Shown here: in pieces, positions 1 through 35,953 of the stretch
Position numbering within the stretch: the stretch's first letter is position 1
Layout of the letters: every line of letters starts with the position of its first letter
IMG/VR virus record: IMGVR_UViG_3300048834_000134
Span: 1 to 35,953 of that record
DNA: 35,953 nucleotides
Source: a virus
Reading direction: 5' to 3' (one strand)
Translations under genes and position numbers: made by a program
The notes under the pieces: generated by a model
Database searches by the model: none
The model's input: the letters and a program-made list of their open reading frames with translations, nothing else
What the model was told of the DNA's origin: nothing

Positions 1-169
1 TAGAGGTTTTACCCCCTACCCTAAGTATTTACTATGCTGTTTCTAAAGCAGCTTTATCAGTAGCGAAATCACCAGTAACAAAAGCGGTACGGTCGTTGTT
101 CTTCACAACCATTGCACCTCTCCATTCCGCACGAATGGTTCTCATGTTTTTAGTGAAATCGTTTCCATC
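1..169. repeat. Direct terminal repeat, left copy (circular contig overlap)
   Basis: Bases 1-169 are identical to 35785-35953 except at one position (C at 127, A at 35911). The repeat starts inside the hairpin downstream of the capsid gene and ends inside the capsid coding region. An overlap at an arbitrary point within a gene is what assemblers leave on a circular or circularly permuted molecule, so I read it as contig closure, not a biological terminal repeat. Unique genome length would then be 35,784 bp. Confidence 0.93.
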
Positions 170-1336
170 TAAACCAATTTCGATTTGCATTTCTCCTTTA
201 TCATAAAGAGTAGCCATATCGAAAGCACCTACTAAGTAATCTCCAACAGGTACTAAGGTTGTTGGTATAATAGGTATTCCATCAAGCGTTAACTCCCCAG
301 CGATTAATGCAAGCCTGTCAATGTACCTTCTATCAGTAGTACTTACTTTGTACAACTTCAACTTAGTTACATCCGAAGGGTGCATCAAAATGTAGTTAGG
401 CATCGGTTGGTTAGCAATCATAATTTGATTAATTGCAACAGTCAACACGTCAGCCTCGTTAGCGTTATCAACAGTACCAGCGAATGTGCCTGCTGCAAAT
501 GCAGTTGATACAGTTACTATCCCACGAAGGTTAGGTGCAGTACCGTTACCGCTATACGCTTGTGTTTCTACGTCTTTCAATAGTTCACGCATCAACTCAT
601 TGTTAATTTCTGTTTGAATGAAATCAATATCAGAAATCATTTCATCGGAAACTTTGATAAAAGCAGTACGCTTTACAACAGTTTCAGAAGCAACTACCAA
701 ATCAAAATCAATTTGATTTTTTGTTGCACCTTCCAAAGTTCCACCTGCTGCACCGTCTTTGTTAGCTTGGTAAACCCAAGATATTACATTAGATGCTGCG
801 CTACCTTTAGCAACAATATCTAAAAGACGAACACGTCTTGAAGCTACCGTGTTAAGTCCTGCTATACGTTGCTCAACAGGCACGTTACCACCGCTAATGT
901 TAGTAGATGCCAACATATCGGCAGCAGCTTTAAAGGAAAATCCTGCAGCTCTTGCTGCGCTCATGTCTGAACTTGCAAGGGCTTTTAGTTTGTCAAGATT
1001 TTTTTCTAAGCCTTCACGTATAGAAGAATGTTTTTTACCTAAAGAATTTTGATTAGATACTTTTTTCAAAGTTAAACCTAGCTCTTTTAGTTCTTCACCT
1101 TGCGCTTTTAGTTGAGACGTAAGGGTTTCAAACTGCTCGTTTTTAGCAGCGTTAAATTCCGCTTTCATTTTCTCTACCATTTCAGTAGATGCTTTTGCTT
1201 CGATAGATTTTTCTATTTCAGCACGTGCAACACCGTTGTATTCATTGTAAAGTGCAGCCATTTCGCCTGCGCTCTTTGACGTAAAAACGTCTTTTGTTAT
1301 TCCTTTTTCTACAAGGAAATTTTCGAATGTTTTCAT
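32..1336 (-). CDS. HK97-family major capsid protein
   Basis: A 434-residue protein that builds the phage head. Residues about 35-130 are charged and helical, as expected for the N-terminal delta/scaffolding domain removed by the protease gene immediately upstream. The HK97-fold part follows, with the family-typical stretch DVETQAYSGNGTAPNLRGI (compare EVE..L..GDGTGP.L.GI in the family) and a C-terminal section with the RAEWRGAMVV strand. It starts with ATG one base after the protease stop region, so it is probably co-transcribed with terminase, portal and protease. A hairpin follows its stop codon across the contig junction. The TAG stop is at 32-34. In the repeated copy at the other end of the window Glu404 becomes a stop codon (see the partial copy at 35816-35953). 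Length and order (portal-protease-capsid) are standard, so the call is firm. Confidence 0.96.
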   Translation of the reverse strand: MKTFENFLVEKGITKDVFTSKSAGEMAALYNEYNGVARAEIEKSIEAKASTEMVEKMKAEFNAAKNEQFETLTSQLKAQGEELKELGLTLKKVSNQNSLGKKHSSIREGLEKNLDKLKALASSDMSAARAAGFSFKAAADMLASTNISGGNVPVEQRIAGLNTVASRRVRLLDIVAKGSAASNVISWVYQANKDGAAGGTLEGATKNQIDFDLVVASETVVKRTAFIKVSDEMISDIDFIQTEINNELMRELLKDVETQAYSGNGTAPNLRGIVTVSTAFAAGTFAGTVDNANEADVLTVAINQIMIANQPMPNYILMHPSDVTKLKLYKVSTTDRRYIDRLALIAGELTLDGIPIIPTTLVPVGDYLVGAFDMATLYDKGEMQIEIGLDGNDFTKNMRTIRAEWRGAMVVKNNDRTAFVTGDFATDKAALETA

Positions 1337-1337
1337 T

Positions 1338-2093
1338 TTAGTTGTTTGTTAGGTTAATAAAAAATTGTTTTTGTTGTTCTTCACTCTCTACTTTATCCGA
1401 CTTATTAATAACGGTGTGAGCAACACTCGGCACGTTTTCAATAAGTGAATTATATTTTTGTTGGCAAACTTTTAATCCCATTTCAATTTGGAAGAGTCTT
1501 TCGTCCGTGCCTTGCCCATTACGTAAGGCTTTCAGATAGCCACCCATTTGCTCGTTTAATTCTTTTAAGTAATCTTGTTTTGCTTCCGCCTTGCTTACAT
1601 CAAGTACAGGCGTTAATGAGTTTGCGCCAAATGTAACGGCACTACCTTCCCAAAGTATTACTTCTTTAATCTCAAAGTATGCTTGTTCACCTTCACCAAC
1701 TAATTGCATCTTATCCTGTATGTAATTGAAGCCGATTGAATGCTCACGTATAATGCCATCTTGATAATCTAAAAAAGCATCATTAGCCTTTGAGCTTCTA
1801 CCTAATTCCCCAACAGCTAATAAGCCTTCGTCCGTTTCTTCTAAAGAAATAAATTTGCCTATGGGATGCTCCCAATCGTGGTAGCGCAGAAATGCAATCT
1901 TTCTATTTGTAGTTGTGTTAGCTCCACGCTCCTGTATTGATTTTGCAAAAGCACCTTTGCGTATCACATCTCTGTCGCTGTCAATATTATTGAAGTGTGC
2001 TAACATCACTTTAACACGCCTGCCAACGCTATCCATGTCCTTTACTTCTAAAGGAATATTTTTTATTTCGTATGAATTAAATTGCTTCTTCAT
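1338..2093 (-). CDS. HK97-family prohead protease (peptidase U35/S78)
   Basis: A 251-residue serine protease expected to cut the capsid delta domain and itself during head maturation. The N-terminal half carries the family pattern: LAHFNNIDSDRDVIRKGAF, then the histidine region RYHDWEHPIGKF (His72, His76), then the serine motif REHSIGF (Ser119). The C-terminal third is charged, resembling the self-removed tail or scaffold portion of such proteases. It overlaps the end of the portal gene by 17 nt and lies directly before the capsid gene, the usual order. Catalytic residue assignment is by pattern only. Confidence 0.93.
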   Translation of the reverse strand: MKKQFNSYEIKNIPLEVKDMDSVGRRVKVMLAHFNNIDSDRDVIRKGAFAKSIQERGANTTTNRKIAFLRYHDWEHPIGKFISLEETDEGLLAVGELGRSSKANDAFLDYQDGIIREHSIGFNYIQDKMQLVGEGEQAYFEIKEVILWEGSAVTFGANSLTPVLDVSKAEAKQDYLKELNEQMGGYLKALRNGQGTDERLFQIEMGLKVCQQKYNSLIENVPSVAHTVINKSDKVESEEQQKQFFINLTNN

Positions 2094-3486
2094 TTGATTG
2101 TGGTATTATAATTTCTTTGTCGCCTTGCAATTCAAGTATATTCCTAATCTCACTACTATTTAGCTGCTGCAATAGTTGCGTACCAAGCAAAGGACTAACA
2201 CTTGAAAGTATATTAAGTTGCTTATTGCTGCTTTGTGTATTGCTTAGGTAGGTGCTTACAACATCGTCGCTAACCTCGTAATTTTCTTTTATGAGAATTG
2301 CTTTTACTTCCGCACTAACAGGCATATTAAGTATTACATTAATACCATCCATTACTATCTTATCCTTTTCCGCCTCCTGTTTTTTGTCGGCTTGCAGGAC
2401 TTCCACTTGTGAATAGTCCTGCCTCATTCTTACGTTACGTGTGCCGAAATGGTTGGGTATAAAAAACTGGTTAAACTTTTCAGCTAACTTATTTGAAAGG
2501 GGCATTATGGCATCTGTGTAAAATGCTTTCTCAGCCTCTTTCATGTTGTTGTAAGTTTTGTTGTTCGGGTCGTTGAACAAAATACTACTTACGTTAAAGA
2601 CGTTGCAAATAGCACGCAAAGAAATTACACCTGCTTCTATTAGCTTCAACTCCTCAGCACTCATACCCATCTGAATGTAGGATAAATCTTTATTCGTTAC
2701 TTTTATTTTTCCGAAATTACTTACACCACTAATTTGATTGTTGAAGTCAGATTGTACTTTCGCAGCTTCATCGGGTAACATTGGGCGATTACTCTTATCT
2801 GTAATTAACCCACTTGCTCCACGATTTTGATAAAGGCTATTCATCGCATCCCACGTGTCATTGCCACCCTGTACAGCTGATGCTGCAACACGTATAGGGC
2901 TAAGCCCATAGAGGCTTTCCTTAATCGAGTTGTACGCAGGATTAAAATATCGTATGTGTGATAGTTGGTCTTTAGGAATTTCTTTGTATGTGCCTAAATT
3001 AAAATAGTATTTTATATCAGGCATAAAAAAATTATTGCCGTAATTTTCTATACATACATATTCAGAAGGTAGCACATCAACTTCCTGTATAAGTGAGCGT
3101 GTTATCGCCCTTTCACCGTAGAGGTAAGCGTTACCGCTGCAAAGTAAGTACACCAATAACATTTCTTCAATGTCATTCCATGTGTACCCCTTTGTTTTAT
3201 TGGGCTGTACAAGCACCTCATGAAGCGTTGTATCTTTTAACTCTAACCAACTTCCATCCCTTTGCTTTTCTTCCACTACCCACTCGTGCGATTTTATTAC
3301 CTCCACTATACGGTGTATAACAGCGTATACATCGGTGTTTCGCTCATAAGAATTATTGATAATATTGTTTGAAGAATTAAGCGCAAACTGATTAGCAGTA
3401 AAGCTTCCAAAGGCTTTCCAAATAACATTACGTTGTTGTTCGGATAAAGAGAAAGAAAATTTTCTTAGCGTTTGAAGTAGCCCCAT
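2077..3486 (-). CDS. Portal protein, HK97 family
   Basis: Forms the dodecameric ring at the head vertex through which DNA is packaged. About 469 residues, with the family features: an N-terminal RNTDVYAVIHRIVEVIKSHEW segment, a CSGNAYLYGER strand, a QADKKQEAEKDK helix near the C-terminus and a Gln/Ser-rich tail. I take ATG at 3486 (MGLLQTLRKF); the frame stays open to a TTG at 3507 that would add seven residues. A TATTTTTG element lies 18 nt upstream (3505-3512) but I see no matching -33 box, so a separate promoter is uncertain. It follows terminase after a 62-nt gap and overlaps the protease gene by 17 nt. Confidence 0.94.
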   Translation of the reverse strand: MGLLQTLRKFSFSLSEQQRNVIWKAFGSFTANQFALNSSNNIINNSYERNTDVYAVIHRIVEVIKSHEWVVEEKQRDGSWLELKDTTLHEVLVQPNKTKGYTWNDIEEMLLVYLLCSGNAYLYGERAITRSLIQEVDVLPSEYVCIENYGNNFFMPDIKYYFNLGTYKEIPKDQLSHIRYFNPAYNSIKESLYGLSPIRVAASAVQGGNDTWDAMNSLYQNRGASGLITDKSNRPMLPDEAAKVQSDFNNQISGVSNFGKIKVTNKDLSYIQMGMSAEELKLIEAGVISLRAICNVFNVSSILFNDPNNKTYNNMKEAEKAFYTDAIMPLSNKLAEKFNQFFIPNHFGTRNVRMRQDYSQVEVLQADKKQEAEKDKIVMDGINVILNMPVSAEVKAILIKENYEVSDDVVSTYLSNTQSSNKQLNILSSVSPLLGTQLLQQLNSSEIRNILELQGDKEIIIPQSNEEAI

Positions 3487-3548
3487 TTCGATAAAAGGTA
3501 TTAACAAAAATAAATTAAATATACTTTTGAAATACCTTTGTTATATCT

Positions 3549-4688
3549 TTAGCCGAAGTAAAAAGAAGGCACACGTAACTTCTCTAAGGCGTAACGCATA
3601 GCATCTATGCAATGATTATACTTATCAATAGGAATACCTGCCCTCTTATCGTTCCAAACATAATTGAGTAATTCTTTTTTTATGTTGTGGCTTTGCGGTT
3701 CAACAATAATTTTATAATCCATTATAAAACTTATTCCCTCCCTTACGCTATCAGCACCTTTGGCTGCTGCGAAAATATTAAAACCTTTCTCGTATATCTC
3801 GCTAATTAGTCGAGGCTCTGCGCTATCAGCTACTATCATATCATTGTTAGCGCAATGTGTTTTTAAAACTTGCAATATATTTTCTTGACTTAACCCAGTA
3901 GAGTAACAAAGTTCTTTTACGTATAAAAACTTTTTCTTTTCGTCAATAGCAACCTTCACTAATGTGGTGGGGTCGTTTGAAAATCCAAAGTCCATGCCGT
4001 AACAAAAAAATAATTCATTATCAAATTCGCCTTCCTCCCAGTTCTTAAAGATAGTACCTTCCAAACGCCCTACTTCACCCTCTCCGTACACCTTCCACCA
4101 ATACTCGTTGTTACGCTTACTTTCTATTGACTTAATTATTTCAGCGCTTAGTGCCTCGTTGTCTTTGTAATTTATTTTTATAAAATCTTTTTCGATATTT
4201 TCATTAGGCAGTATTTCTTCATGTACCCAAAATTCATGAGTAGGATTAAAATCTAAATACACAAAATTACGTGTACGTACTTCCATTTGCAAGTATGCCT
4301 CATAGTCTATGTTGTTGCACTCGTTAATGAAAAGTATATCACGCCTTGCACCTCGTAGCTTATCGGGTTGGTCTGCGGAGAAGAACTCAATGATTGCCCC
4401 GTTATCAAAAGTATAGGTTAGTGTTGACTTATTAAAGTTGTTTGACTTTAATAAATTATTTTCTGCCATCAACTTTAGAAAATCTTTTAACGCTCCACGT
4501 CTTAGGTGTGGTATGCTTTCAGCAACAACAGAAATATGAAATGGTTTGTTAAGGCAATAGAAAATTAAAACTTGTAGTATAGCGTAAGTCTTTCCTGCGG
4601 ATGTACCTCCTTGTACTACACGTATGCGTGAACGTAGCTTACTTATTTTCCTTGCTGCCGTCGTCCATTGCATTGTCGTCTTGTACAT
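3549..4688 (-). CDS. terL: Terminase large subunit
   Basis: The packaging motor: an N-terminal ATPase and C-terminal RNase H-fold nuclease, 379 residues, a compact size seen in PBSX-like terminases. Walker A is GGTSAGKT (residues 27-34). Walker B with the catalytic carboxylate is DILFINE (117-123). The nuclease acidic residues are most likely Asp233 in CYGMDFGFSND, Asp288 in VADSAEPRL and Asp362 in NHCIDAMRYAL. The start overlaps the end of the small-subunit gene by 50 nt; an internal Met6 is an alternative start. Order small terminase, large terminase, portal supports the call. Confidence 0.96.
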   Translation of the reverse strand: MYKTTMQWTTAARKISKLRSRIRVVQGGTSAGKTYAILQVLIFYCLNKPFHISVVAESIPHLRRGALKDFLKLMAENNLLKSNNFNKSTLTYTFDNGAIIEFFSADQPDKLRGARRDILFINECNNIDYEAYLQMEVRTRNFVYLDFNPTHEFWVHEEILPNENIEKDFIKINYKDNEALSAEIIKSIESKRNNEYWWKVYGEGEVGRLEGTIFKNWEEGEFDNELFFCYGMDFGFSNDPTTLVKVAIDEKKKFLYVKELCYSTGLSQENILQVLKTHCANNDMIVADSAEPRLISEIYEKGFNIFAAAKGADSVREGISFIMDYKIIVEPQSHNIKKELLNYVWNDKRAGIPIDKYNHCIDAMRYALEKLRVPSFYFG

Positions 4689-5085
4689 CTTTTAGTAAAT
4701 CATTGGCAACGCTTTCGGGAACTATTACGTAGGGCTTTATCTCTTTGCCTTTAGTAGTTAAATCTGACTTCGTATTTGTGTTTATCATATCGAAGTTATT
4801 AACTAAATTAAATATTGTCATGGTGGGGTTGGTCTTGCCATCCATGCCTAATTCGAGGCATCTTGTCTTTAAAATACCCCTTGCTATTTTAATTGGTTTA
4901 AATTCAATATCAAATTTATGCTCAAGGTAGCTTATGACTTCTTCGTATGCGCCACATTCAATAGCAGCCCTGCCAAGCGTGTAACAGCTTTCATGTGTTT
5001 GTACGTACTTTAAAACATCGCTGCAAAATTCTTCAGCAGCATCTAAAGTCCATATCTCATAAGTAGCACCACCTTTTCCTGCCAT
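4639..5085 (-). CDS. terS: Terminase small subunit (probable)
   Basis: A 148-residue acidic, helical protein located just before and overlapping the large terminase. Position is the main evidence, because small subunits diverge strongly. The N-terminal part (WTLDAAEEFCSDVLKYV ... TLGRAAIECGAYEEVISYL) looks like a helix-turn-helix region that could bind the packaging site; the C-terminal part is polar. The chosen start is ATG at 5085 (MAGKGGATYEIW); the frame extends two codons further to a TTG at 5091. The 50-nt overlap with terL suggests translational coupling. Confidence 0.75.
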   Translation of the reverse strand: MAGKGGATYEIWTLDAAEEFCSDVLKYVQTHESCYTLGRAAIECGAYEEVISYLEHKFDIEFKPIKIARGILKTRCLELGMDGKTNPTMTIFNLVNNFDMINTNTKSDLTTKGKEIKPYVIVPESVANDLLKDVQDDNAMDDGSKENK

Positions 5086-5131
5086 AAGCAAATTTACTTT
5101 AAATAGTTGTTACTTTTAATTTTGTTATATA

Positions 5132-5461
5132 TTAATTAGTCGCTGTTAGTATGTGTACCCTTATCATGTTGTAAAGCCTTCTATGCTTCTTTGATGTTGT
5201 TGCGAGGTTATCTGCTTTCTTTTTTGCAGCTATAAGGCATGAGTGATTTTGTATTTGAAGGAAGTCGCATATTTGATAATACTTTAAATCTGTATATTCT
5301 CTAAGTAGCTTAACAGTAAAGGCTTTGGGGTCGCAATGCTTATGGTATTTGCTTTTGTTGTTAATCGGGTCATGTTTTTCTTTGAAGGCTCTATAAACTA
5401 TTTTAAGAATTAAAGTTGAAAGGTCTTTTTGTTTTTCTGTTAGTGGTGAACCTTTTTGCAT
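5132..5461 (-). CDS. Small DNA-binding protein resembling DnaA C-terminal domain
   Basis: 109 residues, basic. The stretch LREYTDLKYYQICDFL followed by QNHSCLIAAKKKADNL matches the general pattern of DnaA domain IV, in which an HTH is followed by a signature like DHTTVLHACRKI. It could bind DnaA-box-like sites and regulate replication or transcription, or feed into terminase function, since it sits between the nuclease gene and terminase. I chose ATG at 5461, because the longer TTG start at 5476 would lie inside a TATTTTTG element (5466-5473) that resembles a Bacteroidetes -7 box only four bases before this ATG. Family assignment is by eye and moderate. Confidence 0.55.
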   Translation of the reverse strand: MQKGSPLTEKQKDLSTLILKIVYRAFKEKHDPINNKSKYHKHCDPKAFTVKLLREYTDLKYYQICDFLQIQNHSCLIAAKKKADNLATTSKKHRRLYNMIRVHILTATN

Positions 5462-5515
5462 TTTACAAAAATACAAAAGAGAGGAGTTATGTTGTTATAT
5501 TTTTTAATAACATTT

Positions 5516-5707
5516 TTATAACAATATATCTTTTTCAGAAACTTTTGCTCTAAACTCTTTAGCACTCATCTCGTAGTATTCGACTGGCTCATCCCAGTTG
5601 ATAGTTTTGAACTCGTATCTAACGACTTCCTTTAAGTGCCACAGTAGCGATACTATCTCGTATGTGATGCCTTTCTTTTTGAAGCGTGCGCCTTTTGCGA
5701 ATCTCAT
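5516..5707 (-). CDS. Small hypothetical protein (63 aa)
   Basis: A 63-residue protein I do not recognise. It starts with a basic segment (MRFAKGARFKKKGITYEIV) followed by strand-like sequence with aromatic residues (LLWHLKEVVRYEFKTI, VEYYEM) and an acidic/basic tail, suggesting a small beta-rich fold. The ATG overlaps the stop of the nuclease gene by four bases (ATGA), which is typical of translational coupling and supports it being a real gene. It is probably expressed with the replication block. Confidence 0.7.
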   Translation of the reverse strand: MRFAKGARFKKKGITYEIVSLLWHLKEVVRYEFKTINWDEPVEYYEMSAKEFRAKVSEKDILL

Positions 5708-6042
5708 AGTGTGTGAATGTATTTTATTAGTTCTTGAAATTCTTCTAAACTTTTTATTGTAAAGTATTTAAACCCATGTGATTCTATTTTATTTTTCCAT
5801 TCAAGTTGAGCAGCAGAGTGATACCCTTGTTCTGTTTTTATTTCTATGTGAAAGGCTTTTCCCTTCAAGTATAACACCATGTCCGAACGCCCTGCTATCA
5901 CACCCATTGCCTTCCATTTGTTACCGTCTATTTTATTAGTACTATTATTTTTATTACAACAAAGTAAACCCCTAAAATCGGGGTATGTATTCCAATGCCA
6001 AATAAAGCATTGCGACTGTATGTACTCCTCTGAAAACTTCAA
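5704..6042 (-). CDS. VRR-NUC domain nuclease
   Basis: A 112-residue single-domain nuclease of the PD-(D/E)XK superfamily. The pattern GVIAGRSDMVLYLKG, then HIEIKTEQGYHSAAQLEW, then GFKYFTIKSLEEF matches VRR-NUC proteins: Asp in GRSD, Glu and Lys in EIK, Gln in AQLEW. In phages such proteins lie beside helicases and probably act on branched or flapped DNA. The start overlaps the helicase end by 71 nt in another frame; the family pattern needs this upstream Met, because the N-terminal helix (SEEYIQSQCFIWHW) contains the conserved E..Q region. Confidence 0.88.
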   Translation of the reverse strand: MKFSEEYIQSQCFIWHWNTYPDFRGLLCCNKNNSTNKIDGNKWKAMGVIAGRSDMVLYLKGKAFHIEIKTEQGYHSAAQLEWKNKIESHGFKYFTIKSLEEFQELIKYIHTL

Positions 6043-7423
6043 ACCTGTTTTTATTTTTTTCTATAAAACCTTTTTTGTAGCCCATTAAATTAATAAAAAG
6101 TTCGGCATCCTCAAATCTTTTGAGGTTGTGAATGACCCAAAAGGGATTAATTACTTTTGCTTTTGATAAAAGAACTTTTGTTTTTATATCGGAAATATTC
6201 GCTAAATTTAACGCTTCTTTTTTAGAAAGTAATTTTAATTCTGCAATTTCTTTCTCTTCTTTTTCTTTTTTTGAAACGGGTATCTCAAAACCGCAATAAG
6301 AACAAGCCTTTAAGGATGCTGGTATCATTGCGTTACAGCGTTTACATATTTTTATTACAGGAACTTTTTTTGTTTTTTCTTTTTCGTTTAAACTCCAAAG
6401 ACGTGGGTATTCCCAAAAGTTGTGAGTGAGAATGTTATTTCCAAAATCAAGAATATTAAATTGGCGTTTGGTTTCTGTTACCCTACTTCCACGCCCTACC
6501 ATTTGAAGGAAGAGAGGCAGTGAGGTTGTAGCCCTGTAAAGTATAACGGTTTCGATGTCCTTGCAATCAAAGCCTGTTGTAAGTATTCCCACGTTGCAAA
6601 GTATTTGACTTGAATTACTTTCAGTAAACCATTTTATAACTTCTTCCCTCTCCTTTACTCCCATAGTGCTATCAAGGTGCTTAGCGTCAAAGCCTTCGGA
6701 TGTAAATTCGCTGCAAATTTCTTTTGAAGAATTTATGTTGCTGGCAAATAAAATAGTTTTAGTTCCCGGGCAAATCCTTTTGTAGTTCTCCAACACACCC
6801 TTGTATATTTTTTTCTTTGAATATAAATCTCCCATTTGTGTTGGGTCGTAGTCGCCTCCTTTTTTCTTTACACCTTTTAAATCTATTTCTATGCCGTAAG
6901 TATTAGCAGTAGCAAGGTATCCCAAACTTATTAGTTCAGGAGTGTCAATCTCTTGTATAATATCTTCATAGTATGGCTTTTGTGTTGGTATTGGTGTGGC
7001 TGTTGCTCCTATTACTATTGCATCTTCTGAAAAGAAATTGTACAGCTTTTCAAATGTTTTTTTATGCGCTTCGTCAATAATGATTAAACTTTTACTTTTA
7101 ATAAAGTCGGCGTAAGTATTTACCCTTCTTGAAATAGTTTCAACCATCCCTATGTGAAGCGACTTGCTAAGGTCGGGTGTTGAATTAGCTGAAATTATTT
7201 CTGCCTCACTTAAACCTTTGTGTGTTTGTTTTAAAAGTTCTACTCTGTCGGTAATAATTAAAACACTCCCACCTTTTTTTAAATGCTCTAAAGCGATAAA
7301 AGAAAAAATAAAAGTCTTTCCGCTGCCAGTAGGGGAACAAAGCAGCAACCTCTTGAAACCTTTTGCTATCGAGGCTCTTAGGGCTTCTATTGTTTTTATT
7401 TGATATCTAAAAAGGTGCATCAT
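5972..7423 (-). CDS. SF2 DEAD/DEAH-box helicase with C-terminal zinc ribbon
   Basis: A 483-residue ATP-dependent helicase. Motif I SPTGSGKT (30-37), motif II DEAH (117-120), motif III GATATP (139-144) and motif VI QMVGRGSR (307-314) are all intact. A four-cysteine zinc ribbon follows (C360KRC363 ... C374SYC377). The C-terminal ~100 residues are charged and unassigned. It probably unwinds DNA or remodels recombination intermediates, together with the adjacent VRR-NUC nuclease, a common phage pair. Its ATG overlaps the end of the primase-helicase gene by 17 nt. A second Met follows immediately, so the exact start is ambiguous by one codon. Confidence 0.93.
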   Translation of the reverse strand: MMHLFRYQIKTIEALRASIAKGFKRLLLCSPTGSGKTFIFSFIALEHLKKGGSVLIITDRVELLKQTHKGLSEAEIISANSTPDLSKSLHIGMVETISRRVNTYADFIKSKSLIIIDEAHKKTFEKLYNFFSEDAIVIGATATPIPTQKPYYEDIIQEIDTPELISLGYLATANTYGIEIDLKGVKKKGGDYDPTQMGDLYSKKKIYKGVLENYKRICPGTKTILFASNINSSKEICSEFTSEGFDAKHLDSTMGVKEREEVIKWFTESNSSQILCNVGILTTGFDCKDIETVILYRATTSLPLFLQMVGRGSRVTETKRQFNILDFGNNILTHNFWEYPRLWSLNEKEKTKKVPVIKICKRCNAMIPASLKACSYCGFEIPVSKKEKEEKEIAELKLLSKKEALNLANISDIKTKVLLSKAKVINPFWVIHNLKRFEDAELFINLMGYKKGFIEKNKNRFEVFRGVHTVAMLYLALEYIPRF

Positions 7424-9761
7424 CGGACACTATTTTTTTTATTTCCTCTTTATTTGTTTTATAAGTGATATACCTTGCTCCTAAAGCACTACCTGATATT
7501 ACCTCATATCCCATGTGTTCACCGTATTTCTCTAGCCATTGAGTAAATCTTTTTCTTGAAAGGAATTTTTTGAAATCGGGGTAGTCATTTATAAATTCTT
7601 CAAACTTATCCGACTTGTAAAGTATAGTGTTTGTTTGAAGGGGCTTATCCTCCGTCCATTGATAAAAATCGTAAGTAGTTTTTGCGATAAATTGGCGAAC
7701 TTTTAAGTTGTTAAACTCGCTGCTAATTAAACCTTTTTTAATATAAATTTGAAGGCAAGAAATCATGTAAGAGTAAAAGCTATTAAATTCTTTTTCGTCC
7801 CATTCGTCAAATAGCAACCTACCGAAGTCATCAACAGGAGTACGTTGCTTAGTGTAGTGTTGTGCAAATTCTATCTCCCACTTTCTGCGGTCAAAACTAT
7901 TGCCATCGCCTGATATTGCGTAGTTTGTAGTGATTAAAATCTTTGGGCTTTTTGAAATAGGAATTTTAATCGCATCTTTATTTTTCTTTTCTAAAGTAAT
8001 ACCCTCTGTTACTATTGAGAATAAATTTTCAAAAGGAAAATTCTTAGGCACGTCATCAAAGGCTATCATCTGCGTATCGGCAGATACGGTTTGGTAAGGA
8101 AATGACTTTCTGAAATCAAAAGACTTGCCATCTATTATTGATATTCTTTTCATTCGAGATATAGCATTTATAAAAATACCCTTACCAGTACCGCCGTTTG
8201 GATTTTCGCTAATTAGTTCGTCATTAATTATTACCGCTACGTTGTTACTTGCATTTTTATAAGAAGAAAGTAAATAGCCTATTGTACTTTTTATTGAGTC
8301 TTCTTTGGCTTCGTCTTTTCCTGAAATATTATAAATAAATTTCTTATAATCACAATCTATTTGCGATGTCGAGTAGTCCGCATCTATTATGTGTTTTTTC
8401 CAAACGAAGCCGTCTAGGTCTATGTAGTCAATTTTTTTTATTTCTTTCTTTGAAACCTCAACTGCACAATTTCTGAAATATAAATAGCATACATCTTTAG
8501 TATCGTTCTTAAATATTACAGAGGTAGAATCAAGGGTGTTTAGTATGTCATCTTTAAAATACTTGGGCTGGTTAGTCATGTATTGATACACATTAATAGC
8601 ACCTTGCTCAAGTAAGTAATTCAAAACAAAATCTTTTACTTTTACTTCTGTTGTATTGTCTATTAAATTATTTTCTATTCTTATAAAAATAAACGATTCG
8701 CTACCTTCGGGGTAGAACTTAAAGAAGCCGTTTTGTTGAAGCCAAAGTTTATATTTTAAATTATCAATAGAAATTTTATCATTTTTATTTACAAACCAAA
8801 AAACGTCTATTGAGTTTTTTTGTGCAATTTCTTCAATATTTTTTTTGGGGATGGAAGGAAATATTTTTACTATTTCATCACTACTCTTTCCACTCCTTAC
8901 CTCTTTTTTTACTTGACTTATTTTTGCTGTATCTTCAAAATATTTAGTTCCGTGCTTTTGTGTACGAGAGTAAGCAGAGCGTATTATTTTATTTATTTCT
9001 TTTTCTGTAAAATCCTTTTCAATAAAACGAGATAAAAAATATTCAGCATTGCTAATCGGCACACCATATTCATTAAAAGAAGATGCTAATATAAATAGGT
9101 TGCTAGCACGTTGCCCTTCTTGCATCGGGAACTTTTGAAACCACTTATAAAGTCTATTTATTATTTCTTGTATGTCATCTAATATTACTAATGGTTGTTT
9201 TTCTACAAATGAAAATCCTTCCTCCTCTTGTATATCTTCAAATACTTTTGAGTTTTCATTTATAAAAATGTCGGGGTCGTAAGACTCATAGCACACCCTA
9301 CTAATATTACTACATTGCTTATCGAAGTTTTCAGAGTTGTAATATTTATCTAAAGCATTAAAGTATCCTTTATGATTTTCTTTTATTGGTGGAATCTTTA
9401 CAAGGACTTTTATTCCGTTGCCTGATGGGCTTTTGAAAACGGCAAAAGAATATTCATCTTTGATAAATCTATTTATATCTTCTTTTAGTAAAGAAGAAGT
9501 AGTATAGTTATCAAAGTCTAAGCATATAAGCCCAGAGTGTGCTTTTATAGAGGTATCTTCTCTGTTTGCAAATATACCACTAAAAATAATAGCTGGTAAT
9601 TTTTCTTTTAATTTATTTCTCTCCTCTTTGTTTGCCTCGCTTCTTATCCTTTCGACAAGCTCCTTACTCTTGCCCTCCTTTATCCTTTGAAGGATAAAGT
9701 TAACATCCTTATGAAAAGGAGTAGATATTTCAAATAGGTTTTTATAAATAGTACAAATCAT
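7407..9761 (-). CDS. VirE_N/primase-type N-terminus fused to SF3-like helicase
   Basis: The main replication protein, 784 residues. Residues ~1-170 match the BT4734/VirE_N type (HSGLICLDFDNY with Asp82/Asp84, then FKSPSGNGIKVLVKI at 109-123), seen as archaeo-eukaryotic-type primase modules. A PriCT-like helical segment follows at ~190-270 (EGQRASNLFILASSFNEYG). The C-terminal part is a D5/SF3-like helicase: Walker A ENPNGGTGKG (519-528), Walker B MIAFDD (565-570) and a sensor-like PKILITTNYA. No DNA polymerase is present in the window, so it presumably primes and unwinds for the host polymerase. An unusually long structured leader precedes it. It ends 17 nt inside the next helicase gene. Confidence 0.9.
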   Translation of the reverse strand: MICTIYKNLFEISTPFHKDVNFILQRIKEGKSKELVERIRSEANKEERNKLKEKLPAIIFSGIFANREDTSIKAHSGLICLDFDNYTTSSLLKEDINRFIKDEYSFAVFKSPSGNGIKVLVKIPPIKENHKGYFNALDKYYNSENFDKQCSNISRVCYESYDPDIFINENSKVFEDIQEEEGFSFVEKQPLVILDDIQEIINRLYKWFQKFPMQEGQRASNLFILASSFNEYGVPISNAEYFLSRFIEKDFTEKEINKIIRSAYSRTQKHGTKYFEDTAKISQVKKEVRSGKSSDEIVKIFPSIPKKNIEEIAQKNSIDVFWFVNKNDKISIDNLKYKLWLQQNGFFKFYPEGSESFIFIRIENNLIDNTTEVKVKDFVLNYLLEQGAINVYQYMTNQPKYFKDDILNTLDSTSVIFKNDTKDVCYLYFRNCAVEVSKKEIKKIDYIDLDGFVWKKHIIDADYSTSQIDCDYKKFIYNISGKDEAKEDSIKSTIGYLLSSYKNASNNVAVIINDELISENPNGGTGKGIFINAISRMKRISIIDGKSFDFRKSFPYQTVSADTQMIAFDDVPKNFPFENLFSIVTEGITLEKKNKDAIKIPISKSPKILITTNYAISGDGNSFDRRKWEIEFAQHYTKQRTPVDDFGRLLFDEWDEKEFNSFYSYMISCLQIYIKKGLISSEFNNLKVRQFIAKTTYDFYQWTEDKPLQTNTILYKSDKFEEFINDYPDFKKFLSRKRFTQWLEKYGEHMGYEVISGSALGARYITYKTNKEEIKKIVSDDAPF

Positions 9762-9883
9762 AATTAGTTAGGTTGCCCCCTCGAACCTTGCAGGATTTCA
9801 CAACCGACCAAGGAGGAACGAAGGCTCTTAGGGGCAATATTTAAAATAAGATTAATTGACTTTTCATTGGTCGGTTATTTTAT
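9762..9883 (-). promoter_or_regulatory. Structured 5' leader of the primase-helicase mRNA (pseudoknot-capable)
   Basis: Read on the minus strand, this ~120-nt leader contains two perfect inverted repeats that interleave. AACCGACCAA (9876-9867) pairs with TTGGTCGGTT (9811-9802), and TTGCCCC (9837-9831) pairs with GGGGCAA (9779-9773). The order arm1, arm2, arm1', arm2' is a pseudoknot topology, not nested hairpins. A promoter lies just upstream (9890-9922), so the element would be transcribed. No start codon or gene fits here. A cis-regulatory RNA is the simplest reading; I do not recognise a known riboswitch. Confidence 0.55.
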
Positions 9884-9889
9884 AGGCTG

Positions 9890-9922
9890 CAAATATAATC
9901 CAAATAATTTAAGAAGTCAATA
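9890..9922 (-). promoter_or_regulatory. Bacteroidetes-type promoter for the replication operon
   Basis: On the minus strand: TATTG (9922-9918), 20-nt spacer, TATATTTG (9897-9890). This matches the TAnnTTTG -7 box exactly and has a TTG-containing -33 box at an accepted spacing. Transcription would start near 9883, giving the ~120-nt leader of the primase-helicase gene. Confidence 0.65.
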
Positions 9923-9931
9923 AAAAAAATA

Positions 9932-10471
9932 TTATTTTTTATAAAAAATACGCCTTCCGTTTCGATTCATTTGATAATAATTATTCTTATATAAAATCAT
10001 TGCTATTTTTTTAAGAGATATTCTTACATTATTATTATTAAAGATAAAATCAGACAACCACTGTGATGTTATTGGTTCTTCCAAATCCTTTATTGCAGAT
10101 AAAATTATTTCAGAAAAATATTCATTACTTAATATTGATTCTTTTTTTTTCAGAAATGACTTTGAGTTATTTTTTTTGGGTCTCATTATTCCTTTATAAT
10201 TCCCAAGCGGATTAAAAATATTTATCATTAAATATTCATAATACAACAAATCAGATTTCTCGCAAGTCATTATCGTCTTAAAATACAGATTATCAAAACC
10301 TACTTCATTGCAATACTTTGTGAGCAATTTGCTTTCATGCGTTTTGTTTTTTAAAGCATTAAAGTGATATAAAAATCTTTTCTCCATGTCCGAGGAGCTT
10401 CCTATGTATAGGAATCGGTTCAGGTTGTCGCATATAGCATACACCCCTGACTTGTATTCGTTTTTTTTCAT
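9932..10471 (-). CDS. GIY-YIG endonuclease (possibly homing type)
   Basis: 179 residues from the chosen start. The N-terminal domain has SGVYAICDNLNRFLYIGSS (GVY at 9-11, YIG at 22-24), an Arg at 32 (EKRF), a Glu in the YEYLMINIFNPLGN motif (~79) and the Asn after it: a complete GIY-YIG core. The C-terminal ~80 residues are basic and helical and probably bind DNA. ATG at 10471 is preferred over ATG at 10498 because the promoter boxes (10476-10506) overlap the upstream start; this would make the transcript nearly leaderless. It stands alone between a terminator/repeat region and the replication operon, as expected of a free-standing mobile endonuclease. Confidence 0.87.
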   Translation of the reverse strand: MKKNEYKSGVYAICDNLNRFLYIGSSSDMEKRFLYHFNALKNKTHESKLLTKYCNEVGFDNLYFKTIMTCEKSDLLYYEYLMINIFNPLGNYKGIMRPKKNNSKSFLKKKESILSNEYFSEIILSAIKDLEEPITSQWLSDFIFNNNNVRISLKKIAMILYKNNYYQMNRNGRRIFYKK

Positions 10472-10475
10472 TACA

Positions 10476-10506
10476 CAAAAATATAAAATAATACACATTT
10501 AACAAA
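10476..10506 (-). promoter_or_regulatory. Promoter of the GIY-YIG gene (leaderless configuration)
   Basis: On the minus strand: TTTG (10506-10503), 19-nt spacer, TATTTTTG (10483-10476), then four bases and ATG at 10471. Both boxes fit the Bacteroidetes TTTG / TAnnTTTG consensus. The start of transcription would fall at or beside the ATG. Confidence 0.68.
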
Positions 10507-10548
10507 ATTATATGTATTATTAAATGTGTAAAACGGATTGCTTTTAAC

Positions 10549-10699
10549 AAGTGTATGCAATCTATCCTTACTGCCACTAATGATACAGCGTTTTGCATAC
10601 ACTTATACGGTTTATTCTGAAAAATTTTTAAAAAAAGTACACCACCCATTTTAATAGGCTTACATATCGGGGCAACAAAGTGTATAAGTGTATGCAAAA
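10549..10699. repeat. Three copies of a 12-bp repeat, two forming an 18-bp inverted repeat
   Basis: AAGTGTATGCAA occurs at 10549-10560 and 10686-10697 and, inverted, at 10593-10604. The second and third copies extend to a perfect 18-bp inverted repeat, TTTTGCATACACTTATAC (10591-10608) and its complement (10682-10699), with 73 bp between. The surrounding 10499-10745 region has no convincing gene; apparent frames here overlap the endonuclease out of phase. Candidates are an origin with iterons, an operator array, or the endonuclease's recognition region. Confidence 0.7.
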
Positions 10700-10725
10700 A
10701 AAAGCCCCTGCAAATGCAAGGGCTT
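10696..10725 (-). terminator. Rho-independent terminator of the minus-strand early genes
   Basis: On the minus strand AAGCCC-T-TGC / GCA-G-GGGCTT forms a stem (arms 10725-10720 and 10707-10702, extended by the inner TGC/GCA pairs) with an ATTT loop, followed directly by eight T residues (10703-10696). It follows the stop of the 78-residue gene by about 20 bases. Confidence 0.88.
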
Positions 10726-10745
10726 GAAAGTTAGGGATTTAGGTT

Positions 10746-10982
10746 TTAGTTTAAAAATATAAATTCGTTAACAATAAAATTATCTTTTTCCAAATCAAAA
10801 ACTTGAACGGTAACGGGTAGCCTACCTTCGTCAAGGGCTACACTCTCTACCCTTACTGTTTTAAGGCTTGTAGCCTTTATCAATATTCCGCTATCAGAAT
10901 ACTCATAACATCTGTCGGCAAATCTTACCGTAATATTTCCGTAATCGAAAATATTTTTTAATGCGTGTTTTGTGTTTATCAT
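10746..10982 (-). CDS. Hypothetical protein (78 aa)
   Basis: I do not recognise this family. The sequence alternates hydrophobic and polar residues (ITVRFADRCYEYSDSGILIKA, TVRVESVALDEGRLPVTVQVF), suggesting a small all-beta domain. It is the last gene of the minus-strand early operon and is followed by a strong terminator. The ATG at 10982 is the only reasonable start. A short direct repeat (ATGTT) lies at the start codon region. Confidence 0.7.
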   Translation of the reverse strand: MINTKHALKNIFDYGNITVRFADRCYEYSDSGILIKATSLKTVRVESVALDEGRLPVTVQVFDLEKDNFIVNEFIFLN

Positions 10983-10998
10983 GTTATGTTATGTTATT

Positions 10999-11187
10999 TT
11001 ATTTTTTATTAAATAAATTCCACCCTATATTATTAGAACATTCATTCACACATTTTGATGATACTTCGTTTAGAAAGTTCACCTCCTCTTGTGTGAAGCC
11101 TTGCGAAGTATCAAAGTACCCCAATGTATCTTTTATATTTGCAATAATTTTTATAAAATCTTCTTTTGTTAATTTTTTTATTTCCAT
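10999..11187 (-). CDS. Hypothetical protein (62 aa)
   Basis: A small, mostly helical protein (KLTKEDFIKIIANIKDTLGYF, then FTQEEVNFLNEVSSKC) with no recognised domain. It lies between two other small minus-strand genes with short gaps, consistent with an operon of accessory early proteins. The upstream gap to the zinc-ribbon gene is only six bases. Confidence 0.68.
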   Translation of the reverse strand: MEIKKLTKEDFIKIIANIKDTLGYFDTSQGFTQEEVNFLNEVSSKCVNECSNNIGWNLFNKK

Positions 11188-11193
11188 TTTTTT

Positions 11194-11445
11194 TTATTTT
11201 ATTTTTTTATAATTAGTTAAAAAATTATCTACCAAGTACCAGTACTTTTCTTCTTTTAAATCAATAGTTTCTAAAATGCTTTCCATGCGTGAAGCCTTAA
11301 CCTCATGTTCACACCTCTCGCAATAGTCGCTACCCTTAGAGGCAGTAGCATCGCAGTTTAGGCAGTCTTTTTTTATGTCGCCTCTGAATTTTGGTGAGGC
11401 TTCGTGTGAGCCGTCATCGCGGTCGATTAAATAATTACCTGTCAT
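11194..11445 (-). CDS. Small zinc-ribbon protein (83 aa)
   Basis: The central DCLNCDATASKGSDYCERCEHE carries two CxxC pairs 13 residues apart, a treble-clef or zinc-ribbon arrangement. The N-terminus is polar and the C-terminus helical (MESILETIDLKEEKYWYLVDNFL). Such proteins in phages may bind nucleic acid or host factors; the specific role is unknown. It is part of the minus-strand early operon. Confidence 0.72.
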   Translation of the reverse strand: MTGNYLIDRDDGSHEASPKFRGDIKKDCLNCDATASKGSDYCERCEHEVKASRMESILETIDLKEEKYWYLVDNFLTNYKKIK

Positions 11446-11502
11446 TTTAAATTATAAATTATTATCGTTTATAAAATCGCCAACTTCGCCAAGCACCATA
11501 CT

Positions 11503-11709
11503 TTAGCGGTCATTGCGGTTTACGTAATCTACACCGTAATATTCCTTGTAAAGAAACTTCGCATCTTCAGCCGCTTGTTTCCTTGTTTTTTTACACCCTG
11601 CATTCAGGTAATCATCTAATGTCAGCATAGCTCTTTCAATCAACGAAACGCTAACATTGGTTTTGCGTAATGCCTTCTTTGGTGCTTGTTTTGAACGGTC
11701 GTTTTTCAT
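11503..11709 (-). CDS. Hypothetical protein (68 aa), basic
   Basis: The N-terminus is lysine/arginine-rich (MKNDRSKQAPKKALRK), followed by helical sequence (SVSLIERAMLTLDDYLNAG, KKTRKQAAEDAKFLYKEYY). This fits a small DNA- or RNA-associated protein but no family is recognised. It is the first gene after a ~200-nt gene-free stretch that looks like structured RNA, which may control its translation. Confidence 0.65.
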   Translation of the reverse strand: MKNDRSKQAPKKALRKTNVSVSLIERAMLTLDDYLNAGCKKTRKQAAEDAKFLYKEYYGVDYVNRNDR

Positions 11710-11913
11710 ATATTTTAAGTTTTAAAATTAACAGCGTTACCCTCGGCAATAATAGTGAGAGTGGTAGGCTTACATTTGCAGTTTTCGAGGCTCTATCGGA
11801 CACCTCTCATCTCACTTGCAAAATGCTACATTTACCACCGATGACTGGTTGCTTTTCTGCCACTCTCAATAATTTACGAGTACCCGCCCCGAAGGGCTAA
11901 GGCACTCGGATTT
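11710..11913 (-). ncRNA. Candidate structured RNA / leader between small early genes
   Basis: No gene fits on the minus strand for about 200 nt, in a genome that otherwise packs genes within a few bases. As minus-strand RNA it starts with CGAGT/ACTCG (11908-11904 with 11881-11877) enclosing GCCC-UUCG-GGGC, a classic stable tetraloop in this orientation only. It then has an 8-bp long-range stem GAGAGUGG/CCACUCUC (11867-11860 with 11764-11757). That stem competes with GUGGUA/UACCAC (11839-11834 with 11766-11761). This could be a leader RNA or independent ncRNA. I could not assign it to a known family. Confidence 0.5.
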
Positions 11914-12060
11914 TTAGTTATCTATTTCTAATGCTTTAAAATAGCCGTAATAATAACATCCATACTCATTGATGTCATTTTCCCACATTGATGGCACAGC
12001 TTTTAAAAAAGCATCTTTTGTTATCGGCATACTGTTGTAAAAATAGTTGTAAGTTTTCAT
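11914..12060 (-). CDS. Small protein (48 aa), aromatic-rich
   Basis: ATG at 12060 to TAA at 11914. The sequence MKTYNYFYNSMPITKDAF ... VPSMWENDINEYGCYYYGY is rich in Tyr, Asn and Trp and looks like short proteins found repeatedly in Bacteroidetes phage early regions (recognised by general resemblance, not checked). It sits 12 bases downstream of the neighbouring gene in the same direction. Function unknown. Confidence 0.62.
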   Translation of the reverse strand: MKTYNYFYNSMPITKDAFLKAVPSMWENDINEYGCYYYGYFKALEIDN

Positions 12061-12072
12061 GGCTTATTTTTT

Positions 12073-12366
12073 TTAGTATAATAATTTTTTTTGATTTTCT
12101 AAATTTTCAGCAAACACATCTTGAGCTTTTACATTTTCTTTCATTAGCTTAGAAATACTTTCCTCATTTTTTGACATTTCAAAAGCACCTCTTTCTTTTG
12201 CAGATGCTGTTATTTTTGCAACACCTATTTTAGTAGCTTCTTTTGAGGCTAAATATTCATTTTCAGTAACAATAACACCTTTTCCTTTGGCTTGCATAGA
12301 TATTGCTATTTTCTGATCTATCTTGCTTATTGCGCCGTTTCTGTTGTTTTTAAAGTAAAATTCCAT
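12073..12366 (-). CDS. Hypothetical protein (97 aa), first gene of the minus early operon
   Basis: An alanine/lysine-rich, helical protein (KIGVAKITASAKERGAFEM, KLMKENVKAQDVFAENL) with no recognised domain. ATG at 12366 is chosen; the frame stays open to a TTG at 12402, but that codon lies inside the -7 promoter box. The promoter at 12400-12431 gives a leader of about 28 nt. As the first early gene it may act on host or phage regulation. Confidence 0.68.
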   Translation of the reverse strand: MEFYFKNNRNGAISKIDQKIAISMQAKGKGVIVTENEYLASKEATKIGVAKITASAKERGAFEMSKNEESISKLMKENVKAQDVFAENLENQKKLLY

Positions 12367-12399
12367 AATTTGCGAGGTTTTAGTTATTAATTTATATGA

Positions 12400-12431
12400 C
12401 AAATATACGAATGTTTTTTTTAAATAGCAAA
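12400..12431 (-). promoter_or_regulatory. Strong promoter for minus-strand early operon
   Basis: On the minus strand: TTTG (12431-12428), 20-nt spacer, TATATTTG (12407-12400). Both boxes match the Bacteroidetes consensus. It fires away from the plus-strand promoter at 12478-12508. Confidence 0.75.
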
Positions 12432-12450
12432 TATTTTTACATATATTTTA

Positions 12451-12468
12451 TTAACAAAATATTGTTAA
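12451..12468. promoter_or_regulatory. Candidate operator between divergent promoters
   Basis: TTAACAA-AATA-TTGTTAA is a perfect 7+7 inverted repeat placed between the -33 boxes of the two divergent early promoters. A dimeric repressor or activator binding here could control both. The ten bases TTAACAAAAT recur at 10499-10508, at the -33 region of the GIY-YIG promoter. Confidence 0.5.
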
Positions 12469-12477
12469 TATCATTTT

Positions 12478-12508
12478 ATTGATAATTAAAATATTTGCAT
12501 TATATTTG
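12478..12508 (+). promoter_or_regulatory. Promoter for plus-strand early operon
   Basis: ATTG (12478-12481), 19-nt spacer, TATATTTG (12501-12508). The -7 box is an exact TAnnTTTG match; the -33 box has TTG. Transcription would begin around 12515, only about nine bases before the ATG at 12524. Confidence 0.68.
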
Positions 12509-12523
12509 CACAAACATTTAACT

Positions 12524-12745
12524 ATGCGACAAAAAAAACAAGATGTAATGGAGTTAAAGCGAAGGATGCGAATAGTAGCCTCGCAATTTCCATTTAAAGA
12601 CTATACCGCTGTATATCAATACGAGTATGGTATATTAACGGATAAAGAAAAAGACCGTGTGTATAAGTGCTACAATGGCATAATAGCCGATGCCGATATA
12701 ACTGCGCGTTTTGAAAGGTTAATAGAAAATTTTAAAAACGGTTAA
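12524..12745 (+). CDS. Hypothetical protein (73 aa), first gene of plus early operon
   Basis: A basic, helical protein (MRQKKQDVMELKRRMRIVA, then YEYGILTDKEKDRVYKCYNG) of unknown family. ATG at 12524 is chosen; an upstream TTG at 12479 would put the promoter inside the gene. It ends one base before the next ATG. The basic N-terminus would fit a nucleic-acid-binding role, but this is inference. Confidence 0.7.
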   Translation: MRQKKQDVMELKRRMRIVASQFPFKDYTAVYQYEYGILTDKEKDRVYKCYNGIIADADITARFERLIENFKNG

Positions 12746-12746
12746 C

Positions 12747-12962
12747 ATGAACGAAAACACAAAAGCGATATTGCATTTTGCTTTAATGTCAATTGCAATA
12801 CTATCATTCGCCATCTTATCAGGGCTTCAAGATGCGGAATTAAAACGCAAAGACGAATATATAAAGTGCCTACGTGAGCAAGTAGCTAAAAGGGATAGTG
12901 TTAATGCAGCGAACAAAAAATTGATAAAAGAATTTAAAGAATTTAAAAATGAAAATAACTAA
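12747..12962 (+). CDS. Small single-span membrane protein (71 aa)
   Basis: Residues ~8-27 (ILHFALMSIAILSFAILSGL) form one transmembrane helix; the rest is a charged coiled-coil-like tail (DAELKRKDEYIKCLREQVA). No family recognised. It overlaps the next gene by 14 nt. Confidence 0.72.
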   Translation: MNENTKAILHFALMSIAILSFAILSGLQDAELKRKDEYIKCLREQVAKRDSVNAANKKLIKEFKEFKNENN

Positions 12963-13143
12963 ACAAAACCCCGAATACTACAAGAAGCCAAGCACTAAGC
13001 GAGTAGAGTGTGCTATGCTGTTAGAAAAGATATTGTTCAATTTAATCGAGCAAGAGAAATTTTGTTTGGATAACAATGAAAAATTTGAGCTAAGAAAAAA
13101 AACAGATGTAGCTCAATTTAATTACGAAAAATATTGTGCTTAA
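12949..13143 (+). CDS. Hypothetical protein (64 aa)
   Basis: A lysine- and glutamate-rich helical protein (VECAMLLEKILFNLIEQEKFCL) with three cysteines. It overlaps the membrane-protein gene by 14 nt and precedes the RHH-like gene by 29 nt, in a tight plus-strand operon. Function unknown. Confidence 0.66.
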   Translation: MKITKQNPEYYKKPSTKRVECAMLLEKILFNLIEQEKFCLDNNEKFELRKKTDVAQFNYEKYCA

Positions 13144-13172
13144 TAATTATAAACCAAAAACCAAAAACCAAA

Positions 13173-13337
13173 ATGAAAAAGAAAACAAAATCAAAAATTA
13201 AGGCTGCAAAGAAAACAGCTAAAAGGGCTACACGCTTAGAGATTAGCATAACGCCTAAAGTTAAAGCGCACCTTAAAAAAGAAGCTAAAAGAAAAAAAAT
13301 CACAGTAAGCAAATTAATTTTAACCAAACAATTTTAA
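13173..13337 (+). CDS. Ribbon-helix-helix-like small protein (54 aa)
   Basis: The N-terminus is very lysine-rich (MKKKTKSKIKAAKKTAKR). Then RLEISITPKVKAHLKKEAKR followed by ITVSKLI matches the ribbon-helix-helix plan (one strand, helix A, helix B). Such proteins bind operators as dimers, so it is a candidate for the 12451-12468 inverted repeat, but that link is inferred. ATG at 13173 is preferred to an upstream TTG at 13134, which would overlap the previous gene. Confidence 0.62.
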   Translation: MKKKTKSKIKAAKKTAKRATRLEISITPKVKAHLKKEAKRKKITVSKLILTKQF

Positions 13338-13347
13338 AACTAAAAAA

Positions 13348-13632
13348 ATGATAATAAGCGCATCAATTAATTTGTCAAAGATTGACAAGACAAAAATCAT
13401 CGAAGGTAAAAACGGAGCAAAATATTATAACATATCTGTCTTTGTAAAAGATGAAAAAGATAAATACGATAATGACGTTGCCGTTGCTACCTCGCAAAGC
13501 AAGGAGGAGCGAGCCTCAAAAGAAAAAACAAACTTCATAGGTAATGGACGTGTAGTCTATTTTGGAAAATTCGCAAAAACAAATAACGAAGAAAATAATT
13601 CAAATCAATCTACGGATGACCTTCCGTTTTAA
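13348..13632 (+). CDS. ssb: Single-stranded DNA-binding protein (SSB-like)
   Basis: 94 residues: a short OB-fold-like body (INLSKIDKTKIIEGKNGAKYY, NISVFVKDEKDKYDNDVAV, FIGNGRVVYFGKF), a glutamine/asparagine-rich linker, and the C-terminal acidic tail STDDLPF. The DDLPF ending is the SSB protein-interaction tip. It lies directly before an ERF annealing protein, the common phage recombination pairing. It is shorter than bacterial SSB, so I treat it as a reduced phage form. Confidence 0.82.
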   Translation: MIISASINLSKIDKTKIIEGKNGAKYYNISVFVKDEKDKYDNDVAVATSQSKEERASKEKTNFIGNGRVVYFGKFAKTNNEENNSNQSTDDLPF

Positions 13633-13643
13633 AAAAAACAAAT

Positions 13644-14084
13644 ATGGAAAATAAACTTTTAGAGTTTCAGAAAAAAATACAAGTGATAAAAAAGGATAGC
13701 AAAAATCCACACTTTAAAAACACTTACGCCTCACTAACACAAATACTTTCAGAGGTTAAGCCTATACTAAATGAATTAGGTTTAACCCTATTACAGCCTA
13801 TACATTCGGGAGAGGTGTTTACTGTTATTTTTGATAACGAAAAGAAAATTGCAGAGTCATCAATACCGCTTCCAACAATTTCAACACCGCAGCAGTTGGG
13901 TAGCGCAATTACTTACTTTCGTAGGTACTCTTTGGCTTCTTTATTAGCGTTGGAAATAGATGATGACGATGCTAATGCCACGCAACAAGTTTATGATACT
14001 GTTGAGAAAATAAAAGAGGCTTATAAGAATGGTAAAATCACAAAGGAACAAGCCACATTATTAAACGAAAAACTTTCTAAATAA
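13644..14084 (+). CDS. erf: ERF-family single-strand annealing protein
   Basis: A 146-residue recombinase that anneals complementary strands. The hallmark TPQQLGSAITYFRRYSLASL (81-100) followed by LALEIDDDDAN is the ERF signature (compare SPQ..GSA.TYARRYAL..LLG...DDDD). Also typical are KDSKNPHFKNTYASLTQI at 17-34 and the ELGLTLLQP strand. It is coupled to the next gene by an overlap of one base (TAATG) and follows the SSB-like gene. Confidence 0.93.
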   Translation: MENKLLEFQKKIQVIKKDSKNPHFKNTYASLTQILSEVKPILNELGLTLLQPIHSGEVFTVIFDNEKKIAESSIPLPTISTPQQLGSAITYFRRYSLASLLALEIDDDDANATQQVYDTVEKIKEAYKNGKITKEQATLLNEKLSK

Positions 14085-14521
14085 TGGAAACCTTTAGCGT
14101 AATTAACTTGATGCCTTCACAGAAGGAAGAAGTTAGCCTCTTTGCAAATGACATTGTAAATAGAATAAAAAATAACGACATTGATGTTATTACATTTTAC
14201 GATAAAAAGCATTGGATTGAATTATGTTTAAAAGAAATTGAAAAGCAAACAAAAGAGAAGTGGTTTGAAAAAATTAGCAAGGAAGGGGCTGTTTACGTTT
14301 CAAATGGATTAAAAAAAACAGCGATGGAAAGCGGCACTACGTATGACTATTCAGCCGATGCGGAGTGGGTAGCGTTAAAAGAAAAAATAAAAGAGCGTGA
14401 AACTTTTTTAAAATCTTTGAAAGAGCCGTTGGAAGTTGTTAATACCGAAACCGGCGAAACCACAACACTTGTACCGCCTGTTAAACGTAGTACCTCGACA
14501 TATAAGTTCACAGCGATATAA
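14084..14521 (+). CDS. Hypothetical recombination-region protein (145 aa)
   Basis: Helical and charged. The middle contains LCLKEIEKQTKEKWFEKI and GTTYDYSADAEWVALKEKI, followed by a TGETTTLVPPVKRSTSTYKF tail. I do not recognise a family with certainty; similar proteins next to ERF/SSB genes in Bacteroidetes phages suggest a recombination or replication accessory role. It shares the TAATG junction with ERF. Confidence 0.68.
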   Translation: METFSVINLMPSQKEEVSLFANDIVNRIKNNDIDVITFYDKKHWIELCLKEIEKQTKEKWFEKISKEGAVYVSNGLKKTAMESGTTYDYSADAEWVALKEKIKERETFLKSLKEPLEVVNTETGETTTLVPPVKRSTSTYKFTAI

Positions 14522-14551
14522 TGAAAGCCTCTGTAATAGGGATTGTAAAGG

Positions 14552-14719
14552 ATGGTGTTTAAATTGGTTAAAAGTGGAATGACAATACAAAATGCGTGTG
14601 TTGTATTGAATATAAATAGAACTAAATTTTATAAAAACATTACGAAAGAACAAAAGAAAGAACTAATATTTTATAAAGCCACAACGGTTACAGCTATACG
14701 TCAGGTTTTTTTTGCGTGA
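14552..14719 (+). CDS. Small helix-turn-helix protein (55 aa)
   Basis: ATG at 14552 to TGA at 14717-14719. The stretch LVKSGMTIQNACVVLNINRTKFYKNIT matches the Hin/resolvase-type HTH plan (gmtiq.ac..lni.r.kfYk.lt), with KEQKKELI after it. It may bind DNA as a regulator of this operon. A 13-codon frame (14521-14562) ends just inside it in another phase, so an ancestral longer start lost to a frameshift cannot be excluded. Confidence 0.66.
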   Translation: MVFKLVKSGMTIQNACVVLNINRTKFYKNITKEQKKELIFYKATTVTAIRQVFFA

Positions 14720-14744
14720 ATTTAATAACTAAAAATATAATATA

Positions 14745-14993
14745 ATGGAAAAAACAGCAATGACACAATTAAGAGAAAAGTTGCAATATGTAGCAAATTC
14801 AGATGATACACAAAAAGAATATGCTTTAGCAGTAATAAATGTGATAAAGGATATTGATGCACAAATGAATAAAATTGAAAGGGAGCAACTTTGTAAAATG
14901 TATGTGCAAGGCAGGAATGATAATCACTTAGATTATTACCCCGAAAAACACGCTAAAGAAACTTATGAAGAGTTCTTTGTGCGTGGGGAATAA
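14745..14993 (+). CDS. Hypothetical protein (82 aa)
   Basis: Acidic and helical, ending with the pattern MYVQGRNDNHLDYYPEKHAK then ETYEEFF. This kind of C-terminus recurs in small proteins of Bacteroidetes phages (general resemblance only). It is the last gene before the first palindromic element. Function unknown. Confidence 0.7.
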   Translation: MEKTAMTQLREKLQYVANSDDTQKEYALAVINVIKDIDAQMNKIEREQLCKMYVQGRNDNHLDYYPEKHAKETYEEFFVRGE

Positions 14994-15047
14994 AATGAGG
15001 TATAGATTAGAGTAGAGGAGAGGAACGTAAGTAATTTTTATTGCTTA

Positions 15048-15140
15048 TAATGTTTTGCGGCTTTGTGTCTGTTTGCCCCTTGCACAAGGCTTCAAGTTAC
15101 TACAAATGTTGATGGGGCAAATAGCACAAAACCGCTGTTA
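15048..15140 (+). repeat. Palindromic cassette-type element P1 (after the 82-aa gene)
   Basis: Architecture: TAAT (15048-15051), 5-nt bulge GTTTT, stem GCGGCTTTGTG (15057-15067) with one mismatch, TCTG, inner stem TTTGCCCC (15072-15079), 34-nt loop, GGGGCAAA (15114-15121), TAG, CACAAAACCGC (15125-15135), a single T, GTTA (15137-15140). The left flank reads TTGCTTATAAT. After GTTA comes CCTGCT...AGCAGG (15141-15166), a small palindrome. No gene fits in 14994-15210. The same plan recurs in P2 and P3. Confidence 0.78.
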
Positions 15141-15210
15141 CCTGCTGGTGCGGTTAATTTAGCAGGATTTTGATTTGAAAACGAATAGAAAATTTAAAAA
15201 GTTTTAGAGT

Positions 15211-15933
15211 ATGAAATATATGGGAAGTAAGGCGAGATTTAGTAAAGAGATTTTGCCGATAGTATTAAAAGACAGAACAGACGACCAATGGTATATTGAA
15301 CCATTTGCAGGAGGTATGAATATGATTTGTGAGGTGGGTGGCAAACGAATAGCAAACGATATTCACTACTATTTAATAGAAATGTGGAAAGAACTTGTCG
15401 GAGGTTGGATTCCAAAAAAGATTACCAAAGAGGAATATTCAGAAGTAAGAACTAACCAAAGTAAATACCCTGCATATTTTGTTTGTTGGGTTGGTTTTAA
15501 TTGCTCTTATTCGGGCAAATGGTTTGGTGGCTTTGCAGGAGAAACAAAAACTAAAATAGGAACGGTAAGAGATTACCAAACTGAAGCAATAAACAATGTG
15601 GCAAAGCAAGTTGAAAAACTGAAAGGTGTAATATTTCAAAACAAACCTTACTATGAATTGGAATTGCCACCAAACAGTATTGTTTATTGCGACCCACCAT
15701 ACGAGCGAACAACAAAATATGCTAATGACTTTGACCATAATCTTTTTTGGAATTGGGTAAGGAATATTAGCAAACAAGGGCATACGGTATTTGTAAGTGA
15801 ATATAATGCACCTGTTGATTTCGTTTGCGTATGGGAAAAGGAGGCAAAATATTCTTTATCAGCAAATGGCAAAATCGGTGGCAACAAGGTGAGCGTGGAA
15901 AAACTTTTTAAATTTTCTCCCACAAATGTTTAA
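15211..15933 (+). CDS. DNA adenine methyltransferase (Dam/D12 class)
   Basis: 240 residues. The SAM-binding motif is YIEPFAGGMNM (28-38) and the catalytic motif DPPY (161-164) lies in VYCDPPYERTTKY; the start MKYMGSKARF is also typical. It would methylate adenine N6 in the phage DNA and could protect it from host restriction; no partner restriction enzyme is present. It is flanked by palindromes P1 and P2, so it looks like a single-gene cassette. I see no Bacteroidetes-type promoter directly before it. Confidence 0.93.
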   Translation: MKYMGSKARFSKEILPIVLKDRTDDQWYIEPFAGGMNMICEVGGKRIANDIHYYLIEMWKELVGGWIPKKITKEEYSEVRTNQSKYPAYFVCWVGFNCSYSGKWFGGFAGETKTKIGTVRDYQTEAINNVAKQVEKLKGVIFQNKPYYELELPPNSIVYCDPPYERTTKYANDFDHNLFWNWVRNISKQGHTVFVSEYNAPVDFVCVWEKEAKYSLSANGKIGGNKVSVEKLFKFSPTNV

Positions 15934-15960
15934 TAGTAGCAGTATCGTAGCACTTGCCTA

Positions 15961-16035
15961 TAACGCGATGCAGCTACACGCAGTAGCCGAAGCGTTGGTT
16001 TGTGCGGTCGGGGCTATTGAGTGTAGGTGCTGTTA
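15961..16035 (+). repeat. Palindromic cassette-type element P2 (after the Dam gene)
   Basis: TAAC (15961-15964), 5-nt bulge GCGAT, stem GCAGCTACAC (15970-15979), GCA, inner stem GTAGCC (15983-15988), 23-nt loop, GGCTAT (16012-16017), TGA, GTGTAGGTGC (16021-16030) pairing with one G-G mismatch, single T, GTTA (16032-16035). The left flank TTGCCTATAAC resembles that of P1. The 3' flank CTGCTGCTGCGGTTATTTAG resembles the P1 3' flank. Confidence 0.8.
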
Positions 16036-16085
16036 GCTGCTGCTGCGGTTATTTAGTAGAAACTTAATTAAAAACAAAATATAAA

Positions 16086-16709
16086 ATGAAAACGAAAACA
16101 TACAGAGCAATAAGACACGATGTAGTTCGTGCAAAGCAAAAGCAAAACGATAATGAAGTTCATCATCCTGACGAAAAGATAAACCAAATAAAACGCATTT
16201 TTGCAGAACTTGAATGGGATAATGATAAGAACCCAAAAATACTTGAAATGTTTGCAGGACAAGGTAACTTAACAAATGTATATGATGCCTATGGCGATGT
16301 AACTGCTTACGATAAAAAATATTTAAAGACAGGCGATAGTTTTTTAGAATATCATAGACTAATTGCAGATAAAAAGAAGTTTGATGTAATTGACCTTGAC
16401 CCGTATGGATTTCCAAATAGATTTTTCCCTGATGTATTTTTGCTTATTGACAAAGGTGTAATGTTTATTACAATGCCAAAACCTTATGTAAACATATTGA
16501 ATGGGATAACGCAAACTCATTTAATAAGCTATTTTGGTACACATAACCCGACTATGGAGCAGATAATTGAAAGAACCGTTTTATTTGGTTTGTGTCATTG
16601 GAGAAAACTTGAATTGATTGATGTAGTAGATTGTAAAAGTGTTTGGCGTTTTGCTTTTGCAGTTGAAAAGGTAAAAGCTACTGAATACACAGGTGTCCGT
16701 AATAGGTAG
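16086..16709 (+). CDS. Class I SAM-dependent methyltransferase
   Basis: 207 residues. Motif I is ILEMFAGQGNLTNVYDAYG (52-70), an acidic residue follows in TAYDKKYL, and the motif IV region is DVIDLDPYGFPNRF with DPYG at 105-108. DPPY/DPYG/DPFG forms occur in amino-group methyltransferases on DNA and on tRNA (Trm1 type), so the substrate could be either. In a phage, and beside Dam, DNA modification is the more likely use. It lies between P2 and P3 as its own cassette. ATG at 16086 is the first start after P2. Confidence 0.8.
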   Translation: MKTKTYRAIRHDVVRAKQKQNDNEVHHPDEKINQIKRIFAELEWDNDKNPKILEMFAGQGNLTNVYDAYGDVTAYDKKYLKTGDSFLEYHRLIADKKKFDVIDLDPYGFPNRFFPDVFLLIDKGVMFITMPKPYVNILNGITQTHLISYFGTHNPTMEQIIERTVLFGLCHWRKLELIDVVDCKSVWRFAFAVEKVKATEYTGVRNR

Positions 16710-16727
16710 TCTGGGAGCAGTTGCAGC

Positions 16728-16854
16728 TAACGAGTTGCAGCTAACCGACAGGTTGGGATTTAGAAGTACAAATTTTAATTTTAAACACAAAATATGAAAG
16801 TAGAAATAAACATCAATAAAGCACGAAAACCCACCTTGCGGTTAGGTGCTGTTA
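16728..16854 (+). repeat. Palindromic cassette-type element P3 (after the second methyltransferase)
   Basis: TAAC (16728-16731), 5-nt bulge GAGTT, stem GCAGCTAACCG (16737-16747), AC, inner stem AGG-T-TGGG (16750-16757), 72-nt loop, CCCACCT (16830-16836), TG, CGGTTAGGTGC (16839-16849) pairing with one G-G mismatch, single T, GTTA (16851-16854). The left arm contains a direct repeat, GTTGCAGCTAAC at 16720-16731 and 16734-16745. The long loop holds a 28-codon frame starting at 16794. Confidence 0.76.
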
Positions 16855-16893
16855 TGTATCAGTATTTTTTAAACTTTTAAAATAGCGAAGGAA

Positions 16894-17415
16894 ATGAAAC
16901 AAATATTTATGAATGAAATAAAAGCACTAAAGCCAGCAGTAATTGATTGGTTGATTGAAAAATTTAACTTGAATATTAAATACGAACATTCATTTAAAGA
17001 CCAATGGATTTCGGTTAATATTTGGGATGGGCAACTTACAATTTCATTTGATACAAGGCAGCCCGAACAGGTTGAATTATTTAACGCTTTGCCTACCGAA
17101 ATAAAAGGAACAAAGCAACACGGCACAGGCAAGATGGTAAACTTGCAGACACTTTATTTTGATATGAATAAAGAGTTTACCATTAATTACCCCGAAATAA
17201 AAAGCAAGGAAATTGTAGGCAAGGTAAAGCATACGGATAACGATGGAGATACATTTTATGTTTATAGTTGGCTTGTGGAAATGGATGATGAAACCGAAAT
17301 GATATTTACAAACCAAGACAATACTAAATTAGATATTGAAAAATGGATTTACCCAACACGAATACAAGAACGATTTTTAATTACTACCCTGTGCGGTGGG
17401 ATTTTAAAAGTTTAA
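16894..17415 (+). CDS. Hypothetical protein in cassette position (173 aa)
   Basis: I do not recognise this protein. It has an N-terminal helical part (IKALKPAVIDWLIEKFNL) and then mainly strand-like sequence (WISVNIWDGQLTISFDT; FYVYSWLVEMDDETEMIF), ending in ERFLITTLCGGILKV. No signal peptide or membrane segment is visible. It sits alone between P3 and the half-site at 17422-17437, as a third cassette. A defence or anti-defence role is possible from context but unproven. ATG at 16894 is chosen; Met6 is an alternative. Confidence 0.7.
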   Translation: MKQIFMNEIKALKPAVIDWLIEKFNLNIKYEHSFKDQWISVNIWDGQLTISFDTRQPEQVELFNALPTEIKGTKQHGTGKMVNLQTLYFDMNKEFTINYPEIKSKEIVGKVKHTDNDGDTFYVYSWLVEMDDETEMIFTNQDNTKLDIEKWIYPTRIQERFLITTLCGGILKV

Positions 17416-17421
17416 AAAATA

Positions 17422-17437
17422 TTGTGCCTAACTACTG
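17422..17437 (+). repeat. Left half-site resembling P1-P3 (P4, truncated)
   Basis: TTGTGCCTAAC followed by five bases (TACTG) mimics the left edge of the cassette elements (TTGCCTATAAC + 5 nt in P2), with TAAC at 17429-17432. No matching right arm ending T-GTTA follows before the next gene, so this is either a remnant or the boundary of the array. Confidence 0.42.
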
Positions 17438-17473
17438 TATATGCGCAACTTTAATACAAGTAACAACCTGATA

Positions 17474-17680
17474 ATGAGCAAGAAAATTGTATATGCTTTT
17501 TATGGCTATGAAGATTTATTTTTTTACGATGGTCAATTTTGGCTTAAAGAAAAGGCTTGTAAAAAAGTATATAATTCAGGCACTACACAGATAAGGCAAG
17601 GCAGGTTTTCTGTTGGATTAAAAAAGCTGCGAAAGCTTGCTTATAAAAAAGAAGTTGAAATAGTTGAATGTCCTTTTTAA
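17474..17680 (+). CDS. Small basic protein (68 aa)
   Basis: MSKKIVYAFYGYEDLFFYDG is followed by a basic segment (IRQGRFSVGLKKLRKLAYKK). The pattern resembles a small DNA-binding or HTH-like protein but I cannot assign a family. I chose ATG at 17474; ATG at 17441 would read back into the half-site. Its stop TAA shares bases with the stop of the convergent minus-strand gene (TTAA at 17677-17680). Confidence 0.66.
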   Translation: MSKKIVYAFYGYEDLFFYDGQFWLKEKACKKVYNSGTTQIRQGRFSVGLKKLRKLAYKKEVEIVECPF

Positions 17681-18291
17681 CGCCTATTCCTAAAAAGAAT
17701 ATAAAGCACCACAGCAAGGAGTAACAGTATTAGTATGTTGTTTATTAACCAGTCGATTAAACGCTCTCTAATGCCACGCTTCGCCTCGATAGTTATACTG
17801 TCGCTTACGGCTGAATGAGTTTCGGTGTGTATTATTTCTGGTTTTTTAAAGTCAATTCCTATCCCGTCTTTCGTTTCCCAAATTTTAATAGTAAAGCCGT
17901 CAATTACTTTGTAGGTAGTATCGTTCGGAAATATTTTTTTAGATGCGTATAATGATTTCATTTCACGCATGATAGATAATCTCATTTCGTTCAAGTCAAC
18001 GCTAGAATAATCTTTTTTGAATTGCTCAAACAAAGCATTTACGGTGCTGTCAACAATTGAAGTAGATGTATCTTTTTTAAATTCAGTTACAATTTTTATT
18101 TCGGGAATTGTGTCGTTATCTATTATATTGATAGTATCTTTTTTTACTATTGGAGGGTAAATGGATATCGCCCTTCTAAGGTGGCGTTGCGCTCTTTTTT
18201 GAGGGGTACAACTACTTAGTATAACAAGTATCCCTGTAAACAGTAGGAGGCACGATGTATATCGGGCTAAAATCGCATGGAGGTGATACAT
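17677..18291 (-). CDS. Candidate unimolecular spanin: lipoprotein with C-terminal membrane anchor
   Basis: About 204 residues. The N-terminus has a lipoprotein signal peptide (LLLFTGILVILSSC, lipobox LSSC with Cys28), then a polar periplasm-type region rich in Asp, Thr and Lys. A hydrophobic C-terminal helix follows (WLINNILILLLLAVVLYILF) with a short basic end. One protein with an outer-membrane lipid anchor and an inner-membrane helix is the layout of u-spanins such as phage T1 gp11. It closes the lysis block behind a holin-like gene, which fits. ATG at 18291 is chosen over TTG at 18318. A weak promoter-like pair (TTTG, 17 nt, AATATTTG) lies upstream in 18320-18365. Confidence 0.66.
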   Translation of the reverse strand: MYHLHAILARYTSCLLLFTGILVILSSCTPQKRAQRHLRRAISIYPPIVKKDTINIIDNDTIPEIKIVTEFKKDTSTSIVDSTVNALFEQFKKDYSSVDLNEMRLSIMREMKSLYASKKIFPNDTTYKVIDGFTIKIWETKDGIGIDFKKPEIIHTETHSAVSDSITIEAKRGIRERLIDWLINNILILLLLAVVLYILFRNRR

Positions 18292-18371
18292 TTTGATAGC
18301 GTATTTCGTGTAAAACAATAGGTGAACAGCTTGACAAATATTGACAAGTCAAAAAAAGACAAATAATATAT

Positions 18372-18584
18372 TTAACTGTTTTCATTTTTATTTTCTTTAT
18401 CCTTTAAAAAAGATACTACCTCATTAGCTGCTGCCCCTAAAGCAAGTATAGCAAGGGTAAGGTAAGGCTTTGCCTCTGAAAGTATTAGGCTACCTCCCAC
18501 AACACCGCTAATAGCTTTTATTATTAAGCCTACTAACTTTAATTTATCGTAAGAAGAAAAAAGGTCTTTTATTTTTGTTGTCAT
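18372..18584 (-). CDS. Holin-like membrane protein (70 aa)
   Basis: Two short hydrophobic segments (LKLVGLIIKAISGVVGGSLIL and YLTLAILALGAAANEVV) with a charged C-terminal tail KDKENKNENS, the usual shape of small holins. It would permeabilise the inner membrane for lysis. Its start overlaps the stop of the DUF5675 gene by four bases, so the two are probably coupled. The assignment rests on size, topology and position. Confidence 0.62.
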   Translation of the reverse strand: MTTKIKDLFSSYDKLKLVGLIIKAISGVVGGSLILSEAKPYLTLAILALGAAANEVVSFLKDKENKNENS

Positions 18585-18985
18585 GATATTTCTATTACAA
18601 ATTCAGCAGGCATTAGTTGCAATAATTTTTCCATAGTCTTTTTACTATTGGTAATGTCTTTTAATCCGTCTTTGTCAATATCTATATGAGCCTCCCCAAC
18701 ACCTACGCACCCAAGCAATTGGCGTGAGTAATTCGCTGGGTGTATTAATATAAAATCTCTATTAGGAACATTTAGTATGTGAAAGTGTTGCTTGTACTTT
18801 TCGGAGTGCCTACGCTTTACTACGTAGTTGCCTACTGGTATGCAGCTTACACGCCTTCTGTTATCATTCCATCCTAACTCCATCGTCTTACAACTAAACA
18901 ACGTGTGTCCGCTTTCGCCTACTACTGTTAACTCTCCAAGTGTTTGGATATTATCTTGCTGTATTCTTTTTAGTTTTAATTTCAT
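18581..18985 (-). CDS. DUF5675-family protein, probable lysis enzyme
   Basis: 134 residues. The pattern TMELGWNDNRRRVSCIPVG, then YVVKRRHSEKYKQHFHILNV, then RDFILIHPANYSRQLLGCVG matches DUF5675, with conserved His and Cys (IHPAN, GCVGVG) reminiscent of the YkuD-like catalytic pattern. In Bacteroidetes phages such proteins sit in the lysis block, so a peptidoglycan-acting role is plausible, but the activity is inferred. The four-base overlap with the holin-like gene supports this. Confidence 0.78.
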   Translation of the reverse strand: MKLKLKRIQQDNIQTLGELTVVGESGHTLFSCKTMELGWNDNRRRVSCIPVGNYVVKRRHSEKYKQHFHILNVPNRDFILIHPANYSRQLLGCVGVGEAHIDIDKDGLKDITNSKKTMEKLLQLMPAEFVIEIS

Positions 18986-19491
18986 TACCTCAAAATTTTA
19001 TTATAAAAAATACTAAATGTTATATTCCAAAAGTATCCGAATAAGAATAAATCAAAGTACCATTCATTCTTATTGGTATAAAAAACGGCAGATAAGCCTA
19101 AAAAAATAATCATAAAAGTCTTTGAAAGATGGAATAAGTCCGTAAATTGCACAGGAAAATTTATAAACCAAAAAAACTTCCTACGCTTATCTAAATCAAT
19201 AGTTTTATCTCCCATCTTCTTATACTTATTCATCCAGCTAAATTGCGGATTGAAAAAGTTTTTATTGTATTTAGAAAAAATACTTTTATCGTAATGAAAA
19301 GAAATTACATCCATCACCGCATTGCAAATACTTGCAAGCACAACGAATAGCAACCAAGCATAACCACCGTAAAGAATATTAAAGTAGTTAACTATAAATG
19401 CTGTAAACATTACATACTTTATAAACCACCACGCAGTTAGCAATGTATCTTTATTACCTTTGTCGTTAAAGAAATCTTTTATCTTTTTCAT
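18985..19491 (-). CDS. Multi-span membrane protein (168 aa)
   Basis: Aromatic-rich, with likely membrane helices at ~22-40 (AWWFIKYVMFTAFIVNYF), ~43-63 (YAWLLFVVLASICNAVM), ~125-140 (TFMIIFLGLSAVFY) and ~145-162 (LFLFGYFWNITFSIFY). Family not recognised with confidence. It sits between structural-type genes and the lysis block and may help in lysis or exclusion. ATG overlaps the upstream stop (TAATG). Confidence 0.74.
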   Translation of the reverse strand: MKKIKDFFNDKGNKDTLLTAWWFIKYVMFTAFIVNYFNILYGGYAWLLFVVLASICNAVMDVISFHYDKSIFSKYNKNFFNPQFSWMNKYKKMGDKTIDLDKRRKFFWFINFPVQFTDLFHLSKTFMIIFLGLSAVFYTNKNEWYFDLFLFGYFWNITFSIFYNKILR

Positions 19492-19784
19492 TAATTAAAA
19501 AATTTAGCTTTAATATATGCACCTATCCACCCCATTAACATCGTGAATGGTACTGCTAATATTGAAGCAATCGTTAAAACTTTTTTATGAAAATATACAA
19601 CAGGGTTTAATCTCTTTTCAAATAGTTCTTGCTTTTGTTTTAATTCCTTAACATCGCTACTCACCTCTACCATTGCGTTTTTCATAGCCTCTAAAACATC
19701 TTGCAATGTATCAGTATCTAGCTTACCCTTTTTCTGCACATTAACGCTGCGAGGCAGGTTGTGTGTATGTCCGTTGCCTACCAT
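19491..19784 (-). CDS. Coiled-coil membrane-anchored protein (97 aa)
   Basis: The N-terminal HTHNLPRSVNVQ region is followed by a coiled coil (VSSDVKELKQKQELFEKRL) and one C-terminal membrane helix (VLTIASILAVPFTMLMGWIGAY). This resembles small hemolysin XhlA-like or holin-accessory proteins, which combine a coiled coil with a membrane helix; the match is by shape only. ATG at 19784 overlaps the previous stop (TAATG). Confidence 0.66.
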   Translation of the reverse strand: MVGNGHTHNLPRSVNVQKKGKLDTDTLQDVLEAMKNAMVEVSSDVKELKQKQELFEKRLNPVVYFHKKVLTIASILAVPFTMLMGWIGAYIKAKFFN

Positions 19785-20701
19785 TAACAAAATCTTTTTC
19801 TAAGGTTATTATAACGCTGCTCGAATTGCAGCAACACACTTGACTTATTCGCTAACCCCTGCCAGTTAGGCTCGTAGTTTCCTTTGAACTTTAATTCTTT
19901 ATTTACAAATGGTCTAAGTGGGCTTCTGCTGTTGTAATCCGTTACTATTATTTCGTCAGAGGTAACAACCTCGCAGCCTACGTAGTTGTGCAGTTCATTT
20001 GTCATAGGCTCTACAATGAGGTCGTATAAAGGCTTTTGCTCTAGTTTAACATCTTGCAAAAATCCATTATCGTACTGTATTTCTTCACTCTCAAACTCTC
20101 GACGTGAATTATAAATCATTGCTTTAGGAAAGCGAATTGAGTTGTACCAGTCTAAGCCCTTGAAACTTCTACGGTCTTTATCGTCTTTCCAATTACCGAT
20201 AATTCCGTTGTGATAAAATTCTAAACGCACCGTTTCGTCAACAATAGGCACGGAGTAATTTTTTAAACAATATGTAAACCAATAATCAAAAACAGTTGAT
20301 GCGAAAATTGTAGTAATATCAAAACGTATTTGATATTGCCCTTCGCCAAAAGCAATTAACACCAAACGCCAATCAACTTTATAGCCTATGTATTTTTTTC
20401 CTCCATCTTCGTGAAATCCAAAATCATAAAGCGTACCGTATGTGTTATTGTTTAATGTAGCTACTACGCTGCCTTCCTTTAGTAGCTTCATTTCTACGGC
20501 ATCAGCTAAATTAGAGTAGCCGTATATCGCAGAGGTAATATCATTCTTAAGCGTGTCGGTGCTTGCTGTCGATGCTACGATAGGTAGTTCAAAACAGCAT
20601 CGTTGAAACACATCATCTGCGTAATCAATAGTAGGCGTTTCGCCTATGCCTAAAGGGATAAGCGTGAATTGCTTTTTTATACATTCCCCTTTTAACGGCA
20701 T
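19784..20701 (-). CDS. Hypothetical structural-region protein (305 aa)
   Basis: Mostly beta-type sequence (YKVDWRLVLIAFGEGQYQIRF; VRLEFYHNGIIGNW), with no signal peptide and ending in FEQRYNNLRKRFC. I recognise no domain. It lies between the fibre genes and the lysis block, so a baseplate, fibre-associated or late accessory protein is likely. Confidence is high that it is a real gene, low on function. Confidence 0.72.
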   Translation of the reverse strand: MPLKGECIKKQFTLIPLGIGETPTIDYADDVFQRCCFELPIVASTASTDTLKNDITSAIYGYSNLADAVEMKLLKEGSVVATLNNNTYGTLYDFGFHEDGGKKYIGYKVDWRLVLIAFGEGQYQIRFDITTIFASTVFDYWFTYCLKNYSVPIVDETVRLEFYHNGIIGNWKDDKDRRSFKGLDWYNSIRFPKAMIYNSRREFESEEIQYDNGFLQDVKLEQKPLYDLIVEPMTNELHNYVGCEVVTSDEIIVTDYNSRSPLRPFVNKELKFKGNYEPNWQGLANKSSVLLQFEQRYNNLRKRFC

Positions 20702-20702
20702 A

Positions 20703-20834
20703 TTATTTTACTTCTTCTACTTCAAGTAGTTGTTTTAAAATCATTAACGCTCCTGTTGCAGCGTTGTAATTTGCCTCTAATTGTTTTAACTCGATTTCGA
20801 GTTTTGCAATTTTTTCTTTTATTTTTTCTTCCAT
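20703..20834 (-). CDS. Small coiled-coil protein (43 aa)
   Basis: ATG at 20834 to TAA at 20703. The sequence MEEKIKEKIAKLEIELKQLE ... AATGALMILKQLLEVEEVK is a near-complete coiled-coil heptad pattern. It sits with gaps of 5 bases upstream and 1 base downstream in the fibre region, so it fits the operon. It may be a fibre trimerisation or chaperone peptide, as an inference. Confidence 0.68.
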   Translation of the reverse strand: MEEKIKEKIAKLEIELKQLEANYNAATGALMILKQLLEVEEVK

Positions 20835-20839
20835 GATTT

Positions 20840-21172
20840 CTAAAGTGTTACAGTCCATCCATAAAGGTCGTTTAATTTATCGGCAACAGCTTGTTTATAA
20901 AAAACAAACGTATCTGTAATCAAGCAGTTTGCGCCTTCTTTAACTACTTCGCTACCGTTAAATTGAAGCTCTACGCTGCTAACAGGGTTGCCTTCGTAAG
21001 TCGGTATAACCCTTGCGCTTCCAGCATCTTTGAGTGCTTCACTTCTCCAACATAATAATTCAACAGGCGCTTTGCCTGTTGTTTCAAGGCTTCCAGTATG
21101 TAGCACTACCGTCATGAATAAATTAGTAGCTTCGCTGCCATCGAATAAAGTAACTGTGTTTTCTATTATCAT
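20840..21172 (-). CDS. Hypothetical fibre-region protein (110 aa)
   Basis: Beta-rich (ENTVTLFDGSEATNLFMTVV; SSVELQFNGSEVV; CLITDTFVFYKQAVADKL). No family recognised. It follows the tail-fibre gene by 18 bases and is probably a small virion or fibre-assembly component. Confidence 0.66.
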   Translation of the reverse strand: MIIENTVTLFDGSEATNLFMTVVLHTGSLETTGKAPVELLCWRSEALKDAGSARVIPTYEGNPVSSVELQFNGSEVVKEGANCLITDTFVFYKQAVADKLNDLYGWTVTL

Positions 21173-21190
21173 TTTTATTTTATTTTATTA

Positions 21191-22339
21191 TTATGCTAAT
21201 CCGCTGCCTGTTACCCACGCACCATTTTCTCTAAAGTTAAAAGCATTTGTAGTGGTGTTGTAAATTATCATTCCATCAGCTGCTGTCATTGCATCTCTTT
21301 GTGCTGTTGTCATTCTTGACAATAGTAGCGCACCAGTAGTACTATCTAAACTTACTCTGCCGTCATCTCGCACGCTGAATAGACTTGCACTTGAAGAATT
21401 TATAATATTAAAAGCTGTTGTGGTTGAAGTGTTGCCTCCGCTATTAATGACCATCGCATTTGCTCCAGCAGCAGCCGACATAACTATTTTCTCATTGCCT
21501 CCTGTTAATATTGCTATCCTGCCAGTGCCTCCTGCTGGTTGACCTACTCTAACAAGGTCTTGCCCCCCTCCAACAAATCGAGTGTGTTGGCTTCCAGAAT
21601 CGCCTATTGTTAAAGACCAATTTGTATTGGCAGCAGCACCCTTAATACCTACGTGTCCTGTATCAAGAACTTGTATGCCTGTGGTACTTGAACCTCTTGC
21701 AATCAAAACACTTTCCGTACCAGTAGCGGAGTTACGCCTTGCATCAAGAAGTGCAGTAGGTGTATCAGTTCCCACGCCTACACGCCTGTCATCTCTAACG
21801 AATAACGTGGCTACACCCATTGCATCGTCAACACGAAATCCAGTAGTCGCACTTGTTGTTCCTTCGCCTAAGACATATAGCCTTGACGTTGGATTGTTAA
21901 AACCAACCGATACCCTGTTGTTCCCTTTTACAACAAAACCTAAATCTCCTACTAAGTTTTCTGCCCTAAAAGAATCATCACCTCCAATACTTCTAGTTTG
22001 AAGGCTTGCAAAACTATCCGTGTTATGCCCTATTGCCGTATATGTTGCTATGCTTACTTGGTTAGCAGTAGGTGATAAATAACCAATTCCAATTCCTATG
22101 CCATCATCAAAGATTTGACTATCTCCAATCGTGTTTGCTGCGGTAAATTTTGAAACTCTATTAACCGTTCCGCTGCCTTGTATTCTTGGCACGGCATCAA
22201 TTAAGTTTTGAACCGTCATGCGCTTTGTTGTGCCACTCGCAGCCATTGTAGTATCGGAAATATCTACCATTGGTATAAGGTCGCCAACAGCAGGCGCACC
22301 ACCCAACGCACCTAATGCACTTATTTTTTCAGATGCCAT
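21191..22339 (-). CDS. Tail fibre protein
   Basis: 382 residues, rich in Gly, Thr, Ser and Asn, with repeated fibre motifs: two RDDxRV repeats (ATLFVRDDRRVGVGTDTP and SLFSVRDDGRVSLDSTTG) and a similar phrase in KGNNRVSVGFNNPTSRLYV. The N-terminus MASEKISALGALGGA is a virion-attachment-type segment, and the C-terminus SRMTTAQRDAMTAADGMIIYNTTT is typical of Bacteroidetes phage fibres. No S74 intramolecular chaperone is present. Base composition is visibly more GC-rich than its neighbours, consistent with exchange of a host-range gene. Confidence 0.85.
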   Translation of the reverse strand: MASEKISALGALGGAPAVGDLIPMVDISDTTMAASGTTKRMTVQNLIDAVPRIQGSGTVNRVSKFTAANTIGDSQIFDDGIGIGIGYLSPTANQVSIATYTAIGHNTDSFASLQTRSIGGDDSFRAENLVGDLGFVVKGNNRVSVGFNNPTSRLYVLGEGTTSATTGFRVDDAMGVATLFVRDDRRVGVGTDTPTALLDARRNSATGTESVLIARGSSTTGIQVLDTGHVGIKGAAANTNWSLTIGDSGSQHTRFVGGGQDLVRVGQPAGGTGRIAILTGGNEKIVMSAAAGANAMVINSGGNTSTTTAFNIINSSSASLFSVRDDGRVSLDSTTGALLLSRMTTAQRDAMTAADGMIIYNTTTNAFNFRENGAWVTGSGLA

Positions 22340-22348
22340 TTTTTATTT

Positions 22349-24748
22349 TTATAATTCTTGTAAAATACAACCGCTTTCGTCTTCCAATAAAATCTCTTCA
22401 CCGTTTTCTTTTAGTATGCAATTTTCAAAAATCCTGTTATCGTAAATCCTTGCCGTTATAGAAAATGTACTAAAATTTTGCAATGTAAAATTATCAATTT
22501 TAGCTTCACCATACAACGTGTCGCCTACCTTAGATATAACAATCTTATTGCTTAAATCTATTGAACGCCATTGGCTTTCATTGCCTACATTTCGTGCGCT
22601 ACTTATGCGTGTACTTCCAAACTCCCCACCTATCTCATAACCTTCGAGCCTCATTATTATTGTTACTTCGCTTGTTAGCGGTGAAGCCCCTGCACCAACA
22701 TATTCAAACTCGCACTTTACCGTTGTGTTTTCATAGCCTAAAATATATTCCGTTGCTCCGTTAATTAATTGGTTGCTATTGCTGTCAAATGTTTTTATAT
22801 CTTCATTATCCCAATCACTATTTGAATCGTAATCGGCAATGGTGAAATCTTTTCCGAATGTTAATGTTTGCGTTAACCCGTTCACGCTCAAATCCCACTC
22901 TACAAAGTGTTCCAGCGTGTAGCCTAGTGTATCGAACCTTTCCCAGTTATCATTCAAGCCATTTGCAGGTAAAGAAATATCAAAGAAATCAGCAGGGATA
23001 TTTCCATTCTCTAGCCAGTACTCCCACCTGTTTATCCACCCGAAATAAACATCAAAGAAATATATCGGTGAAGCATCCGCAGCAATATCACGCTTCACTT
23101 TAAATTGCGTTACAAGCTCTGTTGAAGGTGCTTTAAAAGGTATCGTTTGCAAAGCATCTATAAACTCAATGCCATTAACTATCTTAGCGTTTTGTATAGG
23201 TAAACTATACTCGCTTAACTTAAATGTATTTGTACCGTTGGCGGCTCTTATTCCCGACCTTACCCCTGTTATATTAAACGGTACTGCCAGCGAAGTATCA
23301 AATCTAAAACGCTTATATCCTACCACTTCGTCCTCTGTGAAGCTATCTAAAACGCTTGTCGCATCTACTAAGTTTGTAAATGGATGCTCTAAAAACACCT
23401 GCTGCGTAGCGGTTACAGCAGCTTCCAATCCCAAATCAATAAAGAAATCGTCATAAGCAATAGGTAAAGTAACCCCATCGCTTTCAAAAGAATTAGCATC
23501 ATTTTGTACGGATATGGCTAACAAGTATTTCTTTGTTTCCATCGCTGCTATTCTCGCAAATTGTGTAGCTGCTAAAAGTATTTTGAATTTAACAGTTACC
23601 TGTGATGCGCTTACAAAGTCAACCTCAAAATCTTTTATAGCATACGCATTTTCTCCATCAACAGGGGCTACGTCAACGACTGTTTTTCTCCTATCAAAAG
23701 AAAAGTTAAAAGAAATATCATTTCCATTTTGCTTGTATAGGCTATCTTCAAAGGGTACGTTTATAAAGTTCAAAACAAACTCGCTCGCAGGGCTTGTGCT
23801 AAAAGGCGCATCCGTTGTGTTGTTAATATTAAATTGAACTTCTGTTTCTTCTGTATCACTTAACTGTACTGCCGTTAATGGTGCTGCATCTGAAACCCTT
23901 GTGTAGCTTAGATTTGAGATGCTGTAATTTGTTAGCCCTGTATTAAAGTTTTCATTAAGCCAACCCGTAGAGCCGCTTTCGCTATCAAACAAAAGCGTTT
24001 GCATACGTGTAGTATCGGTAGCGTTTGGCTTTACATTTAATTCAAAAATATATCTTAAACAATTTGCATTTAAAAAATATTCGGGAAAAGTATTCAATTG
24101 GTCTTCTTTTAAAAAGAACGGAGTAATATAAAAAGTTTGCGTAATTGTAAACGTGTTCTTGAAGGTAGCACTCACACTATTTCTGTTAACGAAAGCAGAG
24201 CCCAACACCCAGCTTTGAAACCCTTGCGGCGTCATTTGTTGGGCGGATGCTGTTATATTATTAGCCGTAAACTTTTGCGTACTCAAATCTATTTTACTCG
24301 CAAACGTAGGCTGGTCGTTGTTTTCAACAAGGTTAAAAAGAAAGTCAACAGAGTTGTATGTACGTGCCAGATATATTTCTGCCGTTGTTGAAATTTGAAA
24401 AGTCCTTGCCGTTGCTACCCTTATTGTGTTATCATCTATTTTTATTATGTTATTGAACGTGCCGTTATTAGCTGGTTGTGTAGCTAATTGTATAAATATA
24501 TTATCGCCTGTATTAAAGTCTTTAAAGAAACCACCACCGTTTGTATCAACAATATAAGTGTCGTCAGGAAAACCAGTAGGCGCAAATGTTATAGGGGTGT
24601 CATCCGTTGCGATTGCAAATGTGTGTACCTCAAAATCTATTAAGGCATTTATTTTATAAAAAACATTGCCGAATAAGTTTCGGGAAACACCGCCACCATT
24701 AACGAAATCGGGCGTGGATAGTTCTAAGTTAGTTACTACAATGCTCAT
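22349..24748 (-). CDS. Large tail-tip/structural protein (799 aa)
   Basis: A long beta-rich protein made of repeated strand segments (VDFLFNLVENNDQPTFASKI, VQFNINNTTDAPFSTSPASE, VKCEFEYVGAGASPLTSEVT), as in structural domains of tail tips. No catalytic motif is visible. It lies between the hub-like gene and the fibre gene, so it probably forms the distal tail or fibre base. Name deliberately general. Confidence 0.75.
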   Translation of the reverse strand: MSIVVTNLELSTPDFVNGGGVSRNLFGNVFYKINALIDFEVHTFAIATDDTPITFAPTGFPDDTYIVDTNGGGFFKDFNTGDNIFIQLATQPANNGTFNNIIKIDDNTIRVATARTFQISTTAEIYLARTYNSVDFLFNLVENNDQPTFASKIDLSTQKFTANNITASAQQMTPQGFQSWVLGSAFVNRNSVSATFKNTFTITQTFYITPFFLKEDQLNTFPEYFLNANCLRYIFELNVKPNATDTTRMQTLLFDSESGSTGWLNENFNTGLTNYSISNLSYTRVSDAAPLTAVQLSDTEETEVQFNINNTTDAPFSTSPASEFVLNFINVPFEDSLYKQNGNDISFNFSFDRRKTVVDVAPVDGENAYAIKDFEVDFVSASQVTVKFKILLAATQFARIAAMETKKYLLAISVQNDANSFESDGVTLPIAYDDFFIDLGLEAAVTATQQVFLEHPFTNLVDATSVLDSFTEDEVVGYKRFRFDTSLAVPFNITGVRSGIRAANGTNTFKLSEYSLPIQNAKIVNGIEFIDALQTIPFKAPSTELVTQFKVKRDIAADASPIYFFDVYFGWINRWEYWLENGNIPADFFDISLPANGLNDNWERFDTLGYTLEHFVEWDLSVNGLTQTLTFGKDFTIADYDSNSDWDNEDIKTFDSNSNQLINGATEYILGYENTTVKCEFEYVGAGASPLTSEVTIIMRLEGYEIGGEFGSTRISSARNVGNESQWRSIDLSNKIVISKVGDTLYGEAKIDNFTLQNFSTFSITARIYDNRIFENCILKENGEEILLEDESGCILQEL

Positions 24749-24749
24749 G

Positions 24750-24965
24750 TTATAAGTTTTTTATTTTGTTTTCAAAACTTGTTAGCGTGGCCTTCAACTC
24801 TTTTACTTTTTCCTCTGCCTCTTTATTTAACGAGTTCAAGTCTATGCCTAATTCCTTAGCATCTTTTTCGCTTACATTTAAAATATTCTTTTGAAGGTCG
24901 CCCATCATTGTAAGCAAAGCGTTTGCGAAATCATTTGCCTTCTTATTAATATCCTTGTGCTTCAT
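24750..24965 (-). CDS. Small coiled-coil tail-region protein (71 aa)
   Basis: MKHKDINKKANDFANALLTM followed by charged heptads (AKELGIDLNSLNKEAEEKVK, ATLTSFENKIKNL). It overlaps the end of the hub-like gene by 20 nt. ATG at 24965 is preferred to a TTG at 24974. Function unknown; position suggests tail assembly. Confidence 0.66.
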   Translation of the reverse strand: MKHKDINKKANDFANALLTMMGDLQKNILNVSEKDAKELGIDLNSLNKEAEEKVKELKATLTSFENKIKNL

Positions 24966-26835
24966 GTAATTCAACTTTTAAATTATTAGTATAAAGTTCA
25001 TTATATCTGTAATCAATTTCAGCAGTTTGTTTCCACACATTCCAGCGTAAACTTTCTATCCTTGCTTTTTTGCCATCGATCGTAAACACTTCGTTGTTGT
25101 CTTGCAATAGTTGGTAATCCTCAAAACAAAACGGAACATTCGTAATACTTTTGCGTAGCCATTGGTTGTGAACTCCCGAACTATTAGGCACAAATGATTG
25201 AATAAAATGGAAATTATCATACAGATATTTCGCATTAAATATAGCAATGTTATTAGCATAGATTTTATTTTGCCTATCCGTTGCACCTCTTTGTAGTAAC
25301 ATTATTTTCGCTACTAGAATTGAATCATTTTCTATTGATAACATCCCTACTCTATCATTTACTATCTGACCGAAGTTAACAGGTTGAATAGTTTTAATTA
25401 GAGGTATTTTTATCTTCAACGGTATGCCCACTAATTTTAAAACTTTACTCAATGAATTTATAGCCCTACTAATAACCCTCAATATTACAGTTAGTGCGTT
25501 AACTACTTTTATTATTGCGTTTATTATTTTTGTAATCGCATCCAAAAAACCTTTTAATATTCTTTCGGGAAAAGTTAAGTTTTCTTTTCGCCTCGCTAAT
25601 GCAAATGGTATCGACTTACTCTCAAAGCCTTGTGTTAAAACCATATCCCTATTCACTACTGTTTTAGGGGAGGTGTATGCACGTACTATATTTCCCCTAA
25701 AATCTTGTATAGTATTCTTATCGTTTACATCGGTTTGAAAATCTACAACGTAGTTACTTATTAATTCATTTGCGTTCGTTGTGTATGCAGGGGAATAAAT
25801 ATCAGGTATAACATACTTTGCGGTGCTTGTATTATAGTCCTCGCGCTCCAGTCTTAACACGTTATCTTGCAAAATTATTTTACCGTTAAAAGCTACTTTC
25901 ATTGCACGCAATAGGTCGCCAAAACTTCCTTCAAAATAGCCTGTTTGCGCTGCGTTTGCTCTTGTAAAACCTAATATACCTAACGCCTTTTGCCTTACCG
26001 TTTTGTTGTTATCTAAGTCAATAGGGTTATCGAATTTACGAGGTATAATAAACGTATCTAAGAATGTACCTTGCTTTAGTATTGTACTTTCAAATGTTAA
26101 TCCTAAATAGCTACACGCTGCATCTATCATATCACGCACGTACATTCCTTTGTGATACTTTACAGGCTGTATGATTAAGTCTATCAAATCATTTATTAGT
26201 TTTATAAGCGTAACTATTAAAGTGATTATGTAGATAATTTTAAAAACAGCTTTGATAAAATCAGCAGGTGCGGAGAAAGGATTTGATAGTGCGCTTAATA
26301 TTCCGCTAAGGTCGCTAAGTTGTGCGGATAGTTGCTCCGCACTAAAAGCCATAGTAATACTTACAAGCATCACCTCTTTGTAATTAGGTATGCTGTTAAG
26401 AACGTAGGGTACTGCGACAAATTTATTATCAGGCAAAAAAGTTGTACGCTCGTTTAGATATTCAAATGTGAAGCTATCCGCTATTGTATTCAGCCAGTCA
26501 ACGCCTGCCCTGTTACGACTTTCACTCTCTATATTATCGCAGCTTATAACGGCATCGCTTGTTGTTAAATCTAGGTATTGTTCAAATGTAAATTGATTTG
26601 CACCATCCGCAACTACTATCTGAAAAGGAATACCCTCGAATATTCCTGTGCCTCCTGAAAGCCCATCTGCGTAACGCTTGTAAACAATATCAGCACCTTC
26701 ATTTACAAACCTCCACTTGTTAATACTCACACGGCTATCGGTACTATCCTTATCGAAGTTTAATTCCAAAGATAGTTCCTTATGATTAAAAGGTGTTACC
26801 TCCTGCCCTGCTACGAAGTACTTAGTGGTAATCAT
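24946..26835 (-). CDS. Tail hub/baseplate-like protein with hydrophobic segments (629 aa)
   Basis: It follows the tape measure gene (4-nt overlap), the place of distal-tail and tail-hub genes. Long hydrophobic stretches at ~190-230 (FIKAVFKIIYIITLIVTLI) and ~430-470 (AIIKVVNALTVILRVISRAI) could insert into or channel through the host membrane. The rest is mixed alpha/beta (DFQTDVNDKNTIQDFRGNIV). Such a combination occurs in Bacteroidetes siphophages, but I cannot assign a precise function. Confidence 0.7.
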   Translation of the reverse strand: MITTKYFVAGQEVTPFNHKELSLELNFDKDSTDSRVSINKWRFVNEGADIVYKRYADGLSGGTGIFEGIPFQIVVADGANQFTFEQYLDLTTSDAVISCDNIESESRNRAGVDWLNTIADSFTFEYLNERTTFLPDNKFVAVPYVLNSIPNYKEVMLVSITMAFSAEQLSAQLSDLSGILSALSNPFSAPADFIKAVFKIIYIITLIVTLIKLINDLIDLIIQPVKYHKGMYVRDMIDAACSYLGLTFESTILKQGTFLDTFIIPRKFDNPIDLDNNKTVRQKALGILGFTRANAAQTGYFEGSFGDLLRAMKVAFNGKIILQDNVLRLEREDYNTSTAKYVIPDIYSPAYTTNANELISNYVVDFQTDVNDKNTIQDFRGNIVRAYTSPKTVVNRDMVLTQGFESKSIPFALARRKENLTFPERILKGFLDAITKIINAIIKVVNALTVILRVISRAINSLSKVLKLVGIPLKIKIPLIKTIQPVNFGQIVNDRVGMLSIENDSILVAKIMLLQRGATDRQNKIYANNIAIFNAKYLYDNFHFIQSFVPNSSGVHNQWLRKSITNVPFCFEDYQLLQDNNEVFTIDGKKARIESLRWNVWKQTAEIDYRYNELYTNNLKVELHEAQGY

Positions 26836-29800
26836 ATTCGTGGTTTGCCTTTAACGTGTTTAACTGTTTTCTTATAGCCCATACGTACTAAGGTTTCCAC
26901 CCTTGTATCATGCCCATTCCAATTTATGTTTACGCTTTCTTTTTCTTTTATAGCACGTTCAACATTTTTTAATGCAACTAAAAGTTGAGGGTTATAAGCC
27001 TCTGCGGTTTGTTGCCCTCCGTAATTTTTCATTACCCATTTATCAACTTCATTATTATTCATTGCTGTTGCCAACCCTTCATAGTTCTTTGTTCCTTTAG
27101 CTGTTACAACACTTTCGCCTTTTGATAACCACATAGGGATGCTGTCGCTCCTTTCAGTTCCTGGTCCCTGTATATTTTCCTCCCCATCCTTTCGCCCACC
27201 TGCACTTGCAAATGCGTTTGCTATCGTATCTGCTACTGCTGTTATTGCCGTTGCCCTGCCAACAGCAGCCAAAGCCTCCTCCGTACTCTTTGCGTTTTCT
27301 AATCCTGCAATAACAGCTTTAAAAAATACTTGACGTTTTTGTCTACGCTCTTGCTCATCCGCTAATCTTTTACGTTCAAGTTCTGCCTCCGCTTGTTTTT
27401 GTTTTTCAAACTCCAACGTATTATTTATTCCCTTAGCTGCAAGTTCTTCTTGACGTTGTACGTTTTGACTTCGTGCGTTTATTTCTTCTTCCAACTCCCT
27501 TATACGTGCCTCTTTTCGCCTGTTTATTTCATTAAATGTGCTATCGCTTATCTCTCCCAACGTCTTTATAACTTCTTCTTTTTGCTTCTTTAAATCTTCT
27601 AAAGTTTTTTTATTGTTATCGTCAATTACTTTTTGTTTTTCGTTTTCTAAACGCTTTAAATCATTCGCTAATTTTGCATTTATTTTTAGTATTTCCTGCG
27701 CTTTTATTTCTTCCTCTATTATTGTTTCCTCCGCTTTGCGCCTTTCGTCCTCTGCGTTATCTTTAAGTAGTTTTGCCCTTAGTGCAAATTGGTCTTTAGT
27801 AGTTTCGTTAAGTTCTTCCGTTAATCTTTTGAGGCTACTACCCGAAGCACCTTCCAGTAATTCTTTTTGTAATGCGATTTGTTTTTCAAGGTCAATCAAA
27901 ATACTTTCAGTATCTAAGTCCCTTAGTGCATCTGCATTTTCTTTCCTTAACTGATTATTTTTCTCAATCTGTTTGTTAACATTTGTCGTTAACAAAGTTT
28001 CTTGCAATAATTGTTTTTGCCTTGCTAATATCGCTTTGCTTAACAGCTTCTCCCCCTGTTCACTTAACCCTAAAGCACGTATTTTCTCTTGTAAAACGGC
28101 TGCATTGCTTTCATTTATCAGTTCGTTTTGGTCTACTTGTATCTTAGTCGACTCCTCTATTCTTTTGATTTCTTCTTCAAATATTTCAGAGGAGGTTTTT
28201 TCCAGCTCTCTTAAAAGTTTTTGACGTTTAGCTACGTTATTTTCAGAACTATTTATCTCATCCTCACTAAATTTACTTATCTTATCAAATTGTTTTTCTA
28301 AAATCAACAACTCGTTTATAAGTGCTTTCTCTAAAGTCTGCCTCCTTTGTGTTTCTCTGTTAGCTTGTGCAACAAGTAAGGCACTTTCAGCCCTATCCAA
28401 CGCCTCTATTGCAGCAACCCTTTTCTCTCTCAACTCAACATCTTTCACTCCTGCTTTCTGCGCTGCATCTAATTCTGCTTGTGCAATTTCTAAATTGTTC
28501 TTTGCTATTTTTACTTGTGCTGCCGATACTTTTATCTGCAAATTTGCAGCTTCGTTTGTTGCTTCTAATCTTTTTTGAAAGGACAATGTTATATCCGAGG
28601 CTCTTTGATTTGCAAGAGCTAATTCTGTGTCGGTTACAGTTAACTCCTCCCTTAGTTTTAAATTCTCATCTCTGAATTTAACAATCAACCTTCCGAGCTT
28701 TTCGCCCTCCTCAAAGGCTTCTGAAACTTTTGTGCCAATACCACTTATAGCCTCTCCTATCTCGTTAAACCCATCCTTAATACCTTTTTCCTTCGATAAT
28801 TTTAGTAAATCGCTGTTAAGTTGTTGTATTTCCTTGTCTATTTCAGATACTTTTTCAGCATCAAAAGTAAATGTTCGCCTTAATTCCAGTCCAAAAAGTT
28901 TTATATTTTTTATTCCGGCAGAAACGCTGTTGAATATCCCCTTAAAAATGGTCGCAATACCAAGCCCAACGCCTCCAATAGCACCTATTATCTCGTCAAA
29001 AGCGAACTTCAAACCCTCCATTACTACCGATAAATCGTCCGCACCCTTTTGTGTTTTGGTAAATGCAACCGTTAACGAACCTAAAACACCCACCAATAGC
29101 CCTATTCCTGTGGCTTTTAAGGCTATACCGAGTAGTTTAGTGGCTGTTGTTAGCCCTTGCGTTGCTATCTGTACGCCAATCAAAGATTTTCTATAAAGCC
29201 CTGCACCTTCTGCACTCGCATCTAACGCTTTCTTTTTTTCTTTAAATTTTGCAATAGTATCTTTTATCGCTGCACCAGTTCCCCCGAATATCCCCTTTAA
29301 CTGCGTAAATGTAGCCCCTAACTTAGCCGAGATGCCTCCAAATAGACCACTTTGAGCAATAGCATCTTTAATACTTTGCGTATAATTACCTACGTTTAAT
29401 TTCTGTTGTTTTAATTGGTCGCTATTCGCTTTTATCTTGTTATTATTGGCATCTATTTGAGTGTTTATACGCTTCAAATTTGCCTCGTAACCTCTATCCG
29501 TTTCAACTAATTTTGCACGTTCTAAACGAAGTAAAGTATTTTGTGCTAATAATTTGCGTTCAGTACCTATTCTTTTATCTTCCAGTATCGCCAACGCTTT
29601 CAGACGGGCTATCCTATCTTTTTCTAATACTGAATTAACGGCTTCATTCTTAATATTCTTTGCGCTTTGCTTGTCTTTTTCTACCGCTAATTTTAAATCA
29701 GCTATCCTTTGCTTTTGTAATTCCTTTTCTATCTTAGAAAGTTCGTCAAGTGTTTTAGTAGTTTGCTTTGCCTTCTTTTCAACTTCATCTAAATTCTTTA

Positions 29801-29975
29801 CATCCTTAGCAGTTACTAATTTATTTTCTTTTAGTTCAACGCTTAATACTTTTGCAAAGTCTTTTGTTTCCTTAGTGATTTGTTTAATAACAGCCAATAG
29901 CTTTTCAGCATCATTAGCTGCGCCGCTAAATATACCCTCGTCAATTACATCTTTACTAATTATTTTCTTTGCCAT
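26832..29975 (-). CDS. Tape measure protein
   Basis: 1047 residues, mostly coiled coil, which sets tail length. A hydrophobic segment at ~270-310 (TKLLGIALKATGIGLLVGVL) and an extended Lys/Glu-rich coiled coil (about 400-860) are typical. The C-terminal block GPGTERSDSIPMWLSKGESV is the recurring tape-measure end motif. It follows two small overlapping tail-assembly genes, as expected. At about 3 nm per 20 residues of helix the length would fit a medium siphovirus tail, though I did not calculate it precisely. Confidence 0.95.
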   Translation of the reverse strand: MAKKIISKDVIDEGIFSGAANDAEKLLAVIKQITKETKDFAKVLSVELKENKLVTAKDVKNLDEVEKKAKQTTKTLDELSKIEKELQKQRIADLKLAVEKDKQSAKNIKNEAVNSVLEKDRIARLKALAILEDKRIGTERKLLAQNTLLRLERAKLVETDRGYEANLKRINTQIDANNNKIKANSDQLKQQKLNVGNYTQSIKDAIAQSGLFGGISAKLGATFTQLKGIFGGTGAAIKDTIAKFKEKKKALDASAEGAGLYRKSLIGVQIATQGLTTATKLLGIALKATGIGLLVGVLGSLTVAFTKTQKGADDLSVVMEGLKFAFDEIIGAIGGVGLGIATIFKGIFNSVSAGIKNIKLFGLELRRTFTFDAEKVSEIDKEIQQLNSDLLKLSKEKGIKDGFNEIGEAISGIGTKVSEAFEEGEKLGRLIVKFRDENLKLREELTVTDTELALANQRASDITLSFQKRLEATNEAANLQIKVSAAQVKIAKNNLEIAQAELDAAQKAGVKDVELREKRVAAIEALDRAESALLVAQANRETQRRQTLEKALINELLILEKQFDKISKFSEDEINSSENNVAKRQKLLRELEKTSSEIFEEEIKRIEESTKIQVDQNELINESNAAVLQEKIRALGLSEQGEKLLSKAILARQKQLLQETLLTTNVNKQIEKNNQLRKENADALRDLDTESILIDLEKQIALQKELLEGASGSSLKRLTEELNETTKDQFALRAKLLKDNAEDERRKAEETIIEEEIKAQEILKINAKLANDLKRLENEKQKVIDDNNKKTLEDLKKQKEEVIKTLGEISDSTFNEINRRKEARIRELEEEINARSQNVQRQEELAAKGINNTLEFEKQKQAEAELERKRLADEQERRQKRQVFFKAVIAGLENAKSTEEALAAVGRATAITAVADTIANAFASAGGRKDGEENIQGPGTERSDSIPMWLSKGESVVTAKGTKNYEGLATAMNNNEVDKWVMKNYGGQQTAEAYNPQLLVALKNVERAIKEKESVNINWNGHDTRVETLVRMGYKKTVKHVKGKPRI

Positions 29976-30490
29976 TTAGCTAACTTTTTGTTTTTCTCTA
30001 CCTGTAAATTAAGATGCTTGTAAAATAATTTCGTACTCATTTTGTGAACGTCAATAGTAGTGTTCATTGCTTGTTCTAAACTCGCTACCATTTCCCAGTA
30101 GTCAACCTCTTTTATATTGCTTTCGTATTTATTAAATATTTCTTTTTCTTCAATACGTACAATAGTTAACAGGCTTCTATCTTCTTTTAAATAGGCATCC
30201 AACTTTTTTAACATCACTCTTTTTTTTGCCTCTAAATATTCTTTGAACTCCGACGTTAAGCCGAACAATTCCAAATATTCACCACTACATTTTTCAAACG
30301 CTACCCTGCTATTCGTTGTTTCATGCGCACGAGAGTAGTCGTCTAAGCGCAAACAATACTTTGTTGTTGCATCTTCGTGGCATTTAATCCAGTTGAAAAT
30401 CGGCAACGTATCTAAAGTATCATAAACCTTTTTCGACTTGCTTGATTGCAATTTCGATAAAACGCTTTTGAATAAATTCTTTAATCTCAT
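29960..30490 (-). CDS. Tail assembly chaperone, second member (176 aa)
   Basis: It sits just upstream of the tape measure gene and overlaps it by 16 nt, the position of the GT-type chaperone. Mixed charged helices (KEYLEAKKRVMLKKLDAYL; EVDYWEMVASLEQAMNTTI). It overlaps the preceding gene by 71 nt in a different phase (a +1, or equivalently -2, offset), so either coupled reinitiation at ATG 30490 or a programmed shift could join them. Family resemblance is by position, not by motif. Confidence 0.6.
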   Translation of the reverse strand: MRLKNLFKSVLSKLQSSKSKKVYDTLDTLPIFNWIKCHEDATTKYCLRLDDYSRAHETTNSRVAFEKCSGEYLELFGLTSEFKEYLEAKKRVMLKKLDAYLKEDRSLLTIVRIEEKEIFNKYESNIKEVDYWEMVASLEQAMNTTIDVHKMSTKLFYKHLNLQVEKNKKLAKWQRK

Positions 30491-30860
30491 TTGTATTTTC
30501 TGTATTCCATCCTACTATATCTTTTCCGTAACGGTCAAATAATTCTTTGCCCATATCATCGGCAATAATTTCAAAATCCAATTCAGTATTAAATATTAAA
30601 TCGAATGTATTATAAAATTCTCCTGTATCTTTTAATGTAGTTCTATCTGTTGGCTGCCCTTTACGTGCCTTTATTGCTACTGTGTTTGCGCTGTAAGAAG
30701 GCAAAGCGTTTTCATTACTATCTTCCCCTGTGTTAAAAAGTTGGTCTATCCTGTTTAAGTCAATAGCGTACTTTTCAAAAGCATCATTATACACTTGTAT
30801 CAAAATGCTTTCCCTATCTAATTTAGTTATGTTTGTAAGCAAACGAGAAAGCACATCCAT
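30420..30860 (-). CDS. Tail assembly chaperone, first member (146 aa)
   Basis: Start at ATG 30860 (MDVLSRLLTNITKLDRES). Upstream codons to 30935 cross the terminator and are unlikely. Acidic, helical sequence (NEIKEFIQKRFIEIAIKQVE) with a central strand region (SYSANTVAIKARKGQPTDRT). It is the first gene after the tail tube terminator, in the gpG position. Near its end the coding strand reads GTC GAA AAA GGT TTA TGA; a -2 slip on the A-run (slippery bases 30434-30427) would enter the frame of the next gene. Confidence 0.6.
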   Translation of the reverse strand: MDVLSRLLTNITKLDRESILIQVYNDAFEKYAIDLNRIDQLFNTGEDSNENALPSYSANTVAIKARKGQPTDRTTLKDTGEFYNTFDLIFNTELDFEIIADDMGKELFDRYGKDIVGWNTENTNEIKEFIQKRFIEIAIKQVEKGL

Positions 30861-30910
30861 ACATACAAAAATATAATAAAAAAAACTTTTATTTTTTACA
30901 CATATATAAC

Positions 30911-30949
30911 AAAAGCGAAGCCCCCCTACATCCAACAGGGAGGCTTCGC
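30911..30949 (-). terminator. Rho-independent terminator after the tail tube gene
   Basis: On the minus strand GCGAAGCC-TCCCT ... AGGGG-GGCTTCGC forms a long GC-rich stem (outer arms 30949-30942 and 30922-30915, inner AGGG/CCCT pairs) with a GTTGGATGT loop, followed by TTTTGTTATATA. It lies about 20 bases after the tail tube stop codon. Confidence 0.92.
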
Positions 30950-30970
30950 CAACTTAAAACAAACTTAATA

Positions 30971-31894
30971 CTAAAGCTCTATTTCTACCGCTTCTAAAGG
31001 TGTAGAATCAAAACCGTTTTTGGTTATACTTAGTCTTAGTATATCGCTACTTGTTTGTGCAGGGAATACAAAGGCGTAAGTACCGTCAGGCTCTTCTGTT
31101 ACTGTTGTAATGGTTACAGAGGAAGCATCGGTTACGTTATACAAACTAAAATCGGCAGCGACTAATCCAACTACTTCAACTTTGTCTTTCATTGAACCGA
31201 AGAAAGTTTCAAGTGTAATATCAAAAGTAGTAGTGCTTTCATTTGTTACGTTAACACCATACACATCTAACAAGCCTCTAAGGTCGAATAAGTCAATAGC
31301 AATATCATTTGCCGATACCATTCTAATGTTAGAGTCCTGTTCGTTTATATCCCACTCAAAACCAACTTGTATTTTTTGTACTTCGGTATCGGTAGCTTTT
31401 ATCAAACGTGGATACCAAGTGTTGTTATCTATTTGAATAGGTCTTAAGAAGCCAGCTTTACTTGCACCGTTGCCAATTAAGTTTCCTTTTTTGTCAATTA
31501 CCAACGCCCCGAAACGTACGCAGGTAGCTGCTTCCAACTGTGATAAGTATTCAGGAGATTGTTTAATAACAAGCCCTGTGAAACTTCTTACGCCTTGTTG
31601 AACAAAAATATTTTTTCCGCTGTTAAGAGTTTCAAAGATTGCATCACCTCTTACGTCTTCAATATTTTCAATGTCAGGTAACGGAAACCAACGCTTAGAA
31701 GCATCGGTATCATTTATCCTTGCATCAAAAAACGCTTGGTTAAAAATTGTTGATGCTACTTCGTATTCGTTACGAGTGCCGTCGTTCGCAAAGATAGGAA
31801 CGAGAATAATTCTTTTAGTTACATCTGCGATAGGTGCGCAATTGGGAAGCCCCGTGTTGCTCAAACCTACTTCGCAATTACATACTGTTGCCAT
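30971..31894 (-). CDS. Major tail (tube) protein with C-terminal Ig-like domain
   Basis: 307 residues, the main structural unit of the tail tube. The tube part includes RSFTGLVIKQSPEYLSQLEA and GFEWDINEQDSNIRMVSAND. The last ~80 residues (KVEVVGLVAADFSLYNV ... TYAFVFPAQTSSDILRLSI) form a beta-sandwich of the bacterial Ig-like type, often appended to tail tube proteins and exposed on the surface. It has its own promoter and a terminator, so it is expressed as a single gene at high level. The N-terminal NCEVGLSNTGLPNC has two cysteines close together. Confidence 0.86.
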   Translation of the reverse strand: MATVCNCEVGLSNTGLPNCAPIADVTKRIILVPIFANDGTRNEYEVASTIFNQAFFDARINDTDASKRWFPLPDIENIEDVRGDAIFETLNSGKNIFVQQGVRSFTGLVIKQSPEYLSQLEAATCVRFGALVIDKKGNLIGNGASKAGFLRPIQIDNNTWYPRLIKATDTEVQKIQVGFEWDINEQDSNIRMVSANDIAIDLFDLRGLLDVYGVNVTNESTTTFDITLETFFGSMKDKVEVVGLVAADFSLYNVTDASSVTITTVTEEPDGTYAFVFPAQTSSDILRLSITKNGFDSTPLEAVEIEL

Positions 31895-31920
31895 GATTTT
31901 TTTAGGTTTTAAAGGTTTAA

Positions 31921-31953
31921 CAAAAATAAATTATAATACTTAACATTCGCAAA
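31921..31953 (-). promoter_or_regulatory. Promoter for the tail tube gene
   Basis: On the minus strand TTTG (31953-31950), 21-nt spacer, TATTTTTG (31928-31921), then about 26 bases to ATG at 31894. Both boxes match the Bacteroidetes consensus and sit across the end of the preceding gene. Confidence 0.66.
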
Positions 31954-32635
31954 TTGTTACATCTTTGCGCAAAGAAATAGTTACTTCCACCTCAACGCCC
32001 GATAATTGTTCTGAAAATAAATTAGTAACTTTACCGTTTATCGTTGCGCTCAACCCGAATTTTGCGTGTGATGTGATTGTATAACTCCCTTCTAATTCAG
32101 ATATAGCTTTGTGATTGTTTAAGAAATCCCTAAACGCAATAGCATAATTAAATTGTGGGATGATGTTTAAAGCATAGTGTTGGTCGGTGTCCCAGTCCGC
32201 AAAGTTCGCTTCGTCTAAAAAAAACAAACGTAAAGTAGTGGTACGCTCTATTGCACTTGCTTTGTCATTCGGAAAACTATCCCTTATTACTTCCAATAAA
32301 TACACCATAGGCAGCTTATCGCTGTGCAGTTGTATAGTTGCCAACTCATTGCCTGTGGCTATTGGCGTTCCGTGAAAGTAAAAAGGTTTTTGCGGGTAAA
32401 CGTAATCTCCTTTTGTCGGCAGTACATTTGTAGTGTACGTAACATTATCGCCCGTTATACTAAGCACTTCATACACTACGCTATTCAATGTAAACTTTAA
32501 TTGATCCCGTAAGTTAAGCGTACCGCATAATTCAATAGTAACAGTACCATTAAGGTTATCCGTTACTATTTTTATTTTAGCCTTTGGGTTAAATGCTGTT
32601 AAAAGTTCTTCTACTATATCTACTGTTGCTTTCAT
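31940..32635 (-). CDS. Tail completion/neck-type protein (231 aa)
   Basis: Mixed beta-type protein (KAKIKIVTDNLNGTVTIEL; YPQKPFYFHGTPIATGNELA) with no recognised motif, ending in TISLRKDVTICEC. It lies before the tail tube gene, the usual place for tail-completion proteins. Start ATG 32635 is chosen because it overlaps the previous stop as ATGA; ATG at 32659 is an alternative. Confidence 0.64.
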   Translation of the reverse strand: MKATVDIVEELLTAFNPKAKIKIVTDNLNGTVTIELCGTLNLRDQLKFTLNSVVYEVLSITGDNVTYTTNVLPTKGDYVYPQKPFYFHGTPIATGNELATIQLHSDKLPMVYLLEVIRDSFPNDKASAIERTTTLRLFFLDEANFADWDTDQHYALNIIPQFNYAIAFRDFLNNHKAISELEGSYTITSHAKFGLSATINGKVTNLFSEQLSGVEVEVTISLRKDVTICEC

Positions 32636-33015
32636 ATTCCGTTGCCGTAGTACGCCCATCGCTTACTACCAAAGAGGCGTATAGCTATGTACATAATTTT
32701 ATTTCTTATTTTCTTTTTAGGTGTTAAAAAATTTAACCACATTAAAAATTCTTTATCTGCAAACTTTCTCGTAGTGGTGTGATAAGTATAGTGATAATCA
32801 TGTATAAGACTAGCAAGGTTGTAATGCCCTATTGGTGCTATTGCGCTCCAAAATATTTTAGGCACACTTGCGAAGTCGGTAACAAAACCTTTTGGTATCT
32901 CTAAAAATCTTTTGTTAGATAGCTGAACAGATACCTCACGCTGCAACTCCCAAATAATTTCTTTTTTTTCTTCACTCATGTAACGCACAATGATATCACC
33001 TAATATTATTTTCAT
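32632..33015 (-). CDS. DUF1353-family protein
   Basis: 127 residues with the family pattern EIPKGFVTDFASVPKIFWSA, then NLASLIHDYHYTY, and basic C-terminal helices. DUF1353 proteins are common in phages between head and tail genes, possibly in head-tail joining or entry; the function is not established. TAATG overlap with the previous gene. Confidence 0.85.
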   Translation of the reverse strand: MKIILGDIIVRYMSEEKKEIIWELQREVSVQLSNKRFLEIPKGFVTDFASVPKIFWSAIAPIGHYNLASLIHDYHYTYHTTTRKFADKEFLMWLNFLTPKKKIRNKIMYIAIRLFGSKRWAYYGNGI

Positions 33016-33656
33016 TATCCGTTGTTATATATTTCCATTAACTCATTCTTTAAATCTGCGGTGTAATAACTTTTTTGTGCAAAGCCGTCTAACTCATAGG
33101 CACTTCCTACTTCATTTGTAAGCCATTGTTTAAAATCAGGGCAGGCTGCACGTGTGTACCATTCGATAAACATAAATACATCTTTTAGAAATTGCTGCGA
33201 TGTTGCCATTGCTATTTCTTCTTTACGTACTTTGTGTGCAACGTACCTGCGCATCTTTTCAATTATCAACGCCCTTCCTGTATAGGGGTTCTTAGGGCTT
33301 TCAGTACCTTGTGTTTTATAAAGTAATGTTTCCCAGTTAATATAGTCCTGCTCCTCACTCACTACCATTGTGCGTAATGCGTAAGGTGCTAAAACGTGTT
33401 TGCACATTACCAACCTTTCTTCTGCACTTAGCAACGAAAAGAAACCGCTGAAATCTATTGTGGGGTAATTAGGATTTGCTTTGATAAAAAGTATTTCATT
33501 TATTTTATCTCTCGCAAAAATATAATCAATTACTTTTTCTCCGTGAATATCCCACGCAACAGCATCGCTACTTTTGTCAAGCCAGTCGCCTGTTGGTGTA
33601 TCCTCTTGATAAAGGATAGCAGGTAGTTCGATATTTTCAACCAAAAGTTTTTTCAT
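33015..33656 (-). CDS. Hypothetical head-tail region protein (213 aa)
   Basis: Mixed alpha/beta. An N-terminal part (KKLLVENIELPAILYQEDTP) is followed by a helical middle (AEERLVMCKHVLAPYALRT; IIEKMRRYVAHKVRKEEI) and an acidic C-terminus. No family recognised. Chosen start is ATG 33656, overlapping the previous stop (TAATG). Upstream ATG 33683 is possible but would overlap the neighbour by 28 nt. Confidence 0.66.
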   Translation of the reverse strand: MKKLLVENIELPAILYQEDTPTGDWLDKSSDAVAWDIHGEKVIDYIFARDKINEILFIKANPNYPTIDFSGFFSLLSAEERLVMCKHVLAPYALRTMVVSEEQDYINWETLLYKTQGTESPKNPYTGRALIIEKMRRYVAHKVRKEEIAMATSQQFLKDVFMFIEWYTRAACPDFKQWLTNEVGSAYELDGFAQKSYYTADLKNELMEIYNNG

Positions 33657-34033
33657 TATATGTTTATTCCAAACGCCCTCCAACGCAAAGATACAGGGTC
33701 GTAAACCATTCCTAACCCTTCGTCAGGCTGTATGTTTTTATTCGACCCAAATAAAAATCTATTTTCTGCATCACTTGAAGCATCGTTGTTCTTTAATTTA
33801 ATATTATTCGTTCCGACATTATAAAGGAAAATCATTCGAGCCTCTGTAATATCAGGAGGTACTATTCCAGTTAAACTAAAATTCCTTGTTGAACTTAACC
33901 GCAATAATACTGTACTATCTAAATCAGCAGGGTTATAGTTATTAGTATTACCTGTTAATGCAGGAGGTGTAAGGGCTGTGCCAAATGTCAAAGCCCCTTG
34001 CACCGTTCCTGTTTTTCTAATTACTATACTCAA
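33656..34033 (-). CDS. Virion-type beta protein (125 aa)
   Basis: Beta-rich and Asn/Thr-rich (TVLLRLSSTRNFSLTGIVPP; MIFLYNVGTNNIKLKNNDAS; NRFLFGSNKNIQPDEGLGM). The RLSSTRNFSLTGI and YNVGTNNIKL phrases resemble small surface or decoration modules of Bacteroidetes phages. A head decoration or fibre role is likely, with no experimental support in the sequence. Confidence 0.68.
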   Translation of the reverse strand: MSIVIRKTGTVQGALTFGTALTPPALTGNTNNYNPADLDSTVLLRLSSTRNFSLTGIVPPDITEARMIFLYNVGTNNIKLKNNDASSDAENRFLFGSNKNIQPDEGLGMVYDPVSLRWRAFGINI

Positions 34034-34037
34034 AGTA

Positions 34038-34469
34038 TTATGCTTTGTCTTGTTCGTTTACCCTTGCTGCTCCTGCGCCTGCGCCACTCCATATTCCTGA
34101 AATGATACCAGTATATTTATCTTCAATATAAATATCCCCTTTCTCTAAAGCTACCGCACTAGCTGTTGTAGCTGTTGCTCCGTGTTGCAAATAAAGAGCT
34201 TGGTTTGCATCGTTACGTATTATCACTTGCTTTCTATCAACATTGGCAGCGATAATAGTAACGCTTGTTGCGCTTTGAGAAACAGTTGAACCAGTACCAG
34301 TATCAGCTAACCCCAACCCATCGGTATTTGTTACGATAGAGTTAAGGGCGGTAATAGCGGTGTCTTGCTTGGCTTCTTTAGCACCGTTAGTATTCAAGGT
34401 ATCTAACTTCGTGTTAGTGTCCTGCGCCTCCAATAAAAGGTCTTCATTTGATTTGATTACTAAACTCAT
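34038..34469 (-). CDS. Virion-type protein (143 aa), paralog of the next gene
   Basis: An N-terminal coiled-coil-like part (EDLLLEAQDTNTKLDTLN) is followed by a beta domain: QVIIRNDANQALYLQHGATA and DIYIEDKYTGIISGIWSGAG. The second half aligns by eye with the protein at 34491-34844 (VIHNNSNGVLYVLCGTGVT; VIDTYRGQVNAIGTSAIG). It is probably a decoration or fibre-type virion protein. Confidence 0.68.
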   Translation of the reverse strand: MSLVIKSNEDLLLEAQDTNTKLDTLNTNGAKEAKQDTAITALNSIVTNTDGLGLADTGTGSTVSQSATSVTIIAANVDRKQVIIRNDANQALYLQHGATATTASAVALEKGDIYIEDKYTGIISGIWSGAGAGAARVNEQDKA

Positions 34470-34490
34470 TTTGTTTTTGGTTTTTAGTTG

Positions 34491-34844
34491 TTAATAATAT
34501 TTTTCTGTTATCATATAAAATCCTATCGCACTTGTTCCTATTGCGTTCACTTGCCCTCTGTATGTATCAATTACACACGTATCTTGACGGCTTAACTTGT
34601 ACGAATAGTTTGTATCTGTTACTCCAGTACCGCATAGCACGTACAACACTCCGTTACTATTGTTGTGTATTACTAACTCCCTGCGTAAGCTATTAGATGA
34701 TTGTAATAACACCTCTATTAATGAGGCTGGTATATTTGTTTCACTTGCATTATCAGCTAATATTGGTTTGACGTTTACAACATCACCCATCACAACAGTA
34801 GCCTCTACCTTCCTTTGCTTACGTAAGTCTACTTCGTTGCTCAT
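34491..34844 (-). CDS. Virion-type protein (117 aa), paralog of the previous gene
   Basis: Beta domain with ELVIHNNSNGVLYVLCGTGV, then SRQDTCVIDTYRGQVNAIGT, then IGFYMITEKYY. Shared pattern with the neighbour: N-x-N-x-x-LY, a glycine turn, D...Y-x-G, then a hydrophobic strand. This suggests tandem duplication of a small virion domain. ATG overlaps the previous stop (TAATG). Confidence 0.68.
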   Translation of the reverse strand: MSNEVDLRKQRKVEATVVMGDVVNVKPILADNASETNIPASLIEVLLQSSNSLRRELVIHNNSNGVLYVLCGTGVTDTNYSYKLSRQDTCVIDTYRGQVNAIGTSAIGFYMITEKYY

Positions 34845-35203
34845 TATGGTTTTGTTTTAAATCCGATAATACCGTAAACAGTTCCTGTTGTTACCCCATT
34901 AGGCTCTAATCTTATTCGTAAATAACGAGCCATAAAGTAATTATCTTTTATTCCTAACACATCTACCAACTCGCTGTAATTATTCCATGTTTCTGTATCT
35001 TCTAAAGCAGTCCACAAATTACCGTCAATACTTTCTTCTAAAATTATTCGTGGGTTGCCATCTGTACCGCTCTTACTGCATTGCAAAAGAAATCTAACAT
35101 CTTGCGTATTCAAGTCATTTACTTCTAAAGGGGATGTTAACGAAACACCCACCGTTAAAGGACTTGCAGCACTTACGTTGTTAAATATTATTTGCGTTCG
35201 CAT
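34844..35203 (-). CDS. Virion-type protein (119 aa)
   Basis: Beta-rich (FLLQCSKSGTDGNPRIILEE; YLRIRLEPNGVTTGTVYGII). The pattern EESIDGNLWTALEDTETW resembles discoidin- or galactose-binding-like small modules of phage virions, but this is only by shape. Compact coupling: its ATG abuts the stop of the connector gene and its own stop overlaps the next ATG. Confidence 0.66.
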   Translation of the reverse strand: MRTQIIFNNVSAASPLTVGVSLTSPLEVNDLNTQDVRFLLQCSKSGTDGNPRIILEESIDGNLWTALEDTETWNNYSELVDVLGIKDNYFMARYLRIRLEPNGVTTGTVYGIIGFKTKP

Positions 35204-35707
35204 TTATATTCCGCTTGTATAATCTTTGTATTGACCGTTGTATGTCGGGTAATCACTTTTATTTTTCTCTATAAAGTCTTGTATGTTATTGAACGTATCA
35301 ATAGCATCGTTAAACGCCTCTACTAAATTATAACCGTTGTATGTCGGGGATGTTGTGTTTTCGTTTGCATTAGTTACCGTACCTGTTACGGTGTTGAAGT
35401 GCTGCATATCTCTCACATAGTGAAAGTAAATAAACATCACTAACATTTTTTTTATTCCCTCTGAACTTGTTATGCAATTATTTTCGTCAATATCGAAAGG
35501 GTTGAATATACTTTGATACACCAATGTTTGAGGCACTTGTGGCGTTGTTGGTGTTAAGTCCGCAATAAATAAATCGTACAAATCTTTGCCTAACAACCTC
35601 ACCAAATAATACTTTTCGTACTTACTTATGTACGAAGGTAGTTCCGTAAACCTTGACTGGCTTACTTTGTATTCGCTTACGAAATCTGCGGTTTGTACTA
35701 TTGCCAT
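35204..35707 (-). CDS. Head-tail connector-type protein (DUF6712-like, 167 aa)
   Basis: The first gene of the head-tail joining block after the capsid gene in the circular order. Helical, with LPSYISKYEKYYLVRLLGKD and FIYFHYVRDMQHFNTVTGTV. The YFHYVRD pattern and the short length resemble gp6-like or DUF6712 adaptors of Bacteroidetes phages. It would close the portal and bind the tail. The start lies about 70 bases downstream of the capsid-gene terminator hairpin, so it has separate or read-through transcription; I see no clear promoter. Confidence 0.78.
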   Translation of the reverse strand: MAIVQTADFVSEYKVSQSRFTELPSYISKYEKYYLVRLLGKDLYDLFIADLTPTTPQVPQTLVYQSIFNPFDIDENNCITSSEGIKKMLVMFIYFHYVRDMQHFNTVTGTVTNANENTTSPTYNGYNLVEAFNDAIDTFNNIQDFIEKNKSDYPTYNGQYKDYTSGI

Positions 35708-35779
35708 TTGCTTTATTGCTTAACAAAATCTTTTCAGATTTGTCGTTTAAAATTTCTTTATTCATAATAAAATAATAAA

Positions 35780-35807
35780 TAGGGTAGAGGTTTTACCCCC
35801 TACCCTA
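35780..35807 (-). terminator. Hairpin after the capsid gene (probable terminator)
   Basis: On the minus strand TAGGGTAG (35807-35800) pairs with CTACCCTA (35787-35780) across a 12-nt loop, followed by a T-rich run TTTATTATTTTATTATG. The 3' arm of the same hairpin is at 16-23 in the left repeat copy. The T run is interrupted, so termination may be partial. Confidence 0.7.
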
Positions 35808-35953
35808 AGTATTTACTATGCTGTTTCTAAAGCAGCTTTATCAGTAGCGAAATCACCAGTAACAAAAGCGGTACGGTCGTTGTTCTTCACAACCATTGCA
35901 CCTCTCCATTACGCACGAATGGTTCTCATGTTTTTAGTGAAATCGTTTCCATC
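35785..35953. repeat. Direct terminal repeat, right copy
   Basis: Repeats 1-169 with one difference at 35911 (A instead of C at 127). It closes the contig as a circle. Confidence 0.93.
35816..35953 (-). pseudogene. Duplicate 3' end of the major capsid gene, with a stop at Glu404
   Basis: A partial copy of the capsid C-terminus caused by the terminal repeat. The C-to-A change at 35911 turns GAA (Glu404) into TAA on the coding strand, which would remove the last 31 residues. The full copy at 32-1336 is intact, so I treat this as an assembly or sequencing edge effect or a population variant, not a separate gene. Confidence 0.6.

Follow-up and report, generated by a model that had tools for sequence, protein, structure and literature searches.

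A probable integron-type gene-cassette array of reversed polarity in a Bacteroidota phage, and its relatives in other phages

The region described here appears, with a probability of about 0.77, to be an integron-type gene-cassette array in a Bacteroidota phage that lacks an integrase of its own, each cassette consisting of a site and the gene that follows it, and being moved in trans. Read as an integron, the array lies on the minus strand, and the cassettes point the opposite way to the genes they contain. It is found in IMG/VR virus record IMGVR_UViG_3300048834_000134, the 35,953 bases of which were examined in full (hereafter the window), and its three palindromes are members of an extensive attC-like site family that is spread across Bacteroidota phages and viral contigs. 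An earlier note on this DNA had proposed an integron-like cassette array within a phage genome; this holds in substance, but not with regard to polarity, as each site goes with the gene downstream of it.

In the proposed mechanism, a cassette would be excised as a circle and its site would fold as single-stranded DNA, with the gene-sense strand taking the role of the integron 'bottom strand'. Within the circular cassette, the matching inverted ends of the unit would come together as one long R arm. Cutting between TAA and C (between G and TTA on the other strand) would fall to an integron-integrase-type tyrosine recombinase provided in trans, either by the host or by a co-resident element, and the circle would insert into the attI-like end or into a different site. 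The phage would thereby gain a renewable set of DNA-modification genes shielding it from host restriction.

Sites and cassettes in the window

The features of the array are as follows, all on the plus strand.

15048-15140: attC-like site 1, TAAT-GTTTT-stem-loop-stem-T-GTTA; leftmost in the array, and hence its distal end in integron terms
15048-15960: cassette 1, comprising site 1, an adenine-methyltransferase gene and a tail
15211-15933: D12/Dam-type N6-adenine DNA methyltransferase, 240 aa (PF02086, E 4e-17; phrog_56, E 5e-47)
15961-16035: attC-like site 2, found by the site scanner
15961-16727: cassette 2, comprising site 2 and a gene with a TRM1-like methyltransferase fold
16032-16040: start of the unit-specific terminal inverted repeat of cassette 2, GTTAGCTGC, the exact reverse complement of its end, GCAGCTAAC, at 16723-16731
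16086-16709: 207-aa protein with weak TRM1/DNA methyltransferase similarity (PF02005, E 7e-5, below cut-off; phrog_799, E 0.007; TIGR00308, E 0.001)
16728-16854: attC-like site 3, found by the site scanner, with a loop of about 80 nt
16728-17428: cassette 3, comprising site 3 and a gene of unknown function
16894-17415: 173-aa protein (ORF call)
17429-17450: array end, a putative attI-like half-site, TAAC-TACT-GTATATGCGC-AACT, with no hairpin after it; the motif recurs at other array ends

Three palindromes of one shared form (TAAY-5 nt-stem-loop-stem-T-GTTA) amongst three plus-strand genes had been described in the earlier note, and this description was confirmed, with each palindrome lying ahead of a gene. 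Site 1 differs in opening with TAAT rather than TAAC, and a near-identical copy of it is present at L004:85-176. Sites were located with a rule-based scanner that assigns a score, and across all sites loops range from about 10 to 100 nt. At a score of at least 9.5, sites 1, 2 and 3 are the only ones in the whole window on either strand; sites 2 and 3 exceed 9.9, with site 1 just below this value. Shuffled windows gave a mean of 0.2 hits at 9.9 or above, and three on one strand within 2.5 kb in 0 of 200 cases. By minimum free energy, site 1 is exceptional (z −4.5), with sites 2 and 3 both at z −0.7; as energy singles out site 1 only, the case rests on shared architecture and on relatives rather than on stability. 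A scan against Rfam gave no family match.

Conservation of folded shape rather than of sequence, as had been claimed, is supported: the stems stay paired whilst their sequence varies, and the TAAC/GTTA core is kept at the site ends. Equally, the strict GTTRRRY/RYYYAAC consensus is indeed absent, the sites in the window reading GTTACCT, GTTAGCT and GTTATGT, none of which fits GTTRRRY fully. Amongst distinct sites showing a difference between strands, the gene-sense strand folds the more stably in 88 of 104, as is expected if this is the folded, recombinogenic strand. A 28-codon ORF (window 16794-16880) also lies across the loop and right arm of site 3.

With regard to the cassettes, homology of cassette 1 with L002 spans window 15136-15957 and that with L041 begins at window 15136, with L042 matching as well; the 240-aa methyltransferase also reaches E 6e-13 against TIGR00571, under the cut-off. 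Homology between cassette 2 and both L026 and L027 stops exactly at the TAAC of 16728-16731, and that between L026 and L027 themselves begins exactly at a site TAAC. The 173-aa protein of cassette 3 gave no family match in profile searches, and has no relative amongst the viral contigs or phages. Complementarity between a unit's own start and end is confined within the window to the nine bases of cassette 2; cassettes 1 and 3 do not fit this pattern. The mismatched repeats of cassette 3 indicate that it is probably mosaic, and, judged by their sequences, cassettes 1 and 3 both look like mosaics. Outside the array, the window encodes terminase, helicase, primase-like and ERF genes (profile searches), with the ERF-family single-strand annealing protein (window 13644-14084) lying just left of the array, where it may add homologous shuffling.

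Occurrence elsewhere and the unit that moves

Copies of the sites between genes, as the earlier note had anticipated, were found in many other phages. Viral contigs chosen as holders of relatives of the two recognisable genes possess sites of this kind, as does the window, where three same-strand sites are split by single genes. Tandem same-strand sites likewise occur in L004, which has seven in a row with one gene between each, in L041 (LR745206, a 634-kb uncultured phage with four sites), in L027 and in further loci. The pattern of the short-loop sites occurs in at least 120 places in IMG/VR. Amongst isolated phages, the scanner finds that both sites of Polaribacter phage P12002L, which encodes a relative of the window methyltransferase, share the architecture seen here; sites are also present in Tenacibaculum phage JQ, and 17 Flavobacterium phages (Muminvirus, Lillamyvirus, Hattifnattvirus) carry 8-14 each. 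In 68 of 69 units, the ORF is directed away from the hairpin. In many units (e.g. L004, L116, L191), an AGTACGG-like motif recurs in the leaders of genes that are unrelated, within the first 20 nt and a few nt after GTTA; it may act as a binding site or form part of a promoter. A scan of genome contigs for a host gave matches only in contigs that had been assigned to MAGs of Clostridia or Ruminococcus. Of these, L042 (JAQVAJ010000262.1; 3.7 kb, Clostridia MAG) is the closest; it contains the methyltransferase cassette together with its site, and appears to be a misbinned piece of a phage.

Mobility of gene-plus-palindrome units is borne out by indels between related phages that have their breakpoints at site ends. 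Mymlan6-1, mumin6-1 and filifjonk9-1 possess flanks that are 99.6-100 % identical; between these, entire units occur in one phage and not in another, or are replaced by others, with every differing piece starting and stopping at TAAC; even the same-species isolates mumin6-1 and mumin6-3 differ by one unit. Breakpoints that separate segments sharing at least 98 % identity were counted once each amongst the 17 isolated Flavobacterium phages. TAAC accounts for 98 of 111 left and 48 of 68 right breakpoints, against a random expectation of about 4 % each, whilst GTTA accounts for 6 of 111 and 4 of 68, respectively, which is close to chance. As these phages are related, not all breakpoints are independent; counted by distinct query context, the TAAC values are 59 of 71 and 39 of 58. 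In viral contigs, homology also stops sharply at site ends, with some breakpoints at GTTA. A comparison of hairpin-sharing pairs, using strict 350-nt flanks, identified 15 pairs (six independent groups) in which the same hairpin and downstream gene follow a different upstream gene, and none of the reverse type. Together, the TAAC breakpoints and the hairpin pairs define the mobile unit as the site plus its downstream gene. A crossover at the 3′ GTTA, with each gene followed by its own site, was therefore not upheld, the breakpoint being the 5′ TAAC. Similarly, attC does not lie 3′ of its own gene with that gene in the cassette sense, but travels with the gene downstream. Relatives of the window backbone, sought via a 213-aa neighbour gene, were not found, and the window's own cassettes were not seen to move.

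Not all turnover follows the sites. Hairpins are sometimes exchanged without their genes, the methyltransferase unit having many different left hairpins. Between L041:5001-5845 and window 15136-15981, the leader (~80 nt) and tail (~70 nt) are nearly identical and the reading frame is far more diverged, as if one ORF had been exchanged for another within surroundings that stayed constant. Candidate clean indels inspected in viral contigs proved to be ordinary gene gains unrelated to sites. Since other gene gains in array-bearing phages ignore the sites, ordinary phage recombination is also at work, and homologous recombination of phages probably adds to the shuffling. The earlier note had held that relatives carrying the same genes without palindromes would count against it; relatives of the TRM-like gene in L028-L038 do lack palindromes, but these are diverged and lie in other contexts, and the idea survived. 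In L151, compared with L030/L031, a TRM1-like gene is inserted cleanly (679 bp) between flanks of 85-91 % identity with no palindrome, so that this gene also moves by another route.

If a cassette forms a circle, the sequence before the TAAC at the unit end must complement the sequence after the GTTA at the unit start. Unit ends complement their own start at 72 of 104 positions, a value reached by 0 of 20,000 permutations, compared with 41 of 104 for the start of the next unit; in a wider set the figures are 137 of 200 and 82 of 200, respectively. A partner end lies within 2.4 kb of 76 of 125 sites, as opposed to 6 with shuffled starts. In the Flavobacterium phages, matching ends are seen in 26 of 31 distinct units, against 2 of 25 in the comparison.

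Array end, cargo and recombinase

The motif at the end of the array in the window is also present at the array ends of L026, L027, L045, L052, L055, L118 and L130. Hairpin-less unit ends often start TAAC-T, whilst sites start TAAC-G in 99 of 108 cases. The motif TAACTNNNNT[AT]TNNNCGC occurs at 9 of 46 hairpin-less unit ends, compared with 15 of 18,441 of all TAACs; the 9 of 46 is a lower estimate, as selection of the ends relied on a cut-off in score and some are in fact followed by a hairpin, and, with the motif having been drawn from those same 46 ends, the contrast expresses recurrence and does not amount to an independent test. In the Flavobacterium phages, one identical array end, TAACTACAATATTACATG, is abutted by eight different terminal cassettes. 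The array begins with a hairpin and ends without one, and its right end supports the minus-strand reading, in which the order is that usual for integrons: attI, followed by cassettes that each end in attC. From these recurrent sequences, we infer that the right end of the array would work as an attI.

The cargo of 73 units falls into 38 protein families, the two largest of which are DNA methyltransferases; other cargo (Pfam) includes N6/N4, C5, MT-A70 and Mom-type modification enzymes. As had been noted, no integrase is encoded in the window (no hit to TIGR02249 or PF00589), nor does an intI gene lie beside the attI-like end there to make a complete integron. No integron integrase above the family cut-off is present in the 26 records scanned. 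Tyrosine recombinases of any kind are absent from the window, from 24 of the 26 records in all and from 14 of 14 isolated-phage records, and no serine recombinase was detected in the 15 records searched. The two exceptions, both in array-bearing viral contigs, are Xer-like tyrosine recombinases of about 280 aa (G011:C1:47823-48629, the record of L054, and G023:C1:21171-21923, the record of L131). These were rejected as IntI, being below its cut-off and having no match around model positions 182-243. As the window and the isolated phages have no recombinase that was found, the enzyme would have to act in trans or be of an unrecognised kind; an integrase would probably be supplied in trans, from the host.

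Alternative explanations and relation to known systems

The canonical orientation, in which every attC belongs to the gene before it and crossover occurs at the 3′ GTTA, would account for a bulge pattern that resembles a plus-strand attC, for the few cases in viral contigs in which homology stops at GTTA, and for methyltransferase units that are often homologous only from GTTA onward. It is nevertheless very improbable: TAAC breakpoints in the 17 isolated phages are at 17 to 21 times expectation with GTTA near chance, the hairpin stands at the array start with none at the end, and no hairpin that is shared together with its upstream gene precedes a different downstream gene. The breakpoint counts refute it for the isolated Flavobacterium phages, and a cassette made of a gene and its following site is rejected by the TAAC breakpoints, the unit indels and the hairpin-sharing pairs alike. 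Still harder to credit is that the palindromes are common RNA hairpins of the terminator or processing-site kind, lying between phage genes and alike by chance. Sites do sit between genes, and the gene-sense strand folds best, as RNA would; but there is no Rfam match, the inverted unit ends, exact unit indels and attI-like end go unexplained, and the breakpoint counts strongly disfavour it.

Host XerC/XerD or another non-IntI enzyme might act on the folded sites, which we regard as unlikely. XerC acts on the folded genome of CTX phage, Xer proteins are nearly universal, no IntI was found in the phages, and the GCGCATA of the attI-like end may resemble part of a dif arm. Set against this, no dif-like central region came to light here, the many different units per phage are integron-like rather than dif-element-like, and IntI1 recombines a P12002L site built in the same way (PMC9892861). 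A poorer candidate is that the sites are old attC remnants, and that present-day shuffling is the work of the phage's own ERF annealing, which would use the TAACG and leader sequences held in common and need no site-specific recombination. The window does encode an ERF protein, hairpins do get swapped, and the methyltransferase unit has a near-identical leader and tail in different phages around a diverged ORF; this is hard to reconcile with breakpoints that fall within a few nt of a 4-base motif between otherwise unrelated units, or with intact unit-specific inverted repeats, which short-homology annealing would not maintain.

The integron-type array remains the preferred reading, and it has close published counterparts. 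Qi et al. 2023 (PMC9892861) list 17 attC clusters in phages, including that of P12002L with two methyltransferases, call the directions of the P12002L sites divergent, and report that IntI1 recombined five of six phage sites tested, P12002L_attC2 included. The present array resembles these phage CALINs in having tandem attC-like sites in virulent phages, DNA methyltransferase cargo and no integrase, and its TAAC-4/5 nt-stem-stem-T-GTTA architecture is that of P12002L. The suggestion that the sites may constitute a distinct class holds only in part, given that the P12002L sites share the architecture and one is recombined by IntI1. Cassette arrays in phages are already published (PMC9892861), and P12002L has this type of site. 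The accessible portion of the article is without site-before-gene polarity, an attI-like end, extended unit-specific inverted repeats or turnover amongst near-identical phages; new here are the reversed polarity, the attI-like end, the breadth of occurrence and the natural turnover of cassettes.

Chromosomal and mobile integrons (Vibrio superintegrons, class 1) likewise possess single-gene units, folded sites conserved in shape, R″/R′ complementarity, variable cassettes at a fixed end and a strand preference. Here, unlike in those systems, there is no intI near the array, the genes are reversed (unusual for integrons), the carrier is a phage, the spacers are 4-5 and 1 nt, and the R arm reaches up to ~14 bp. 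Orientation can vary, as the Treponema denticola integron, for which PMC11014356 cites Coleman et al. 2004, is reported to have an unusual arrangement of integrase and array; an integrase is present there but not here. Folded single-stranded DNA is also what a host tyrosine recombinase acts on in XerCD-dependent elements such as CTX phage, but these integrate at dif and form no arrays, in contrast to the cassette arrays seen here.

A broader and more doubtful possibility is that an integron-like system of reversed polarity, peculiar to Bacteroidota phages and common to them, exists, with phage-borne attI-like ends and attC-like sites, DNA-modification cargo and a recombinase in trans that is none of the known IntI enzymes, by which virulent phages would exchange anti-restriction genes during coinfection. 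According to Nilsson et al. 2020 (PMC7077304), the Flavobacterium phages are virulent, and the lack of a methyltransferase is linked to poor plating on LMO6; the words integron, cassette and hairpin gave no match in a text search of the article. The plating link fits with cassette content acting on host range. As these isolated phages come with sequenced hosts (PMC7077304), the question of which recombinase moves phage cassettes becomes accessible at the bench, as does that of how a gene gets joined to an attC, genes and hairpins being seen here in new combinations. Virulent phages of one bacterial group appear to hold exchangeable anti-restriction genes in integron-like arrays, whilst not carrying the enzyme themselves.
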